A stretch of DNA of 64,000 bases, taken from the NCBI GenBank assembly GCA_002256005.1, contig NKIQ01000003.1, positions 1 through 64,000 of the forward strand, read 5' to 3'. The DNA is from Alphaproteobacteria bacterium PA4. Its GTDB lineage: Bacteria > Pseudomonadota > Alphaproteobacteria > Sphingomonadales > Sphingomonadaceae. Below the pieces are notes generated by a model. That model saw only the letters and a program-made list of their open reading frames with translations. It ran no database searches and was not told where the DNA came from. Every line of letters starts with the position of its first letter. The stretch's first letter is position 1. This document shows positions 1 to 64,000 of the stretch, piece after piece. The position numbers and the translations under genes are program-made.

Positions 1-3000
1 AAGCATCCGGCAGGACGCCTGCGGCTCCCAGGGTGAGCGTGCCGGCGTCAACGGTGGTCGGCCCGATGTAGGTGTTCGCGAGCATCAGCACGGTGTTTCC
101 GGAGCCGGTCTGCGTGAAACCTCCGTCACCGGTGATGGCGACCTTGAGGGCGTTGGTGCCCTGGGTGAGGGTGTTGCTGCGGTTCACCGCGAGGACGGCC
201 CCTGGCTCCACGGTGATGATGGGCGTGTTTTGTGAAATGCCGCCCACCGCGCCACCATCGCCGATCATGAGGGTGCCGGAATTGATGAGGGTTTCGCCCC
301 AGTAAGTGTTCTGGGCGGTGAAGGCGAGGGTGCCTGCGCCGGATTTGCTGAATATGTTTGTCGTTCCACTGCTGCCGCCGGCGATGATCCCGCTCATCTT
401 CGCGTCGATGGCGGCCGAGCCATCATCGACCTGGATGACGCGGAGGTTTCCCGCGAGGGAAATCCGCTGCTGCCAGTCGAGCGTGGCGTCGGCTGTGTCA
501 TGGCTGAGGACGAGGACCCGGCCGGTGCCGATGAAATCCGTCCAGTTGATGGAGGTGTTAGGATCGGGGGTGAATCTCACCGCGCGGTTCGCCCCGAATG
601 CTGCGAAGCCACCCGAGCCGAGCCACTGGACCTGATCCGCGCCGGCGCCGATCGTGCGTGCGGTTAGATCAGCGGCGCCGAGGCCTAGCACGCCGCCGCC
701 GGTGAGTTCGAGATTGCCGTTGGGCAGCGCGGCGGCGTGTTGCAGGCGCAAGACGCCATCCGCCACGGTGGTGACGCCGGTATAGTCGTTGGTCGCATTG
801 GTGATCGAAAGCACGCCGGGGCCTGTTTTGGTGAAACCGCTGGAAGTGCCGCCGGTGAGTTTGCCGCTGAGGGTGGCATCCACAGCAGCGGCGCCATCCT
901 CCACGTGCATGGCGCGTTTTTGTCCGGCGAAGCTGATGCCGTTTCGGAAATCCAGCGTGTGGGTGGCTGTCGAATGGCTGAGGATCAGAATATTGCCGGT
1001 GCCGAGAATCGTGGAATTCCAGGAAAAGGAACCCGTGCCGTTATTGAGCCTCACCTGACGGTCCGCACCGAAGGCGGCGAAGCCGCCGCTGCCATTGACC
1101 CAGTCCAACTGACCGGCCCCCGTGCCCATCAGGCGGGTGAAGTCTCCAGTGGCGAGACCCAGCACGCCGCCTTCAAAAGCCAGCGCGCTTTCCCCGGCTC
1201 CCACGGTGTTGTCGATGCCGCCGGGCAGGCCGCTGGCGTTGTGGAGGAGCAGCAACCCGTCGTCGAGTGTGGTGACACCGGTGTAGGTGTTAGGCGAGGC
1301 GAAGACGACGGTTCCAGCCCCGGCCTTGGTCAATGCTCCCGCGCCGCTGATCCCACCGGAGAAGGTCAGCGTGCCGGATGCGGACTGGGTGACGACGAGC
1401 CGATCCACCAGCGAGACCGGCGCCGAGATGATGTCGTTGCCGCCACTCGTCTTGCTCAGGTTTGCGTTGATCCCGGAGTTATTGAAAACCATCGATCCGC
1501 CGTTGGCGGCGAGGGTGAAGGCGTGGGTGCTGTTGGAATCCCCCAGATCGATGGAGCCGAGCGTGGTGACGCCGGCAAGTTGAATGGTCTGGGCTCCGCT
1601 GATGTCGTTGTTGACCCGCGTGGAGATTCCGGCGGCATTTGGCACGGTGCCTGACGCCCAGTTGCCCGCAGTGTTCCATTGCTTGGTTCCGGCGGTGGTG
1701 GAGGTCCAAGTGAAGCCGCCGGGAACCACGCCGCTAATCGAACCAGTGTATTGACCGAGACTGGCGTAGTCCGTGTAGCCGGTTGTTAGGGGATTGCCAT
1801 TGCCGATGCCGTCCACTGAAACGTAAAACACTCCGGCGCTCACCGTGCGGCTGAGCGTGACCGGCCGGGTGCCGCCGCTGCTTGCTCCGCTCACGTCAGC
1901 CGAAGTGGCGGTTTGCAGCAGCACACCGCCTGAATCGTAGAGTTTGACCTCCAGCCGCAGGTTCGCACCCAACGGTGTGGGCTTGATATTGATCACCAAA
2001 GAGCCGCTGACCGCTTCGACGCGGAAACAATCGAGATCGGTGTTGCGCCCGATCACGCCGCTGACACTCGCGGTGATGGAATCAGCTGTCAGCTTGGTCG
2101 CGGTGGCCAGCGTGCCGCCATGATCGTCCGGACGATACACCGCGCCTTGGGTGAGCATCACGGCGAGATCATCCTGCGTGTTGTTAGGGCTGGCATATTC
2201 CCCTTTGCTCCATTGGGTGATCGGCTCGTAGTAGCCTTTGCCCATGATGGGAGCCCAGTTGCCCTGGCCCAGGGTGGCACCATCCCCGCCCTCCACACCA
2301 TCGTGCCCCAGACCCAGCGTGTGCCCCACCTCGTGGCTGGCCGCCTCGGCGACGTTTTTCGGGACGAATCCCGTGCCGCCAACGGGAAACACCCAGCAGG
2401 GCACATCCTGATTGGCATCAAAGGTGCCGGACAAGGCAACGCCGCCCACGCTGGCGCCATACCAGGTGCTGCCATTGCCGCCAATGACGCAACGCATGCC
2501 GAATTGGGCATCGCTGGAGCTGGTCTTCCTCAACGCCTCGATGTTCGGCTCCTCCGTCGTGACGTCGATGTCGAACATCGCATAATCCTCGGCGACGCGC
2601 TGCCAGATCTCGATGATATGGTTGCGTTCATCGTCCTCGAAAATGGCGACGTTATTGCCGCTGATGTTGTAGGCCGGGGATGCGGCGCCAGCCTTCCAGT
2701 ATCCGGGCGTATTGTCCGTGTGGCCGTCGAAGTCGAGATGGATCACGCGGTTCGCGCCGGGGCGACTGTGCAGGAGGAAAGCCTGCGAGGTGTCGTAAGG
2801 CGATTGGTCGGTGGGGGCGATGCTCTCGGCGATCACTTCGGCGACGGCGATTTCGGCGGGTTTCGCAGGGGCGTGTTGCGCGCATTGCAGCTCGCAGGCG
2901 TAGAAGAGCTGTCCCTCGGGATCCACCCAGAGGGAATTGTCGGTCTGGAAAATCTTGCGGAGCTGTTGCGGGGATTTTCCATGAAAGGCGGCGACTTCCG

Positions 3001-3005
3001 GCAGC
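1..3005 (-). CDS. Partial metalloprotease with autotransporter-associated beta-strand repeats (foreign to the contig)
   Basis: The minus frame is open from about 3005 to the window edge with no stop, so the C-terminus is missing. The N-terminal part (about 3000-2150) holds the zinc-protease motif HEVGHTLGLGH at 2303-2335, preceded by a segment reading RVIHLDFDGH. From about 1750 to 1 the protein becomes a chain of Gly/Thr-rich units such as GAGTVVFASPNTYTGVTTL, the PATR (autotransporter-associated beta strand) signature, with at least four units visible. Such large secreted protease/beta-helix proteins are common in Verrucomicrobia and Planctomycetes and unusual in sphingomonads. Base composition is visibly less GC-rich than the rest of the window. 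No start codon of its own is present; the frame continues into the sphingomonad gene at the junction. Function inferred: secreted or surface-bound metallopeptidase. Confidence 0.8.
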
Positions 3006-3035
3006 CTCGCGCCAAGCGCGGCGATGGCGGCCTCG
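2985..3035. other. Junction between two unrelated genomes (probable assembly chimera)
   Basis: Reading on the minus strand, a coiled-coil protein typical of the gene after hemD is in frame with the protease from its ATG at 3481 down to about 3010-3030 (IAALGARL...). Within about 20 bases it turns into protease sequence (...AFHGKSPQQLRKIFQ). Codon use changes here, with AGG for Arg, CAT, GGA, AAA and TCC appearing. The exact breakpoint cannot be placed better than about 25 bp. In-frame joining has a one-in-three chance of arising by accident. Confidence 0.75.
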
Positions 3036-3481
3036 CCGCGCGCCTTGTCGGCGGCCATGGTGGCGGTCAGCGCCGCGACATCGGCAGTCAGCCGGTCGAT
3101 CCGCTCGGCATCGCGGGCGATCTGGTCGGTGCTGGTTTCGATCTGCGCCTCGGTGCGGGCGAGGCGTTCGGATGGCATCGGTGCAGCGGCGGGCGCGCGC
3201 CCTTCCAGCTGGGCGATACGCGCCTGCAGGGCGGCGACATCGGTGTTGGCAGCCGGCGCTGCGGCAAAGGGCAGACGCGAGCGCACCGTCGATTCGAACC
3301 AGGGATTGGCGATCAGGCCGAGGGCGAAGACGAACAGCATGGCGACGGCGATCCAGGCGAGGCTGCCACGCCGCGGCGGCGGCGGCGCGGCGCGCGGCGT
3401 GCCGGCCAGCCGGGCGCGCAGCCGTTCGGTGGCATCGAGGCTGGCGCGGTCGACTTCACCGCGATCGAAGGGCGCGTCCAT
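3006..3481 (-). CDS. N-terminal fragment of a mitofilin/COG4223-like inner-membrane coiled-coil protein
   Basis: Starts at ATG 3481, 18 bases after the hemD stop. Residues 1-35 are cytoplasmic and Pro/Arg-rich, residues about 40-60 form one hydrophobic segment (WIAVAMLFVFALGLIA), and from residue about 80 the sequence is an Ala/Glu/Arg-rich coiled coil (AALQARIAQLEGR, QIARDAERIDRLTADVAAL). A membrane-anchored coiled-coil protein after hemC-hemD is the usual sphingomonad arrangement, where it is annotated as mitofilin-like or hypothetical. Here only about 158 residues remain before the junction; the family is normally longer. The true C-terminus is missing. Function not established. Confidence 0.7.
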
Positions 3482-3499
3482 GGGATTCCTTTCGGCGCC

Positions 3500-4147
3500 C
3501 TATTGGCACGCCGCGGCGATGGCCGCCAGCATGGCGTTGTCGTCGGGCGTCGCCGCGACGCTGACGGCGCGCCAGCCCGGCCCGGCCGCGGCCGCCACCC
3601 CGGCGCTGATCGCCAGCAGCGCAGTGTCGCCGCGCGCGCCGCCCAGCCGGTCATGCTCGGCGGCGAAATGGCGCGCGGTGCGGGCGCTGTAGAGCAGCAC
3701 CAGATCGACCGCCGGCAGCGCCGCCAGCGGCAGCAGCAGGGCGCGATAGACGATGGCAGTGGCGAGGCTCAGGCCCGGCGGCAGCACGACCGGCGTGCGG
3801 TCTTCACCCGCCAGATGCAGGATGGTGCCGGCGAGCGTATCGAGCAGTGGCTGCACCGACCCCGGCCCGACGCGAACATCGCCGAACCCCGCCTCCCGCG
3901 CCGCCGCCGCCGTCGCCGCGCCGACGACATGACAGGGCAGGGCGCGCAGCGCTGCGGGCGCATCGGCCAGCCGGGCGGCAGCGGCGCTGGTCAGCAGCAG
4001 GGCATCGGGGGCGGTGGCGGGCGCGTCCCAAGCCACGGCTTCCGTCGCCAGCAGCGGCGCCTCGATAACATCATGCCCCAGCGCCCGCAGCTTGACGGCG
4101 CTCGCCTCGCCGCCGGGCCGGCACCGACGGCTCTTGACGACCAGCAT
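3500..4147 (-). CDS. hemD: Uroporphyrinogen-III synthase
   Basis: 215 residues. Cyclises and isomerises hydroxymethylbilane to uroporphyrinogen III in cytoplasmic tetrapyrrole (heme) synthesis. The fold is poorly conserved, but the N-terminus (MLVVKSRRCRPGGEASAVKL followed by LRALGHDV) matches the family opening RP..GE..A..L...GH, there is a mid-protein VVGAATAAAAREAGF segment, and it lies 8 bases after hemC on the same strand. Length is slightly below the usual 230-260 residues. The first domain is Ala-rich. Call rests mainly on context plus the N-terminal pattern. Confidence 0.85.
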   Translation of the reverse strand: MLVVKSRRCRPGGEASAVKLRALGHDVIEAPLLATEAVAWDAPATAPDALLLTSAAAARLADAPAALRALPCHVVGAATAAAAREAGFGDVRVGPGSVQPLLDTLAGTILHLAGEDRTPVVLPPGLSLATAIVYRALLLPLAALPAVDLVLLYSARTARHFAAEHDRLGGARGDTALLAISAGVAAAAGPGWRAVSVAATPDDNAMLAAIAAACQ

Positions 4148-4155
4148 CCCGGCGC

Positions 4156-5079
4156 TCAGCCGGGCGTGAACAGGCTGCGCAGCGCCGGGCTGGCGTCGTC
4201 CAGCATGTCGGCGGCCAGCGCCGCGACCAGCGCCGGCGCCTCCTCCAGCGCGGCTTCGAAGCCGCCTTCCTCGATCTCGCTGCCATCCTCGGTCATGATT
4301 TCGGCGCGGAAGGCGACGCGGCCATCGGCGACCTCGGCGAGCGCCGCCACCGGGCTGTGGCAGGTGCCGCCCAGCGCCGCGAGGAAGCCGCGCTCCAGCG
4401 AGACGGCGGCGAAGGTCGCGTCATGGTTGATGGCGGCGAGCAGCGCCAGCGTCGCCGCATCGCCCGCGCGCGCCGTGATGCCGACGGCGCCCTGGGCGCT
4501 GGCCGGCAGCATGACGTCGATGGGCACGGTGCTGCCGGCAGCGACGCCCAAGCGGTCCAGCCCGGCGGCGGCGAGCAGCGTCGCATCGATGGCGCCGCTT
4601 TCGACCTTGGCCATCCGCGTCGCGACATTGCCGCGCAGGATCTCGGTGACGATATCGGGGCGCAGCGATTTCAGCTGGGCGGCGCGGCGCGGGGAGGAGG
4701 TGCCGACACGGGCGCCGTGCGGCAGCGCGTCGATCGACTCCGCCCCCAGCAGGCGCTCCCGCACATCGGCGCGCGGCAGCATGGCGGCGAGCGCGATGCC
4801 GTCACGCAGCTGCGTTTCGACATCCTTCATCGAATGCACGCCGCAATCGATGCGGCCGTCGAGCAGCGCCGCGTCCAGTTCCTTGGTCCACAGCGCCTTG
4901 CCGCCGATTTCGGCGAGCGGCCGGTCCTGCACGCGGTCACCGGTCGTGGAGATGATGACGATTTCGGTCGCCGCCGGCCCCCAGCCATGCGCCGCCTGCA
5001 AGGCCGCAGCCGTCATGTGCGCCTGGGCCAGCGCGAGCGGCGACCCGCGGGTGCCGAGTTTGAAAGTGGGACTGGTCAT
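4156..5079 (-). CDS. hemC: Porphobilinogen deaminase (hydroxymethylbilane synthase)
   Basis: 307 residues from ATG 5079; the open frame runs further upstream but the family starts at MTSPTFKLGTRGSPLALAQA. Polymerises four porphobilinogens into hydroxymethylbilane. Visible family marks are TRGSPLALAQ, GGKALWTKELD, DCGVHSMKDVET, VGTSSPRRAAQL, LRGNVATRM and the cofactor-attachment cysteine in LGGTCHSPV, where the dipyrromethane is bound. First gene of a hemC-hemD-membrane protein operon. The opposite-strand S41 protease gene begins 105 bases away, so the intergenic gap at 5080-5184 should hold divergent promoters; none stands out by eye. Confidence 0.97.
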   Translation of the reverse strand: MTSPTFKLGTRGSPLALAQAHMTAAALQAAHGWGPAATEIVIISTTGDRVQDRPLAEIGGKALWTKELDAALLDGRIDCGVHSMKDVETQLRDGIALAAMLPRADVRERLLGAESIDALPHGARVGTSSPRRAAQLKSLRPDIVTEILRGNVATRMAKVESGAIDATLLAAAGLDRLGVAAGSTVPIDVMLPASAQGAVGITARAGDAATLALLAAINHDATFAAVSLERGFLAALGGTCHSPVAALAEVADGRVAFRAEIMTEDGSEIEEGGFEAALEEAPALVAALAADMLDDASPALRSLFTPG

Positions 5080-5184
5080 GGCCCAGCCTTGTGAAAGCCC
5101 GGCCGCCAATTGGCAAGTCTCCGGACGCGCCAGGGTCAGCATAGGGGCTTGGCGACGACGCCGTACCAATGCCATAACTTCATC

Positions 5185-6627
5185 ATGCAAGTTGCTTCCG
5201 CTTCCCGTCGCGCCCTGGCGCTGGTCCTGTGTCTGGCGCTCGCCGGTTGCGGTGGGGGCGGCGGCGCGCCGACCAGCGTGACGCCGACACCGACGCCGAC
5301 GACGGTGACGCCCACCCCCAGCACCACCTGTTCGCTGCGCAGCCGCCAGGATTGGGCGGCCGGGCAATTGCGCACCTATTATCTGTTCCCGGAAACCCTG
5401 CCGGCGAGCCTCGATCCCGCGCCTTACACCAGCGTCCAGGCCTATATCGACGCGCTGACCGCGACGGCGCGCTCGCAGAATCGCGATCGCTTCTTCACCT
5501 ATGTCACCTCGATTGCCGAGGAGAATGCGTTCTTCGCGTCGGGGTCCACCGCGGCCTTCGGCATTCGCCTGCAAACCGATGGCGTCGCCCGCCGCGTCTT
5601 TGTCGCCGATGCCTATGAAGGCGCACCGGCGCTGGCCGCCGGCCTTGATCGCGGCACCGAAATCCTCGCCATCGGCACCAGCACCGCCGATCTGCGCGAT
5701 GTCAGCGCCATCATCGCCGCGGAAGGCACCGGCGGCATCACCAACGCGCTCGGCCCGTCGACCGCCGGCATCACCCGCACGCTGCGCATCACCGACAGTG
5801 CCGGCCCCCGCGTCGTCAGCGTGACCAAGGCGGATTTCGCCATCCCGCCGGTGTCGTCGCGCTTCGGCACCCGCATCCTCGACAATGGCGGCACCCGCGT
5901 CGGCTATGTCAATCTGCGCACCTTCATCTCCACGGCCGATCCGGCGCTGCGCGCCGCCTTTGCCGATTTCCGGGCGCAGGGCATCACCCAGCTGATCATC
6001 GATTTCCGTTACAATGGCGGCGGGCTGGTCTCGATCGCCGAGCTGATGGGCGACCTGCTCGGCGACAATCGCAGCAGCAGCGACGTGTTCAGCTACACCA
6101 CCTTCCGCACCGAACTGGCCAGCAACAACAGCACGAAATTCTTCAGCCGCCAGCCGCAATCACTGGCGCCGACCAAGATCGCCTTCATCGGGACCAGCGC
6201 CAGCGCTTCGGCCAGCGAATTGGTGATGAATTCGATGGTGCCCTATCTGCGGGCGAATGGCGCGCTCATCGGCAGCAACACCTTTGGCAAGCCGGTCGGC
6301 CAGATCGCCCGCGACCAGGCGGCCTGTGATGACCGGCTGCGCGTCGTCGCCTTTGCGACGCAGAACAGCGAGCGGCGCGGCAATTACTATACCGGGATGG
6401 CGAGCGAGATCGGCGCCAGCTGCAGCGCGGCCGACGACATCAACCGCCCGATGGGCGACCCGGCGGAGGCGTCCACGCGCGCCGCGCTGGACTTCCTCGC
6501 CGGCCGCAGCTGCTCGGCGATTGCGGCAGAGGGGCGGTCGCTGGCGCTGGGCGCGAACGGGGCGCGGACGCTGCTGGTGCCGGAGCGGGTGGACACCGTG
6601 CAGCGGGAAGTGCCGGGGACGTATTAG
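5185..6627 (+). CDS. S41 family peptidase, lipoprotein
   Basis: 480 residues from ATG 5185. An in-frame start at 5110 is possible, but the signal peptide MQVASASRRALALVLCLALA with lipobox LALAGC decides for 5185. A Gly/Thr/Pro linker follows the lipid-bearing cysteine. The middle resembles a PDZ region (GIRLQTDGVARRVFVADAYEG) and the C-terminal half is a tail-specific protease core with IDFRYNGGGL and the serine nucleophile in GTSASASASELVMNSM, as in C-terminal processing peptidases. Expected in the periplasm, anchored to a membrane. Substrate unknown. It converges on the adenine deaminase gene, with a palindromic hairpin between them. Confidence 0.92.
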   Translation: MQVASASRRALALVLCLALAGCGGGGGAPTSVTPTPTPTTVTPTPSTTCSLRSRQDWAAGQLRTYYLFPETLPASLDPAPYTSVQAYIDALTATARSQNRDRFFTYVTSIAEENAFFASGSTAAFGIRLQTDGVARRVFVADAYEGAPALAAGLDRGTEILAIGTSTADLRDVSAIIAAEGTGGITNALGPSTAGITRTLRITDSAGPRVVSVTKADFAIPPVSSRFGTRILDNGGTRVGYVNLRTFISTADPALRAAFADFRAQGITQLIIDFRYNGGGLVSIAELMGDLLGDNRSSSDVFSYTTFRTELASNNSTKFFSRQPQSLAPTKIAFIGTSASASASELVMNSMVPYLRANGALIGSNTFGKPVGQIARDQAACDDRLRVVAFATQNSERRGNYYTGMASEIGASCSAADDINRPMGDPAEASTRAALDFLAGRSCSAIAAEGRSLALGANGARTLLVPERVDTVQREVPGTY

Positions 6628-6633
6628 GCCCCT

Positions 6634-6657
6634 TCCCTCCCCCTTGCGGGGAGGGAG
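6634..6657. repeat. Short palindromic repeat (GGGAGGG family) between convergent genes
   Basis: CCCTCCCC and GGGGAGGG arms around a TTGC loop. This is the single-hairpin form of the larger repeat at 21203, 28947 and 34219. Located 7 bases after the S41 gene stop and just before the adenine deaminase stop, so it may also act as a bidirectional terminator although there is no T-run. Confidence 0.7.
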
Positions 6658-6661
6658 TTGG

Positions 6662-7684
6662 TCAGCCCACGTACGCCCTCACTGCCTTGAGATGCGCGTC
6701 CCGCTCCGCATCCCCCAGAAACGCCCCCCGGAAGCTGTTCTCGGCCAGTTTCACCAGCGCCGCCCGATCCAGGTCCAGCGCCTCCGCCACCGCTTCGAAA
6801 TTGCGGTTCACATAGCCGCCAAAATACGCCGGATCGTCGGAATTGACCGTTGCCGCCAGCCCCAGGTCGAGCATGCGGCGCAGCGGGTGGCTGGGCAGGT
6901 CGGGGACGCCGCACAGGGCGAGGTTCGACAGCGGACAGACGGTCAGGCACATGCCCGACGCCGCCAGCCGCGCCACCAGCGCGGGGTCTTCCAGCGCGCG
7001 ATTGCCATGGTCGATGCGGTCGACCTCGAGCACGTCGAGCGCCTCCCACACATATTCCGGCGGGCCTTCCTCCCCGGCGTGGGCGACCAGCTTCAGCCCC
7101 AGCGCGCGGGCGCGGGCGAAGACGCGGGCGAATTTCGCCGGTGGATGCCCGGCCTCCGACGAATCGAGGCCGACGCCGTGGATGAGGGAGAGGAAGGGCA
7201 GCGCTTCGTCGAGCGTCGCTTCGGCGCTGGCCTCGTCGAGATGGCGCAGGAAGCACAGGATCAGCCGCGAGGTCAGGCCGCGCGCCCGGGCGGCGTCCAG
7301 CGCGCGAGTGATGCCGGTGATGACGGTGGCAAAGGCAACGCCGCGCTCGGTATGGCCCTGCGGATCGAAGAAGATCTCGACGTGGCGCACCCCATCATTG
7401 GCAGCGCGGGCCAGATAGGCGGCGGTCAGGTCATGGAAATCCTGCTCGGTCAGCAGCACCGCCATGCCCTGATAATAGATGTCGAGGAAATCCTGGAGGT
7501 TCGAAAAGGCATAGGCGGCGCGCACCTCGGCCACCGAGGCGAAGGGGATGGCGACCTGATTGCGCTGCGCCAGCGCGAACATCATTTCGGGCTCCAGCGA
7601 CCCTTCGATGTGGAGGTGGAGCTCGGCCTTAGGCAGCCCGGCGATGAAGGCGTTGCGGGCGTCGGGACTGGCAAAATCGCTCAT
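6662..7684 (-). CDS. Adenine deaminase (adenosine-deaminase family, type 3)
   Basis: 340 residues. Predicted to hydrolyse adenine to hypoxanthine and ammonia. The metal-binding start LPKAELHLHIEGSLEPE, the AHAGEEGPPEYVWEALDVL segment, DRIDHG and VNSDDPAYFGGY match the bacterial/fungal adenine deaminase branch rather than classical adenosine deaminase, where the glutamate-rich HAGE segment differs. Overlaps the upstream phosphoribosyltransferase by 4 bases (ATGA), so the hypoxanthine it makes can be salvaged to IMP by the partner gene. Adenosine deaminase activity cannot be excluded from sequence alone. Confidence 0.9.
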   Translation of the reverse strand: MSDFASPDARNAFIAGLPKAELHLHIEGSLEPEMMFALAQRNQVAIPFASVAEVRAAYAFSNLQDFLDIYYQGMAVLLTEQDFHDLTAAYLARAANDGVRHVEIFFDPQGHTERGVAFATVITGITRALDAARARGLTSRLILCFLRHLDEASAEATLDEALPFLSLIHGVGLDSSEAGHPPAKFARVFARARALGLKLVAHAGEEGPPEYVWEALDVLEVDRIDHGNRALEDPALVARLAASGMCLTVCPLSNLALCGVPDLPSHPLRRMLDLGLAATVNSDDPAYFGGYVNRNFEAVAEALDLDRAALVKLAENSFRGAFLGDAERDAHLKAVRAYVG

Positions 7685-8244
7685 GCGGGCACCTCGCGGA
7701 GGATGGCGGCGGCGTCGGGCTTGTGGCGGCGGATTTCGTCCGGGCTCAGCCCGGTGATCTCGTGCGGGAACACCAGCCAGGCATCGGTTTCATGGACGTA
7801 GAAATCCGGCTTCAGCGCGGTGCGGTTGCGTGCCGGCTTGTAATAGACGGTGGCGATGCGGATGTCCTGCGGGGTGTTGTGGCGGCAACGCAGCCGCAGC
7901 TCGCGCAGGAACGCATCGATGCTGCGGCCCGAATCGAAGACATCGTCGATGACCAGCAGGCGATCCTCCGGGTTCAGCGTGTCGATGAGATGGCCGAGGG
8001 CGAACACGCGCACCTCCGGGCCCTGCGTGTCGATGCCGGTGTAGGACGAGGTGCGGATGGCGATATGGTCGCAAGGCTGGCCCTGATATTCCAGCAATTC
8101 CTGCACCGCGATGCCGACCGGCGCGCCGCCGCGCCAGATGCCGACCAGATGCGTCGGCGCGAAACCGCTGTCGAGCACCTGCCAGCCGAGCCGGAAGCTG
8201 TCGGCGAGCAGGTCATTGGCGCTGATATAGGTCTTGTCGCCCAT
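7681..8244 (-). CDS. Purine phosphoribosyltransferase (hypoxanthine/guanine type)
   Basis: 187 residues. The PRPP-binding loop is LLVIDDVFDSGRSI, preceded by LVGIWRGGAPVG. The C-terminal YYKPARNRTALKPDFYVHET and WLVFPHE match the hypoxanthine phosphoribosyltransferase group that accepts purines from salvage. Transfers ribose-5-phosphate from PRPP to the base in the cytoplasm. Translationally coupled to adenine deaminase (4-base overlap) and 62 bases downstream of hisE, so it may be read with the his genes. Exact base preference is inferred from the partner. Confidence 0.85.
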   Translation of the reverse strand: MGDKTYISANDLLADSFRLGWQVLDSGFAPTHLVGIWRGGAPVGIAVQELLEYQGQPCDHIAIRTSSYTGIDTQGPEVRVFALGHLIDTLNPEDRLLVIDDVFDSGRSIDAFLRELRLRCRHNTPQDIRIATVYYKPARNRTALKPDFYVHETDAWLVFPHEITGLSPDEIRRHKPDAAAILREVPA

Positions 8245-8306
8245 GCTGGCCCCCGTTGTTGCTGTGCCGCCGATATTCCGCGAACCCGCGACGGGCGCAA
8301 GCGGCG

Positions 8307-8639
8307 TCAGGCCTTGCGGCTGGCCTTTTCGGCGATCCCCGACTGCGCCTCGCGGCGCGCGAGCTCGGCGCGGATGTCGTCGAAGGTCAGCCCGGCATCG
8401 ACGAGCAGCAGCGCCAGATGGAACATCAGGTCGCTGGCCTCGCCGATGAGGTCGGCGCGGTCATTGCCCATCGCGGCGATGACGGTCTCGACGGCTTCCT
8501 CGCCCAGTTTCTGCGCGATCTTGGCGCGGCCCCTGGCGGTGAGTTTCGCGACATAGGAGGTCGCCGGGTCGGCATGGCGGTTCAGCCTGATGCGCGCCAC
8601 CAGCCGGTCGAAACCCTCTTCGCTCGCGGTTTCGCTCAT
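8307..8639 (-). CDS. hisE: Phosphoribosyl-ATP diphosphatase
   Basis: 110 residues. Second step of histidine synthesis: removes pyrophosphate from phosphoribosyl-ATP. Single all-helical MazG-like domain with [13 protein letters not shown] and the metal-binding ..[17 protein letters not shown] pattern. A stand-alone hisE, without fused hisI, is usual in alphaproteobacteria. Overlaps the end of hisF by 4 bases (ATGA). Confidence 0.95.
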
Positions 8640-9412
8640 GTCCGCACCACCAGACCGGCGGCGGCAAGCGCGGCCTTGGCCTCGGCGATCGAGGCCTGGC
8701 CGAAGTGGAAGATCGACGCGGCGAGCACGGCACTGGCATGCCCGTCCACAACGCCGCTGACAAGATCAGCGACACCGCCGACGCCGCCCGAGGCGACCAC
8801 CGGCACCGGAACCGCATCGGCGATGGCGCGGGTCAGCGCCAGATCATAGCCGCTGCGGGTGCCGTCGCGGTCCATGCTGGTCAGCAGGATTTCGCCGGCG
8901 CCGAGCCGTGCGGCTTCCCTGGCATATTCGACCGCGTCGATGCCGGTGGCGCGGCGGCCGCCATGGGTGAAGATTTCCCATTTGGGCGTCCCGTCGGCAT
9001 TGGGCGCCACCGCCTTGGCATCGACAGCGACGACGACGCATTGCTCGCCGAAGCGCATGGCCAGCTCGCCGATCAATGCCGGGCGGGCGACCGCGGCGGA
9101 ATTGACCGCCACCTTGTCGGCGCCGGCGAGCAGCAGCGCCCGCGCATCGGCAACGCTGCGCACGCCGCCACCGACGGTCAGCGGCATGAAACAGGCGTCG
9201 GCGGTGGCTTCGACGATGTGCAGCAGTGTCGAACGGTCCTCATGGCTGGCGGTGATGTCGAGAAAGGTCAGTTCATCAGCGCCGGCGGCGTCATAGGCCC
9301 GCGCCGCCGCCACCGGATCGCCGGCATCGCGCAGCGCGACGAAATTGACGCCCTTGACGACGCGGCCATCGGCGACGTCGAGGCAGGGGATGACGCGGAC
9401 GGCGAGGGTCAT
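8636..9412 (-). CDS. hisF: Imidazole glycerol phosphate synthase cyclase subunit
   Basis: 258 residues, TIM barrel. With HisH it converts PRFAR and glutamine-derived ammonia to imidazole glycerol phosphate and AICAR. Seen: [18 protein letters not shown] with the catalytic aspartate at residue about 11, [42 protein letters not shown] (second catalytic Asp) and VVASGGVGG. Lies between hisA (109-base gap holding a perfect inverted repeat) and hisE (4-base overlap). Confidence 0.97.
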
Positions 9413-9431
9413 GCGGCCGCCCCTGCACGAT

Positions 9432-9511
9432 TGTCATCCCGGGCTTGACCCGGGACCCAGCTTGCTTCGGCGCAGAGAAAAACGGGGTCCCGGGTCAAGC
9501 CCGGGATGACA
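9432..9511. repeat. 27-bp perfect inverted repeat inside the his operon
   Basis: Arms 9432-9458 and 9485-9511 are exact reverse complements, beginning TGTCATCCCGGGCTTGAC, with a 26-base loop. The arm is the common sphingomonad intergenic palindrome; a degenerate half copy lies at about 25333-25356. In the hisA-hisF gap it would form a very stable hairpin in the transcript and could reduce read-through or stabilise the upstream mRNA. Confidence 0.9.
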
Positions 9512-9521
9512 GGAAAGCTGT

Positions 9522-10238
9522 TCACGCCGCCACCCGCAACGCTGCGGCAAGATCGAGCCGGCCATCGTACAGCGCCCGCCCGGTGATCACGCCCTCGATA
9601 TTCGGCTGCCCGACCAGCGCCGCGATATCGTCCAGCCCGGCGACGCCGCCCGAAGCGATGACCGGCACCGGGCTGACCGCGGCCAGCGCCAGCGTCGCTT
9701 CCAGATTGACGCCCTTCAGCATGCCGTCGCGGCCGACATCGGTGAACAGCAGCGCCGCCACCCCGGCATCGGCAAAGCGCGCCGCCAGCTCGGCCACCGA
9801 CACCGTCGAGCGTTCCGCCCAGCCGCGCGTCGCCACCATGCCGTCCCGGGCATCGACGGCGACGACGATGCGGCCGGGATGGGCGCCGGCGACCTCGCGC
9901 ACCAGTTCGGGGTTTTCGAGCGCCGCCGTGCCCATCACCACGCGCCAGACGCCGGCGGCCAGCCAGGCTTCGACATGGGCGCGGCTGCGCACGCCGCCGC
10001 CGACCTGCACCCGCCCGCCGAAGCCGGCAATCGCGGCGTGCACGCCGTCACCATTGCGGCTGTCGCCGGCAAAGGCGCCGTCGAGGTCGACGACGTGCAG
10101 ATGGGTGGCACCGGCTGCCGCGAACACCGCCGCCTGGGCGCCGGGATCATCGGCATAGATGGTGGCGCGGTCCATATCGCCCTCGGCCAGCCGCACGCAC
10201 TGGCCGCCCTTCAGGTCGATGGCGGGGAAAATGATCAC
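9522..10238 (-). CDS. hisA: Phosphoribosylformimino-AICAR ribotide isomerase
   Basis: 238 residues from GTG 10238. The open frame extends to 10361, but the family begins MIIFPAIDLKGGQCVRL, which fixes the GTG. Isomerises ProFAR to PRFAR. TIM barrel with catalytic Asp in [38 protein letters not shown] (second Asp) and PVIASGGVAG. The GTG overlaps the hisH TGA as GTGA, so it is translationally coupled even though a repeat has moved into the hisH 3' end. Confidence 0.96.
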   Translation of the reverse strand: MIIFPAIDLKGGQCVRLAEGDMDRATIYADDPGAQAAVFAAAGATHLHVVDLDGAFAGDSRNGDGVHAAIAGFGGRVQVGGGVRSRAHVEAWLAAGVWRVVMGTAALENPELVREVAGAHPGRIVVAVDARDGMVATRGWAERSTVSVAELAARFADAGVAALLFTDVGRDGMLKGVNLEATLALAAVSPVPVIASGGVAGLDDIAALVGQPNIEGVITGRALYDGRLDLAAALRVAA

Positions 10239-10963
10239 AGGCTCCCCCGCCCTGCAAGGGAGGGGGCTGGGGGGAGGGTGTTCACCGCGTTTCGTCCTTC
10301 GCCAACAGAGAGACCCTCCCCCCGGCCCCCTCCCTGAGAGGGAGGGGGAGAGGTGAGCCAATTCTTCAGGAACGCCAGCCCATAGGCCTGGCTCTTTTCC
10401 GGGTGGAACTGCACGCCGGTGATGTTGCCGCGCGCGACGATGGCGGGAAAGGCGCCGCCATGGTCGCTGGTCGCCCGCACATCGGCCGGGTCTTCGGGGT
10501 CGAAGCGATAGCTGTGGACGAAATAGGCATGGCCCTCGGCAACGCCGCTGGCGTTCGCCGCCGTCACGCGGTTCCAGCCCATGTGCGGGATTTTCAGCGC
10601 CGGATCGGCGGGCGTCAGCCGTGTGACGATGCCGGGCAACCAGCCCAACCCCTGATGGACGCCATGTTCATGGCCAACGCTCGCCAGCAGCTGCATGCCG
10701 ACGCAGATGCCGAGGAAGGGCGTGCCGCGCTGGTTCACCGCCTCGTCGAGCGCTGCTTCGATGCCTGTCCGTTCGCGCAGCTGGCGGATGCACTGGGCAA
10801 AGGCACCCACGCCGGGCAGCACAATCCGGTCAGCCGTGGCGATGGTGGCGGGATCATCGCTCACCACGACATCGGCCCCGGCCCGCGCCAGCGCTCGCGC
10901 GGCAGAGCGCAAATTGCCGGCGCCATAATCCACCACCGCCACCCGCGAGCTGCCGACCGTCAT
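10235..10963 (-). CDS. hisH: Imidazole glycerol phosphate synthase glutaminase subunit, with repeat-encoded tail
   Basis: 242 residues from ATG 10963. Class I glutamine amidotransferase that feeds ammonia to HisF. Seen: VVDYGAGNLRS, the oxyanion strand VLPGVGAF, nucleophile Cys in FLGICVGMQLL, and His-Glu in GVQFHPEKSQ. The normal fold ends at about GLAFLKNWL (near 10352). The last ~38 residues are Pro/Gly-rich and come from the palindromic repeat, so the protein is longer than the usual ~200-205 residues. Stop TGA overlaps the hisA GTG. Whether the tail affects HisF docking is not known. The opposite-strand PEP-CTERM gene starts 212 bases upstream. Confidence 0.95.
   Translation of the reverse strand: MTVGSSRVAVVDYGAGNLRSAARALARAGADVVVSDDPATIATADRIVLPGVGAFAQCIRQLRERTGIEAALDEAVNQRGTPFLGICVGMQLLASVGHEHGVHQGLGWLPGIVTRLTPADPALKIPHMGWNRVTAANASGVAEGHAYFVHSYRFDPEDPADVRATSDHGGAFPAIVARGNITGVQFHPEKSQAYGLAFLKNWLTSPPPSQGGGRGEGLSVGEGRNAVNTLPPAPSLAGRGSL
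10251..10352. repeat. Palindromic repeat element inserted in the 3' end of hisH
   Basis: Imperfect inverted repeat with arms 10258-10279 (GGGAGGGGGCTGGGGGGAGG...) and 10313-10334, joined by a variable loop. This is a GC-rich intergenic repeat type, but here it lies inside the hisH reading frame. It encodes the terminal TSPPPSQGGGRGEGLSV...NTLPPAPSLAGRG part of HisH. Related but not identical to the elements at 28022 and 33507. Confidence 0.88.
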
Positions 10964-11175
10964 GGTCGACCGATCGGGCAATGCCGCGCCCGCGAGGGAA
11001 TCAAGGCTGGTGTCATGCAGCGGCGGGTAATGCATCGCCCCGGCGGGGGCAAGACAACGATGCTGCGACCAACATGCAACCGAAAAACGCGGCATTTTGC
11101 GTTGCCATGGCATTGGCCGTGCCATTATCGAGCAAACTGCGGACTATTGAGAACCGCCAAAAACAGGGAGTATCC

Positions 11176-11715
11176 ATGAAGCCGTTCGTCTTTATCGCCA
11201 GCCTTGTTGCAGCCGTGTCTGCCATGCCTGCCGGTGCTACCACCTATGTGTTCAGCTATATTTCGACCGCCGGTGTGCTTGCCGGCACGCTCGAAGGCAC
11301 GTTGCAGGCTGACAACAACCGCATTTTCGTGCAGAACTTCACCAGCCTGACGTTCAACGGTGCCGCGCGCGCGGCGTTTCCGTTCATCAACAATTTTTCG
11401 GCGCATTTCTTTGGTTCGACGAACCAGTCGGTTGTCTCGCTGGATGGCACCAACATGAACGTGATCGCATGCCTCGACTCCGGCTGCGTTCCCGACGATG
11501 CCTTCTTTGCGTTCGACCCGTTCGAACGCTTTGGCGTGGCTTACTTCTCGTCCGGGTTCGGCTTTGGCGAGGCATCGGAAGCGTACAGCGCCGCAAACTG
11601 GTCGATTTCGACGGTCGCCACCGTTCCCGAGCCGGCCAGTTGGGCGATGCTGATCGCCGGCTTTGGCCTGGCCGGGGCCGTGCAGCGCCGGCGGCGCGCA
11701 AACGTGCCGGCCTGA
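11176..11715 (+). CDS. PEP-CTERM sorting-domain protein (paralog 1)
   Basis: 179 residues from ATG 11176, with CAGGGAG 5 bases upstream. Signal peptide MKPFVFIASLVAAVSAMPAGA, a Thr/Asn/Phe-rich secreted body, and a C-terminal [17 protein letters not shown] helix followed by RRRR, the PEP-CTERM signal cleaved by exosortases during export, usually in EPS producers. It is a paralog of the gene at 12585: both share [20 protein letters not shown] near the start and NWS before the PEP motif. It sits on the opposite strand between hisB and hisH, separating what is usually one operon. The role of the mature protein is unknown; no exosortase gene is in the window. Confidence 0.9.
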   Translation: MKPFVFIASLVAAVSAMPAGATTYVFSYISTAGVLAGTLEGTLQADNNRIFVQNFTSLTFNGAARAAFPFINNFSAHFFGSTNQSVVSLDGTNMNVIACLDSGCVPDDAFFAFDPFERFGVAYFSSGFGFGEASEAYSAANWSISTVATVPEPASWAMLIAGFGLAGAVQRRRRANVPA

Positions 11716-11739
11716 ACCGGCACGGGCCGCATCATGACA

Positions 11740-11764
11740 GGGCGGCGCCACTGCGGCGCCGCCC
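11740..11764. terminator. GC-rich hairpin between PEP-CTERM gene and hisB
   Basis: GGGCGGCGCC and GGCGCCGCCC (10 bp, perfect) around an ACTGC loop, between the convergent ends of the PEP-CTERM gene and hisB. There is no T-run, so termination is plausible but not certain. Confidence 0.5.
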
Positions 11765-11778
11765 GACTGCGGTCGACC

Positions 11779-12372
11779 CTAGCCCAGGCTGCCCTTGGTC
11801 GATGGGATCGCATCCGCCTTGCGCGCATCGATGGCCACCGCCGCCCGCAGTGCCCGCGCCACACCCTTGAAGCAGCTTTCGGCGATATGGTGATTGTTGA
11901 CACCGTACAGCGTTTCGATGTGCAGGGTGATGCCGGCATTGCCGGCCAGGGCGGCGAAGAATTCCTTCACCATCTCCGTGTCCAGCTCGCCCAGCTTGGG
12001 CTGGCTGAACGAAGTGCGCCAGACCAGATAGGGCCGGCCCGAAATGTCGAGCGCCACCCGGGTCAGCGTTTCGTCCATCGGCACCAGGGCGTCGCCATAA
12101 CGGGTGATGCCCTTGCGCTCGCCCAGCGCCCTGGCGATCGCTTCGCCCAGCGCGATGCCGCAATCCTCGGTGGTGTGGTGGCCATCGATGTGCAGATCGC
12201 CCTTGGCGGTCAGATTGATGTCGATCAGCGAGTGCCGCGACAATTGCTCGAGCATGTGATCGAGAAAGCCGATGCCGGTCGCGACATGATAGACGCCGGT
12301 GCCGTCGAGATCGACGGTCACGTCGATGGCGGTTTCCTTGGTGGAACGGCTGACGGTGGCGGTGCGGCTCAT
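11779..12372 (-). CDS. hisB: Imidazoleglycerol-phosphate dehydratase
   Basis: 197 residues from ATG 12372; the frame is open further upstream but the family begins here ([14 protein letters not shown]). Dehydrates imidazole glycerol phosphate to imidazole acetol phosphate. The manganese-binding clusters are [28 protein letters not shown] and [13 protein letters not shown], with DISGRPYLV between. Monofunctional, without a phosphatase domain, which agrees with a separate hisN-type phosphatase at 28166. Cut off from hisH by an inverted PEP-CTERM gene. Confidence 0.97.
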
Positions 12373-12584
12373 GGCGGCGCGGGGTAAAGCATCGGCGGCG
12401 TGGCTGCAAGCGAAGGCCATATTGGCGATGCGACAAAAAATCCCACAAAAACCCCAAAAAAGGCTGATTATTCTCTTGAACGGAAAAATAACGCGATTTA
12501 GGACCGCTTCGTTTCGGGATGGCGTTGGGGGGTGCAGGAGACGAAACGGAGTGTTTGGTTTCATATGCATCAAAGGGGAATTTT
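12373..12584. promoter_or_regulatory. Divergent promoter region hisB / PEP-CTERM 2, with phased A-tracts
   Basis: 212 bases, markedly AT-richer than its surroundings. Three A-runs at 12435-12440, 12447-12451 and 12456-12461 are spaced about 10-11 bp, and a fourth lies at 12484-12488, so mild DNA curvature is expected. I see no convincing -35/-10 pair. A good ribosome site (AAGGGGAA, 12573-12580) precedes the GTG at 12585. Confidence 0.45.
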
Positions 12585-13148
12585 GTGAAGAAGATCACAC
12601 TTGCCGCAGCCTTGCTGCTGGCAACAACGTCGGTTTCGGCGAATGCTGCTATCTTTAACTTTATCTATCTTCTCAACGGCAACACATTGGAAGGCCAGGT
12701 CGAAGGCATTCTGCAGGCCGATAATGATACGGTTGTCGTGTCGCAACTGCTGTCATCAAGCTATAATCTGAATGTCGGCATACCGCTGCCTTTCCTGGGC
12801 AGCGGCGCCAGCTATGCCAACGCTGTGACGGCAATCGATTTAAGCCAGCTCCTGACCGGAACGCCAAAATTGAGCCTGAGCGGCAACAACAATGATTTTC
12901 TGGCGTGCAATAATGTGGTGTGCGACGACGGATTTGCGTTCGTGCCGAGCCCAAACACGTTCCTGCCCTTTCCATTAGTGGCTTCGGGTATCACCTATGG
13001 CCAGACCTTGGATCTCTACAACGCGCAGAACTGGTCGATGTCGCTGGCGAATCCGGTGCCCGAACCGGCGAGCTGGGCGATGCTGATCGCCGGTTTCGGC
13101 CTCACCGGTGCTGCCATGCGCCGTCGCCGGGCGGTGGTTGCCGCCTGA
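12585..13148 (+). CDS. PEP-CTERM sorting-domain protein (paralog 2)
   Basis: 187 residues from GTG 12585. The open frame extends to 12519, but the signal peptide ([21 protein letters not shown]) and the AAGGGGAA ribosome site fix the GTG. Body of low-complexity secreted type ([18 protein letters not shown]), then [17 protein letters not shown] and RRRR at the C-terminus. Paralog of the gene at 11176; the two bracket hisB, suggesting duplication or insertion around it. Codon use is a little more AT-tolerant than that of the housekeeping neighbours. Followed by a strong terminator. Confidence 0.9.
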
Positions 13149-13172
13149 GGCAACGCAGCCTTGCAGAAGGGG

Positions 13173-13202
13173 AACGGCGGTCCGCATGGGCCGCCGTTTT
13201 TC
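13173..13202 (+). terminator. Rho-independent terminator after PEP-CTERM 2
   Basis: AACGGCGG and CCGCCGTT arms extended by TCC/GGG with a GCAT loop, followed by TTTTT. It begins 24 bases after the gene stop. Confidence 0.85.
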
Positions 13203-13234
13203 GTTGGGGGGCGTGTCGGCCCCTGGCCGCAGGC

Positions 13235-13768
13235 TCAGCCGGTCGCCGCCGTCCGCGCCGCATCGGCGGCGCTCAGCACGTCCCAGGCCGCCTGCACGGC
13301 GCGGAAGCGCTCGGCCTTGGCGGCGTCATTGCCCGCCACATCGGGGTGGTTTTCCTTGGCGGCGGCGCGCCAGGCGGCCTTGATGGCCACCATGTCGGCA
13401 TCGGACTCCAGCCCCAGCACGGCGAGCGCGTCGAGCTCGGCACGGCTGCGGCTGCCGTCGCCGGGGCCGCCCCACTCCCAATGCGCGGCGCGCTTGTAGG
13501 TGCGCTGCGCATCCTCGCTGGCTTCGCGGGCGGCGGCCTCCTCGGGGCTCAGCCCGGCGAAATAATCCCAATTGGCATTGTATTCGGCGGCATGGGCTTC
13601 GCAGAAATACCAGCGTTCCGGGCGGTTGGGGGCCTTGGGCGCCGGCCGGTCACCCGGCTTGCCGCAGCCATGGCGGTCGCACAGTCGGATCTCGGCCGCG
13701 GCATTGCCGCTGCCATAGGGCCGCCAGCGCGGAAACCCCCAGTCATCGGTGCGCCGCGAACGGGCCAT
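13235..13768 (-). CDS. J-domain (DnaJ-like) protein
   Basis: 177 residues from ATG 13768. C-terminal J-domain: ALAVLGLESDADMVAIKAAW, then a NHPDVAGND loop carrying HPD, then RFRAVQAAWDVLS. The N-terminal half has Cys/His-containing stretches (RLCDRHGCGKPGDR, RWYFCEAHAAEYN) that could bind a metal. The J-domain would stimulate a DnaK partner's ATPase. Sphingomonads carry this architecture as an uncharacterised conserved protein. Divergent from the MFS gene, with starts 133 bases apart. Confidence 0.88.
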   Translation of the reverse strand: MARSRRTDDWGFPRWRPYGSGNAAAEIRLCDRHGCGKPGDRPAPKAPNRPERWYFCEAHAAEYNANWDYFAGLSPEEAAAREASEDAQRTYKRAAHWEWGGPGDGSRSRAELDALAVLGLESDADMVAIKAAWRAAAKENHPDVAGNDAAKAERFRAVQAAWDVLSAADAARTAATG

Positions 13769-13900
13769 GGCGTCGATTGCACTCCTGTTCTGCCGGCGAG
13801 TCGCGCCGGCATTCGTCCCACGAATGCGGCAGCGGCGGCGCGGCGTCCAGTCGAAAGCAGAGGATAGACGGCGCGGCAAAAGTGCGGAAAGGTTGCACCC

Positions 13901-15139
13901 ATGCTGGCCCTCATCGCTTCGCGCCGTTTCGGGCCGCTGTTCGTCACCCAGTTCCTGGGGGCGTTCAACGACAATCTGTTCAAGACGGCGTTCATCTTTC
14001 TCGTCACCTTCCACCTCGCCGCCGGCGACGCGGTGCGCGCTGCCACGCTGGCGACGGTGGCGACCGGCGTGTTCATCCTGCCCTTTCTGCTGTTTTCGGG
14101 GATTGCCGGCGAAATCGCCGATGCCCGCGACAAGGCGTGGATCGCTCAGCGCGTGAAGATCGCCGAAATCGCCTTCATGGCGCTGGGGCTGGCGGCGCTG
14201 GCGCTGGAGTCGATTCCGCTGGCCCTGGCGGTGATCTTCCTTATGGGCGTGCATTCCACCATCTTCGGCCCGGTCAAATACGCCATCCTGCCCCAGCATC
14301 TGGCGGCGGACGAGCTGCTGCTCGGCACCGGGCTGGTCGAGGGCGCAACCTTCGTCGCCATATTGCTCGGGCAGATATTGGGCGGCCTGCTGCCGGCGGG
14401 CATTGCCGGGCCGGCGGCGGTCGCCGTCGCGATCCTCGGCTGGCTGGTGTCGCGGGCGATTCCGCCGGCGCCGCCGGAGAGCGAGAGCGCCATCGACTGG
14501 AACCCGCTGACCAGCTCCCGCCGCGCGCTGGGCGGCGCCTTTGCCAGCCCGATGCTGCGCAACGCCACCATCTGCATCAGCTGGTTCTGGGCCTTGGGCG
14601 CCGTCTACACCAGCCAGTTCGTGCCGCTGGCGAAGAATGATCTGGGCGGCAGCGAAGGCGTCGCCACCCTGTTCCTCGCCGCCTTTTCGGTCGGCGTCGC
14701 CGCCGGCTCGGCTGGGGTCAGCCGGCTGCTCGGCGGGCGCGTGTCGACGCGGCTGGCGCCCTGGGCCGGGCTGGTGATGGCGGCGGCGGGCATCGACCTG
14801 TTCCTCGCCGAACGCAATTTCGGCGGCAGCGCCGGCGATGTCGCCAGCTTCCTCGGCCAGCCCGGCGGCTGGCGCGTGCTCGGCGATCTGCTGGTGCTGG
14901 CCATCGCCGGCGGCATCTTTTCGGTGCCGCTCTATGGCGTCCTCCAGACCGAAACGCCGGCCGGCGGCCGCTCGCGGGCGATCGCTGCCAACAATATCGT
15001 CAACGCCGGGTTCCAGGTGACGGCGGTGCTGGCCATCGGCGCCGCCATCGCCCGCGGCGCCGGCATCACCGCCGTGCTGCTGGCGGCGGGGCTGACCGTG
15101 CTGCTGTTGCTGCCATTGCTGCGGCGTCTGCCGCGCTGA
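13901..15139 (+). CDS. MFS transporter, lysophospholipid-transporter (LplT)-like
   Basis: 412 residues, about 12 hydrophobic segments. The opening [22 protein letters not shown] and the [13 protein letters not shown] motif after the fourth segment are the hallmark of the LplT branch, which flips lysophospholipids inward for re-acylation, often fused to or beside an acyltransferase (Aas). No acyltransferase neighbour or domain is present here, so substrate assignment is by similarity only. Located in the inner membrane. Confidence 0.85.
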
Positions 15140-15225
15140 ATGCAGCGGGCCGAACTGGACTTTTGCGGGTTACAAGGGCTACACGACAGGCTCGCCCTCT
15201 GAATCTGCCAGGACTGCCTGTTCCC

Positions 15226-16272
15226 ATGTCAAAAGTTGCGCTGATTACCGGTGTCACCGGCCAGGACGGGGCCTATCTGTCGGAATTGCTGCTGGGCAAG
15301 GGCTATGTCGTCCATGGCGTCAAGCGCCGGTCATCGTCGTTCAACACCGGCCGCATCGACCATCTCTACAAGGACCCGCACGAGGGCCACACCAATTTCC
15401 GCCTGCACCATGGCGATCTGACCGACGCCACCAACCTCATCCGGCTGGTGCAGGAAACCCGGCCCGACGAGATCTACAATCTGGCGGCGCAGAGCCATGT
15501 CCAGGTCAGTTTCGAAACGCCGGAATATACCGCCAACGCCGATGGCATCGGCACGCTGCGCCTGCTGGAGGCGATCCGCATCCTCGGCCTTGAAAAGACC
15601 ACGCGCTTCTACCAGGCGTCGACATCGGAACTCTACGGCCTTGTCCAGGCGGTGCCGCAGAACGAAACCACGCCCTTCTATCCGCGCTCGCCCTATGCCG
15701 CGGCCAAGCTCTATGCCTATTGGATCACGGTCAATTACCGCGAGGCCTATGGCATCCATGCCTCCAACGGCATCCTGTTCAACCATGAAAGCCCGTTGCG
15801 CGGCGAAACCTTCGTGACCCGGAAGATCACCCGCGCCGTCGCCGCCATCGAGGCGGGGACGCAGGCAAAGCTCTATCTCGGCAATCTCGATGCGCAGCGC
15901 GACTGGGGCCATGCCCGCGACTATGTCGAGGGCATGTGGCGCATCGTCCAGCATGCGACGGCGGAAGACTGGGTGCTGGCGACCGGCACGACGACGACGG
16001 TGCGCCGCTTCGTCGAACTGGCCTTTGCCGAAATCGGCCGCACGGTGGCATGGTCGGGCACGGGCGTCGACGAAACCGGGCGCTGTGCCCGCACCGGCGA
16101 GGTGCTGGTCGCCATCGATCCGCGCTATTTCCGCCCGACCGAGGTCGATCTGCTGCTTGGCGACCCATCGAAGGCGCGCGACAGGCTGGGCTGGACGCAC
16201 ACGACGACGATGGAACAGCTGGTCCGCGAAATGGTCGCCGCCGATCGCCAAGAGGCCGCGGGCGGGCGCTGA
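15226..16272 (+). CDS. gmd: GDP-mannose 4,6-dehydratase
   Basis: 348 residues from ATG 15226 (frame open from 15163, but the family starts [18 protein letters not shown]). Extended SDR: converts GDP-mannose to GDP-4-keto-6-deoxymannose. NADP site [10 protein letters not shown], then [36 protein letters not shown] and active-site [28 protein letters not shown] is a typical family signature. The stop overlaps the fcl ATG (TGATG), so the two are coupled. Provides the nucleotide sugar for the glycosyltransferase downstream. Confidence 0.97.
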
Positions 16273-17213
16273 TGTTCGACCTTTCGGGCAAGCGCATCTG
16301 GGTGGCCGGGCATCGCGGCATGGTCGGCAGCGCGCTGGTGCGCCGGCTGGCCGCCGATGGCCATGCGGTGCTGACCGCCGATCGCGCCCGTGTCGACCTG
16401 ATGCGCCAGGCCGAGGTGGAAGCCTATGTGGCGGCGGAAAAGCCCGATGTCGTCATCATCGCGGCGGCGCGGGTCGGCGGCATTGCCGCCAATGCGGCGC
16501 GGCCGGTGGATTTCCTCCACGACAATCTGATGATCGAGGCCAATATCATGCGCGCCGCCGCCGAAGCCCGGGTGGCCAAGCTGCTGTTCCTCGGCTCCTC
16601 CTGCATCTACCCGCGCCTGGCGCCGCAACCGATGGCCGAGGATGCACTGCTGACCGGGCCATTGGAGCCGACCAACCAATGGTATGCCATCGCCAAGATC
16701 GCCGGCATCAAGCTGGCCGAGGCCTATCGCCAGCAATGGGGGCTGGATTTCATCAGCGCCATGCCGACCAACCTTTATGGCCCCGGCGACAATTACGATC
16801 TGGAATCGAGTCATGTCATCCCGGCGCTGATCCGCAAGGCGCTGGAGGCCCGCGACAGCGGTGCCGAAACCATGACCGTCTGGGGCAGCGGCACGCCGCT
16901 CCGGGAGTTCATGCATGTCGATGATCTCGCCGATGCGCTGGTCTTCCTGCTGCAACATTATTCGGCAGCGGAGCACATCAATGTCGGCACCGGGCAGGAG
17001 GTGACCATCGCCACCGTGGCGCAGACCATCGCCGACACGGTGGGCTTCACCGGCCGGCTGGTCTTCGATGCCAGCCGCCCCGATGGCACACCCCGGAAGT
17101 TGATGGACTCGCAGCGCCTGCTGGCGCTGGGCTGGGCGCCGCGCATCGGGCTGCGCGATGGCCTGGCCGATGCCTATCGTGCCTTTCAGGCCGGGAACGG
17201 CGCCGCGCGGTGA
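16272..17213 (+). CDS. fcl: GDP-L-fucose synthase
   Basis: 313 residues from ATG 16272. Epimerase-reductase making GDP-L-fucose from the Gmd product. [16 protein letters not shown] is the NADP site, followed by [25 protein letters not shown], the catalytic [19 protein letters not shown], and [11 protein letters not shown]. Coupled at both ends: TGATG with gmd and a GTGA overlap with the glycosyltransferase. The operon points to a fucose-containing surface polysaccharide. Confidence 0.97.
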
Positions 17214-18022
17214 GGGTCAGCATCATCACCGTGGCCTATAAGGCGGCGGCGACGATCGGCGACACCTGTGCCGCGGTGGCGGCGCAGGACTGGCCCGACA
17301 TCGAACATATCATCATCGACGGTGCCTCCGGCGACGGCACCACGGACATTGTCGCGGCGACGGCCCGCCCCGGCCATATCTTCATCTGCGAGCCCGATGA
17401 CGGCCTCTATTTTGCGATGAACAAGGGGCTGGCGCTGGCGACCGGTGACCTCATCGGCTTTCTCAACGCCGATGATTTCTTCTGCCGCCGCGACGCCGTG
17501 CGGCTGCTGGTCGCAGCGGCACAGGCCGCGCCGGACGCCGATGCCGTGTCCGCCGCCGCCGTGAATGTGCGCGAGCATGACCCCTGGCAGCGCACCCGCA
17601 GCTATCCGCCGACGCCCTATGCGCCCTGGATGCTGCGCTTTGCCCATATGCCCTCGCACCTTGGCTTTTATGCCCGGCGCGCGGCGGTGGCGCGCGTGGG
17701 CCATTTCGATCCCGCCATCGGCATCGGTGCCGATTTCGACTGGATGGTGCGGTTTTTCGCCGTCGAAGGCCTGCGCGCCCAGCCGGTGCCACAGACCATC
17801 GTCAACATGCGCGATGGCGGCCTGACCAATCGCGGCTTTGACAGCCGGCGCCGTATCAATACCGAGGCACTGGCGACACTGCGCCATCATGGGCTGCTGG
17901 CGCTGACGCCGCTGGTCTGGGCCAAATATGTGGTGAAGGCCCTGCAGTTCGTGGTGCCGGCACGGGATTGGCCGCCGCCGCCGGACCTGCGCTGTGGCCC
18001 TGACCTGCCGGTCAGGGAATGA
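17210..18022 (+). CDS. Family 2 glycosyltransferase
   Basis: 270 residues from GTG 17210, which overlaps the fcl stop. GT-A fold: [20 protein letters not shown], then [14 protein letters not shown], a [21 protein letters not shown] block and the metal site LNADDFF. Short single-domain enzymes of this kind add one sugar to an exopolysaccharide or O-antigen repeat. The operon suggests fucose as donor sugar, by context only. Its 3' end overlaps the convergent antiporter gene by 11 bases. Confidence 0.9.
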
Positions 18023-19106
18023 TGACGAGGAAGATATAGGTCGCAAAGACGACGAGGTGGACGACGCCGTTGAGGATGGTCGTGCGCCCGGTGCGCAGCG
18101 ACAGCGAGGCGAGCAGCAGCGAGAGGATCAGCAGCAGCACATCCTCCGAATCCAGCCCCAGGGTCAGCGGGAAGCCGAGCAGCAGCGAGACCAGCGCCAC
18201 GGCCGGGATGGTGAGGCCGATCGAGGCCAGCGCCGAGCCGAGCGCGAGGTTCAAGCTGTCCTGCAAGCGATCGGCGCGGGCCGCGCGCACCGCCGCCAGC
18301 CCTTCCGGCAGCAGCACGATGCCGGCGATGATGACGCCGACCAGCGCCTGCGGCGCACCCAGCGCGGCGACGCCGGCCTCGATGGCCGGGGCCAGCGCCT
18401 TGCCGATCATGACGACGCCGACTAGCGCCGCGACCAGCAGCCCGGCGGCGGCGAGCGCGGTGCTGTTCGCCGGCGGCGCGGCATGGCTGCCCGGCGCCGC
18501 GGCGGGATCGAGGAAATAGTCGCGGTGGCGGACGGTCTGCACGAAGACGAAGGTGAGGTAGAGGATGACCGAGATCACCGCCACGAACGCCAGCTGGCTG
18601 GGCGCATAGGTCGGCCCCGGCGTCGTCAGCGTCTGGTTGGGCAGGATCATCGTCAGGATGGTCAGCGGGATCAGCACGGTCAGCGCCGCACTGGCGCCCG
18701 ACAGATTGTAGCTCTGCTCACCAAAGCGGGTGCCGCCGACCAGCAGACACAGGCCGACAATGCCATTGAGGATGATCATCACCGCAGCGAACACCGTGTC
18801 GCGCGCCAGTTCGGTCGACTCCGTGCCGCCGGCGATCATCAGCGACACGATCAGCGCCACCTCGATCGTCGTCACCGCCAGCGCCAGCACCAGCGTGCCA
18901 TAGGGCTCGCCGATGCGATGCGCGATGACCTCGGCATGATGCACCGCCGACAGCACGGCGACGATCAGCACCGGCGCCAGCAGCAGCGGCGGCAGTTCGA
19001 CATGCAGCAGCTTCAGCCCGGCGATGGCCAGCGCCACCAGCGGCGCCGCCCAGGCCCAGAGCGGCAGGCCGAGCGGCCCGGCATGGGTGTGGGTTGCGGC
19101 AGTCAT
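18012..19106 (-). CDS. Ca2+/H+ antiporter, ChaA family
   Basis: 364 residues, about 11 transmembrane segments. The two alpha-repeats of the cation/Ca2+ exchanger family are visible: AVTTIEVALIVSLMI in the first half and GIVLLPEGLAAVRAARADRL with SLNLALGSALASIGLTIP in the second. A short His-containing N-terminus (MTAATHTHAG) may touch metal. Family function: calcium, sodium or potassium extrusion driven by the proton gradient at the inner membrane. Which cation is used cannot be told from sequence. Confidence 0.9.
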   Translation of the reverse strand: MTAATHTHAGPLGLPLWAWAAPLVALAIAGLKLLHVELPPLLLAPVLIVAVLSAVHHAEVIAHRIGEPYGTLVLALAVTTIEVALIVSLMIAGGTESTELARDTVFAAVMIILNGIVGLCLLVGGTRFGEQSYNLSGASAALTVLIPLTILTMILPNQTLTTPGPTYAPSQLAFVAVISVILYLTFVFVQTVRHRDYFLDPAAAPGSHAAPPANSTALAAAGLLVAALVGVVMIGKALAPAIEAGVAALGAPQALVGVIIAGIVLLPEGLAAVRAARADRLQDSLNLALGSALASIGLTIPAVALVSLLLGFPLTLGLDSEDVLLLILSLLLASLSLRTGRTTILNGVVHLVVFATYIFLVIIP

Positions 19107-19172
19107 GGTGTCAGGTCCGTCAGCATGACCGCCTCATGCCGGGTCGGCGCGAAAAAGGCGAGAGGGCGCGAC

Positions 19173-19199
19173 ACTCCCTCCCCGCAAGGGGGAGGGAGT
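19173..19199. repeat. GGGAGGG-family hairpin
   Basis: ACTCCCTCCCC and GGGGAGGGAGT arms around GCAAG, in the 101-base gap between the alkylsulfatase stop and the antiporter start. Confidence 0.75.
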
Positions 19200-19207
19200 C
19201 GCTTCCT

Positions 19208-21142
19208 TCACGGCAAAGGCGTCACCAGCGGGAACGTCGCCGGCGGTGGCTGGAACAATGTCAGGAAGCGTTGCAGCACGGCGGGGTCGCCGGCGATCTT
19301 CAGCGTGCCGGCCTGCATCAGATCGAGCGCCTTCGCCTGGCCACCGATCATGGCGATGAGGGCGAGGCGCGGCACGATCAGTGTCGCATCGGCGGCATCG
19401 CTGACGCCCAGCTCGTGCAGCATCACGCCATTGCCGATGCTGACGAGGTGGCGCTCGTTCATGTCCGGAATCTCGAAGGCAACGGTGAACGGCTTGCCGA
19501 GCGCGGCCTCGGGCTTGACCCGCACGCTCATCGTGTCGAGCAGTTGCGCGACCTGCAAATTGGCGGCGATGGCGTTGCTGCCCGGTGCCACGGCGGGCTG
19601 GATGCCCTTTCGGAGTTCGAGCGCACCCGACAGGTAGAAATCCCGCCACGGCGAGGCTTCGGCGCGATACGCCAGCTGGTCGTAGCGGTCGGCGAGCGCG
19701 TCTTTCGCCGCCTGGTTGGCCGGCTCGGCGCGGACGACATGGCCGAGCAGCGTCGCCGCCCAGCGGTCCTCGCCGGCGGCGGCGGCCTTGGCGGCGAGCT
19801 TCATCACCTTTTTGGCGCCGCCCATCGCCGCCACCGTGCGCTGCGCCAGTTCGTTGCGGGGCAGCGGATCGAGATTGACCGGATCGCCGTCAAAGGCCCC
19901 CAGATAGCGCTGATAGACGGCGCGGGCGTTGAACTTCAGCGCGCCATAGTTGGGCCGGTTGAACCAGGCGCGGGCCAGCGGCGGCGGCAGCGCGATGGCC
20001 TCGCCGATCTCGACGGCGTTGAGGCCGTTGTTCATCAGCCGCACGCTTTCATTGTGGACGAAGGCATAGGCCTGGGCGTGGACGAGCAGATAGCGCGACA
20101 CCTCCTCGGCCCCCCAGCGCGGCCAGAAATGCGAGGTGAAGACGACATCGGATTTCGCGGCATAGGCCCGCCGTGCCGCCAGCAGATAGTTCGACCAGCC
20201 ATGCGCATCGCGGACCAGCGCGCCGCGCGGGGTGAGCAGATTGTGCATGGCGCCATTGGCGTTTTCGGCCATGCAGAGGGCGCGGAAATCGGGCAGGTAG
20301 AAATTCATTTCCGCCGGCGCCTCGGTGTTGGGCGTCAGCTGGAATTCGAAACGCACGCCATCGATGGTGCGGGTGTCGCCGGTCGCCCGAATCGAATCAT
20401 TGGGCGGGATCAGCCCGATGGTGCCGCCGGCGCGCACCGGCCCCAGCCCCGACGAGACATGGCCATCGGGTGCCGATGGCAGCAGCGCGCCGAACATATA
20501 GACGGCGCGCCGCGTCATCGCCGGGCCGGCGATGACATTTTCGGAAATCGCCTCGGCCATGAAGCCTTCCGGCGCGATGACGGCGACCTTGCCAGCCAGC
20601 GCATCGGCGGCGGTGATGACACCGGCAGCGCCGCCGAAATGATCGGCATGGCTGTGGGTGTAAAGCACGGCGACCACCGGGCGGGCACCCAATGTGGCAT
20701 TGACCAGCGCCAGCCCGGCGGCGGCGGCCTCCACCGTCGTCAGTGGGTCGATGATGATCCAGCCGGTTTTCCCGCGGATGATCGTCATGTTGGACAGGTC
20801 ATAGCCGCGGATCTGCCAGATGCCGTCCTGGACCTGGAACAGCCCGGCCTTCGCCAGCAAGGACGCGTTGCGCCACAGGCTGGGGTTGACGGTGGCGGGC
20901 GCCGGGCCGCTGAACTGGGCATCGGCGGCAAAGTCGCGCAACACCTTGCCATTGGCATCGCGCAGCTGCGGGGCGGGTGGCGCCGCGATGAGCCCGCGGG
21001 CGGCGAAATCGAAGTCCTGCCTGTCCTCCCAGTTCAGCGTGGCCGACAGTTTCGCATTGTCGGCGATGGTGGCGGGGCTGGCGACGGGCGCGGCGCTGGC
21101 AGCAGTGGCGAGCAGCAGCAAGGGGAGGAGGCGGTGGATCAT
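19208..21142 (-). CDS. Secreted alkyl sulfatase, metallo-beta-lactamase fold
   Basis: 644 residues. Signal peptide MIHRLLPLLLLATAASAA. MBL metal site at residues 163-168 (THSHADHFGG), later zinc ligands in the NTEAPAEMNFYLP and FTSHFWPRWG regions, a helical dimerisation middle (WRDFYLSGALELRKG), and a C-terminal SCP2-like domain with AGTLKIAGDPAVLQRFL. This is the SdsA1/YjcS linear primary-alkylsulfatase layout, releasing sulfate from detergents such as dodecyl sulfate in the periplasm. Full length for the family. Confidence 0.93.
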   Translation of the reverse strand: MIHRLLPLLLLATAASAAPVASPATIADNAKLSATLNWEDRQDFDFAARGLIAAPPAPQLRDANGKVLRDFAADAQFSGPAPATVNPSLWRNASLLAKAGLFQVQDGIWQIRGYDLSNMTIIRGKTGWIIIDPLTTVEAAAAGLALVNATLGARPVVAVLYTHSHADHFGGAAGVITAADALAGKVAVIAPEGFMAEAISENVIAGPAMTRRAVYMFGALLPSAPDGHVSSGLGPVRAGGTIGLIPPNDSIRATGDTRTIDGVRFEFQLTPNTEAPAEMNFYLPDFRALCMAENANGAMHNLLTPRGALVRDAHGWSNYLLAARRAYAAKSDVVFTSHFWPRWGAEEVSRYLLVHAQAYAFVHNESVRLMNNGLNAVEIGEAIALPPPLARAWFNRPNYGALKFNARAVYQRYLGAFDGDPVNLDPLPRNELAQRTVAAMGGAKKVMKLAAKAAAAGEDRWAATLLGHVVRAEPANQAAKDALADRYDQLAYRAEASPWRDFYLSGALELRKGIQPAVAPGSNAIAANLQVAQLLDTMSVRVKPEAALGKPFTVAFEIPDMNERHLVSIGNGVMLHELGVSDAADATLIVPRLALIAMIGGQAKALDLMQAGTLKIAGDPAVLQRFLTLFQPPPATFPLVTPLP

Positions 21143-21202
21143 GGCCGAAAGCCTAATCCCCGGGGTGCGCCGCCGCCAGCCTGTCGGTTTGGGGGAGGCA
21201 AC

Positions 21203-21331
21203 GCCCTCCCTCCCCCCTGCGGGGAGGGCGACTCACCGAAGGTGAGCGGGGTGGGGGTTCACATGTGGCAACACGAGCAACCCCCACCCCGCTCGCTTCG
21301 CGAGTCGCCCTCCCCGCAAGGGGGAGGGAGG
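21203..21331. repeat. Large palindromic repeat, GGGAGGG/GGGGTGGGGG family (copy A)
   Basis: CCCTCCCTCCCCCCTGCGGG hairpin, then GCGACTCACCGAAGGTGAGC and GGGGTGGGGGTT, then a variable centre, then the mirror image ending CCCCGCAAGGGGGAGGGAG. Same design as copies at 28947 and 34219. Fills most of the gap between the thioesterase and alkylsulfatase genes. Confidence 0.9.
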
Positions 21332-21334
21332 CGG

Positions 21335-22135
21335 TTAGTGCACCCTGAGGATCAGCGACTGGCTCGCCGTCGCCAGCAGCGTGCCGTCCTCGGCGAACAG
21401 ATGCACCCGGCCGTGCGCGAACCCCTGCGCCACCGCATGGATGCGGATGTCGGCGAGCACCCAGCGCGTCGGCACCAGCCGGGCAAAGCGGATGGTGTTG
21501 TCGAGGCTGTTGCCGCCGGCGTTGGTGCCCAGCGCATTGCCGACGCCCGATGGCAGGAAATCCGCCATTACCGCCAGTACCAGCCGGTCGACCGGCAGCG
21601 CCGGGTCCTGCGGCGTCACCCACAGCCGGGCGATGCCGTCGGGGCTGGGGCCACCTTCGGCGCGGGCGGCGCCGAAGCGGCCATGGGCGACGCGCTGGTG
21701 GAACAGGCTGTTGATGTCGTCCTCGCGGCGGATCCAGTTGTACGCCATCGCCGGGCAGTCCGCGGGCGGCGGCACATCGGGCATCTGCGCCCATTGCGCT
21801 TCCGGCGCATCGGGGCGGGCGCCGAGCGCAGCGTTCACCGTGATGATCTCGGCATCGCCATGGCGGGCGACGACGCGGGCCTGGCTGGTGTATTTGCCGC
21901 TGACCGGCACCGTCACCGCCAGTTCCAGCGTCTGGCCGGGCCGGGCATAGGACAGATACTGCGCCGCCGCCCAGACGGTGGGCCGGCCGGTCGCCGCCTC
22001 GATCGCCGCCAGCCCCGCCGCCATGCCGGCGCCGCCGAACAAAAACTGGCTGTCGGGATGGCCGACGCAATGGCCGGGGGTGACGGTGAGGCTGTAACGC
22101 TGCGGGCCGTCCTGGCCCAGATCGAACAGGCTCAT
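21335..22135 (-). CDS. Acyl-CoA thioesterase II-like protein (double hotdog)
   Basis: 266 residues. Two hotdog repeats: the N-terminal one contains GHPDSQFLFGGAGMAAGLAA, the C-terminal one contains SLDNTIRFARLVPTRWVLAD and HGRVHLFAEDGTLLATASQS, as in TesB-type thioesterases. Hydrolyses acyl-CoA in the cytoplasm. Start ATG overlaps the stop of the Alg13-like gene by 4 bases, an odd partnership of polysaccharide and lipid enzymes. Confidence 0.88.
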   Translation of the reverse strand: MSLFDLGQDGPQRYSLTVTPGHCVGHPDSQFLFGGAGMAAGLAAIEAATGRPTVWAAAQYLSYARPGQTLELAVTVPVSGKYTSQARVVARHGDAEIITVNAALGARPDAPEAQWAQMPDVPPPADCPAMAYNWIRREDDINSLFHQRVAHGRFGAARAEGGPSPDGIARLWVTPQDPALPVDRLVLAVMADFLPSGVGNALGTNAGGNSLDNTIRFARLVPTRWVLADIRIHAVAQGFAHGRVHLFAEDGTLLATASQSLILRVH

Positions 22136-22623
22136 GGGGCTTCGATGAAGGCGCGGATGCGGTCGGTGAAGCCCGGATCGGCGAAGCGCGAGATCGGCGC
22201 CGGCGGCGCCCCGGCATCGGCGAGCAGCGCCGTCGCGCGGGCCTGCAAGTCCGCGACATCGCTGGCGACATGCAGGCCGGGCCGGCTGCCGATGCTGGCG
22301 GCGGTGGCGAGCTGGTGGTCGGTGTTGTGCTCGCCCTGGGCCTGCAGGCGCGGCAGCATCAGCAGCGGCTTGCCCGCCTCGATCGCCGAAATGATCGATC
22401 CCATGCCGGCATGGGCGACGAACAGCCGGGCGTCCGCCACGCGCTGGCGATAGTCGACGACCGGCATCATCCGCACGAAACGGGCGTGGCGCGGTTCATA
22501 TTTGCCGCGGCCGATCTGGATTTCCACCGGCACATCGGGGTGGGCGGCGGCCCATTGGTCCATGGCCTCGACCAGCCGGTCGAACGGCATCATCGACCCC
22601 ACCGAAACGAACACCCCGCTCAC
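22132..22623 (-). CDS. Alg13/PssE-like glycosyltransferase catalytic subunit
   Basis: 163 residues from GTG 22623, which overlaps the upstream TGA as GTGA. GT28 C-terminal half: FVSVGSMMPFDRLVEAMDQW, FVAHAGMGSIISAIEAGKPL and LMLPRLQAQGEHNTDHQ form the nucleotide-sugar binding site. Such proteins need an Alg14-like membrane partner, supplied by the gene just upstream. Likely adds a sugar (glucuronic acid in the PssDE case) to a lipid carrier on the cytoplasmic face. Confidence 0.88.
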   Translation of the reverse strand: MSGVFVSVGSMMPFDRLVEAMDQWAAAHPDVPVEIQIGRGKYEPRHARFVRMMPVVDYRQRVADARLFVAHAGMGSIISAIEAGKPLLMLPRLQAQGEHNTDHQLATAASIGSRPGLHVASDVADLQARATALLADAGAPPAPISRFADPGFTDRIRAFIEAP

Positions 22624-23072
22624 AGCACGCTGCCCCAATGTTCGACGCCCGGTTCGGCGAGTTGCGGCCATTGCGTGACCACTTTCGTCGCCACCTTGCC
22701 GGCATGACGGCCGGAGCCGGACAGGACTTCCGAATTGGCGATGCTGTCCACCCAGAGCGTGCGGATGCCGAGCAGCTTGCCCAGCGTCAGCACCACCAGT
22801 GGCGGCAGCGCGCCGGTGGTGACGATGACCTGCGGCCGCACCCGCGCCAATATGCCGATGGCATCGACCAGCGTCAGCGGCAGCCGCCACCAATCGGCGC
22901 GCGACACATCGCGGAAGGTGAGCAGCGGCGCCGGCGCGACATCGACGGCGGAGGCGGCATGGACGGTGGCATAGGTCACCTCATGCCCCTCCCACGCCGG
23001 GCGCAGGCGCAGCAGCTGGACGAAATGGCCACCGCCCGAAGCGATGGCGAGAATGCGTTTCGGTTTGCTCAC
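22620..23072 (-). CDS. Alg14/PssD-like glycosyltransferase membrane subunit
   Basis: 150 residues with start GTG 23072 (VSKPKRILAIASGGGHFVQL). An upstream in-frame ATG at 23102 is possible but adds an unconserved tail. SGGGHFVQLLRLRPAW, VTTGALPPLVVLTLGKLLGI and TLWVDSIANSEVLSGSG match the Alg14/PssD N-terminal half of a split GT28 enzyme. Operon: PssD-like, PssE-like, thioesterase, all coupled by 4-base overlaps. Probably part of the same polysaccharide programme as gmd-fcl 5 kb away. Confidence 0.85.
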   Translation of the reverse strand: MSKPKRILAIASGGGHFVQLLRLRPAWEGHEVTYATVHAASAVDVAPAPLLTFRDVSRADWWRLPLTLVDAIGILARVRPQVIVTTGALPPLVVLTLGKLLGIRTLWVDSIANSEVLSGSGRHAGKVATKVVTQWPQLAEPGVEHWGSVL

Positions 23073-23128
23073 GGCCCTGTTGCCCCTGCTGCGTTGCACC
23101 ATGCTACAGCGGACCTCGCCGCGGGAAG

Positions 23129-24139
23129 TCAAGCCGCAACGGCAATCCCGGCCATCGCCGCCATGGCGAGGGCATAGCTGCGCTTCCGGTCGGCATGGTC
23201 GTGGAGGATGTTGACCAGCAGCACTTCATCGGCGCCATATTCGGCGGCCGCGGCCGTCAGCCCGGTCCGCACCGTTTCCGGCGACCCGGCCACCACCCGC
23301 CGCCCGCTGCGCGCGGCGCCAAGCTCCGGCCGGTCGGCGAGCCAGGCCAGCGCCACATCGACCGGCGGCACCGCGATCGATCGGCCCATCAGCAGATGCG
23401 CGAACATCATCCGCGCCGGTGCCGCCAGCGCTTCCGCCTCCGCATCCGAATCGGCGCACACTGTCCAGACCGCAATGGCGACGCGCGGTCCATCGCCGGG
23501 GTGGCGCGGCCGGAAGCGGTGGCGATAGGCAGCGGCGATATCGCCCTGCCGGGCATTGATGAAATCGGCAAAGCAATAGGGCAGGCCCAGATCGCCGGCG
23601 AAGACCGCACTGTCGGGGGAGGAGCCGAGCACCCAGGGCTCCGGCGCCTCCGGCAGGCCGGGCAGGGTGTGGGCATAGGCGGCGAAGGGGTGATCGGGCG
23701 GCAGGCTGTCCTCCAGATAGCCGATCAGTTCGGCGAGCTGGTTGGGAAAATCATTGGGCGCGTGCTGGCGGCGGTCGCGTTGCAGCGCCACGGCGGTGCG
23801 CTGGTCGCTGCCCGGCGCGCGGCCGAGGCCGAGGTCGATGCGACCGGGGTAAAGCCCAGCCAATTGGCTGAACTGTTCGGCGACTTTCAATGGCGAATAA
23901 TGCGGCAGCATGACCCCGCCGGAGCCGATGCGCATGCGCCGCGTCGCCGCCGCCACCGCGCCGATCAGGATTTCGGGCGCACTGCCGGCCAGCGCCGCCG
24001 AGGCATGATGCTCGGCCAGCCAGTAGCGGTGATAGCCGAGCGCCTCGCAATGCCGGGCGAGATCGATGGAATTGGCCAGCGCGGCGGCCGGCGTCATGCC
24101 GGCGGCGATCGGGGTCTGGTCGAGGACGGAGAGGATCAC
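23129..24139 (-). CDS. Luciferase-like flavin monooxygenase
   Basis: 336 residues, TIM barrel. LSVLDQTPIA at the start, YHRYWLAEHHASAALAGSAP, the GSGGVMLPHYSPLKVAEQF loop and RIDLGLGRAPG place it in the LLM-class oxidoreductases (YhbW/MsnO8 type), which use reduced FMN or F420-like flavin. No flavin reductase is nearby and the substrate cannot be told. Overlaps the DUF1289 gene stop region by 4 bases (ATGA). Confidence 0.9.
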   Translation of the reverse strand: MILSVLDQTPIAAGMTPAAALANSIDLARHCEALGYHRYWLAEHHASAALAGSAPEILIGAVAAATRRMRIGSGGVMLPHYSPLKVAEQFSQLAGLYPGRIDLGLGRAPGSDQRTAVALQRDRRQHAPNDFPNQLAELIGYLEDSLPPDHPFAAYAHTLPGLPEAPEPWVLGSSPDSAVFAGDLGLPYCFADFINARQGDIAAAYRHRFRPRHPGDGPRVAIAVWTVCADSDAEAEALAAPARMMFAHLLMGRSIAVPPVDVALAWLADRPELGAARSGRRVVAGSPETVRTGLTAAAAEYGADEVLLVNILHDHADRKRSYALAMAAMAGIAVAA

Positions 24140-24351
24140 CAGCGAATACCCAGCGTTTTCGAAATCAGGCGTTTCGGAATGACCCGCGCCGGCAGCTGCG
24201 CCAGGATGGCGCGGCGCGCGTCGTCATCGGCGGTCGGCCAGCCGGTGATCTCGTCGACGGTGCGGCGGCAGCCTTCGCACCAGCCGCTGCGCCGGTCGAT
24301 GCGGCAGACATTGGTGCAGGGCGATGGCACGGTGCGGGCCGCGCCGCTCAT
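24136..24351 (-). CDS. DUF1289 small cysteine protein
   Basis: 71 residues from ATG 24351. SPCTNVCRIDRRSGWCEGCR carries the four conserved cysteines (CxxxC...CxxC) of DUF1289, followed by TVDEITGW and the ILAQLPAR helix. Probably binds zinc or iron-sulfur. Sits in a chain of 4-base overlaps: ABA4-like gene, DUF1289, flavin monooxygenase. Confidence 0.9.
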   Translation of the reverse strand: MSGAARTVPSPCTNVCRIDRRSGWCEGCRRTVDEITGWPTADDDARRAILAQLPARVIPKRLISKTLGIRW

Positions 24352-24770
24352 CGCCGCACCGCCTTGATGACGAGATAGAGGAGGAGGCCAATGGGGCCAG
24401 CCACAAAGGTCAGCGCCAGGCAGGGCAGCAGCAGCCCGTGCGGCACGCGGGCCGCCGGCGCGTCCGCCGTCTCCCAACTGCCGATGAACAGATCGAAGGC
24501 GAGATAATGCACCCAGCCGGCGAGCAGCGCCGCCGGGCTGGACAGCAGCAGCCGCACCCCCGCCAGCGAATCGAAGCTGGCGCCAGGCGGCGGCCCTTCC
24601 CCGGCGAGGCCCGCCGCCAGCAGGGCGAAATAGAGGCCGCACAGCCCCGCCGCCACCCAGCGCGCGATGGCGACGCACAGGTCGCGACGCAGCGGTGCCA
24701 GCAGCAGCGCCACCCAGCCGATCAGCACGAGGGTGCTGGCGATGTTGAACAGGCTTTCGGGGCTGGTCAT
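24348..24770 (-). CDS. ABA4-like / DUF4281 membrane protein
   Basis: 140 residues, four transmembrane segments. GWVHYLAFDLFIGSWE is the diagnostic segment of the ABA4 family, which in plants is needed for neoxanthin formation. Bacterial members are of unknown role; a carotenoid link is only a suggestion here. Coupled by 4-base overlaps to both neighbours. Confidence 0.85.
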   Translation of the reverse strand: MTSPESLFNIASTLVLIGWVALLLAPLRRDLCVAIARWVAAGLCGLYFALLAAGLAGEGPPPGASFDSLAGVRLLLSSPAALLAGWVHYLAFDLFIGSWETADAPAARVPHGLLLPCLALTFVAGPIGLLLYLVIKAVRR

Positions 24771-25144
24771 CGCGGCACTATCGGGGGTGCCGCCGGGGCA
24801 AGCAAGGCCAGACAGGCCCCCGCGTCGATGCGGCTGCCATCCGGCCGGCGCGCCGCGGCGGTGCGCACCACCGGCGCCCCACCGGCGGCAGGCGGATAGA
24901 GAAACACATCAAGCACACAGGCCGGCCGAATGAACTGCAACTGCCGCGCCGGGCCCTCGCTGCGCTCCATCGACGCCGGCCCCAGCAGCGCGGTGACCCC
25001 GGCAGCGCCGCTGCCGAGGATGCGGGAAAGGCCCGGCGGTGGCGGCGCCGGCGCGTGCGGCGGGGCGGCCACCGGCGCCGGAGTCGGCGTCGCCGCACAG
25101 CCGGCGAGCAACAGCGCAAAGCACAGGGAACGGGCAGGGGGCAT
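24767..25144 (-). CDS. Putative lipoprotein
   Basis: 125 residues from ATG 25144. Signal with lipobox (MPPARSLCFALLLAGC), then a Pro/Ala-rich linker, then a small domain (LGSGAAGVTALLGPASMERS...LQFIRPACVLDVFLYP) resembling the SmpA/BamE-like fold found in small outer-membrane lipoproteins. The upstream open frame to 25339 is read from repeat DNA and rejected. First gene of the overlapping string ending in the flavin monooxygenase. Confidence 0.75.
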   Translation of the reverse strand: MPPARSLCFALLLAGCAATPTPAPVAAPPHAPAPPPPGLSRILGSGAAGVTALLGPASMERSEGPARQLQFIRPACVLDVFLYPPAAGGAPVVRTAAARRPDGSRIDAGACLALLAPAAPPIVPR

Positions 25145-25223
25145 GGCTTGAAGGTGGCACCGCCGACCCTGGCCCGCAATCCCTTGGGCCGTATCGACAT
25201 GCAAGTTTCGAATAGCCTCCGGC

Positions 25224-25360
25224 GGCTGGGGCCGCGGGCCCCAGACCCCATTTCGTTTAGATTTGGCCTGGAAAGCCGCCTGCGGTCCTGTGCGGCAACC
25301 CGTTATTGGGGTCTGGGGCCTAAGGCCCCAGCCTGTCACCCCGGACTTGATCCGGGGCGG
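25224..25360. repeat. Composite palindromic repeat
   Basis: Imperfect arms 25224-25250 (GGCTGGGGCCGCGGGCCCCA...) and 25307-25333 face each other, and each arm is itself a hairpin. A half copy of the 9432 repeat (TGTCACCCCGGACTTGATCC, 25333-25352) is fused to its end. Fills the 367-base gap 25145-25511 between the lipoprotein and adenosine kinase genes together with unstructured sequence; I see no gene there. Confidence 0.8.
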
Positions 25361-25511
25361 AGGCTCTACTTTCTTCGCAATCCGCCGTCAGCACGGCTGA
25401 AACGTGAGATGGCGATACCGTCTGGCGGCCATGACCGCGCCGCTGCGGGGGGATGACGCGGCGCAGCGAAGCGATTAGGGAACGGCCATCCTGTGTACGA
25501 CAAGGCCGTTC

Positions 25512-26501
25512 ATGACCGCACCCATCGACATCATCGCCATCGGCAACGCGCTGGTGGATGTCATCGCCGAGGCGCCGCGCGCCTTTCTCGACGAGCGCGG
25601 CATTGCCCATGGTTCGATGCGGCTGATTTCCGCCGCAGAAGCCGAAACGCTTTATGCTGCCATGCCGGCGGGCGAGGCGATCAGCGGCGGCTCGGCGGCC
25701 AACACCGTCACTGGCATGGCGGCGCTCGGCGCCCGTCCGGCCTTTGTCGGCCGCGTCGCCGATGATCAGCTCGGCCAGATCTTCCGCCACGATATCCGCG
25801 CCGCCGGCGTCGAATATGCCACCCCGCCGTCGACGGAAGGCAACCCCACCGGCCGCTGCCTGATCGTCGTCACGCCGGATGGCGAGCGGACGATGAACAC
25901 CTATCTGGGCGCCTGCCAGGAATTGTCGGAGGCCGATCTCGACGCCGATGCGGTGGCGGCGGCGCAGATCCTCTATCTGGAGGGCTATCTGTGGGACCCG
26001 CCCGCGCCGCGCGCCGCCATGCAGAAGGCCATTGCCGTCGCCCGCGCCCAGGGTCGCAAGGTCGCCTTCACTTTGTCGGACGTGTTCTGTGTCGAAGGGC
26101 ATCGCGACGATTTCAAGATGCTGCTCGAACAGCATGTCGACCTCGTCTTCGGTAATGAGCATGAAGTCTGCTCGCTCTACCAGACCAGCGACATCAACGC
26201 CGCGATGGCGGAACTCGCCCGCCATGCCTGCACCACCGTCGTCACCCGCTCCTCGGCCGGCGCCGTCGTCATTGCCAATGGCCAGCACCATGCCGTGCCG
26301 GGCGAGCATGTCGCGCGCGTGGTCGACAGCACCGGCGCCGGCGACATGTTCGCCGGCGGCTTCATGGCCGGGCTGATCGAGGGCCGCTCGCTGACCGATT
26401 GCGCCCGCATCGGCTGCATCACCGCCGCTGAGGTCATCAGCCACTACGGCGCCCGCCCCAAGGCGGATCTGAAGGCGCTGGTGAAGGCAAAGCTCGGGTA
26501 A
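25512..26501 (+). CDS. Adenosine kinase (PfkB family)
   Basis: 329 residues. Ribokinase fold: start [16 protein letters not shown], substrate loop [19 protein letters not shown], lid strand [20 protein letters not shown], and the [13 protein letters not shown] anion hole with catalytic Asp. The length and [13 protein letters not shown] stretch fit the alphaproteobacterial adenosine kinase branch (adenosine to AMP). Its TAA stop overlaps the next ATG. Together with the purine salvage pair at 6.7-8.2 kb it suggests active purine recycling. Confidence 0.92.
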
Positions 26502-27172
26502 TGACCGGGCTCGCGCATATCGACAGCTGGATCTTCGATCTCGACAACACGCTCTATCCGGCCAGCGCCAGCCTGTTCCCGCAGATCGATGCCCGCATGG
26601 GCGCCTATATCCAGCGGCTGCTCGATCTCGACGCCGAAGCCGCGTGGCGCGTGCAGAAGGGCTTTTTCCATTCGCACGGCATGACGCTGCCCGGCCTGAT
26701 GGCCGAACATGGCGTCGATCCGCACGAATTCCTCGCCGATGTCCATGCCGTCGATGTCGATGTGGTGGCGCCGCATCCGGAGCTTGCCGATCTCATCGCC
26801 CGGCTGCCGGGGCGCAAGTTCGTCTTCACCAATGCCGATGCACCCTATGCGGAACGGGTGCTGGCCCGGCTCGGCCTGTCCGATGTGTTCGATGCGCTGC
26901 ACGACATCCACGCGCTCGGCTATGTGCCGAAACCGCAGCTGCCGGCCTATGCGCACATGTGCGCGGCGCATGGCATCGACCCGACCCGCGCCGTCTTTGT
27001 CGAGGACATGGCGCGCAACCTCGCCCCGGCCAAGGCGATCGGCATGACCACGGTCTGGATCGACAATGGCAGCGAGCAGGGGCCGGGCGAGGCCCGCGAC
27101 CATATCGATTTCACCATCACCGACGTCGGCAGCTGGCTGACCGGCGTCGTCGCTGCACTGGAGAGCGCATGA
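26501..27172 (+). CDS. HAD hydrolase, pyrimidine 5'-nucleotidase type
   Basis: 223 residues. HAD motif [13 protein letters not shown], motif [17 protein letters not shown], motif III lysine in [11 protein letters not shown] and motif [17 protein letters not shown]. This matches the SDT1/PHM8-like pyrimidine 5'-nucleotidase subgroup. Overlaps adenosine kinase (TAATG) upstream and dapD (ATGA) downstream, so the three are one transcript. Confidence 0.92.
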
Positions 27173-28017
27173 CCATCGAAGCCATCATCGACGCCGGCTG
27201 GGATGCCCGCGACAGCGTGACCCCGGCCACACAGGGCGAGCTGCGCCAGGCCGTGTTCACCGCCATCGACGCTCTCGACGCCGGGGAATTGCGGGTGGCG
27301 GAGCCGGATGGTCAGGGCGGCTGGCGCGTCAACCAATGGCTGAAAAAGGCAGTGCTGCTCAGCTTCCGGCTCAGCCCCAACAGCTTCATCCCCGGCGGCC
27401 CCGGTGCCTCGCGGCTGGGTGGCGGCTGGTGGGACAAGATCGATTCCAAGTTCGACGGCTGGCGCGAAAGCCAGTTCGAAGCTGCCGGCTTCCGCGCCGT
27501 GCCGGGCGCCATCGTCCGCCGCGGCGCCTATGTGGCGCCGGGCGCCGTGCTGATGCCGAGCTTCGTCAACATCGGCGCCCGCGTCGGCAAGGGCACGATG
27601 GTCGATACCTGGACAACGGTCGGCAGCTGCGCCCAGATCGGCGAGAATGTGCATCTGTCGGGCGGCGTCGGCATCGGCGGCGTGCTGGAGCCGTTGCAGG
27701 CCGGGCCGGTCATCATCGGTGACGGCGCCTTCATCGGCGCCCGCGCCGAAGTCGCCGAAGGCGTGGAAGTCGGCGAAGGTGCGGTCCTGTCGATGGGCGT
27801 CTATCTCGGCGCCTCGACCAAGATCATCGATCGCGCCACCGGCGAGGTCCATGTCGGCAAGGTGCCGCCCTATGCCGTCGTCGTCTCCGGCACCATGCCT
27901 GGCAAGCCGCTGCCCGATGGCTCGCCCGGCCCCGGCCTCTATTGCGCCGTCATCGTCAAGACGGTGGACGCGCGGACGCGGTCGAAGACGGGGATCAACG
28001 AGCTGCTGCGGGATTGA
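27169..28017 (+). CDS. dapD: Tetrahydrodipicolinate N-succinyltransferase
   Basis: 282 residues from ATG 27169. Left-handed beta helix with hexapeptide repeats ([20 protein letters not shown]), after a helical N-domain containing [11 protein letters not shown] and a [13 protein letters not shown] segment. [25 protein letters not shown] is the family signature (broken here to its core). Succinylates tetrahydrodipicolinate in the lysine/diaminopimelate pathway, so it feeds peptidoglycan. Last gene of the adk-HAD-dapD run; dapE is not seen in the window. Confidence 0.97.
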
Positions 28018-28021
28018 ATCT

Positions 28022-28161
28022 TCCCTCTCCCGCCTGCGGGAGAGGCGAGAGGCGCGCCAGCGCCCCGGGTGAGGGTGTATCTGGCTGCGGCCACAGAAGA
28101 ACCACCCTCACCCGCTCGGCGAAGGCGCCGAGTCGACCTTTCCCGCAAGCGGGAGAGGGGG
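28022..28161. repeat. Palindromic repeat, CTCTCCCGC family
   Basis: CCCTCTCCCGCCTGCGGGAG hairpin, a CCCCGGGTGAGGGTG arm with mirror CACCCTCACCCG, and a closing TTTCCCGCAAGCGGGAGAGG. Related in design to the copies at 21203 and 28947 but with different sequence. A single-hairpin member lies at 52903-52926. Occupies the gap between convergent dapD and hisN. Confidence 0.85.
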
Positions 28162-28165
28162 GCTA

Positions 28166-28936
28166 CTACCCTCCCGCCAGCACTGCCGCTGCTGCCGCCG
28201 CCACCCGCGCATCGCCCGCGGCGATCACCCGGCCATCGCTGCCCTTTCGCAGCGGTGCACCCTGCCAGTCGGTCATCGTGCCGCCGGCGTGGGTGATGAC
28301 CGGGGCGAGCGCCGCCCAGTCGTGGATCTTCAGCCAGGCTTCGACGACCAGATCGACATGGCCGGAGGCGACCAGGCCGTAATTGTGGCAATCGCCGCCG
28401 AACAGGCTGTCGGCGACCTGGCCCCGCAGCGCATCGACGCGGGACACGTCGGCGGGGTCGAATAAAAATGGCCCGGTGGTGGCCAGCCGGGCGCTGGCGA
28501 GGTCGGCGCAGGCGCGAACATGGGCGCGGGCGCCGTTGAGCGTCGTCGGATGATCGGTGCCGCCGATCCAGCGGTCGCCGATGATGCACTGGTCGATGAG
28601 GCCGAGCACCGGCACGCCGTCTTCCATCAGCGCGATCAGCGTGCCGAACAGCGGTCGCCCGGCGACAAAGGCCCGCGTGCCGTCGATGGGATCGAGCACC
28701 CAGACCCGCGCCGCATCCGGCCGGTCCTCGCCATATTCCTCCCCGATGACGCCATCGTGCGGGCGGTGTTCGGCGAGCAGGGTGCGGATGGCCGCCTCGG
28801 CCTCGCGGTCGGCGATGGTGACGGGGGAGAAGTCTTCCTTGGTCTCGATGAGGAAGGGCCGGCGAAACCAGGGCCGGATTGCGGCGCCGGCGGCGTCGGC
28901 CAGGGCATGGGCGAGGGCGATGTCGTCGGGGGTCAT
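28166..28936 (-). CDS. hisN: Histidinol-phosphatase, inositol-monophosphatase family
   Basis: 256 residues. Metal site motifs GVIGEEYGED, WVLDPIDGTRAFVAGRP and IHDWAALAPVI. The FVAGRPLFGTLIAL context is characteristic of the HisN type, which dephosphorylates histidinol phosphate. As hisB here lacks the phosphatase domain, this enzyme would complete the pathway. Lies alone, bracketed by two palindromic repeats, away from the his cluster. A generic inositol monophosphatase role is the alternative. Confidence 0.88.
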   Translation of the reverse strand: MTPDDIALAHALADAAGAAIRPWFRRPFLIETKEDFSPVTIADREAEAAIRTLLAEHRPHDGVIGEEYGEDRPDAARVWVLDPIDGTRAFVAGRPLFGTLIALMEDGVPVLGLIDQCIIGDRWIGGTDHPTTLNGARAHVRACADLASARLATTGPFLFDPADVSRVDALRGQVADSLFGGDCHNYGLVASGHVDLVVEAWLKIHDWAALAPVITHAGGTMTDWQGAPLRKGSDGRVIAAGDARVAAAAAAVLAGG

Positions 28937-28946
28937 GGGGCCTTTC

Positions 28947-29074
28947 CTCCCTCCCCCTTGCGGGGAGGGCGACTCGCGAAGCGAGCGGGGTGGGGGTTAC
29001 TCACGTGGGCACAGGCAGGTTCCCCCACCCCGCTCGGCTGGCGCCGAGTCGCCCTCCCCGCAAGGGGGAGGGAG
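28947..29074. repeat. Large palindromic repeat, GGGAGGG family (copy B)
   Basis: CTCCCTCCCCCTTGCGGGGA hairpin, GCGACTCGCGAAGCGAGCGG, GGTGGGGGTT, a variable centre, and the mirror with GGCTGGCGCCGAGTCGCC and the closing hairpin. Lies between hisN start and the CoA-transferase stop. Confidence 0.9.
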
Positions 29075-29084
29075 CGAGTCACGC

Positions 29085-30236
29085 TCACAGCCCCAGCTCC
29101 TGCAATATCGCCGCCCGATCCCCATCCAGCGCCGGCGCCGGCGGGCGCGTCGGCGCATCGACATGGCCCGACAGCTTCACTGGATTGCCGGCGGCGATCA
29201 GCGGCGTGCCATCGGGAAACGCCGTCTCGATCACCATGTTGCGGGCGCGCACCTGCGGGTGCGCCAGCGCCTGCGCCACGTCATGCAATGGCCCGCAGGG
29301 CACGCCGGCGGCCTCCAGCTTCGCCAGCCAGTGCGCGGCGGGTGCGGTCAGCAGCGCGGTTTCGAGGATGGTGGCGATGGTGTCCGCCGCCTCGGTGCGC
29401 AGCGCGTTGCTGGCGAAGCGCGGATTGGCCTTCAGCGCCGAGAGATCGAGCGCGTCGAGCAGCGCCGCCCAGAGCTGGTCGTTGCCGGCGGCGATGACGA
29501 TATGGCCGTCCTGGCATTGATAGGCGGCAAAGGGCGTGATGCTGGGGTGGCGCGCGCCCAGCGGCCCCGGCGCGACGCCCGACACGGCATAGCGGGCGAC
29601 GGCGTTTTCGAGGATGGCGATCTGGCCGTCGAGCATTGCCACATCGACGAACTGGCCCTCCCCCGTCCGCGCCCTATCGTGCAACGCGCTCAAGATGCCG
29701 ATGACGGTGAACAGCCCGGCGGTGATGTCCCCCACCGAGGTGCCGACGCGCGTCGGCTTGCCGCCCGGCCAGCCGGTGACGCTCATGATGCCCCCCATCG
29801 CCTGCACCACCATATCATAGGCCGCCTTGTGCGCATCCGGCCCGGTCTGGCCAAAGCCCGAGGCCGCGGCATAGATCAGCCGCGGGTGGCGGGCGTGCAG
29901 CACATCCCAGCCCAGCCCGAGTTTCCGCATCACGCCGGGGCGGTAATTCTCCACGAGCACATCGGCGCGCGCCACCAGCGCCTCGAAGATCGCCTTGTCG
30001 GCGGTATCCTTCAGATCGAGCGCGATCGACTGCTTGCCGCGGTTGATGCTGGCGAAATAGGCGCTTTGGGTGCCCTGAAAGGGGCCGATCTGGCGGCTGT
30101 CGTCCCCCGTCCCCGGCCGCTCCACCTTGATGACGCGCGCGCCCAGGTCAGCCAGCACCATCGTGGCGTAAGGCCCGGCAAGCACGCGCGACAGGTCGAT
30201 GATGAGGAGATCGTCGAGGGGGCCGGCTGCGGTCAT
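29085..30236 (-). CDS. Family III CoA-transferase (CaiB/BaiF type)
   Basis: 383 residues from ATG 30236; the longer open frame to 30404 runs back over the divergent hydrolase gene. LIIDLSRVLAGPYATMVLADLGARVIKVE is the family opening (core given), then FASINRGKQSIALDLK, the catalytic-Asp region VLVENYRPGVMRKLGLGWD and GIMSVTGWPGG. Transfers CoA between acyl carriers. The acyl substrate is unknown. Divergent from the hydrolase gene with a 13-bp perfect palindrome between. Confidence 0.92.
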   Translation of the reverse strand: MTAAGPLDDLLIIDLSRVLAGPYATMVLADLGARVIKVERPGTGDDSRQIGPFQGTQSAYFASINRGKQSIALDLKDTADKAIFEALVARADVLVENYRPGVMRKLGLGWDVLHARHPRLIYAAASGFGQTGPDAHKAAYDMVVQAMGGIMSVTGWPGGKPTRVGTSVGDITAGLFTVIGILSALHDRARTGEGQFVDVAMLDGQIAILENAVARYAVSGVAPGPLGARHPSITPFAAYQCQDGHIVIAAGNDQLWAALLDALDLSALKANPRFASNALRTEAADTIATILETALLTAPAAHWLAKLEAAGVPCGPLHDVAQALAHPQVRARNMVIETAFPDGTPLIAAGNPVKLSGHVDAPTRPPAPALDGDRAAILQELGL

Positions 30237-30245
30237 GACCAAGGG

Positions 30246-30278
30246 ATAGCGGTTGGCGGCGGGAGCGCCAACCGCTAT
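30246..30278. promoter_or_regulatory. 13-bp perfect palindrome between divergent genes
   Basis: ATAGCGGTTGGCG and CGCCAACCGCTAT separated by 7 bases, in the 76-base gap between the CoA-transferase ATG (30236) and hydrolase ATG (30313). Its position near both starts suits an operator, or a hairpin in both 5' leaders. No regulator gene lies nearby. Confidence 0.6.
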
Positions 30279-30312
30279 GAATCGGCAGCACGGAATGCAA
30301 GGGGGGAGGAGC

Positions 30313-31203
30313 ATGCGGTTCTGGAACTTCGGGGCGGTGATGACCGCCGTCGCGCTGGCCACCACGGTCGCCGCGCAAACCATGTCGCCCGATGATGTCG
30401 ACAAGCTGCCGGCCAGCGCGCCGACGCTGACCAGCGCCTATGGCAGCGACGCCAATCAGAGCGGCGATCTGCGCCTGCCCGCCGGCAAGGGGCCGTTCCC
30501 GGTCGTCATCGTCGTGCACGGCGGTTGCTGGACCAAGGGCTATGCCACCCGCCGCAGCACCGCCGCGCTGGCCTCGGCGCTGACAGCGAAGGGCTTTGCC
30601 ACCTGGAACATCGATTATCGCATGCTGGGCGGCGGCGGCGGCTGGCCGACGACGTTCCAGGACTGGGCCGCCGCCACCGATCATCTGCGCACCCTGGCGA
30701 AAACCCAGCCGCTCGACCTGACGCGCGTCGCCGTCACCGGCCATAGCGCCGGTGCCCATGCCGCGCTGTGGATCGCCGCGCGCAGCCGCCTGCCCAAGGC
30801 CAGCGCGATTCGCGGTGCCGACCCGCTGCCGATCCGGGCCGCCGTCGCCATCGACGGGCCGGGCGACCTTGCCCCCTTCATCGGTTTCGACGCCCAGGTC
30901 TGCGGCATGCCGGTGATCGTGCCGCTGATGGGCGGCACCCCGGCCGCCGTGCCGCAGCGCTATGCCGAAGGCACGCCCGCAGCGCTGCTGCCGCTGGGCG
31001 TGGCGCAGGGGCTGGTGGCATCGGAAGTGCTGCAGCCGGCCGCGGCCGAAGCCTATCGCGCCACCGCGGCCGGCAAGGGCGACAGCGTCGCCGTGCTCAA
31101 TGTCAGCAACGGCGGGCATTTCGACATCATCGCACCGGGCAGCACGGCCTGGACACAGGTCGAACCGTTTCTCGTCAAGGCATTGACCGTGCCGGCAAAG
31201 TGA
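30313..31203 (+). CDS. Secreted alpha/beta hydrolase
   Basis: 296 residues from ATG 30313, preceded by GGGGGGAGGAGC. Signal peptide MRFWNFGAVMTAVALATTVAA. Oxyanion segment VVIVVHGGCWTKGYATR, nucleophile elbow GHSAGAHAALW and C-terminal His in SNGGHFDIIAP. Fits the BD-FAE/kynurenine-formamidase-like or dienelactone-hydrolase-like esterases. The periplasmic target is unknown. Confidence 0.9.
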   Translation: MRFWNFGAVMTAVALATTVAAQTMSPDDVDKLPASAPTLTSAYGSDANQSGDLRLPAGKGPFPVVIVVHGGCWTKGYATRRSTAALASALTAKGFATWNIDYRMLGGGGGWPTTFQDWAAATDHLRTLAKTQPLDLTRVAVTGHSAGAHAALWIAARSRLPKASAIRGADPLPIRAAVAIDGPGDLAPFIGFDAQVCGMPVIVPLMGGTPAAVPQRYAEGTPAALLPLGVAQGLVASEVLQPAAAEAYRATAAGKGDSVAVLNVSNGGHFDIIAPGSTAWTQVEPFLVKALTVPAK

Positions 31204-31267
31204 TGCCGCCTCTTTCGGCGGGCCGGCAAAGCTGCCACTCTGGCGGCATCATCGAGGGGAAGACGAC

Positions 31268-33499
31268 ATGATCATCAAGAAGCTGCTGGTGGCGACATGG
31301 CTCGCCAGCGCCGCCACCGCTGCCGGGGCCGCCGCGCCGACGCTCGCCGACCGCGAAAAGGCGTTGGACGCCAGCGTTTCGGCGCCCGAGCAGATGGCCT
31401 GGCTGAAGCAGATGGCCTCTGCCCCCAATCATGTCGGCAGTGCCCATGACAAGGCCAATGCCGAATTTTTGCTCAGCCAGTACAAGGCCTGGGGCTGGGA
31501 CGCGAAGATCGAGGAATTCGAGGTTCTGTACCCGACGCCGCTGTCGACCACGCTGGAGCTGGTGGCGCCCAAGCCGGTGAAGCTGGGCGGGCAGGAGCCG
31601 ACCATCCCCGAGGATGCGACCAGCGCCAATCTGAAGGACGCGCTGCCGCCCTATGTCGCCTTTCAGGGCGATGGCGATGTCACCGCCGATGTCGTCTATG
31701 TGAATTACGGCCTGCCCCAGGATTATGCGGCACTGGCGCGGCGCGGCATCAGCGTGAAGGGCAAGATCGCGCTGGCGCGCTATGGCGGCGGCTGGCGCGG
31801 GCTGAAGCCGAAGCTGGCGCAGGAACAGGGCGCCGTCGGCGCGCTGATCTATTCCGATCCGGCCAATGACGGCTATGCCACCGCCGACACCTATCCCAAT
31901 GGCGGCGGCCGGCCTTCGACCGGCGTGCAGCGCGGCAGCGTCGCCGACATGACCACCTATCCGGGCGACCCCGGCACGCCCGGCACTGGCTCGATCAAGG
32001 GTGCCAGGCGCATCGACCGCAAGGATGCGGTGACGATCATGAAGATCCCGACGCTGCCGATTTCCTATGGCGACGCCATGAAGATCTTCGCGACGCTGGG
32101 CGGGCCCATCGTGCCCGACAATTTCCGGGGCGCGCTGCCGATCACCTATCGCACCGGCGGCGATGGCAAGACGCAGCTGCATCTGGCGGTCAAATCAGAC
32201 TGGTCGCTGAAGCCGATCTACAATGTCATCGCCACCATGAAGGGCAAGGACCGACCCGACGAATGGGTGGTGCGCGGCAACCACCATGACGGCTGGGTGT
32301 TCGGCGCCGCCGATCCGCTGTCGGGCAATGTCGCCATGCTGTCGGAAGCCAAGGCGCTCGGCCAGCTCGCCAGGGCCGGCTGGCGGCCGTCGCGCACCAT
32401 CGTCTACACGAGCTGGGACGCCGAAGAGCCGATGCTGCTCGGTTCGACCGAATGGGCGGAAACGCATGAGGCCGAGCTGAAGGCCAAGGCGATCATCTAT
32501 ATCAACACCGATGGCAATGGCCGCGGCTTCCTCGGCGCCGAGGGCAGCCACCAGTACCAGCACCTCGTCAACCAGGTCGCCGCCGATGTGAAGGACCCGC
32601 AAACCGGCGCCTCCGTGCTCGACCGCGCCCGCGCCAAGCTGCGTGCCGATGCCTTCGACGGCGGCCGCGTCGACGCCGGCGAGTTGAAGGCGGCGGAAGC
32701 CGGTGGCGACCTGCCGCTCGGGCCGCTCGGCTCCGGCTCCGACTATTCCTCCTTCCTCCAGCATGTCGGCGTGCCGTCGCTCAACATCGGTTTCGGCGGC
32801 GAGGGCGAGAGCGCCGGCTCCTATCACTCGATCTACGACAGCTATGACCATTTCGTGCGCTTCGACGATCCCGGCCTCGCCTATGGCGCGGTGCTGTCGA
32901 AATTCGTCGGCCGGGTGGTGCTGCGCATCGCCGATGCCGACACGCCGCCGGTGCGCTTCACCGATCTCGCCACCACCGTCCGCATGTATCTGGGCGAGGT
33001 GAAGGAGCTGATCGACAGCCGCCGCAAGCAGGACGACAAGCGCAGCGCGCTTATCGCCGCGGACAGCTTCCGCCTCGCCAGCGATCCGCAGGCACCGGTG
33101 GCGGCCCCCGTTGCCGAAGCGCCGACGCCGGTCATCGAACTGGCGGCGCTCGACAATGCCGTCGGCCGGCTGGAGGCGGCGGCCAAGGCCTATGACGCGG
33201 CCTATGCGGCCAAGGGCGCGAGCCTCGATGCCGGCAAGCGCGCCAAGCTCAACGCCGCGCTGCTCGGCATCGACCAGGCGCTGCTGATCCCGGAGGGCCT
33301 GCCGGGCCGTGACTGGTACCGCCACGCCCTTTACGCCCCCGGCCGCTTCACCGGCTATGGCGCCAAGACGCTGCCCGGCGTGCGCGAGGCGGTGGAGGAA
33401 CGCCGCTTCGGCGATGCCAATCTCTACGCCGGGCGCACGGCGGCAGCACTCGACCGGCTGTCGGCGAAGCTCGACGCGGCGCGGGCGATCATCAACTGA
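31268..33499 (+). CDS. Secreted M28 metallopeptidase, glutamate carboxypeptidase II-like
   Basis: 743 residues. Signal peptide to residue about 22. PA domain in the middle (ISVKGKIALARYGG...AVGALIYSDPAND), then the M28 catalytic domain: zinc ligands His339 (RGNHHDGW), Asp349 (GAADPLSGN), Glu386/Glu387 (SWDAEEPMLLGSTEW, one catalytic), Asp415 (INTDGNGRG) and a His in YHSIYDSYDHF; then a helical dimerisation domain at the C-terminus (IDQALLIPEGLPGRDWYRH). Complete layout of the NAALADase/transferrin-receptor family. Likely trims peptides or N-acylated dipeptides in the periplasm. Confidence 0.94.
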   Translation: MIIKKLLVATWLASAATAAGAAAPTLADREKALDASVSAPEQMAWLKQMASAPNHVGSAHDKANAEFLLSQYKAWGWDAKIEEFEVLYPTPLSTTLELVAPKPVKLGGQEPTIPEDATSANLKDALPPYVAFQGDGDVTADVVYVNYGLPQDYAALARRGISVKGKIALARYGGGWRGLKPKLAQEQGAVGALIYSDPANDGYATADTYPNGGGRPSTGVQRGSVADMTTYPGDPGTPGTGSIKGARRIDRKDAVTIMKIPTLPISYGDAMKIFATLGGPIVPDNFRGALPITYRTGGDGKTQLHLAVKSDWSLKPIYNVIATMKGKDRPDEWVVRGNHHDGWVFGAADPLSGNVAMLSEAKALGQLARAGWRPSRTIVYTSWDAEEPMLLGSTEWAETHEAELKAKAIIYINTDGNGRGFLGAEGSHQYQHLVNQVAADVKDPQTGASVLDRARAKLRADAFDGGRVDAGELKAAEAGGDLPLGPLGSGSDYSSFLQHVGVPSLNIGFGGEGESAGSYHSIYDSYDHFVRFDDPGLAYGAVLSKFVGRVVLRIADADTPPVRFTDLATTVRMYLGEVKELIDSRRKQDDKRSALIAADSFRLASDPQAPVAAPVAEAPTPVIELAALDNAVGRLEAAAKAYDAAYAAKGASLDAGKRAKLNAALLGIDQALLIPEGLPGRDWYRHALYAPGRFTGYGAKTLPGVREAVEERRFGDANLYAGRTAAALDRLSAKLDAARAIIN

Positions 33500-33506
33500 A
33501 CCTGCG

Positions 33507-33609
33507 CCCCTCCCGCTTGCGGGAGGGGCTGGGGGCGGGTCGTGCCAAATGATCCGGTTTCGGCCTTTTTGGTAAAACCCACCCCCGACCCCTCCCTTGC
33601 AGGCAGGGG
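33507..33609. repeat. Palindromic repeat, CCCTCCC-GGGGGCGGG family
   Basis: CCCTCCCGCTTGCGGGAGGG hairpin and GGGGCTGGGGGCGGGT arm, loop with an ATGATCCGGTTTCGGCC segment, mirror ACCCACCCCCGACCCCTCCC. Its right edge leads directly into the purine-rich ribosome site of the next gene (AAGAAGATAGGG), so the element forms the 5' leader. Confidence 0.85.
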
Positions 33610-33629
33610 AGAAGAAGATAGGGAAAATC

Positions 33630-34211
33630 ATGAAACTGCTCGGCTCCGCCACCTCGCCCTATGTCCGCAAGCTGCGCGTGATCGCGCAGGAACTGGGCCT
33701 TGCCCTCGACTATGCCGAAACCGCGGCGCTGGAGGACCCGGCGGCGCTGCTTGCCGCCAATCCGCTCGGCAAGGTGCCGGCGCTGATCCTCGATGATGGC
33801 GAGGCGCTGGTCGATTCGCCGGTGATCGCCGCCTATCTGCTGTCGCTCGCGCCGGCGCAGACGCTGCTGCCGGCCGCCGGCATGGCGCATTGGCGGGCGC
33901 GCACCAGCGAGGCGCTGGTCGATGGCATCCTCGACGCCGCCATCGTGCTGCGCTTCAACATGGGGCAGGGCGTCACCAGCGGTATGTGGGTCGATCGGCA
34001 ATATCGCGCCATCGACCGCGGGCTGGCGGCACTCGCCGGCCGCGTCGGCGACGGGACCGGCTATGCCGAACTCGCCACCGTCATCGCCTGCGAATATCTC
34101 GACCTGCGCTGGCCGGCGATCGACTGGCGCGGCGACCAGCCGGTGCTGGCGGCGCTGCACGCGCGGCTGGCGGAGCGGCCGTCGCTGGTGGCGACGCGCC
34201 CGGTGGGGTGA
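33630..34211 (+). CDS. Glutathione S-transferase family protein
   Basis: 193 residues from ATG 33630. Thioredoxin-like N-domain: MKLLGSATSPYVRKLRVIAQ with the Ser/Pro active-site turn, NPLGKVPALILDDGEALVDS (cis-Pro and glutathione gamma-Glu contact) and SPVIAAYL. The C-terminal helical domain is shortish. A plasmid-type/YfcF-like cytosolic GST; substrate unknown. Confidence 0.92.
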   Translation: MKLLGSATSPYVRKLRVIAQELGLALDYAETAALEDPAALLAANPLGKVPALILDDGEALVDSPVIAAYLLSLAPAQTLLPAAGMAHWRARTSEALVDGILDAAIVLRFNMGQGVTSGMWVDRQYRAIDRGLAALAGRVGDGTGYAELATVIACEYLDLRWPAIDWRGDQPVLAALHARLAERPSLVATRPVG

Positions 34212-34218
34212 CACCCAA

Positions 34219-34345
34219 CTCCCTCCCCCTTGTGGGGAGGGCGACTCGCGAAGCGAGCGGGGTGGGGGTCACACGTGTGGCCACAGCTAGGAACCCCCAC
34301 CCCGCTCGGCTGGCGCCGAGTCGCCCTCCCCGCAAGGGGGAGGGA
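34219..34345. repeat. Large palindromic repeat, GGGAGGG family (copy C)
   Basis: Same order of motifs as copies at 21203 and 28947: CTCCCTCCCCCTTGTGGGGA, CGACTCGCGAAGCGAGCGGG, GTGGGGGT, a CACACGTGTG centre, then mirror. One loop base differs (TTGTG for TTGCG). Fills the gap between convergent GST and aminotransferase genes. Confidence 0.9.
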
Positions 34346-34352
34346 TATGGTT

Positions 34353-35459
34353 TTACCCCCGCACCAGCTCCGGCAGCGCCGCTGCATAGCGCTGCACATG
34401 TTCGATCAGCCCGGTGCTGACGCGCGACCAGCGTTTCCACGGGCCATAGGCGCCGCGGATCATGATGCCGCGGGCGGCCATGGCGCGTTGCAGGGCGTCG
34501 GCATCGGGCACTTCGACGAACAGGAAATTGGTCTCGGACGGCAGGCAGCGCAGCCCGGCGGTGGCGACGGCGTCGGTGAGCAGCTTGCGCCCCTGTGCCA
34601 CCTTCTGCCGGGAATAGGCGAGGAACGCCTGATCGTCATAGCTGGCGAGTGCCGCGGCGAGGCTGGCGCTGGTCAGGCTGATCGTCATGTTCCAGGCGCG
34701 GATGCGGCGGGCGTTTTCGGGCGTGGTGATGGCATAGCCGACGCGCAGGCCGGCCATGCCATAGATTTTGGAAAAGGTGCGGGTGACGATCAGGTCATGG
34801 CCCTGGCGCACCAGATCCATCACCGAGTGGCTGGCGGGCGCATCGAGCAGTTCATTATACGCCTCATCGACCAGTACCGTGGTGCCGCGCCGGGTCGAGC
34901 GGATGAAGTCGCGCAGTTGTGCCGGGTCGAGCAGCAGCCCGGTGGGGTTGTTGGGGTTGCAGATGTGGATGAGCGCCACATCGGCGTTGGTGCGCGCCGC
35001 CATGCCGGGAAGATCGATGCCGAGGCCCGGCGTCATCGGCGTGCGCACCAGCTGCACCCCCTTGGGCGCCGCATATTGCAGGAACTCCTCGAAAGTCAGG
35101 TCGGCGGTCAGGATCGCGCCCTTCGCCCCCCAGGCCATGGCGGTGGCGGCCAGCACCTCGCTGGAACCATTGCCGATCACCACCTGTTCCGGGGCGACGC
35201 CGTGGCGGGCGGCGATCATCGCGGCGAGGCGCGGCTGGATATCGTCGATATAATACCAGCCATCGCGCGCGACATCGGCCATGGCGCGGATGGCGCTGGG
35301 CGCCGGGCCATAGGGATTTTCATTGTAGAGCAGGTGGGCAACGCCGGCGTCCGGGCCGAAATGCAGCGGCGGCGCGGTCGCCGCGCGCGCCGCTCCGCCG
35401 GCGAGCGCGGTGCCGGCGGCAAGGCCCATCAGCCCGCGCCGCGAAAAATCGATGGTCAT
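34353..35459 (-). CDS. Tat-exported PLP-dependent aminotransferase (HisC-like)
   Basis: 368 residues. Twin-arginine signal DFSRRGLMGLAAGTALAG with AHA-like cleavage region GAARAATA, then a class I/II fold: LLYNENPYGP, GNGSSEVL, ICNPNNPTG, VLVDEAYNELL, PLP lysine in TRTFSKIYGMAGLRVGYA and ETNFLFVEVP. Most similar in pattern to histidinol-phosphate aminotransferase. Export of a folded, cofactor-loaded aminotransferase to the periplasm is unusual and implies a non-biosynthetic amino donor/acceptor there. Confidence 0.88.
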   Translation of the reverse strand: MTIDFSRRGLMGLAAGTALAGGAARAATAPPLHFGPDAGVAHLLYNENPYGPAPSAIRAMADVARDGWYYIDDIQPRLAAMIAARHGVAPEQVVIGNGSSEVLAATAMAWGAKGAILTADLTFEEFLQYAAPKGVQLVRTPMTPGLGIDLPGMAARTNADVALIHICNPNNPTGLLLDPAQLRDFIRSTRRGTTVLVDEAYNELLDAPASHSVMDLVRQGHDLIVTRTFSKIYGMAGLRVGYAITTPENARRIRAWNMTISLTSASLAAALASYDDQAFLAYSRQKVAQGRKLLTDAVATAGLRCLPSETNFLFVEVPDADALQRAMAARGIMIRGAYGPWKRWSRVSTGLIEHVQRYAAALPELVRG

Positions 35460-35480
35460 GCCCCGCCCCCCGTTGCGTCC

Positions 35481-36173
35481 TTAGCCGCCGCGCACGAACG
35501 CGTCGGGAATCTCATAGACTTCGACCGTGCCGATGCGCACCACCGAGACATCGCCGCGCCGGGTGACGGCAAAGGCCGCCCTGGCATCGCTGCCTACGCC
35601 CACACCGGCGCGGAAGTTGATGACGCGGCTGCCGCCGTCGGGCGTCGCTACATGCACGCTGGCATTGCCGCCGCCGCTGCGCTTCACGCCCGCCTGGCAG
35701 CCGGTCATCGGCTTGTCCGGCTCGGCGACGCAGCGGATGGTGGCGGTGGCGTTATAGGGCGTGCCAGCGACCAGCGCGTCGCTGCCGCCGGCAATGCCGA
35801 TGTCGAGCGTGTAGCTGCTGCTTTCGCCGCGCCGCGCGGCATTGCGCATCAGATAGACGCGGATGACGGTATCGCCGGTGGCGCTGATCGGCTGGCTGGC
35901 GCGATTGCCTTCGCTCGATCCGATGAAACTGGCTTCGCCCGTCGATCCCGGCGGCAGGATGTTGAAATAGGTCGAGGCGTTCGACGGCTTCAGCATCACC
36001 GTCAGCACCTGCCCGGCGCGGGCGCTGACGAGGTAGTCGCGGTCGTTATCGCCCTTGATGCTGCCCTTGAGCGTGATGTTGCTGCTGCCTTTGGCGAACT
36101 GCACGCGCTGCTTGTCCTGCGCCAGCGCCGGGGTGGCGAGCAGCAGCAGGGCGGCAATCATCCGGAATGTCAT
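35481..36173 (-). CDS. Secreted protein resembling g-type lysozyme inhibitor (PliG-like)
   Basis: 230 residues from ATG 36173. Signal peptide MTFRMIAALLLLATPALA. Residues about 22-125 (RVQFAKGSSNITLKGSIKG, DYLVSARAGQVLTVML, YFNILPPGST, DTVIRVYLMRNAARRGESSS) follow the PliG / PPC-like beta-sandwich that blocks goose-type lysozyme. The C-terminal ~90 residues form a second beta-rich part with one Cys pair (IRCVAEP..MTGCQAG). Inhibitor activity is inferred from family resemblance only. Confidence 0.72.
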   Translation of the reverse strand: MTFRMIAALLLLATPALAQDKQRVQFAKGSSNITLKGSIKGDNDRDYLVSARAGQVLTVMLKPSNASTYFNILPPGSTGEASFIGSSEGNRASQPISATGDTVIRVYLMRNAARRGESSSYTLDIGIAGGSDALVAGTPYNATATIRCVAEPDKPMTGCQAGVKRSGGGNASVHVATPDGGSRVINFRAGVGVGSDARAAFAVTRRGDVSVVRIGTVEVYEIPDAFVRGG

Positions 36174-36189
36174 GGGCTTCTCCTCCCCC

Positions 36190-36585
36190 TCAGACACTGA
36201 AAGTCGCATTGCCGCGCGCGATGGGCTTGCCATCGGCGTGCACGAGGCAGCCGGCAAAGGCCAGCGTCTTGCCGGTCTTGATGAACTGGGTGGTGACATC
36301 CAGCCATTGGCCGATCTTCGCCAGCCCCAGATAGTCGATCGACAGGTTGACGGTGATCGGCGCCACCGGTGGATCATAGCGGCGGGCGACGCTCAGCCCC
36401 ATGGCATTGTCGGCGAGCGCGGCGATGACGCCGCCGTGGAGCAGCCCGCGCGAATTGCAATGCTGTTCGGCGATGACGAGGCCGAGGATGAATGCCGCAT
36501 CGGTGACAGCGGCATAGATCGGCTCCCAGGGCGCCGTCACCGGGCTGGAGCGGGTGTGCGGGGCAAAGCCGGCGGGGATCGTCAT
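36190..36585 (-). CDS. PaaI-type hotdog thioesterase
   Basis: 131 residues from ATG 36585, which shares its A with the upstream TGA. Hotdog core HCNSRGLLHGGVIAALADNA (catalytic Asn/Gly helix start) and VNLSIDYLGLAKIGQWLDV. Hydrolyses small or aromatic acyl-CoAs by family. Coupled to the GFA gene upstream. Confidence 0.9.
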   Translation of the reverse strand: MTIPAGFAPHTRSSPVTAPWEPIYAAVTDAAFILGLVIAEQHCNSRGLLHGGVIAALADNAMGLSVARRYDPPVAPITVNLSIDYLGLAKIGQWLDVTTQFIKTGKTLAFAGCLVHADGKPIARGNATFSV

Positions 36586-37013
36586 CACGTCGACGTGCTC
36601 GGCGGCACTGTCCGGCCTTGCGGGAAGCGCAGCGCGCCGTCCGGTACCGACACCCAGGGGTGGCGATGGTCCTCCCACACCGAAGCGCGCGGCGGCGATA
36701 TGGCCGGATCGGCAAAGGCCCCGACGGCGATGCCGAGCAGCCCCGGGTTCTTTTCGGCGACAAAGGCGATGTTGCTGCCGCAGGTGACGCAGAAATGGCT
36801 GGTGAAGCGCCGGCCCTCATCGGTCGGTCGCGTGTAGCTGCGGGTGTCGCCGGCGATGGTCGCCAGCGTATCGGGCACCCAGACGATGCTGCCGAACGGC
36901 GAACCGGTACGGCGCTGGCAGGCCTGGCAATGGCACATGTTGACCAGCGCGAGCGGCACGCCTTCGGCAACGCTGACGGTCACCGCCCCGCAATGGCAGG
37001 TCGCCGTCGTCAC
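36585..37013 (-). CDS. GFA-family (glutathione-dependent formaldehyde-activating enzyme-like) zinc protein
   Basis: 142 residues. Zinc cysteines in CHCGAV, MCHCQACQRRTGSPFG and HFCVTCGSNIAF, the Gfa/CENP-V fold. Many members have no proven formaldehyde activity. Overlaps the SnoaL-like gene upstream by 4 bases and the thioesterase downstream by 1 base. Confidence 0.93.
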   Translation of the reverse strand: MTTATCHCGAVTVSVAEGVPLALVNMCHCQACQRRTGSPFGSIVWVPDTLATIAGDTRSYTRPTDEGRRFTSHFCVTCGSNIAFVAEKNPGLLGIAVGAFADPAISPPRASVWEDHRHPWVSVPDGALRFPQGRTVPPSTST

Positions 37014-37486
37014 TGCGCCTCCGGCGGCGCAGGGAAGGTAACATCGGGTGCCGCCTGGTCGATGTCGACGCGCAGCCGCCAGACGCCGTCCTTGCCCTTC
37101 TGATAGACGATCAGCGAGCGGCCGGCGTCGGGAATGTCGCCCTTGGGCGTGTGGAGGGTGAACCAGTATTTGCTGAGGAAAAACGCCTGGTCGCCCGACA
37201 CGACGAGGCTTTCCTCGGCCAGCAGGAAGTCCGCCTTTGGCGGGCTCTTCAGCAGCGGCGTGAAATAGCCGCGGATGGCGGCGATGCCCTTCAGCTTCGG
37301 CTTGCCGTGCAGCGCCACCTCGGCATCCGGCGTGTAGAGCCGCATCAGCGCCTCGATGTCACCAGCCTTGAAGGCGCGCACCCATTCGCGGCCATGGGCG
37401 CGGATGGCCGCCTCGTCGGCCGGCGTTGCCAGCGCCGGTGTGGCGAGCAGCAAGGCCACGAACGGCAGGATACGCAGCATCTTCAT
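37010..37486 (-). CDS. Secreted SnoaL/DUF4440-like (NTF2 fold) protein
   Basis: 158 residues from ATG 37486, chosen because GGAGG lies just upstream and the signal peptide MKMLRILPFVALLLATPALA starts there. NTF2-like body: EAAIRAHGREWVRAFKAGDI, LYTPDAEV, IRGYFTPLL, WRLRVDIDQ. Unknown ligand. Overlaps the membrane-protein gene upstream (ATGA). Confidence 0.87.
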   Translation of the reverse strand: MKMLRILPFVALLLATPALATPADEAAIRAHGREWVRAFKAGDIEALMRLYTPDAEVALHGKPKLKGIAAIRGYFTPLLKSPPKADFLLAEESLVVSGDQAFFLSKYWFTLHTPKGDIPDAGRSLIVYQKGKDGVWRLRVDIDQAAPDVTFPAPPEAQ

Positions 37487-37836
37487 CCCCACACCTCCCA
37501 TGTCACGAACGCCAGCGGCAACAGCCCCATCATGTCTGCCGATGCGATGCCGCGCAATGCCGCCGGCCGGCCGCTGGCGGCATGGATCAGCAGGAACGAC
37601 AGCATCGACACGGCGACCGTCACCACCGCCAGCGGCCGCACGGCCGCATCGAATGCCGCCCAGACGGCGATGATGAAGACCACCAGAAACAGCGCCGCCC
37701 GGTGCCGCAGCAGCGCGAACCCCAGATCGCCCGGCGCCGCGCCATAAAGCCGCGTCAGCAGCGCCGGCCGCAACAGCGCCAGTGCCGGCACCAGATGCAG
37801 CGCCGCCAGCAGCAGCCAGGCGACCGTCACCGCCAT
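37483..37836 (-). CDS. Small membrane protein, unknown
   Basis: 117 residues with four hydrophobic segments (VAWLLLAALHLVPALALL, FLVVFIIAVWAAF, PLAVVTVAVSMLSFLLI, ADMMGLLPLAFV). I do not recognise the family with confidence. It heads a tightly overlapping string: membrane protein, SnoaL-like, GFA, thioesterase. Confidence 0.75.
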   Translation of the reverse strand: MAVTVAWLLLAALHLVPALALLRPALLTRLYGAAPGDLGFALLRHRAALFLVVFIIAVWAAFDAAVRPLAVVTVAVSMLSFLLIHAASGRPAALRGIASADMMGLLPLAFVTWEVWG

Positions 37837-37839
37837 CGC

Positions 37840-39297
37840 TCAGGCCTTCAATTCCCGTGCCAGTGCCTTGCGCGTCTTGTCGCCATAGGGCGGCTTGAAG
37901 CCGGCCAGCCCGGCCAGGTCGAGTTTCGGCTGGGTATAGACCGACTTCTTGTGGCTGAACTCCTTGAAGCCGTCGCGGCCGTGATAGCTGCCCATGCCGG
38001 CCGGGCCGATGCCGCCGAACGGCAGCTCCTCGGCCGAGATATGGAAGATCACGTCATTGACCGTGACGCCGCCCGATATCGTCCGCTCCAGCACATGCGC
38101 TTCCTCGGCCTTGTCCTGCCCGAAGAAATAGAGGCCCAGCGGCCGGTCGCGGCCGTTCACCTCGGCAATGGCGCCGTCGATGCTGGCGCCATAGGTGCGC
38201 ACCGGCAGCAAGGGCCCGAAGATTTCCTCCTGCATCACCGTCATCTCGTCGGTCGGGTTGCGGATGATGTGCAGCGGCATCTTGTTGGTGTTCTGCTGGC
38301 TGAAATCCTCGTTGCCCGGGTTGACCACATCCACCGTCGCGCCCTTGGCGATGGCGTCCGCCACATGCGCTTCCAGCCGCTCGCGGTGGCGGGCGCCGAG
38401 CACCGAGGTGTAATCGGGGTTGGCGAGTAAAGTCGGGTACATCTTCGCCGTCGCCGCCTTCAGGCCTTCGACCACCGCGCCTTCCTGTTCTTCCGGCACG
38501 ATCAGATAATCGGGGGCGAGGCAGATCTGCCCGGCGTTCATCATCTTGCCCATGGCGATGCGCTCGGTGGCCATCCCGATATCGGCGCTGCGGCCGATGA
38601 TGGTCGGCGATTTGCCGCCCAGCTCCAGCGTCAGCGGCACCAGATTCTTCGCCGCCGCGGCCATGACATGCCGGGCGATGCCGGTGCCGCCGGTGAACAC
38701 CAGATGATCGAAGGCCAGTTCCGAAAACGCCTTGCCGACTTCGCTGCCGCCGGTGACGACGGCGATTTCGGTCTCGTCAAAGCTGGCGGCGATCAGTGCC
38801 TTCATCAACTCGGAGGTGACGGGGGTGAACTCGCTCGGCTTGATCATTGCGCGGTTGCCGGCGGCAAGCACCCCGGCCAGCGGCGCAAAGGTCAGGTTCA
38901 CCGGGAAGTTCCAGGGGCTGATGATGCCGATGACGCCCTTGGGCTGGAACTCCACCCGCGCTTTGGCGCCGAGCAGTTTCAGCGGGAAATCCAGCGGGCG
39001 CGTCTCCGGCTTCATCCAGGCATCGAGATGCTTCAGCGCGTGCTTCAACGGCTTCACCGACGACATGATGTCGGTCACCATCGACATTTCGGTGCTGCGA
39101 TGGCCGAAGTCTTCCGACAGGGCGGCGCAGATGCGCGCCTGATTGTCGATCAGCACCGCCAGCGCCCGCTGCAACCGCGATTTGCGCGTCGCGGCGCTGA
39201 CCGGCAGCTCGGCGGTGAAGGCAGCGCGCTGGCGCTGCAAGATGTCCTGCATCGCCGCGGCATCGCGGGCATCCCAGGCGGCGGTTACGGTGGCCAT
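37840..39297 (-). CDS. Coniferyl-aldehyde-dehydrogenase-type ALDH
   Basis: 485 residues. ALDH fold: PKGVIGIISPWNFPVNLTF, LELGGKSPTI, catalytic Cys in NAGQICLAPDY, QEEIFGPLLPV and NDVIFHISAEELPFGGIGPA. The last segment is diagnostic of the coniferyl/long-chain aldehyde branch (CalB, Ywdh-like). Oxidises aromatic or fatty aldehydes with NAD. Followed 3 bases later by the small membrane protein. Separated by 60 bases from the TetR gene on the same strand. Confidence 0.93.
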   Translation of the reverse strand: MATVTAAWDARDAAAMQDILQRQRAAFTAELPVSAATRKSRLQRALAVLIDNQARICAALSEDFGHRSTEMSMVTDIMSSVKPLKHALKHLDAWMKPETRPLDFPLKLLGAKARVEFQPKGVIGIISPWNFPVNLTFAPLAGVLAAGNRAMIKPSEFTPVTSELMKALIAASFDETEIAVVTGGSEVGKAFSELAFDHLVFTGGTGIARHVMAAAAKNLVPLTLELGGKSPTIIGRSADIGMATERIAMGKMMNAGQICLAPDYLIVPEEQEGAVVEGLKAATAKMYPTLLANPDYTSVLGARHRERLEAHVADAIAKGATVDVVNPGNEDFSQQNTNKMPLHIIRNPTDEMTVMQEEIFGPLLPVRTYGASIDGAIAEVNGRDRPLGLYFFGQDKAEEAHVLERTISGGVTVNDVIFHISAEELPFGGIGPAGMGSYHGRDGFKEFSHKKSVYTQPKLDLAGLAGFKPPYGDKTRKALARELKA

Positions 39298-39357
39298 AGT
39301 CTCACTCCCCTATTTGGAGCGCAGCCTAGACGGCGCGCACGGAGCCGCCAAGCTGCG

Positions 39358-39948
39358 CTATCGCACAGCCCAGCCATCGAGCAGCGCCGCCGCGCCGGCC
39401 TCGGCCCGGGCGAGCACATCGGCGTGGTTCCCGAGATAGCCATCGATGGCGAGCAGGCCGAGGCCATGTGCAAAGGCCCAGAGCATTTCGGCAGCCATGG
39501 CGGCGTCGACGCGCAGCGGCCCCAGCCCGGCGATCAGCGCCGCCAGCTTGCGCGACGGCAGCGCCGCGGCGGCGGCGAGGTCGGGATAGGCACGGCGGTC
39601 GGCCAGTTCGCTGCCCTTCATCAGCCGGTAGAGCTCGGGATTGGCGAGGATGAAGGCGACATAGGCGCGGGTGCCGGCGATCAGCGCGGCGCGGGGGCCA
39701 GCAGGCGCCGCCGCCAGTGCTGCCAGCTTTTCGGCATAGAGGCGTTCGAAGCCGATGGTGGCGACGGCCGCGACCAGCGCGGCGCGATCGGCGAAGTGAT
39801 GATAGGGCGCCATCGCGCTGACCCCGGCGGCGCGTGCCACGCCGCGCAGGGTCAGCGCCGCCGCGCCGCCATCGGCCAGCATCGCCAGCGCCGCAGCGAG
39901 CAGCGCCGTGCGCAGATCGCCGTGATGATAGGGCGCGCTTGTGGCCAT
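39358..39948 (-). CDS. TetR-family repressor
   Basis: 196 residues. N-terminal HTH: LTLRGVARAAGVSAMAPYHHF. The C-terminal part (AFILANPELYRLMKGSEL, AFAHGLGLLAIDGYLG) fits the WHG-domain subgroup. Divergent from the SDR gene across a 71-base gap that holds a 22-bp palindrome on a promoter, so it very likely represses the SDR gene and itself. Its own operon may continue into the aldehyde dehydrogenase. Confidence 0.93.
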   Translation of the reverse strand: MATSAPYHHGDLRTALLAAALAMLADGGAAALTLRGVARAAGVSAMAPYHHFADRAALVAAVATIGFERLYAEKLAALAAAPAGPRAALIAGTRAYVAFILANPELYRLMKGSELADRRAYPDLAAAAALPSRKLAALIAGLGPLRVDAAMAAEMLWAFAHGLGLLAIDGYLGNHADVLARAEAGAAALLDGWAVR

Positions 39949-39961
39949 GGGCTGTCATAGC

Positions 39962-40009
39962 TTGACGGACCGGGTGAATGCAAATTATACACTGTAAATA
40001 TACAGTGTA
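39962..40009 (+). promoter_or_regulatory. SDR promoter with TetR-type operator
   Basis: -35 TTGACG (39962-39967), 17-base spacer, -10 TTATAC (39985-39990). A perfect palindrome TACACTGTA-AATA-TACAGTGTA at 39988-40009 overlaps the -10 and the expected start site, the classic place for a TetR dimer. The SDR ATG follows at 40020. Confidence 0.85.
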
Positions 40010-40019
40010 AGGACAGGCC

Positions 40020-40910
40020 ATGACCCGGACCATCGTGATGACAGGGGCAACCACCGGCATCGGCGCGGCGGCGTTGGCGCATTGGCCGGCGCCGGCGACG
40101 CGGCTGATCGTCGGCGCACGCAAGGGGCATGTCGCCGGTGCCGAAACCCTGCCGCTCGACCTTGCCAGCCTGACCAGCGTGCGCGGCTTCGCGGATGGCG
40201 TGATCGCGGCGCTTGGCGGTGCGCGCATCGACGCGCTGGTGCTCAACGCCGGCGGCCAGCGCCCCGATACGGATGCGCGCAGCGTCGACGGCCATGAACT
40301 GACCTTCGCCACCAATCACCTCGCCCATTATCTGCTGCTGCGGCTGTTGCTGCCGCAGCTGGCGCCGGGCGCGCGCATCGTCATCACCAGCAGCGGCACC
40401 CATGACCCGGCGGAAAGGACCGGCGTGCCGCCACCGCGCCACGCCGATGCCCGGCGCCTCGCCGACCCGGCCGGCGACCCGACGCGCGATGCCAATGCCA
40501 TCACCGCCGGCATGCGCGCCTATTCCGCGTCGAAACTGTGCAACCTGATGACGGCGCTGACGCTGGCCGAAACGCCGGACGCGGCCAGCAACGCCTGGAT
40601 TGTCACGGCCTATGATCCCGGCCTCACCCCCGGCACCGGGTTGGCGCGCAGCCAGATGTGGCCGGTGCGGGCGCTGATCTGGCCGCTGCTGCCGCTGCTC
40701 CAGCCCTTCCGGCCCGGCATGAACAGCCTGGCCGCTGCCGGGCGCGGCCTGGCCGATCTGGCGACCGACGCGCGGCCGCCGGCGGGGCGTGTCTATGCCT
40801 CGCTCAGGAAGGGCGTGCTGACCTGGCCCGATCCGTCGGTGCTGGCGCAGGATGCGGCGGCGCGGGCGCAGCTGTGGGCCGACAGCGCGCGGCTGACCGG
40901 GCTGGCCTGA
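40020..40910 (+). CDS. Short-chain dehydrogenase/reductase
   Basis: 296 residues. IVMTGATTGIGAAAL is the cofactor loop (TGxxxGIG), NAGG follows, ITSSG carries the catalytic Ser and YSASKL the Tyr-Lys. Similar to retinol-dehydrogenase/WW-domain-oxidoreductase-like SDRs. Under control of the adjacent TetR palindrome; substrate unknown, perhaps the aldehyde/alcohol pair handled with the nearby ALDH. Confidence 0.92.
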   Translation: MTRTIVMTGATTGIGAAALAHWPAPATRLIVGARKGHVAGAETLPLDLASLTSVRGFADGVIAALGGARIDALVLNAGGQRPDTDARSVDGHELTFATNHLAHYLLLRLLLPQLAPGARIVITSSGTHDPAERTGVPPPRHADARRLADPAGDPTRDANAITAGMRAYSASKLCNLMTALTLAETPDAASNAWIVTAYDPGLTPGTGLARSQMWPVRALIWPLLPLLQPFRPGMNSLAAAGRGLADLATDARPPAGRVYASLRKGVLTWPDPSVLAQDAAARAQLWADSARLTGLA

Positions 40911-40949
40911 GCGCTGCGCTGTCCTACAGCGTTGAAATAAGGCACAATC

Positions 40950-40979
40950 CCCTCCCTCCCCGCAAGGGGGAGGGAGGGA
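40950..40979. repeat. GGGAGGG-family hairpin
   Basis: CCTCCCTCCCC and GGGGAGGGAGG around GCAAG, 40 bases after the SDR stop. Single-hairpin form, no T-run. Confidence 0.75.
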
Positions 40980-41047
40980 GGATTTGAGTCGCACTCTAAG
41001 GTCACACTCTGGGCCTTTGGGCGTGACCTTCCGATTGTTCGCGCCCG

Positions 41048-41167
41048 AAAATGCCCCCGAAATCCCCCTGAAACACCCCGAAAACACCCCCTCAATCGCC
41101 CAGAAAACCCCCGAAACGCCCCGAACTTCCCCCCGCAACCGCCCGAAAACCCCTGAAATCCTCGCAA
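41048..41167 (+). promoter_or_regulatory. Helically phased A-tracts (predicted curved DNA) upstream of acyl-CoA synthetase
   Basis: About twelve short A-runs (AA to AAAA) sit in a CCCC-GAAA pattern with centres near 41050, 41061, 41072, 41083, 41095, 41106, 41115, 41125, 41138, 41148, 41157 and 41167, a mean spacing of about 10.6 bp. This matches the helical turn and predicts strong intrinsic bending. It occupies most of the 342-base gap 40911-41252, which otherwise has a hairpin repeat and no gene. No clear -35/-10 was seen between it and the ATG at 41253. Confidence 0.7.
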
Positions 41168-41252
41168 TGTCCGCCCTATCGCATTTGCACTGGCGCCGCC
41201 GCCGGGCTTGCGCTTTTATCGCGAACAACAAGACCAACCCTGGGGACCATCC

Positions 41253-42983
41253 ATGACCACCGCCACCGGCTTTCCCGCCATGAGCATCACGCAAGCGCAC
41301 GCGCTGCTGACCGCGCCCGGCCAGCCGCTGGAGATGGAGACGGTCGTCATCCGCGGCCGGCCGACCCGCACCTGGAAGAACGCGCCGCCGACGTTGCGCG
41401 ATGTGTTCCTCGCCGGGCGGGCGCATGGCGACAAGGTCTTCCTGGTGCTCGATGACGAGCGGGTGACGTTCGAGGATTTCGCGCTGGCGACCCTGCGGCT
41501 GGCGGCGCAGCTGGTCGCCGATGGCGTCGAAAAGGGCGACCGCGTCGCCGTCGTCATGCGCAATCTGCCGGAATGGCCGGTGGCCTTTTTCGCCGCCAGC
41601 ATCTGCGGCGCCATCGTCACGCCGCTGAACGCCTGGTGGACGGGGGCGGAGCTGGAATATGGCCTCGCCGATTCCGGCAGCAAGGTGCTGCTCTGCGACA
41701 ATGAACGGCTGGCGCGCATCGCCCCGCACCTGCCCGACCTGCCGGCGCTGGAGCGCATCTATGTGACCCGCGCCACCGAAGAACCGCTGGGCGACCCGCG
41801 CGAGGTGCGGCTGGAAGCGATCATCGGCGGGCCGAAGACCTGGGGCACGCTCGCCGACCGGGCATTGCCGGCGGTGGACCTGACCCCCGAGGATGACGCG
41901 ACGATCTTCTACACCAGCGGCACCACCGGCCGGCCCAAAGGCGCGCTCGGCACGCACCGCAACATCGTCTCCAACATCATGGCCAGCGCTTCCTCGGCCG
42001 CGCGCTCCTACCTTCGTCGCGGCGAGATGCCGCCGGCGCCGGACCCCGCTGCCCCGCAAAAGGGCACCTTGCTGTCGGTGCCCTTCTTCCACGCCACCGG
42101 CTGCCACGCCATATTGTCCCCCTCGCTGTTTTCCGGTGCCAAGCTGGCGCTGATGCGCAAATGGGACCCTATGGAAGCGATGGCGCTGATCGAGCGCGAG
42201 CGGCTGACCGGCGCCGGCGGCGTGCCGACCATCGCCTGGCAGATCCTCGAGCATCCGGAGCGCGGTCGCTTCGACCTGTCGAGCCTGGAAAGCGTCTCCT
42301 ATGGCGGCGCGCCCTCAGCGCCCGAGCTCGTCCGCCAGATCGCGCGGCAGTTCAAGGCGGCGCCCGGCAATGGCTGGGGCATGACCGAAACCAGCGCCAC
42401 CTTCACCCATCACATGGCAGAGGATTACGAGCACCGCCCCGACAGCTGCGGGCCGCCGGTCGCCGTGTGCGACCTGCAGGTGCGCGACCCCGACGGCAAG
42501 GTGCTGGGGCCGAACGAAGTGGGCGAGCTCTATGGCTTCGGCCCCAATGTGGTGAAGGAATATTGGAACAAGCCGGAAGCGACCGAAGCCACCTTCATCG
42601 ACGGCTGGGTGCGCACCGGCGACCTGGCGCGCATCGATGAGGAAGGCTTCTGCTTCATCATCGATCGCGCCAAGGACATGCTGATCCGCGGCGGCGAGAA
42701 CATCTATTGCGTGGAGGTGGAGAACGCCCTCTACGAGCACCCCGCCATCATGGACGCGGCGCTCGTCGGCCGCCCGCACCGGACGCTGGGCGAGGAACCC
42801 TATGCGTTCGTGACGCTGAAGCCGGGCGCGACCGCGACCGAGGACGAGCTGCGTAGCTTCGTCGCGGCGCGGCTGGCGGCGTTCAAGGTGCCGGTGGCGG
42901 TGCAATTCTCGCACGAACCGCTGGTGCGGAACGCCAATGGGAAGATCTTGAAGACGGAGCTGAAGAAGCTGCTGGAGGGGTAG
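41253..42983 (+). CDS. Class I adenylate-forming enzyme, fatty/aryl acyl-CoA synthetase
   Basis: 576 residues from ATG 41253. P-loop FYTSGTTGRPKGALGTHRN, FHATGCHAILSP, A5 GWGMTETSATFTHH, A7 WVRTGDLARIDEEGF, A8 IIDRAKDMLIRGGENIY and A10 lysine in NANGKILKTELKK. Complete ANL architecture; activates a carboxylic acid with ATP and CoA. Likely medium/long-chain fatty acid or aromatic acid. Ends in a structured element and terminator shared with convergent aceA. Confidence 0.93.
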   Translation: MTTATGFPAMSITQAHALLTAPGQPLEMETVVIRGRPTRTWKNAPPTLRDVFLAGRAHGDKVFLVLDDERVTFEDFALATLRLAAQLVADGVEKGDRVAVVMRNLPEWPVAFFAASICGAIVTPLNAWWTGAELEYGLADSGSKVLLCDNERLARIAPHLPDLPALERIYVTRATEEPLGDPREVRLEAIIGGPKTWGTLADRALPAVDLTPEDDATIFYTSGTTGRPKGALGTHRNIVSNIMASASSAARSYLRRGEMPPAPDPAAPQKGTLLSVPFFHATGCHAILSPSLFSGAKLALMRKWDPMEAMALIERERLTGAGGVPTIAWQILEHPERGRFDLSSLESVSYGGAPSAPELVRQIARQFKAAPGNGWGMTETSATFTHHMAEDYEHRPDSCGPPVAVCDLQVRDPDGKVLGPNEVGELYGFGPNVVKEYWNKPEATEATFIDGWVRTGDLARIDEEGFCFIIDRAKDMLIRGGENIYCVEVENALYEHPAIMDAALVGRPHRTLGEEPYAFVTLKPGATATEDELRSFVAARLAAFKVPVAVQFSHEPLVRNANGKILKTELKKLLEG

Positions 42984-43057
42984 GGGGTGCCCTGCGGCGC
43001 GGCCGGCGGCGGAGCCGCCGAGTCCGCTGGGGGGTGCTGAGCAGGAAGAGGAAGGAA

Positions 43058-43181
43058 GGGCGCGGCGGAGCCGCGACGTCAGACGAGTCAAAAAGGGGCG
43101 GCCTGAGGGCCGCCCCTTTTCGCTCGCTGGCCGGGCTTGCGCCTGTCGGCGCGTAGCTTTCGCTACGCGCGCGCGGCGCTA
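43058..43181 (-). repeat. Structured 3' element, copy 1 (after aceA)
   Basis: Read in the aceA direction it starts at the TAG stop: TAGCGCCGCG, hairpin A (43149-43170, 9-bp stem GCGCGTAGC with GAAA loop), linker CGACAGGCGCAAGCCCGGCC, hairpin B (43091-43120, GGGGCGGCC arms and T-run), linker CGTCTGACGTC, hairpin C (GCGGC/GCCGC). Copy 2 at 52759-52876 has the same linkers and order. Confidence 0.8.
43091..43120. terminator. Bidirectional terminator between acyl-CoA synthetase and aceA
   Basis: AAAAGGGGCGGCC, loop TGAG, GGCCGCCCCTTTT. A 13-bp stem with A- and T-runs, so it can stop transcription from both convergent genes. It is hairpin B of the structured element. Confidence 0.9.
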
Positions 43182-44774
43182 CGCCGCAAACTGGTTCATC
43201 GTGTTGTGGGCGCCACCAGCCTTCAACGCCGCTTCCCCGGCGAAATATTCCTTATGGTCATCGCCGATGTCCGACCCGGACATGTTCTGGTGCTTCACAC
43301 AGGCAATGCCCTGGCGGATTTCGGCGCGCTGGACGTTCTTGACGTAACCCAGCATGCCGGCCTCGCCGAAATATTCCTTTGCGAGATTGTCGGTCGACAG
43401 CGCCGCGGTGTGATAGGTCGGCAGGGTGATGAGGTGGTGGAAGATGCCGGCGCGCTTGGCGGCATCGCGCTGGAAGGTGCGGATGCGCTCATCGGCTTCG
43501 TTGCCAAGGTCGGTGCCGTCATAATCGACGCTCATCAGGCGGGCGCGGTCATAGGCGCTGACGTCCTTGCCGGCGGCGACCCAGGCGTCATAGACCTGCT
43601 GGCGGAAGTTCAGCGTCCAGTTGAACGACGGGCTGTTGTTGTAGACCAGCTTGGCGTTGGGCACGACTTCGCGGATGCGGTCGACCATGCCGGCGATCTG
43701 CTCGATGTGCGGCTTTTCGGTTTCGATCCACAGCAAGTCGGCGCCGTGCTGCAGGCTGGTGATGCAATCGAGCACGCAACGATCGGCACCGGTGCCTTCG
43801 CGGAACTGGAACAGGTTCGACGGCAGGCGCTTCGGCCGCAGCAGCTTGCCATCGCGGTTGAGGATGACATCGCCGTTGCGCGCCGTCGCCGGGTCGATTT
43901 CCTCGCAATCGAGGAAGCTGTTGTACTGGTCGCCGATGTCGCCGGGGGCGTTGGACACGGCGATCTGCTTGGTGAGGCCGGCGCCCAGCGAATCGGTGCG
44001 GGTGACGATGATGCCGTCCTCGACGCCGAGTTCGAGGAAGGCGTAGCGGCAGGCGCGCACCTTGGCGAGGAAGTCTTCATGCGGCACGGTGACCTTGCCG
44101 TCCTGGTGGCCGCACTGCTTTTCGTCCGAAACCTGGTTCTCGATCTGCAGGGCGCAGGCACCGGCTTCGATCATCTTCTTGGCAAGCAGGTAGGTCGCTT
44201 CGGCATTGCCGAACCCGGCATCGATATCGGCGATGATCGGCACGACATGGGTCTGGTAACCGTCGATGGCGGCCATCAGCTGCTTGGCCTTGATCTGGTC
44301 GCCAGCGGCGCGGGCGGCGTCGAGATCGCGGAACATCATGCCCAGCTCGCGCGCATCGGCCTGGCGCAGGAAGGTGTAAAGCTCCTCGATCAGCGCCGGC
44401 ACGCTGGTCTTTTCGTGCATCGACTGGTCGGGCAGCGGGCCGAAGTCGCTGCGCAGCGCGGCGACCATCCAGCCGGAGAGATAGAGGTAGCGGCGCTCGG
44501 TCGAGCCGAAGTGCTTCTTGATCGAAATCATCTTCTGCTGGCCGATGAAGCCGTGCCAGCAGCCCAGCGACTGGGTGTAATTGGCCGGGTCGGCATCATA
44601 GGCGGCCATGTCGCGGCGCATGATGCCGGCGGTGTACTTGGCGATGTCGAGGCCGGTCTTGAAGCGATTCTGCAGGCGCATGCGCGCAACGCTTTCGGCG
44701 TTGATGCCATCCCAGGTGCCGTTGTGGCTGCTGATCAGGGCTTGCGTCTTGCTGATATGATCCTGGTACGACAT
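43179..44774 (-). CDS. aceA: Isocitrate lyase
   Basis: 531 residues from ATG 44774 (frame open to 44849). First glyoxylate-shunt enzyme: isocitrate to succinate plus glyoxylate. IADIDAGFGNAEATYLLAKK, active-site Cys in SDEKQCGHQDGK (KxCGH), LIWIETEKPH-like LLWIETEKPHIEQ and NNSPSFNWTLNF. The ~530-residue size puts it in the longer AceA2-like subfamily. Divergent from the ScfR/RamB-type regulator, as is usual for acetate-controlled aceA. Confidence 0.96.
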   Translation of the reverse strand: MSYQDHISKTQALISSHNGTWDGINAESVARMRLQNRFKTGLDIAKYTAGIMRRDMAAYDADPANYTQSLGCWHGFIGQQKMISIKKHFGSTERRYLYLSGWMVAALRSDFGPLPDQSMHEKTSVPALIEELYTFLRQADARELGMMFRDLDAARAAGDQIKAKQLMAAIDGYQTHVVPIIADIDAGFGNAEATYLLAKKMIEAGACALQIENQVSDEKQCGHQDGKVTVPHEDFLAKVRACRYAFLELGVEDGIIVTRTDSLGAGLTKQIAVSNAPGDIGDQYNSFLDCEEIDPATARNGDVILNRDGKLLRPKRLPSNLFQFREGTGADRCVLDCITSLQHGADLLWIETEKPHIEQIAGMVDRIREVVPNAKLVYNNSPSFNWTLNFRQQVYDAWVAAGKDVSAYDRARLMSVDYDGTDLGNEADERIRTFQRDAAKRAGIFHHLITLPTYHTAALSTDNLAKEYFGEAGMLGYVKNVQRAEIRQGIACVKHQNMSGSDIGDDHKEYFAGEAALKAGGAHNTMNQFAA

Positions 44775-44985
44775 GGCTTTTTCCTCGTGAAACCGGTGCT
44801 GGTCCAAAAATGGCTGTGGCGGGGCTGCGTTGCTCGCTGCCTCCGCCACATCCTCCCCGTTTGACTGTTTTCAACTGTTGTCAGGCCTGTGCCGCTGCGC
44901 TAGGGCCACGTCAACGCGATTCAGTCAAAGAATCGTGTGTAAGTGTCGCTGTTTCGCCAAAATTTTCGGTCATATTGTAAAAATC
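44775..44985. promoter_or_regulatory. Divergent control region aceA / regulator
   Basis: 211 bases. The part near the regulator (44930-44995) is AT-rich with TTTTCGGTCATATTGTAAAA and CTTGACAAATTC, where a RamB/ScfR-type protein could bind. The imperfect ATTGT...ACAAAT arms flank an AAAAATCTTG core. No promoter could be fixed with confidence. Confidence 0.35.
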
Positions 44986-46407
44986 TTGACAAATTCGCCC
45001 GCCTCGCCGCCTGACGCGACGCCGCTCGACAGCGGTGGGCGCAAGCTGTTTGCCGGCGCCCGCATCCGCCGCATTCGCAGCAGCCGCGGCCTGACACAAA
45101 CCCGCATGGCCAATGACTTGGGCGTGTCGGTCAGCTATCTCAACCTCATCGAGCGCGACCAGCGGCCCTTGTCGGCCGCCTTTCTGCTGAAGCTCGCCGG
45201 CAGTTACGACCTTGATCTGAAAAGCCTGACCGGTGGTGACGGCAGTGACATCGCCGAGGAATTGGTGCGTGTTTTTACCGACCCGCGCCTCATCGGCATC
45301 GATGTGCCGCGCGCCGAGCTGCGCGAGCTGGCCGCCCGCTCCCCCGGCGTCGCCCAGGCGCTGCTGCGCCTCGCCGCCAGCACGCCGGCCAGTCCCGCCA
45401 CCGAGGAACGGCCCGGGCCGCTGGATGCCGTCGTCCGCATGATCGGCGAGGCCGGCAATCATTTCCACGCCCTCGACCTTGCCGCCGAGGCGCTCGCCGA
45501 TGAATTGCGCCAGTCCGGCCCCGATCTCAACGCCGCGGTGGTCGAGCGGCTGCGCATCCGTCACGCCATCACCGTGCGCGCCATGCCGGTGGAGGTGCTG
45601 CCCGGCGCGCTGCGCAAGCTCGATCTGCACGCCCGGCAATTGCAGCTGTCGGAATCGCTGGACGCCGCCTCGCGCGGTTTTGCGGCCGCCGTGCAGCTGG
45701 CGCTGATCGAGCTGAAAAGCGTCATCGCCGACACCATCGCCGGCCATGGCATCAGCGATCCGCTGGCGGTGCGCGCCGCGACTGTCGCGCTCGGCAAATA
45801 TGCCGCCAGCGCCATCCTGATGCCCTATGCGCGCTTCCTCGCCGCCTGCGAGGCGGTGGGCTATGATGTCGAACTGCTGCAGGCACGCTTCGGCCGCGGG
45901 CTGGAGCAGGTGGCGCACCGGTTGACGACGCTGGCCCGGCCCGGCGCGCGCGGCATCCCCTTTTTCTTCCTGCGCATCGATCGCGCCGGCACCATTTCCA
46001 AATCCTTCGCCCCCGCCGCCTCGCCGATTCCGCTGCGCGGCGGCTGCGCGCTCTGGGCGCTCTATTCGGCGTTCGACCACCCCGGCGAAGTGCGCCGGCA
46101 ACTTGTCGAAATGGAGGACGGCCATCGCTACCTCACCATCGCGCGCACCGTGCGGCCGGTGGCGGCACCCTGGGGCAGCCCGCGCGCCGAATTCGCCATC
46201 GGGCTGGGCTGTGACGCCCGCCATGCCGCAGCGCTGGTGTGGAGCGCCGGGCTGGACCTGAACGGCCCGGCTGCGCCCATCGGCCCCGGCTGCACCGCCT
46301 GCCACCGTGCCGCCTGCCGCCAGCGCGGCCTGCCGCCGGCCGGCGCCCACCTTGCCTTTGATGAACGTCAGCGCGGGCTGACGCCATTCCGTTTTACCGA
46401 GGATTGA
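44986..46407 (+). CDS. Short-chain-fatty-acyl regulator, RamB/ScfR family (XRE + DUF2083)
   Basis: 473 residues if TTG 44986 is the start. There is no ATG before the conserved region and a GTG at 44935 is also possible, so the start is uncertain. N-terminal XRE HTH (GARIRRIRSSRGLTQTRMAN, LGVSVSYLNLIERDQRPLS), a middle IrrE/ImmA-like region lacking an obvious HEXXH, and a C-terminal cysteine-rich DUF2083 end (GPGCTACHRAACRQRGLPP). In other bacteria such proteins sense short acyl-CoAs and control aceA/aceB or prp genes. Here it lies between them and 4 bases from aceB, so the assignment is strong. Confidence 0.88.
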   Translation: MTNSPASPPDATPLDSGGRKLFAGARIRRIRSSRGLTQTRMANDLGVSVSYLNLIERDQRPLSAAFLLKLAGSYDLDLKSLTGGDGSDIAEELVRVFTDPRLIGIDVPRAELRELAARSPGVAQALLRLAASTPASPATEERPGPLDAVVRMIGEAGNHFHALDLAAEALADELRQSGPDLNAAVVERLRIRHAITVRAMPVEVLPGALRKLDLHARQLQLSESLDAASRGFAAAVQLALIELKSVIADTIAGHGISDPLAVRAATVALGKYAASAILMPYARFLAACEAVGYDVELLQARFGRGLEQVAHRLTTLARPGARGIPFFFLRIDRAGTISKSFAPAASPIPLRGGCALWALYSAFDHPGEVRRQLVEMEDGHRYLTIARTVRPVAAPWGSPRAEFAIGLGCDARHAAALVWSAGLDLNGPAAPIGPGCTACHRAACRQRGLPPAGAHLAFDERQRGLTPFRFTED

Positions 46408-46411
46408 GAGG

Positions 46412-48001
<1,590 letters not shown>

Positions 48002-48008
48002 GCCCTGA

Positions 48009-48089
48009 TCCTCCCTCCCCGTTGACGCTTCGCGTCGCCTACGGCTGCGGGGAGGGCGACTCGGCGCCAGCCGAGCGGGGTGGGGGTAC
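48009..48089. repeat. Interrupted half copy of the GGGAGGG repeat
   Basis: CCTCCCTCCCCG is separated from GCGGGGAGGGCGACTCGGCG by 24 inserted bases (TTGACGCTTCGCGTCGCCTA...), themselves palindromic (GACGC/GCGTC). Only one side of the large element is present. Confidence 0.75.
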
Positions 48090-48131
48090 CTGCACCTGGT
48101 TACGGAAGGAGCAACCGCGCCCAAGGCGCTT

Positions 48132-48221
48132 CGTCATGCTGAACTTGTTTCAGCATCCATCGCGCTGCGGGAACGCGTGTTCCGTCGGCAAGATGGATGC
48201 TGAAACAAGTTCAGCATGACG
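48132..48221. repeat. 29-bp perfect inverted repeat
   Basis: Arms 48132-48160 and 48193-48221, starting CGTCATGCTGAACTTGTTTC, are exact reverse complements with a 32-base centre. This is a further intergenic repeat family. The 322-base gap after aceB contains only this and the interrupted element. Confidence 0.9.
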
Positions 48222-48323
48222 ATTCCGCTTAAACACAACTGGCTCTAGGTTGTGGACTCATAAAGCGATGGGTCCGCTTCCGCTCCAGTTGCGGACATAC
48301 GACGAGTGCAGCATTCTCGCTGT

Positions 48324-48512
48324 ATGAGCAGCCAGTCGAATGATAACACGCCCTATCTTGCCATTACCATCGCGACGGCGACGGGCTTGATCGTTAAAGA
48401 TTTTGTGACGGACGCCGGATACTCCCTTTCAATTTCGTTTGTCTTGGGACTTACAACCGGTCTTGCAGTTGTTGCAGTCGGTGGCTGGTTACGCCGAAAA
48501 ATGCGCGAGTAA
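48324..48512 (+). CDS. Small two-helix membrane protein, unknown
   Basis: 62 residues from ATG 48324 (a start at 48306 adds six residues). Two hydrophobic segments (YLAITIATATGLIV and SLSISFVLGLTTGLAVVAVG) and a basic end WLRRKMRE. Composition is less GC-rich than the neighbouring genes and no ribosome site is convincing. May be a recent arrival or not a gene. Confidence 0.4.
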   Translation: MSSQSNDNTPYLAITIATATGLIVKDFVTDAGYSLSISFVLGLTTGLAVVAVGGWLRRKMRE

Positions 48513-48637
48513 CAGAACGTCAGCTAGCCACCACTTATATCCATTCTCAGTTCGGCTCGGCTACGGCGGCTAACGCTCCACTTGTGGACGTTCAGGGCAG
48601 CACGCACAAACCCGAAAGCCGACGATCAATCGCGTCA

Positions 48638-48958
48638 TTATCGGGTGAGGACAATCCATACAGCAGGTATGGCGATAACGACAAGATAAGCCACGAGACT
48701 GATAGTGCGCTGGCGGTGTTCGTGTAGGGTTGCCCACATGAAGACAGAAAGGGCAACAATCGGAACTACGACAATTGCGGCAAGCAATCTAGGCGCGGCG
48801 AGCAGATCGCTACCCATAGCGCTGCTGACCATTACTCCGATCATTGAGAGCATTATCACTGAGACTGCACAGAAAGCAGCACAGCCCTTGGCAACTCTAC
48901 GCGGGCGATCGTCTGCAGCCACTTGTTTAATGTAGCTTGACCCGGCGTTGATGTCCAT
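48638..48958 (-). CDS. Small membrane protein, unknown
   Basis: 106 residues with three hydrophobic segments (GCAAFCAVSVIMLSMIGVMV, LLAAIVVVPIVALSVFMWA, ISLVAYLVVIAIPAVWIVL). Not recognised. Lies in the same AT-richer patch (48222-49090) as the 48324 ORF, which sets both apart from the core genome. Confidence 0.5.
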   Translation of the reverse strand: MDINAGSSYIKQVAADDRPRRVAKGCAAFCAVSVIMLSMIGVMVSSAMGSDLLAAPRLLAAIVVVPIVALSVFMWATLHEHRQRTISLVAYLVVIAIPAVWIVLTR

Positions 48959-49100
48959 GTCCGCTATCAGCGCTTCGCGTCCAGAAGCCGACCGTCAATT
49001 ATCCACCAATTGCAGACGTCCCCGCTCACGGGTTCACGACCTGACCACAAGTCATCATGAGAGGGATTTGACATGACGCCCTCCCGATAGGGGAAAGGCC

Positions 49101-51110
49101 TCAACCCTGTGGTTTCGCCGGCGTGTCCTGCAGCGTCTGGTCCAGCCATTTGTCATCGAGCTTCGCCGGGGCGTCCGTCGCCGGCGCCTGCCCGTCCGGC
49201 AGCGGCTGGCCGTCGGGGCCGAGGACGCTGCCCGCCGGCGGGGCCTGATCGAGGCCATAGACCTGGTCGTCCGGCTCGATGATCTGGGTGCCGTCGTCGA
49301 GCTGGGTGACCAGCGGTGCCGGCGGGGTGCCGCCGACGGCGCGGGCCATATAGGCGGCAAAGGCGCGCGCCGGGGCGCGGCCGCCGGCGAGGCCGGTCAC
49401 GGCGCGGGCGTCGTCGCGGCCCATCCAGACGCCGGTGGTCAATTCGCTGGTGAAGCCGATGAACCAGCCGTCCTTGTTGCTGCTCGTCGTGCCGGTCTTG
49501 CCGGCCAGCGGCCGGCCGATCTGCGCCGCCTTGGCGGTGCCGGTCTCGACGGCGGCCTTCATCAGCTCGGTCATCTTGGCGGCGACGAACGGCGCAACGA
49601 TGACGCGGGCCGCCTCCGGCTCGCGCTCATACAATATCTTGCCTGATCCGCTGGTGATGCGGCTGATCGCCCAGGGCCGCGCCTCGACACCGCCATTGGC
49701 GACGGCGGCATAGGCCTGGGTCATTTCAAGGAGCGTCACGTCCGACGCGCCGAGTGCCATCGCCGGGCGGCGATCGATCGGCGTGGTGATGCCGAAACGG
49801 CGGGCGACATCGGCGACCGTGTCGAAGCCGACGCGTGACGCCAGCTCCACCGCCACCGTGTTGATCGACAGCGCAAAGGCGTCGCGGACGCTGACCGCGC
49901 CCAGGAAGCGGCCATTGCTGTTCTTGGGGCTCCAGTTGCCGATGCTGATCGGCTTGTCCTCCATCATCTCGTCGGGGGAGACGCCATCCTCCAGCGCCGC
50001 CGCATAGACGAAGAATTTGAAGGCGGAGCCGGGCTGGCGGCGGGCGGCGACGGCGCGGTTGTAATTGCTGCGCACATAGTCGTTGCCGCCGACCATCGCC
50101 TTGACGGCGCCATCGCGGGCCAGCGCCACCAGCGCGCCCTGCGCGCCCGCCGGCGTTTCGGCGGCGAGCGCCGCTTCGGCATAGCGCTGGCCGATGGGGC
50201 TGAGCGTCGTCGTCACCTGCAGGGGCTCGACGCTTTCGTCGGTCAGATTCTCGACCTCGGCCAGCACCCAGTCGGTGAAATAGCGCACGCCGGCGGCGCG
50301 TTCCTGCGGCGCGAAGCGCACGCTGGCCGGATCGGCTGTGGCGGCCTCACCCGGTGTCACCGCGCCCGAATCGACCATGGTGGTGATGACGGTGGCGGCG
50401 CGGGCGCGGGCCGCCTCGGCATCGGCGCTGGGGGCATAGCGCGACGGCGCCTTGACCAGCCCGGCGATGACGGCGGCTTCTTCAAGGCTCAGCGTCGCTG
50501 CCGAATGGCCATAGAATTTGCGCGACGCGGCATCGATGCCATAGGCGCCGCCGCCGAAATAGACGCGGTTGAGATAGAGTTCGAGCAGCGCTTCCTTGGT
50601 GAACTTGCGCTCCAGCGCCAGCGCCAGCACCAGCTCGCGCAGCTTGCGGTCATAGGTCTTGGTCGAGGTCAGGAAGACGTTGCGCGCCAGCTGCTGGGTG
50701 ATCGTCGAGGCGCCCTGCACGCTGCGGCCGGCGCGCAGATTGACGACAAAGGCGCGGACGACGCCGATCGGATCGAGGCCGGGGTGGCTGTAGAAGCGCC
50801 GGTCCTCCACCGCGATCATCGCGCTGGTCATGGTTTTCGGAATGCGCGCGAACGGCAGCCATTCGCCATAGCTGGGGCCGAGCGAGACCAGCACGCTGCC
50901 ATCGTCGCCGCGGATTTCGACCGACTGGCCGTTGGGCGACCGCATCATCTCGTCAAAGCTGGGCAGTGAGGAATAGGCGATGGCGACAGCGCCGGCGGTG
51001 ACCAGGAACAGCAACAGGCCGAGGATCAGCGCCGATTTCCAGACAAAGCCGAACAGCCGGCCGAAGAAGCCGGGTTTGGGTTGCGCTCGGCGGGACGGGG
51101 GAGGGGCCAC
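49101..51110 (-). CDS. Class A penicillin-binding protein (PBP1A type)
   Basis: 669 residues. Cytoplasmic Pro/Arg start, one membrane anchor (SALILGLLLFLVTAGAVAIA), GT51 glycosyltransferase with catalytic Glu in VEDRRFYSHPG and QGASTITQQLARN, then transpeptidase with SxxK Ser in RQPGSAFKFF, SIN, and KTGTTSSNKDGWF. Polymerises and cross-links peptidoglycan in the periplasm. Shorter than PBP1A of enteric bacteria (no OB-like insert) but complete for alphaproteobacteria. C-terminal tail is Pro/Asp-rich. Confidence 0.95.
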   Translation of the reverse strand: MAPPPSRRAQPKPGFFGRLFGFVWKSALILGLLLFLVTAGAVAIAYSSLPSFDEMMRSPNGQSVEIRGDDGSVLVSLGPSYGEWLPFARIPKTMTSAMIAVEDRRFYSHPGLDPIGVVRAFVVNLRAGRSVQGASTITQQLARNVFLTSTKTYDRKLRELVLALALERKFTKEALLELYLNRVYFGGGAYGIDAASRKFYGHSAATLSLEEAAVIAGLVKAPSRYAPSADAEAARARAATVITTMVDSGAVTPGEAATADPASVRFAPQERAAGVRYFTDWVLAEVENLTDESVEPLQVTTTLSPIGQRYAEAALAAETPAGAQGALVALARDGAVKAMVGGNDYVRSNYNRAVAARRQPGSAFKFFVYAAALEDGVSPDEMMEDKPISIGNWSPKNSNGRFLGAVSVRDAFALSINTVAVELASRVGFDTVADVARRFGITTPIDRRPAMALGASDVTLLEMTQAYAAVANGGVEARPWAISRITSGSGKILYEREPEAARVIVAPFVAAKMTELMKAAVETGTAKAAQIGRPLAGKTGTTSSNKDGWFIGFTSELTTGVWMGRDDARAVTGLAGGRAPARAFAAYMARAVGGTPPAPLVTQLDDGTQIIEPDDQVYGLDQAPPAGSVLGPDGQPLPDGQAPATDAPAKLDDKWLDQTLQDTPAKPQG

Positions 51111-51187
51111 GGGGGCGGCAGATAGGCGGCAATCGCCGTGGTTACAAGGGCGGGCGCCGGCTGCCCGTCACGGCCTGGCGCATCGCT

Positions 51188-51706
51188 TCAGCCGCTGATC
51201 GCTTCATTGGGGTAGGTGCCCCACAACTGGTTGCGCAGGATATAGCCGGAGCGGCCGCCGTTCGACACGCGGCACCAGACATTTTCGCACAGGGTGATCG
51301 TCACCACCGTGCCGGGCGCGATGCGCCAGGCGATGCGCGACTGTACATCGGGGCTGGTGAACAACGTGCGGGTTTCGCCGATGACAAAGCCGGTGCGGGT
51401 GCCGGTGAGCAGCGCCTTCTGCATCCAGCCCAGCGTGCCATCGGGGTCGCGCACCTGCCGCCACTGCTTGTATTCGCGCAACACCTCCATCGGCAGGCCC
51501 TTGCGCTTGTATTCCCACAGGATCGGGAAACGCTCTTCCGGCCCGGTGCGCATCATCGCCGAATTGGACTTCAGCGATACGAAGCGCGGCACCGGCAGGT
51601 TGGTGGTGCCATCGGGATTTTCGACCGGCTCCGCGGCAGTGGCCGGGCCGGCGGCGGCGGCAAGCAGGATGGCGACGGACAGCAGGAAACACGGGTGGTG
51701 GCGCAT
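51188..51706 (-). CDS. Secreted SH3-domain protein
   Basis: 172 residues. Signal peptide to residue about 24. Two bacterial SH3 units: VSLKSNSAMMRTGPEERFPI...WRQVRDPDGTLGWM and a second with TVVTITLCENVWCRVSNGGR and GYILRNQLWGTYP. Such proteins bind cell wall. Same strand as the PBP gene 78 bases downstream, suggesting a wall role. Confidence 0.9.
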   Translation of the reverse strand: MRHHPCFLLSVAILLAAAAGPATAAEPVENPDGTTNLPVPRFVSLKSNSAMMRTGPEERFPILWEYKRKGLPMEVLREYKQWRQVRDPDGTLGWMQKALLTGTRTGFVIGETRTLFTSPDVQSRIAWRIAPGTVVTITLCENVWCRVSNGGRSGYILRNQLWGTYPNEAISG

Positions 51707-51753
51707 GCGTCATGTCTTGACGCACCCGGCGGCACGGGGCAACCCTGTTTGCC

Positions 51754-52761
51754 ATGGCTGCTGCATCCACCGCCCGTCCCCGCCCCAAGGTCATCGTCAC
51801 GCGGCGGCTGCCGCAGGCGGTGGAAACCCGCATGGCGGAACTGTTCGACGTGACGCTGAACCTGACCGACGAACCATTCAGCCAGGACCAGCTGGCAGCG
51901 GCGGCGGCGAATTGCGACGTGCTGGTCGGCACCGTCACCGATCGCATCGACGCGGCGGTGTTTGCCGCAGCGCGGGCCGCGGGTCGGCTGAAGCTGCTGG
52001 CGAATTTCGGCGTCGGCGTCGACCATATCGATCTGGCGGCGGCGCGCGGTGCCGATGTCGTCGTCACCAACACGCCGGGCGTGCTCACCGATGATACCGC
52101 CGACATGGTGATGGCGCTGATCCTCAGCGTGCCGCGCCGGCTGGCCGAGGGTGAGAAGCTGGTGCGCGCCGGCGAATGGCGCGGCTGGTCGCCGACCGGG
52201 ATGCTCGGCCATCGCATCACGGGGAAGCGGCTCGGCATCATCGGCATGGGCCGTATCGGCCGGGCGGTGGCGACGCGCGCCCGCGGCTTCGGCCTCACCG
52301 TGCATTATCACAACCGCCACCGCCTGCCGGCGGAGGTGGAGGGCGCGCTGGAAGCAACCTGGTGGGACAATCTCGACGCCATGCTGGCGCGCGTCGACAT
52401 CATCACCATCAACTGCCCGCACACGCCCGACACCCATCACCTGATCGGGGCGAAGCAGTTCGCGCTGATGCAGCGCCAGGCCTATCTGATCAACGCGGCG
52501 CGCGGCGAGATCGTCGATGAAAATGCCCTGTGCGAGGCGCTGGCCGCCGGCCGCATCGCCGGGGCGGGCCTCGACGTGTTCGAGAACGAGCCGGCGATCG
52601 ATCCGCGCCTGCTGGAATTGCCCGGCGTCGTGCTGGTGCCGCACATGGGCAGCGCGACGTTCGAAGGCCGCCAGGCGATGGGCGAGAAGGTGATCGCCAA
52701 TATCCGGGTGTGGGCGGACGGGCATCGTCCGCCGGATCAGGTGCTGGAGGGGTGGGCGTAG
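51754..52761 (+). CDS. D-2-hydroxyacid dehydrogenase, glyoxylate/hydroxypyruvate reductase type
   Basis: 335 residues. GVGVDHIDLAAARGADVVVTNTPG core, NAD site LGIIGMGRIGRAVATRARGF, catalytic Arg in INAARGEIVDE, Glu in LDVFENEP and His in LVPHMGSAT. A glyoxylate-reducing role would complement the shunt genes upstream. Its TAG stop begins copy 2 of the structured element. Confidence 0.93.
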   Translation: MAAASTARPRPKVIVTRRLPQAVETRMAELFDVTLNLTDEPFSQDQLAAAAANCDVLVGTVTDRIDAAVFAAARAAGRLKLLANFGVGVDHIDLAAARGADVVVTNTPGVLTDDTADMVMALILSVPRRLAEGEKLVRAGEWRGWSPTGMLGHRITGKRLGIIGMGRIGRAVATRARGFGLTVHYHNRHRLPAEVEGALEATWWDNLDAMLARVDIITINCPHTPDTHHLIGAKQFALMQRQAYLINAARGEIVDENALCEALAAGRIAGAGLDVFENEPAIDPRLLELPGVVLVPHMGSATFEGRQAMGEKVIANIRVWADGHRPPDQVLEGWA

Positions 52762-52876
52762 CGCCGCGAGCGCACAGCCACGCTGTGCGCCGACAGGCGC
52801 CAGCCCGGCCAGCGGGGCGCCGCGCGCTCCTGCGCGGCGAACCCGTCTGACGTCAGCGCGGGCTTTGCCCGCGCCC
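52759..52876 (+). repeat. Structured 3' element, copy 2 (after 2-hydroxyacid dehydrogenase)
   Basis: TAGCGCCGCG, hairpin A (52770-52790, 9-bp stem GCGCACAGC with CAC loop), linker CGACAGGCGCCAGCCCGGCC, hairpin B (CGCCGCGC/GCGCGGCG), linker CGTCTGACGTC, hairpin C (GCGCGGGC/GCCCGCGC). Linkers match copy 1 while stems differ, with two compensated pairs in hairpin A. Confidence 0.8.
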
Positions 52877-52902
52877 AAAAAGCCCCAAAACGCCCCATAC
52901 TC

Positions 52903-52926
52903 CCCCTCTCCCGCAGGCGGGAGAGG
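52903..52926. repeat. CTCTCCCGC-family hairpin
   Basis: CCCTCTCCCGC and GCGGGAGAGG around AG. Single-hairpin relative of the 28022 repeat, lying just upstream of the sigma-type promoter at 52955. Confidence 0.7.
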
Positions 52927-52954
52927 AAGAAGAAAGGCAAATTTCCCACCCCCT

Positions 52955-52980
52955 GTAACCGCCCGGTCCACCCCCGCGAA
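52955..52980 (+). promoter_or_regulatory. Predicted ECF sigma promoter of the DUF1223 operon
   Basis: GTAACC (52955-52960), exactly 16 bases, CGAA (52977-52980). The same motif and spacing precede the ECF sigma gene at 56309. It matches the consensus I recall for Caulobacter sigma-F. Predicted transcript start lies about 25 bases before ATG 53013. Confidence 0.75.
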
Positions 52981-53012
52981 CTCTCTGGCATCCCCGCCAC
53001 GAGAGGCACGCA

Positions 53013-53708
53013 ATGACCACGCTCCGCAACCTCGCCGCCGCATTTCTCGCCGCAGCGACCCTCGCCCCGGCCGCACAGGCCGCCGACGCCGCCCATCCGA
53101 TCGTCATCGAACTGTTCCAGTCGCAGGGCTGTTCGTCCTGCCCGCCGGCCAATGCCAATGTGAACGCGCTGGCCGCCCGCCCCGATGTCCTCGCCCTGTC
53201 GTTCGCCGTCACCTATTGGGATGGCCTTGGCTGGAAGGATGTCTTTGCCCAGCCGCAGTTCACCCAGCGGCAGTGGGATTATGCCCGCGCCTTTGGCAAT
53301 GATCAGGTGTGGACGCCGCAGGTTGTCATCAACGGCCGCGCCAACATCACCGGCACCAAGACCCAGCCGCTGCTCGACCTGGTCGCGAAAACCGATCGCG
53401 GCTCCGGCGGCCCGGCACTGGCGCTGGCCGGCAGCGATGTCACGATCACCGGCAGCGCCGCCAGGCCCGCCGATGTCTGGCTGGTGCGCTATGATCCGCG
53501 CAGCGTCGCCGTTTCCATCAAGGCCGGCGAGAATGGCGGTCGCACCCTGCCGCACCGCAATATCGTCCATGAACTGGTGAAGCTCGGCCGCTGGAGCGGC
53601 GGCAACGCCCGCTTCACCCTGCCGGCAGCGCGCACGCCAGGCCTTGCCACCGCTGCCTTTGTCCAGGCCGGCAATGGCGGCCCGATCCTCGCTGCCGTGC
53701 GCGGCTGA
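53013..53708 (+). CDS. DUF1223 secreted thioredoxin-like protein
   Basis: 231 residues. Signal peptide MTTLRNLAAAFLAAATLAPA, then IELFQSQGCSSCPPANANVN, the DUF1223 signature with a CSSC redox pair, YWDGLGWKDVFAQPQFTQRQ and VWTPQVVINGR (cis-Pro). Fold is thioredoxin-like; a periplasmic oxidoreductase role is inferred. Carries a sigma-F-type promoter and is followed 77 bases later by the DAM-repeat gene. Confidence 0.9.
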   Translation: MTTLRNLAAAFLAAATLAPAAQAADAAHPIVIELFQSQGCSSCPPANANVNALAARPDVLALSFAVTYWDGLGWKDVFAQPQFTQRQWDYARAFGNDQVWTPQVVINGRANITGTKTQPLLDLVAKTDRGSGGPALALAGSDVTITGSAARPADVWLVRYDPRSVAVSIKAGENGGRTLPHRNIVHELVKLGRWSGGNARFTLPAARTPGLATAAFVQAGNGGPILAAVRG

Positions 53709-53785
53709 TACCCGCCGCTACCCGCTTTCCCGGCCCGCCGTCGACCGGAATGCCCCCTTCAAAAGACGGCCCAAGGAGACCCGAC

Positions 53786-54037
53786 ATGAAGCTCAAGACC
53801 CTGACCCTGATCGCCGCCGCCGCCCTGCTCGCCGGTCCGCTGCAAGCCGCGCCCAAGTCCGATGCCATGGCCGCCGACGCCATGAAGGCCGATGCGATGG
53901 CCCCGGCCAAGCCGCACGACGCCATGGCCAAGCATGATGCCATGGCCGTTGACGCCATGGCCGCGCCCAAGGCCAAGGCCAAGGCCAAGCATGCCGATGC
54001 GATGGCCACCGACGCCATGGCCGCGCCGAAGAAGTAA
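53786..54037 (+). CDS. DAM-repeat (pentapeptide MXKDX-like) periplasmic protein
   Basis: 83 residues from ATG 53786, with AAGGAG at 53772-53777. Signal peptide MKLKTLTLIAAAALLAGPLQ, then eight DAM units spaced by 1-13 residues (AADAMKADAM, HDAMAKHDAM) and a KAKAKAKH stretch. Resembles the MXKDX repeat family. Rich in Met, Asp, His and Lys, which hints at metal binding; no proof. Probably co-transcribed with DUF1223. Confidence 0.82.
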   Translation: MKLKTLTLIAAAALLAGPLQAAPKSDAMAADAMKADAMAPAKPHDAMAKHDAMAVDAMAAPKAKAKAKHADAMATDAMAAPKK

Positions 54038-54096
54038 CCGCGCCGCCGCTGGCCAGGCCATCCCCCCTGTGCCCGCCAGCGGCTCCTGCGGCGACC

Positions 54097-54132
54097 ACGC
54101 CCGCCCCGATGTGATCGGGGCGGGCGTTTTTT
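54097..54132. terminator. Terminator between the two arms of the sigma module
   Basis: ACGCCCGCCCCGAT, loop GTG, ATCGGGGCGGGCGT, then a T-run. Stem 14 bp, perfect. It stops the DUF1223-DAM transcript; the reverse side lacks a T-run of its own. Confidence 0.92.
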
Positions 54133-54182
54133 GTGGGGTGGTGGGGAGAATGTGGCCCAGGGGGAAGGGCGGAATGGCGCTG

Positions 54183-55106
54183 CTAAATGCTGCGGCGATA
54201 CTGGGTCGGCGTCACGCCCATCGCCTTGCGGAAGCTGGTGGCGAACTGGTTGGGGCTGGCAAAGCCACAGCGGCTGGCGATGACGTGCACCGGCAGGTCG
54301 CTGCCGCGCAGCAGGCGCCGGGCGGCATCGAGGCGGGCGCGCGTCAACCAGGCATGTGGTGGCAGGCCGGTGGCATCGCGGAACGAGCGGCACAGGTGAT
54401 AGCGGCTTAGGCCGGCCACACCGGCGAGATCATCGAGCGTGACGGTCTCGCCTAGATTGTCGGTGATATAGGCCTTCAGCCGGGCAAGCGTGCGCGGCGC
54501 CAGCACGTTGCGAGCGCGCGGGCTGGCAGCGTCCAGAGTCGTCGCACGCAGCACCAGCCGGGTCAGCAGCGCCTCCAGCCAGGAATCGCGCGCCAGCCTT
54601 GCATCGGGGCTGCCGTCCAGCGCCGGGTCTAGCATGGCCTGGAGCAGCGCGCTGACCAGCGGGTCATGCCAGCCGAGTTCGGGCGTCAGGCTGATGGCAT
54701 CGGGCTCGCGATCGAAAACGTCGCGGATTGTCCGGTCCAGCCGGCGTGGAGTTACATAAAGATGGGCATATTCGACGGGCCCTTCCGTCTGCCACAAATA
54801 GCCGGCACCCGCCGGCACCAGGGTGACACTGTGCAGCGCCACATCGCTTTGCCGTACGGCACCGTCGCCGCGACGGGTGACGCGCTTGGCACCGCCCAGA
54901 TGCAGGGCGAGATAGTGATGATCGAGCGGCGGCTGCTGCATCACCGCACCGGTGCCGGCCCAGCGCCGCAACAGACCGCCATCGACGGCCTGGGTCGCGG
55001 GCGGCGTGGTGGTGATGCGCGCCGCCCATTGTTCCGGGGAGTGCAGGAGATCGGCCGAGGGGCCTTCGCTGGCGGTCATGAAGGGAGTGGGGCGCAACGC
55101 GATCAC
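54183..55106 (-). CDS. AraC-family regulator, coupled to the sigma/anti-sigma pair
   Basis: 307 residues from GTG 55106, which overlaps the nrsF stop (GTGA); an ATG at 55079 is the alternative. N-terminal cupin-like ligand domain (LHSVTLVPAGAGYLWQTEG). C-terminal double HTH: LDDLAGVAGLSRYHLCRSFR and VHVIASRCGFASPNQFATSF, ending in FRKAMGVTPTQYRRS. A third gene of this type behind sigma-NrsF is unusual and suggests a second layer of control. Confidence 0.9.
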   Translation of the reverse strand: MIALRPTPFMTASEGPSADLLHSPEQWAARITTTPPATQAVDGGLLRRWAGTGAVMQQPPLDHHYLALHLGGAKRVTRRGDGAVRQSDVALHSVTLVPAGAGYLWQTEGPVEYAHLYVTPRRLDRTIRDVFDREPDAISLTPELGWHDPLVSALLQAMLDPALDGSPDARLARDSWLEALLTRLVLRATTLDAASPRARNVLAPRTLARLKAYITDNLGETVTLDDLAGVAGLSRYHLCRSFRDATGLPPHAWLTRARLDAARRLLRGSDLPVHVIASRCGFASPNQFATSFRKAMGVTPTQYRRSI

Positions 55107-55771
55107 CAGCGCAACAACCGCGGCAGCAGCAGCCGGGCCATGCCGGCAATGCCCAGCACGGCGCCGCCATACCAGATGGTCACATAGAGCGGATCGTCAT
55201 GGTTGCAGTGAAAGGCAAAGACAAAGGCGCCGAGTCCGGCCGCGGCCAGGCCGGCAGCCAGCGCCGAGCGTTCCGGCCGGGTGCTGGCGCCATGCTTGAC
55301 GAAGCGGGCCAGCACGAGCAGCGGTGCCAGCGACAGCAGCAGCACATTGGCGAGGCAATCAAGACCATCGCGCCAATCGAGCCGGGCCAGCAGCGCCGCC
55401 GCGCCCGAAGCACCGGCATCGATCAGCCACCCGGAGGCGAGCGCCAGCGGCACCACCAGCGCCAGCCCGCGCCACAGCCAGGCAAGGCGTGGCGCGCGGG
55501 TGATGGCGGGGTCGAGCGACAGCAGCGCCGCAGCCATGGCGAGGCTGGCGATGCTGCCCATGGTCAGCGTCTTCCACCAGAACATCGGCGACTGCATCGC
55601 CTGTGGCATATCGGGCCGCAGACCGCGCAGCGCGGCATAGATCAGGATTTCGGCGAACACGAGGCCGGCGACCAGCGCCACTTCCCGCGTCCAGCGCCGC
55701 GGCTGCACCGGGTGCAGGTCGGCCACCAGCGCGTCGATCAACGGATCGGCGGGGTGAAGGTCAATCGGCAT
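55103..55771 (-). CDS. nrsF: NrsF-family (DUF1109) membrane anti-sigma factor
   Basis: 222 residues, six hydrophobic segments. Conserved marks are WWKTLTMGSI, two cysteines, Cys139 in WRDGLDCLANVL and Cys189 in FAFHCNHDDPLYVTIWYG. In Caulobacter two NrsF cysteines sense chromium or cadmium and release sigma-F, as I recall it. Overlaps the sigma gene end by 11 bases and AraC by 4. Expected to hold the sigma factor at the inner membrane until metal or thiol stress. Confidence 0.92.
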   Translation of the reverse strand: MPIDLHPADPLIDALVADLHPVQPRRWTREVALVAGLVFAEILIYAALRGLRPDMPQAMQSPMFWWKTLTMGSIASLAMAAALLSLDPAITRAPRLAWLWRGLALVVPLALASGWLIDAGASGAAALLARLDWRDGLDCLANVLLLSLAPLLVLARFVKHGASTRPERSALAAGLAAAGLGAFVFAFHCNHDDPLYVTIWYGGAVLGIAGMARLLLPRLLRW

Positions 55772-56309
55772 CGGGATGGCTTTCGATGATCTGGGCGAGG
55801 CGGCCGAGGCCGCGATGGATATTGACCTTGACCAGCGCCGGCGACTGCCCGGTGCGGGCTGCGGCTTCCTCGATCGACAGGCCGTCGAGCTTGACCAACC
55901 GGATGACTTCGGCCTGCGCCGGTTTCAGGTTGAGCAACAGCCCGGTCAGCGCAGCGGCGCTTGTGACGGCGGCTTCATGGTCGGGGGTCGACAGGGTTTC
56001 GGGCAGTTCGTCAGCGGCGTGCCGGCCGGCGGCGCGCAGGCGATCGACCCATTTATAGCGGGCAATGCCGGCCAGCCAGGGGCCGAAAGGGCGCGACGGA
56101 TCCCAGGTGTGGCGCTTGGCATGGATGGCGAGCAGCGTGTCCTGCACGGCATCCTCGACCGAAGACGGCGGCAAACGGCGACGGAAATAGCGCAGCAGCC
56201 AGGGGCGCAGCTCGGCGAGCAGGCGGCGATAGGGGGCGGCCTCGCCGGCCTGCGCCGCCGCCATCATCCGCCCCCAGCCGTGCGGATCGAGATCTGCCGC
56301 GTCATTCAT
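55761..56309 (-). CDS. ECF RNA polymerase sigma factor, NrsF-controlled type
   Basis: 182 residues from ATG 56309; the open frame to 56450 runs through the promoter and is rejected. Region 2: VEDAVQDTLLAIHAKRHTWD and FGPWLAGIARYKWVDRLR. Region 4: LKPAQAEVIRLVKLDGLSIE and EAAARTGQSPALVKVNIHRG. The paired downstream DUF1109 gene and the promoter motif identify it as a sigma-F-like factor, probably autoregulated. Confidence 0.92.
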   Translation of the reverse strand: MNDAADLDPHGWGRMMAAAQAGEAAPYRRLLAELRPWLLRYFRRRLPPSSVEDAVQDTLLAIHAKRHTWDPSRPFGPWLAGIARYKWVDRLRAAGRHAADELPETLSTPDHEAAVTSAAALTGLLLNLKPAQAEVIRLVKLDGLSIEEAAARTGQSPALVKVNIHRGLGRLAQIIESHPDAD

Positions 56310-56437
56310 CGTTGCTATTACGCTAACGATTGCAAGCGCACGCGCATAGACCGGCGCCGGGCCGGGATGACAGGCCGCCCTCGCCATCATTGCGAATTCG
56401 TGCCGGAGATTGCGCAGCAGCAGGTCATCCCTGCAGG

Positions 56438-56463
56438 TTCGGCGCTGCAACCCAAAAGGTTAC
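56438..56463 (-). promoter_or_regulatory. Predicted autoregulatory promoter of the sigma operon
   Basis: On the minus strand GTAACC (56463-56458), exactly 16 bases, CGAA (56441-56438), about 130 bases before the sigma ATG. Identical in both boxes and spacing to the site at 52955. Other GTAACC sites in the window (near 15168, 39290, 48098, 51140 and 54040) lack CGAA at this spacing. Confidence 0.75.
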
Positions 56464-56480
56464 AGCGCGCCCTGCCGCGT

Positions 56481-57899
56481 TCAGGCGCCGGTCAGGATGC
56501 GATCGACCAGCTGTTTCACCGTCGGCACGAAACCGTTGGAATAGAAGGGGTCCTTGGCGAAACGGAAGGCCGAATGGCCACCGAACATCAGATTCTGCTC
56601 GGTATCGCCGCCATGGGCGATGTCCTGCAGGGTCTTCTGGATGCAGAAGCTGCGCGGATCGGCGAGGCGACCGGTCGAGTTGGTTTCATTGTCCGCCCAG
56701 CTCGAGAAGCTGCACTGCGACAGGCAGCCCATGCAATCGCTCTGATCCTTGCGGATCGTCGCCTTTTCGGCCGGCGTGACGAACACCAAAGTATTGTCCG
56801 GCGTCTTCAGCGCGTCGGTATGGCCCGCACCAAACCATTCGCGGGCGCGCAGCAGATCGTCGCGGGTGACATAATAATTCTTCCGGCCGACGCCGACATC
56901 GAGCAGGAACTGGTGATCGCCGCTCGCCGTCGTCGAAAAGGCGATCTGGCGCTCGGAGCGGGCCTCGAGGTTGCGCAGGAAGGGGTTGCGCACCGCGCTG
57001 GAATAGAAACCCGTCGGCGAGAATTTGTGCAGCAGGATGTCGCCTTCCTCCAGCGTCATCAGCCGCGCCTTCCAGGCGTCGGGGATCGGGCTTTCCTGGG
57101 TCAGCAGCGGCCTGGTGCCGAACTGGAAGACGATCTGGCCGAGCTCGGGATTGTCGATCCAGTCGGTCCATTCGTTCAGCGCCCAGACGCCGCCGGCCAT
57201 GACGATCGGCACCGAATCGGCGATGCCGGCCTCGCGCATCGTGGCGCGCAGGTCGCGGACTCGGGGCAGCGGATCCTGCGGCACGCGCGGATCTTCGGCA
57301 TTGGACAGGCCATTATGGCCGCCGGCAAGCCAGGGGTCTTCATAGACCACCGCGCCCAGCCATTCCGACGCCTTGGAATAGGCGCGCTTCCACAGCGCGC
57401 GAAAGGCGCGGGCGCTGCTGATGATCGGATAATAATGCACGCCGTGATGTGCGGCGATTTCGGACAGCTTGTAGGGCATGCCGGCGCCGCAGGTGACGCC
57501 ATTGACCAGGCCCCGGGTGCGTGACAGCACGCCTTCCAGCACGCGCTGGGCGCCGCCCATTTCCCAAAGCACGTTGATGTTGAGCGCGCCCAGGCCGCGC
57601 GACAGTTCCGATGCCGCCATGTCATAGGCGCGCTGCACCTGCTGCACGGCGCCTTCGATGGCATATTCGACCAGCTCCTCGTGCCGGTCACGGCGGCTGA
57701 GCGAGCGGTAGATCTGCGGGATGATGCGACCGGTGGCATCATAGCTGTCGGCGTTGACGGCGGAGATGGTGCCGACACCGCCGGCCAGTGCCCAGGCACC
57801 CGACGACAGATGGTTGGTCGCGGCGACGCCCTTGCCGCCTTCCACCAGCGGCCAGACTTCGCGCCCGCCCATGACAATCTGTTTGAGACCGTTCAGCAT
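56481..57899 (-). CDS. NAD(P)H-dependent flavin oxidoreductase, nitronate monooxygenase family
   Basis: 472 residues from ATG 57899 (frame open to 57941; family starts LNGLKQIVMGGREVWPL). FMN-binding TIM barrel with GGKGVAATNHLSSGAWALAGG, GVTCGAGMPYKLSEIA and VMAGGVWALNEW. The C-terminal ~130 residues carry SDCMGCLSQCSFSSW and SFCIQKTLQD, a cysteine set beyond classical nitronate monooxygenase that may bind a metal or iron-sulfur cluster. Substrate unknown. Confidence 0.88.
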   Translation of the reverse strand: MLNGLKQIVMGGREVWPLVEGGKGVAATNHLSSGAWALAGGVGTISAVNADSYDATGRIIPQIYRSLSRRDRHEELVEYAIEGAVQQVQRAYDMAASELSRGLGALNINVLWEMGGAQRVLEGVLSRTRGLVNGVTCGAGMPYKLSEIAAHHGVHYYPIISSARAFRALWKRAYSKASEWLGAVVYEDPWLAGGHNGLSNAEDPRVPQDPLPRVRDLRATMREAGIADSVPIVMAGGVWALNEWTDWIDNPELGQIVFQFGTRPLLTQESPIPDAWKARLMTLEEGDILLHKFSPTGFYSSAVRNPFLRNLEARSERQIAFSTTASGDHQFLLDVGVGRKNYYVTRDDLLRAREWFGAGHTDALKTPDNTLVFVTPAEKATIRKDQSDCMGCLSQCSFSSWADNETNSTGRLADPRSFCIQKTLQDIAHGGDTEQNLMFGGHSAFRFAKDPFYSNGFVPTVKQLVDRILTGA

Positions 57900-58049
57900 G
57901 ACAATCCGATCAACACCCGACAGCGCCCCCGCATCGGCCAAGGGCCTATTGGGGGAAGAACGGGGCCAAGCGCAAGGCGTTGCATGGCCGCAGGCCGGCT
58001 TTTGTCGCGCCTGTGCGGCGCCAACGGTCGATTTTGCCGGTTTCGGCGC

Positions 58050-58379
58050 CTATGCTGCAGGGGCCGCCAGCGCCTGCCGCCAGCGCCGCAGCGCGTCGCG
58101 CAACTGGCTGGACAGGATGATGGGGTCGTCTTCCTCGGCGAGTGCCTCGATGATTTCGAAGCGGAAGGCCTCTTCGCCATGCGTGTTCCAGGCCGCCTGC
58201 AGGGCGCGATTGGCATGGCTGCCATGGCGCAGCGTGAACCAGTGGCGGTTCTGGACGCCGGTCGTATCGGGGGACTGGCCCAGCCAGACGCCGCCGTCCG
58301 GCGCGCGAATGGCATAGATGCCGGGGGCGGGCTTGCGCTCCTTCCAGCGCTGGACGGCGGCCTTGCGATCGATGCTCAT
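58050..58379 (-). CDS. GIY-YIG nuclease family protein
   Basis: 109 residues from ATG 58379 (a start at 58391 is possible). PGIYAIRAPDGGVWLGQSPD is the GIY-YIG sheet, then NRHWFTLRHGSHANRALQAAW and EEAFRFEIIEAL. Small stand-alone form found in sphingomonads. Role unknown. Shares a palindromic promoter region with the divergent DUF2239 gene. Confidence 0.85.
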   Translation of the reverse strand: MSIDRKAAVQRWKERKPAPGIYAIRAPDGGVWLGQSPDTTGVQNRHWFTLRHGSHANRALQAAWNTHGEEAFRFEIIEALAEEDDPIILSSQLRDALRRWRQALAAPAA

Positions 58380-58396
58380 GGCTCTGTCCATATTTT

Positions 58397-58437
58397 ATCC
58401 GGGTATAATTGACAATCATGATTTTTACCCGGATGAT
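58397..58437. promoter_or_regulatory. Back-to-back promoters with an inverted repeat, GIY-YIG / DUF2239
   Basis: Rightward TTGACA (58409-58414), 17 bases, GATGAT (58432-58437). Leftward TTGTCA (58415-58410), 17 bases, TATGGA. Arms ATCCGGGTA (58397-58405) and TACCCGGAT (58426-58434) each fall inside one promoter spacer. AT-rich against its surroundings. The rightward -10 ends only 6 bases before ATG 58444, so that transcript would be nearly leaderless. Confidence 0.7.
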
Positions 58438-58443
58438 AAAAAC

Positions 58444-58989
58444 ATGATGACCGACACCTACAGCGCCTTTGACGGCACCACTCTGCTTGCCACCGGCACG
58501 CGCCCCGAAACCGCAGCGGCGCTGCATGCCGCCATGGCGAACGCCGCCGCCGGGCCGCTGCTGCTGTTCCGCCATCAGGACGGCGCCGTCGTCGATCTCG
58601 ATCTGCGCGGCAGCCTGGCCGAAACGCTCGCCCGGCTCGAAGCGCCGGCGCCGGCACCGGCGCGCGGGCGCCCGAAACTGGGCGTGGTGGCGCGCGAGGT
58701 GACGCTGCTGCCGCGGCATTGGGATTGGCTGGCGACACAGCCGGGCGGCGCTTCGGTGGCGCTGCGCAAGCTGGTCGATGCCGCCCGCCGCGACGATGCC
58801 GGCGAACGGCGACAGCGCCGCGATGCCGGCTATCGCTTCATGGCGGCCATCGCCGGCGACCTGCCGGGGTTCGAGGCCGCGTCGCGTGCGCTGTTTGCGG
58901 CGGACAAGACAGGGCTGTCTGCCGCCATGTCCGACTGGCCGGCCGGTATTCGCGCAGTGCTGACCGCCATCGCCGGTGATCCGGCATGA
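58444..58989 (+). CDS. DUF2239 family protein
   Basis: 181 residues from ATG 58444 (58447 also possible). TDTYSAFDGTTLLATGTRPE, LLLFRHQDGAVVDLDLRGSL, RGRPKLGVVAREVTLLPRHW, DWLATQPGGASVALRKLVD and a Met/Ala C-terminal helix fit DUF2239, whose middle resembles a ribbon-helix-helix-like DNA-binding segment. Function not known. Possibly represses its own palindromic promoter together with the GIY-YIG gene. Confidence 0.88.
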   Translation: MMTDTYSAFDGTTLLATGTRPETAAALHAAMANAAAGPLLLFRHQDGAVVDLDLRGSLAETLARLEAPAPAPARGRPKLGVVAREVTLLPRHWDWLATQPGGASVALRKLVDAARRDDAGERRQRRDAGYRFMAAIAGDLPGFEAASRALFAADKTGLSAAMSDWPAGIRAVLTAIAGDPA

Positions 58990-59132
58990 GCGTCCATCTC
59001 GAACCGGAGCCAGCTGCTGCTATCGGCAGCGTCGCCGGATGATGTGCCGAAGGTTGCGGCGGCTGATTCGCGGTTGCGCCTTTGCGCCTTGCAGACTTGA
59101 CGATCCCCGTCCCGAAATCGATTGACGGGAGA

Positions 59133-59723
59133 ATGACCGCCTATCCGCCATTGCCCCTACTGGTCAGTTTTGCGGCGGGAACTGTCGGGGATTGGTACAT
59201 CGATCGCATCATGGCCGTCACCGGACCGGGCCTCGCCATGGCGCCGCGCCTCCACGTCACCCAGGCAGCCGCGGACACGGCGCCGGCCGAAACCGGTGCA
59301 CAATGGCAATTGTCGGGCTTCACCAGCAACCTGCGCTACACCGAACGCGCCGAACGGACCGCACTCGATGCACACTCCGCAGCTTTGGCGCGTCCCGACG
59401 CGCGGTTGGCGGCGCTGATCCCTATTCGCAAATCACCGGCCTGGTGGGCGCTGGCCCAGGATGAACGTCGCGCGATCTTTGCCGCGCAATCGCAGCATAT
59501 CGCCATTGGTATGGATTATCTGCCGGGCGTTGCCCGCCGCCTGCACCATTGCCGCGACATCGGCGGTGCGTTCGATTTTCTGACCTGGTTCGAATATGCG
59601 CCAGCCGATGAAGGCGCCTTTGACGAGATGTTGCTGCGCCTGCGCGCCACGCCGGAATGGGATTTCGTCGATCGCGAAGTCGATGTGCGTTTGACGCGGG
59701 CCGCGCATTCGACGGCTGGATGA
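59133..59723 (+). CDS. Chlorite-dismutase family protein
   Basis: 196 residues from ATG 59133, with GGGAG just upstream. An upstream TTG at 59082 is rejected. IPIRKSPAWWALAQDERRAI, SQHIAIGMDYLPGVARRLHH (proximal His region), FDFLTWFEYAPADEGAFDEM and EWDFVDREVDVRLTR match the short Cld/HemQ-like branch of sphingomonads. No distal Arg could be assigned by eye. Heme-related or unknown role. Confidence 0.85.
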   Translation: MTAYPPLPLLVSFAAGTVGDWYIDRIMAVTGPGLAMAPRLHVTQAAADTAPAETGAQWQLSGFTSNLRYTERAERTALDAHSAALARPDARLAALIPIRKSPAWWALAQDERRAIFAAQSQHIAIGMDYLPGVARRLHHCRDIGGAFDFLTWFEYAPADEGAFDEMLLRLRATPEWDFVDREVDVRLTRAAHSTAG

Positions 59724-59931
59724 GCGGGACCGACGATTTCTGATCTGCACGTCGGGCTCGCCCAGATGGCACCGGTCCATTTCGATCGCCCCGGCCATTG
59801 TTCGCGGCCGGATGTGACGCAATTGACCGTCAATCGCCAGCGCCAGTCGATCGCGCCTGTCCTGGGCGATCCCGGCGCAAGACCTCGATTGCGCTTCGGG
59901 AGTGTCGCTACCAGCCGCTCCCCCCGCCCGG

Positions 59932-61443
59932 TCAGACGGCGTGCCAGGCCTGCAGCCCATCATCGCTGACGCTGACCCGGCCCGGCAGTCCGACCGGTGA
60001 GGCGTCCAGTGATAGCAGCGTCGCCAGCAGGTCGGCGTCGGCCATGGCGACCTTGCCATAGACGCGGCTGCCGTCCGGCGTCAGGCCGATGACGCTGGCC
60101 GTGGCGGGGGCGCCGTCGCGGTCGAAGACGACACTGAACGTCTCGATGCGCGCCGGGCCGGCATAGGCGGCATCAAAGGCCGGCACCGGGCCGCGCCGCG
60201 CCTCGGCATCGTCCTGAACATCCTTGGGCAGCATCAGATTGGCCGCGGCGGTGGGGCCGCAGCCGACGACCAGCGCGTGATGCTTGGTGACATAGCCGCC
60301 CTGGCCATAGAGCAGCGCACTCGTCGCCGGCGCGGCACGCAGCGAGCGCACCATCGCACAGGCCGACTGCAGCATGTAGCAATTGAGCCCGGCACCGGCA
60401 AAGCTCAACCCGCCGGTGACGCTCAAGGGCGCATCCGCCGCCAGCCCCAGCGTGCGCCGCGCCATCTTCGGCACGGTCGGGAAGCAGGAGTAGAGCTCGA
60501 CGCGGTCGAAACCGCTGCCATTGCTCTCGGCGATGCGCATGGCCTGGGCCAGCACCGCATCCTGCGCGACCGAATGGGTGAACTGGTCGCGTGCCAGATA
60601 GTCCATCGGCTCGGCCGCGGCGGCACCGCCATGGATGTACACGATGCGATCTTCCGGCACGCCGGCGGCGCGGGCCAGTGCCAGCGTCGTCATCAGCACG
60701 GCGCCGGCCTGGTTGACCGTATTGTTGGCGACCATGCGCTTCGTATAGGGCCAGGCGATCATGCGATTGTCAGGCGTAGCCGCGATGATTTCGGCGGCGC
60801 TGAACGCCTTGCGGCCCCAGGCGTGGGGGTTGGCGGCGGCGACGGCGGAAATCGCCTGATAGGTGGCGCCGCTTTCGGCCAGCGCCTGTTCGGGGGTCAG
60901 CCCCCAGGCGGCGGTGGTGGCGTTTTCATACAGCGGGTAGATGTGCACCGGCTGGAAGATGCCGTGCCGCATGGCCATCGGCGTCACATGATCGGTGGGG
61001 ATGATCGGATTTTCCGGGCTCTTGGCGGGCGACGTCCAGGGCAGTTCGATGCCGGCGGCCTTGGCCTTGCCGACGGCATTGGCTGCCTCGCCGCCGGTGA
61101 CCACCGCCACCAGGCTGTTGCCGTTCATGATCCGGAGCGCCGCCTCGTGCAGCCGCGTCGTCGCGGTTTCGCCGCCGACCTGGCCATAGACCGCCCGCGC
61201 CGGGTTGATGCCCAACCGCTCGGTCAGCCGCGCCGCGACCCGGTCATAGCGCCAGGAAATCAGGTGGATGATGTCGAGCGAATCGATGCGGTCGAGCCAG
61301 CCACCCCCGGCATCGGAATCGGCGGCGCGCACCGCCTCGGCCATCAGCGCCAGCGGCTCCAGCGCCAGTGCCGGGTCGCTCGGGCGATCGTTGAATTCCC
61401 CCACCCCGATGATGACAGGCGTGCGATCGGCAGGCAGCGGCAT
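59932..61443 (-). CDS. Thiolase-like protein (SCP2-type, TLP1-like) without the usual nucleophile
   Basis: 503 residues. Thiolase fold: TPVIIGVGEFNDRPSDPALA, GQVGGETATTRLHEAALRIM, VTGGEAANAVGKA, ELYSCFPTVPKMA and TGGLSFAGAGLNCYMLQSAC. Where degradative thiolases carry the acylated cysteine, this has GGET, so the normal mechanism is absent. Long C-terminal domain with RIETFSVVFDRDG. Annotated acetyl-CoA acetyltransferase in relatives; true reaction unknown. Confidence 0.85.
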   Translation of the reverse strand: MPLPADRTPVIIGVGEFNDRPSDPALALEPLALMAEAVRAADSDAGGGWLDRIDSLDIIHLISWRYDRVAARLTERLGINPARAVYGQVGGETATTRLHEAALRIMNGNSLVAVVTGGEAANAVGKAKAAGIELPWTSPAKSPENPIIPTDHVTPMAMRHGIFQPVHIYPLYENATTAAWGLTPEQALAESGATYQAISAVAAANPHAWGRKAFSAAEIIAATPDNRMIAWPYTKRMVANNTVNQAGAVLMTTLALARAAGVPEDRIVYIHGGAAAAEPMDYLARDQFTHSVAQDAVLAQAMRIAESNGSGFDRVELYSCFPTVPKMARRTLGLAADAPLSVTGGLSFAGAGLNCYMLQSACAMVRSLRAAPATSALLYGQGGYVTKHHALVVGCGPTAAANLMLPKDVQDDAEARRGPVPAFDAAYAGPARIETFSVVFDRDGAPATASVIGLTPDGSRVYGKVAMADADLLATLLSLDASPVGLPGRVSVSDDGLQAWHAV

Positions 61444-61596
61444 GGAAACCCCCAGGGCAGTGGTGATGATGTGCCGGAGGCCATAGCGGCTGTACGGGCG
61501 CTGCGGAACCGCCCTTGTCGATAGGGGGCTGTCAGAGTGAAGTGGAGCGTCCGGCGGCTGGGGCCGGAGGCACTTTTCTTCAGCGTCTCCAGAGCC

Positions 61597-62178
61597 CTAT
61601 TTCTTCGCCTCGACGATCTGGTTCATCTCGATCGCGGTCCCGTCGGGATCGAAGAAATTGCAGCCCATGACATGAATGTCCGGCCCGCCGTTGCGGCCCG
61701 GATAGATTTGCTCGCGCACGTCCGCCGTCATGGTCACGCCGGGGACCGTCTTGGCCATGTCGCAGCGCTTGGCGGCGTCGTCGGTGTTGAGGATGAGGAC
61801 ATGGCCGCCGGCTTGCAGGCGCTTGGGATAGGGGTCGGCGGCGGGCAGCGGCGGATCGAAATACTGCATCAGGCCGATCCAGCCGATGAAGGGGTCATTG
61901 CCGTTGAGCAGCACCAGCCGCACCTTGTTGCCCGGCACGCCGGCGGGCAGCGCGACGCCGGAGACGGTCAGGCGCTGGTCGTAATTGATCTTCAGCCCGA
62001 TGACGTCGCGATAGAGCTTCAGGCTGTTCTCCATGTCGCGGACGAGGATGGTCAGGCGGCGGACATCGGTGGGCAGGCGCTCGGCGGGGGCCGTCACGCC
62101 GGCCGCGGCCTTGCCGGTGGCGGATTGCGCGACGGCCGGGGTGGCCGCAAGCAGCAGCAGGGCGGCAAATGCCTTCAT
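61597..62178 (-). CDS. Secreted VOC (glyoxalase/bleomycin-resistance) family protein
   Basis: 193 residues from ATG 62178. Signal peptide MKAFAALLLLAATPAVAQ. VOC units: RLTILVRDMENSLKLYRDVIGLKI and FFDPDGTAIEMNQIVE with metal-type His/Glu. Export is uncommon for this fold. Substrate unknown. Confidence 0.88.
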   Translation of the reverse strand: MKAFAALLLLAATPAVAQSATGKAAAGVTAPAERLPTDVRRLTILVRDMENSLKLYRDVIGLKINYDQRLTVSGVALPAGVPGNKVRLVLLNGNDPFIGWIGLMQYFDPPLPAADPYPKRLQAGGHVLILNTDDAAKRCDMAKTVPGVTMTADVREQIYPGRNGGPDIHVMGCNFFDPDGTAIEMNQIVEAKK

Positions 62179-62188
62179 GGCCTTCTCC

Positions 62189-62737
62189 TCAATCGTCCGG
62201 GCCCAGGCTGGGGTCGAGATCGCGGGGGCGGATGAACTGCGCCAGCACGGCGCGGCCGCCATCGACCTGCGCCCAGCGCTCGATATCGAGATCGAGCCGG
62301 GCCAGCGTCGCGGTCGGATATTTCAGCTCGGCCTCCTCGCGCATGCGGCCGCCGGGCGGCACCAGTTCGAGCAGCAGATCCTCGAGGCCGGGGTTGTGGC
62401 CGACGAGCAGGGCATGGTCGTGGTGGGCGTCGAAGCCGGCGATCAGTTCGACCAATGTCGCCGACGACGACAGATAGATGCGCGATTCATAGATCGGCGC
62501 CAGCCGGGCGTGCATGCCGGCCTCCACACCCTCGATGGTCTGGCGGCAGCGCACGGCGGGGGAGGCGGCGACATGGTCGAAATCCGGCATGTCGCCCTTG
62601 TCCTGGGCCTGGCGCAGCCAGCGGCCGACGGTCATCGCGGCGCGGCGACCGCGGTCATTCAGCGGCCGGTCGAAATCGCGCAGCAACGGGTCGTCATAGC
62701 CCGATTTGGCGTGGCGCAGCAGAGTCAGTGTCTTCAC
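62189..62737 (-). CDS. Phosphohistidine phosphatase SixA-like
   Basis: 182 residues. RHG motif at the start (TLTLLRHAKSGYDD), DFDRPLNDRGRRAA, SPAVRCRQTIE and second catalytic His in LLVGHNPGLEDLL. Histidine phosphatase family, SixA type; may dephosphorylate phosphohistidine signalling proteins. Overlaps the helicase gene stop by 4 bases. Confidence 0.92.
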   Translation of the reverse strand: MKTLTLLRHAKSGYDDPLLRDFDRPLNDRGRRAAMTVGRWLRQAQDKGDMPDFDHVAASPAVRCRQTIEGVEAGMHARLAPIYESRIYLSSSATLVELIAGFDAHHDHALLVGHNPGLEDLLLELVPPGGRMREEAELKYPTATLARLDLDIERWAQVDGGRAVLAQFIRPRDLDPSLGPDD

Positions 62738-64000
62738 CGGCGCTCCCTAGGCGCTTGAACTTCGCCTTGCGGCGCCATTGCGACATGCCGCGCCGCGCCG
62801 ACGATGGCAACCGCTTCGTCGAGCGGCAAGCGATCAATCGGTGTGCCGGGTGGAAAGGCGCCAAGCAGGCGGGATGGCACGGATGGCCCGACCAGCACGA
62901 AGGTGCCGCGATCGTCGGCGCGGCGGATCAGCCGGCCAAAGGCCTGCGCCAGCCGGCCCATGGCGACGCGATCGTCGAAACCGGTGCCGCCGCCCGCCGC
63001 GCGCCGCGCCGCGTGCAGCACCGTCGGCCGCGGCCAGGGCACGCCCTCCATGATGACCTGGCGCAGCGATTCGCCCGGCACATCGACGCCGTCGCGCAGC
63101 GCATCGGTGCCAAGCAGCGAGGCGCGCGGTTCGGCGCGGAAGATGTCGACCAGCGTGCCGGTTTCGATGGGATCGACGTGCTGGGCATAAAGCGGCAGCC
63201 CGGCGCGAGCGAGCGGATCGGCGATGCGGGCATGGACGGCACGCAGCCGGGCGATGGCGGTGAACAGGCCGAGTGTGCCGCCCTCCGCCGCCTCGATCAG
63301 CGCGCGATAGGCATGGGCGAGGCCGCTGAGATCGCCGCGGCGAATGTCGGTGACGATCAGCACCCTTGCGTTGCTGGCATAGTCGAACGGGCTGGCGGCG
63401 GCGAAGTGCAGCGGCGGCGAAGCGAGCTGGCTGGCGCCGGTGCGGGCATCGGCCTCCGCCCAATCCTCGCTGTCCGCCGCCACCCGGCCGCGCAGCGTCG
63501 CCGAGGTGACCAGCACGCCCTGCGCCGGCTCCAGCACGGCGCGGGCGAACGGCCGCATCGGATCGAGCCAATGGCGGTGGATGCCGATATCGAGCTCACG
63601 CCCGTCGTGGCGCGCGATGGCGAACCAATCGACGAACGCCGCATCCGCCGCGCCGCCCAGCCGCGCCAGCAGCCCGGTCCAGGCGGCGATCAGCTCGCAG
63701 CGCAGGCGCAGCCCGGCGGCGGCGCCTTCCACCCGGGCGCGGCCGCTGCCATCCAGCCAGTCGGGCGGATCGTCGAGCAGCAGCTTCAGCCGCGCCTCCA
63801 GCGCCGCCATCGGCAGCGCCAGCCGCGCCAGCGCCTGCGCCGCCACGCCGGCGGCCTCCACCACCGGCGGCAGCACCTCGGCGATTTCGGTTTCAAGGCC
63901 GAAGCCGGCGTCGCTGCCGGCGGCTTCGGCACGGGCGAACACCTGGCCGCGTACCGCTGCGAGCAGTGCCTCGATGGGGCCATCGGCCATGCCGTCCGCA
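62734..64000 (-). CDS. DinG-like ATP-dependent DNA helicase, C-terminal part (truncated by window)
   Basis: At least 418 residues, open at the window edge, so the N-terminal helicase motifs I-II lie outside. Motif IV-VI region: VLVTSATLRGR, LGLFTAIARLRAVHARIA, ASLLGTDALRDGVDVPGESL, and the arginine-finger segment GRLAQAFGRLIRRADDRG followed by PSRLLGAFPPG. XPD/DinG superfamily 2 helicase acting on DNA. Presence of the [4Fe-4S] domain cannot be judged here. Confidence 0.9.
   Translation of the reverse strand, partial: ADGMADGPIEALLAAVRGQVFARAEAAGSDAGFGLETEIAEVLPPVVEAAGVAAQALARLALPMAALEARLKLLLDDPPDWLDGSGRARVEGAAAGLRLRCELIAAWTGLLARLGGAADAAFVDWFAIARHDGRELDIGIHRHWLDPMRPFARAVLEPAQGVLVTSATLRGRVAADSEDWAEADARTGASQLASPPLHFAAASPFDYASNARVLIVTDIRRGDLSGLAHAYRALIEAAEGGTLGLFTAIARLRAVHARIADPLARAGLPLYAQHVDPIETGTLVDIFRAEPRASLLGTDALRDGVDVPGESLRQVIMEGVPWPRPTVLHAARRAAGGGTGFDDRVAMGRLAQAFGRLIRRADDRGTFVLVGPSVPSRLLGAFPPGTPIDRLPLDEAVAIVGAARHVAMAPQGEVQAPRERR

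Follow-up and report, generated by a model that had tools for sequence, protein, structure and literature searches.

A sigma-F/NrsF (ECF16) module in a sphingomonad and DUF1223 as its conserved predicted target

Known ECF16 systems and the sphingomonad locus

The systems closest to the locus described here include those of Caulobacter crescentus, Brucella melitensis, and Bradyrhizobium. In C. crescentus, according to the sections of the paper drawn on here (PMC3511200), sigma-F and NrsF likewise form an operon with a similar promoter and a small regulon including a YedY-type target; the NrsF cysteines 131 and 181 lie 50 residues apart, as do 139 and 189 in our locus. The other Caulobacter targets (DUF692/DUF2063/DUF2282/DoxX operons) are unlike those found here, and the main text mentions neither DUF1223 nor AraC. 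Chromate and cadmium induce that regulon, and with H2O2, tBOOH, paraquat, or diamide the two genes tested rise no more than twofold (same sections of PMC3511200). The BcrS-AbcS/bcrXQP system of B. melitensis (PMC8315932) shares GTAACC-N16-CGAA at bcrX and bcrS, an adjacent MxKDx peptide, an MsrP-type reductase, and anti-sigma cysteines 50 residues apart. The MxKDx peptide and MsrQP are direct targets of its ECF16 sigma factor through the same promoter, and HOCl induces the peptide operon. It differs in that peptide, MsrQ, and MsrP share one operon, whereas here the peptide accompanies DUF1223 (no mention in that main text) and the MsrP-like gene is elsewhere in the genome, with a b561-type cytochrome; its neighboring regulator is of the GntR type, ours of the AraC family. 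For EcfF-OsrA of Bradyrhizobium, also ECF16, the parts of PMC3420878 used here describe a regulon that combines three methionine sulfoxide (MetSO) reductases with a periplasmic thioredoxin, the latter proposed as donor to a periplasmic Msr under the same control. They also give the published ECF16 consensus, tGTAACc-N16-CGAA, and a −10 element, (c,t)CG(t,a), that covers the CGTA variant seen here. The Bradyrhizobium system differs in its thioredoxin, the membrane-anchored Bll1026 with a DsbD-like partner, and in a spacer of 14 to 15 (PMC3420878, same parts).

The window, i.e., the whole stretch of DNA analyzed, comprises 64,000 nucleotides of Alphaproteobacteria bacterium PA4 (genome G000, 2.997 Mb). 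The genes, the sigma/NrsF overlap (11 nt), the NrsF cysteines, the terminator, and both GTAACC-N16-CGAA sites described in the initial annotation were all borne out (Table 1), and a MAG (locus L097, genome G249) has the same five-gene block complete, with both predicted promoters. That annotation had all three operon genes overlapping; this stands for sigma and nrsF, while the 4-nt overlap of nrsF and araC requires GTG 55106 as the AraC start, ATG 55079 leaving a 23-nt gap. The terminator, placed in that annotation between the two transcripts, is a 14-pair stem with its T tail on the plus side and therefore serves the DUF1223/MxKDx transcript; the terminator scan named none for the minus strand at this site.

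The sigma protein is an ECF factor, with only regions 2 and 4 of sigma-70 in 182 aa, and its gene is followed by that of a DUF1109/NrsF anti-sigma factor. Given its 69.6 of 300 bits for the NCBIfam NrsF equivalog, the NrsF of the window is a divergent member. It has no cysteines other than 139 and 189, and in an alignment covering 55 of 63 sequences (window included) the first position is C in 54 and the second in all 55. Domains, paired cysteines, and promoter all fit, and the module is, as first suggested, a member of the known SigF-NrsF (ECF16) kind.

Table 1. Features of the sigma-F/NrsF locus in the window
Feature	Coordinates	Strand	Evidence
Predicted sigma-F type promoter GTAACC-N16-CGAA, DUF1223-MxKDx unit	52955..52980	+	Same position in L097
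DUF1223 protein, 231 aa	53013..53708	+	PF06764 3e-58; homologous to PDB 2axo
MxKDx-type Met-rich peptide, 83 aa	53786..54037	+	TIGR02953 32.7 bits, below cut-off 41; also in L097
Intrinsic terminator, DUF1223-MxKDx transcript	54097..54127	+	Terminator scan
AraC-family regulator, third gene of sigma operon	54183..55106	-	PF12833 3e-26; 65% identical counterpart in L097
NrsF-family membrane anti-sigma factor, Cys139 and Cys189	55103..55771	-	PF06532 8e-40
ECF sigma factor, sigma-F (ECF16) kind	55761..56309	-	PF04542/PF08281; 77% identical in L097
Predicted sigma-F type promoter GTAACC-N16-CGAA, sigma-nrsF-araC operon	56438..56463	-	Upstream block conserved with L097

Predicted promoter sites and their conservation at DUF1223 genes

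The window holds exactly two copies of GTAACC-N16-CGAA, for an expectation of 0.01 per shuffled window, and two copies appeared in none of 100 shuffles. The distance from the end of the motif to the start codon is 32 nt for ATG 53013 and 128 nt for ATG 56309. By its sequence it is the published ECF16/sigma-F promoter, which supports the predicted promoter before the sigma operon.

A scan of G000, the check suggested at the outset, gave six exact matches versus two for the reversed pattern, a weak result by count. Four precede correctly oriented genes (the two window sites, an MsrB gene, and an ArsM-like methyltransferase gene) and two have no correctly oriented gene after them. Once the CGTA form was included, there was no enrichment over the reversed pattern (9 versus 8 in G000, 8 versus 8 in G249), and the exact form gave 5 versus 10 in G003, 3 versus 3 in G072, and 2 versus 5 in G028. 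Genome-wide counting was thus dropped as too weak, and the case for the motif is carried by position and conservation. Excluded from the regulon as unsupported were matches close to tuf (C9), close to a contig end (C13), and ahead of a small ORF on C17. The ArsM-like gene (C1) has the exact motif ca. 34 nt upstream, yet it was kept only as a candidate, since a search of 11 relatives, run without a positive control, turned up no homolog at E ≤ 1e-50.

Within the host's family, the exact motif lies ≤450 bp upstream of the profile start in 36 of 67 DUF1223 genes (69 rows, after dropping a short fragment of 41 bits in G090 and merging two pieces in G207) and is missing from the other 31; single-base shuffles predict 0.02, and six permuted controls gave 0. 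Outside the pattern itself, T or C precedes GTAACC in all 36 sites and G precedes CGAA in 28. The motif was found at 35 of 61 DUF1223 genes in genomes with NrsF and at one of six in genomes that lack it, the exception (G159) having a contig that ends inside a sigma gene (L192). Across 249 family genomes, with weak NrsF matches (E ≤ 0.001) counted, NrsF was present in 56 of 63 genomes with DUF1223 versus 65 of the 186 others (p = 2e-14, with no correction for phylogeny); the neighborhood view of NrsF loci covered 60 of the 121 NrsF-bearing genomes. In other families of the class, the motif was absent from all 30 DUF1223 genes tested (the best-scoring 30 of the 141 class-sample match rows listed). 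In four sampled genomes of the same genus the sigma factor is only ca. 50% identical to that of the window, its promoter reads GCAACC-N16-CGAA (one mismatch) in three and has two mismatches in the fourth, and the two that have a DUF1223 gene carry no exact motif upstream of it.

If both window copies were chance matches, near-background counts of so short a pattern across genomes would be expected, and are seen, but two copies within 64 kb, each before the right gene, the 36 DUF1223 sites against 0.02 expected, and the island conserved between the window and L097 make this explanation practically negligible. DUF1223 is, on this promoter evidence, a predicted sigma-F target conserved in the host's family, a link that is new. 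The proposal of DUF1223-MxKDx as a neighboring predicted target holds up, with the motif upstream here, in L097, and in over half of the family's DUF1223 genes.

A predicted methionine sulfoxide repair regulon

Three further units of G000, cytochrome b-MsrP-like, exported MsrB-MsrA, and cytosolic MsrB, likewise have the motif or its CGTA form upstream, and all five units recur in G249, the genome with the identical gene block. The regulon had been placed next door; the DUF1223-MxKDx unit is indeed there, but at least three more units are on other contigs (C22, C39, and C17). The predicted target set looks like a methionine sulfoxide repair regulon. G000 has three PF00174 genes, of which the C39 gene alone shows the promoter; its product is called no more than MsrP-like, as it scores 95.6 bits, below the NCBIfam MsrP equivalog cut-off of 207. 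For MsrB, GTAACC-N16-CG(A/T)A occurs within 350 nt of 11 of 29 genes (0.012 expected; 0 in four permuted controls), these being closer homologs from 13 genomes chosen for kinship or common gene set; as a general target MsrB was rejected, with the motif at 0 of the 30 best-scoring MsrB loci. Cytochrome b and MsrP-like genes follow DUF1223 on the same strand in L075, L078, and L091, and 9 of another 60 DUF1223 loci have both genes next to it. Over 60 DUF1223 stretches (mostly ca. 4 kb), an MsrP-like neighbor was present in 10 and an exported MsrA/MsrB-like one in 0.

The peptide has a leader-like N terminus (by eye) and mostly DAM-type repeats, with 8 Met, 8 Asp, 10 Lys, 3 His, and no Cys in the 61 residues after position 22. 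Its TIGR02953 score is under the cut-off (Table 1), a crude filter finds MxKDx-like peptides after DUF1223 at only 7 of 67 loci, and the L075 peptide matched no NCBIfam family. Judged only by promoter sequence, it has an ECF16-type promoter and belongs to one regulon with MetSO reductases. It resembles the MxKDx peptides (BcrX/MrpX), which are proposed to be oxidized by hypochlorite in place of other proteins. MrpX of the Azospira suillum MrpX/YedYZ system (Melnyk 2015, as described in PMC8315932) is reportedly a Met-rich periplasmic peptide that scavenges hypochlorite together with a MetSO reductase; that gene set and lineage differ from those of the window, and we liken the two by description only.

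The initial annotation took the peptide and the CxxC protein for a plausible metal or thiol buffer. Binding of metals released or taken up under stress by this Met/Asp/His-rich peptide and its CxxC partner would suit the Caulobacter responses to chromate, cadmium, and the four oxidants (sections of PMC3511200 cited above), the three His and eight Asp, and the motif at the ArsM-like gene. Against it, the His are not conserved (one in L097), the remaining conserved regulon consists of MetSO reductases, the ArsM-like gene had no match in the relatives (the search without positive control), and HOCl induces the related Brucella operon. We consider metal binding quite improbable, and the buffer reading was not borne out, because the nearest described relatives are proposed sacrificial Met peptides and the other predicted targets belong to methionine sulfoxide repair. 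By analogy, metals are possible as inducers.

Proposed switch and the roles of DUF1223 and AraC

We regard it as quite likely that the locus is a sigma-F/NrsF (ECF16) switch against oxidative damage to periplasmic methionines and thiols, with all the steps that follow. By analogy with Caulobacter, Bradyrhizobium, and Brucella, the sigma factor would be held at rest by the membrane protein NrsF, on which hypochlorite-like oxidants, peroxide, or thiol-reactive metals (chromate, for example) would act via Cys139/Cys189, freeing sigma. Judging by the conserved promoter, freed sigma would transcribe the operon that encodes it and no fewer than four other units with GTAACC-N16-CGAA/CGTA, namely, DUF1223-MxKDx, cytochrome b-MsrP-like, exported MsrB-MsrA, and cytosolic MsrB. 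Oxidants would strike the MxKDx peptide instead of other proteins, and the MsrP-like enzyme with its cytochrome b, together with exported MsrA/MsrB, would reduce methionine sulfoxide back, as BcrX/MrpX and the enzyme families suggest. The lack of strong autoregulation at the Caulobacter sigF operon, though its promoter is of the same kind, counts against this explanation.

The least certain step is that of DUF1223. From sequence it is proposed to be the thiol donor of exported MsrA/MsrB or their partner in repair, and it would most likely supply or shuttle thiol electrons to them or else repair oxidized thiols. The protein has a signal peptide-like N terminus (by eye), CSSC at 40 to 43, and a 2e-35 match to PDB 2axo, and 60 of 66 loci retain GCSSCPP. 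Thioredoxin-fold families include thiol oxidases, disulfide isomerases, and metallochaperones. DUF1223 could have any of these roles, co-regulated with the Msr enzymes and not serving them; GCSSCPP does not tell reducing from oxidizing, and Msr-like neighbors are few or absent in the stretches above. The Bradyrhizobium thioredoxin, co-regulated with Msr and proposed as donor, argues the other way, since a functional slot for such a donor therefore exists (parts of PMC3420878 used here). Another role for DUF1223 is a real possibility, if short of an even chance. The fold class is that of thioredoxin, according to the part of PMC3091736 consulted.

AraC as third operon member stands here and in L097. 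The second-sensor role once proposed for it found no support: its only cysteines (239 and 280) are confined to the DNA-binding part and no thiol sensor is thus visible. No AraC homolog (E ≤ 1e-30) adjoins nrsF in the 249 family genomes beyond the window genome and L097. AraC would be a clade-specific addition that may act as an extra regulator of the operon. We give an even chance to its being an unrelated gene merely attached behind nrsF: nrsF is adjoined in only two of the loci examined and, L097 being syntenic, the attachment may be one event, but order, strand, and tight junction are kept there at 65% protein identity, L084 (G200) has a gene matching 101 AraC residues at 40% just upstream of the sigma gene, and homologs in G134 and G140 have Met-rich peptide genes and a molybdo-enzyme-like gene nearby (in G134, the homologs are ca. 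7 and 11 kb from NrsF).

A bolder version, which we hold to be rather unlikely, is that DUF1223 is a dedicated periplasmic thioredoxin for MetSO repair, recruited to the sigma-F regulon in sphingomonads and donating to exported MsrB/MsrA or directly to the oxidized MxKDx decoy, and that the co-transcribed AraC of the window's clade is the kind of second sigma-operon regulator inferred, not identified, in Caulobacter.

DUF1223 has a solved structure, and a literature search found no role for it, the consulted part of PMC3091736 giving fold and distribution. The promoter signature offers a first likely role for the family, in a methionine oxidation stress regulon, and with it a function open to direct testing and a set of candidate redox partners. 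This link is also relevant to the electron source of exported MsrA/MsrB, left as speculation for Bradyrhizobium in the parts of PMC3420878 used here.

Organization and conservation of the sigma-F module

The region 52955-56463 of the window consists of two convergent units, with three genes on the minus strand and two on the plus strand (see the table). Between them lies an intrinsic terminator, as the initial annotation had proposed, and the exact motif GTAACC-N16-CGAA was found twice in the window, one copy ahead of each unit, also in agreement with that reading. The overlap claimed for the three minus-strand genes held for sigma and nrsF (11 nt), while that of nrsF and araC (4 nt) exists only with a GTG start for AraC. 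NrsF has the two cysteines described, 139 and 189, and no others; in the alignable NrsF sequences (55/63, window included) these positions are cysteine in 54/55 and 55/55, respectively. The feature is genuine, of the sigma-F/NrsF kind and with a new regulon arrangement.

Features of the two convergent units in the window
Feature	Position	Strand
DUF1223 gene	53013-53708	+
Short methionine-rich repeat peptide gene	53786-54037	+
Intrinsic terminator, after the DUF1223 and peptide genes	54097-54127	
AraC-family regulator	54183-55106	-
NrsF-family anti-sigma factor	55103-55771	-
ECF sigma factor	55761-56309	-

The promoter motif itself is already in print. The ECF group 16 consensus is tGTAACc-N16-CGAA (PMC3420878), Brucella bcrX and bcrS are both preceded by exact GTAACC-N16-CGAA (PMC8315932), and in Caulobacter the sigF promoter and those of the sigma-F target genes were reported to resemble one another closely (PMC3511200). 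Therefore, only its placement in the genome of PA4 is a find of this analysis.

The five genes, their convergent layout, and both motifs were recovered as in the window from the MAG Sphingomonadales bacterium 336R (L097), with protein identities of 77% (sigma), 60% (NrsF), 65% (AraC), and 76% (DUF1223). In the alignment upstream of the sigma genes, the block standing out was CTGTAACCTTTT...GCCGAACC. The genes flanking the block also correspond (judged by eye), and thus this MAG is closely related and adds just one observation. In four sampled genomes of the same genus (L037-L040), sigma and NrsF were only ca. 50% and 33% identical to those of the window, which are nearer to versions from several other genera; three of these four loci have GCAACC-N16-CGAA upstream.

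DUF1223 and the sigma-F promoter

Among the 249 genomes of the family sample, 121 had NrsF and 63 had DUF1223. NrsF was present in 56/63 genomes with DUF1223 versus 65/186 of those lacking it, kinship between genomes being ignored. The upstream region was analyzed for 67 family DUF1223 genes (from 69 rows, after dropping one fragment and merging two pieces), and 36 had the exact motif within 450 bp, against 0.02 expected from single-base shuffles and none for six permuted patterns. By NrsF status, these were 35/61 genes in NrsF-positive genomes and 1/6 in NrsF-negative ones; the sole NrsF-negative genome with the motif (G159) is a fragmented assembly, the contig of which breaks off within a sigma gene (L192). 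Bases not required by the pattern were also shared by the 36 sites, with T or C directly before GTAACC in all of them and G directly before CGAA in 28. Outside the family, the motif was absent upstream of all 30 best-scoring DUF1223 genes (of 141 rows) from other families of the class. Given 36/67 family genes versus 0/30 outside, the predicted link is strong within the family, none having been seen outside it among the sample tested.

Other predicted members of the regulon

Three further units of PA4 carry the motif, in part with CGTA as the -10 element, a variation inside the range reported for EcfF targets (PMC3420878). An MsrB gene on contig C22 (TIGR00357 score above the cut-off) has it 69 nt before the ATG. 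Allowing CGTA, it also lies 32 nt upstream of two paired genes on C39, one cytochrome b561-like and the other MsrP-like. On C17, it stands 9 nt before an MsrB gene whose product has a Tat-like leader; the next gene encodes an MsrA, the leader of which is lipoprotein-like (leader types judged by eye). The genome of the 336R MAG has the motif at the same five units: sigma operon, DUF1223, MsrB, cytochrome b-MsrP-like, and exported MsrB-MsrA. In 13 genomes picked for kinship or for having the same gene set, GTAACC-N16-CG(A/T)A was found within 350 nt upstream of 11/29 MsrB genes (0.012 expected); it preceded none of 30 other, top-scoring MsrB loci. Genome-wide, motif counts were close to those of the reversed pattern (9 versus 8 in PA4, 8 versus 8 in the MAG), so the regulon calls are credible through position and conservation alone.

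In three other genomes (G003, G072, and G028; loci L075, L078, and L091), DUF1223 is followed on the same strand by cytochrome b and MsrP-like genes, with a methionine-rich peptide gene in between in two of them (G003 and G028), and both genes adjoin DUF1223 in 9/60 further loci. Because of this adjacency, the window arrangement looks like a split version of a DUF1223-cytochrome b-MsrP-like cluster.

Other motif copies were also observed in PA4. An ArsM-like methyltransferase gene has one exact copy (L001 1501-1526, G000:C1:18420-18445) ca. 34 nt upstream, and a radical SAM gene is encoded on the opposite strand; no homolog of the methyltransferase was found in 11 relatives searched. GTAACC-N16-CGTA (L274 1501-1526, G000:C17:57567-57592) precedes by ca. 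56 nt a 111-codon ORF resembling a small membrane protein. Among 16 sphingomonad loci hand-picked for an upstream motif, 13 had a DoxX-like gene (by eye) before sigF-nrsF and GTAACC-N16-CGAA upstream of it (L045, L046, L050, L051, L053, L055, L060, L062, L064, L065, L070, L072, and L080; the L045 protein was confirmed as DoxX, PF07681). Caulobacter sigma-F targets likewise include a DoxX gene.

The AraC gene and the proposed function

AraC homologs (E ≤ 1e-30) were found in 6/249 family genomes, PA4 included, and among these adjoin nrsF only in PA4. In a scan of one genome from each of 84,980 species, a search that finds just close relatives and might lack near kin of the window, the 336R locus (65%) was recovered, and next a 42% match without a sigma-F/NrsF module. 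Both AraC cysteines fall within the DNA-binding part. In Caulobacter, a second sigF regulator was inferred (PMC3511200), and the operon AraC would be a candidate for such a role. Elsewhere, in L084 3565-5230 (G200), an AraC-type gene that matches in part (101 aa at 40%) lies directly upstream of sigma; the exact motif comes after it, followed by sigma and NrsF, all on one strand, an order unlike that of the window. At L227, L233, and L235 (G134 and G140), the AraC homologs have GMC oxidoreductase-like, nitrilase-like, and molybdo-enzyme-like genes as neighbors, and at L227 and L235 also methionine-rich exported peptide genes (all by eye).

NrsF, OsrA, and AbcS inhibit their sigma factors (PMC3511200, PMC3420878, PMC8315932), and two cysteines are important in NrsF and OsrA (PMC3511200, PMC3420878). 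HOCl induces the MxKDx peptide BcrX and MsrQP, both of which contribute to resistance (PMC8315932). Gene content, promoter placement, and conservation come from direct analysis; the mechanism that we propose is that sigma would be released upon oxidant and the methionine-rich peptide would take oxidation as a decoy. Reduction of this peptide and of other proteins may then fall to the MsrP-like enzyme together with exported MsrA/MsrB, and DUF1223 (thioredoxin fold, CSSC) might give thiol electrons or mend thiols. This proposed methionine-oxidation repair supersedes the metal buffer first suggested for the predicted targets. Reported signals vary by species: chromate and cadmium, not peroxide, in Caulobacter (PMC3511200), peroxide and singlet oxygen in Bradyrhizobium (PMC3420878), and HOCl in Brucella (PMC8315932), with peroxide, cadmium, and chromate all reported to elicit no response for Sinorhizobium RpoE7. 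Therefore, no single inducer is assigned to the window module. Within the open-licence literature searched, earlier reports elsewhere being possible, the useful new point is the predicted link of DUF1223 to sigma-F.
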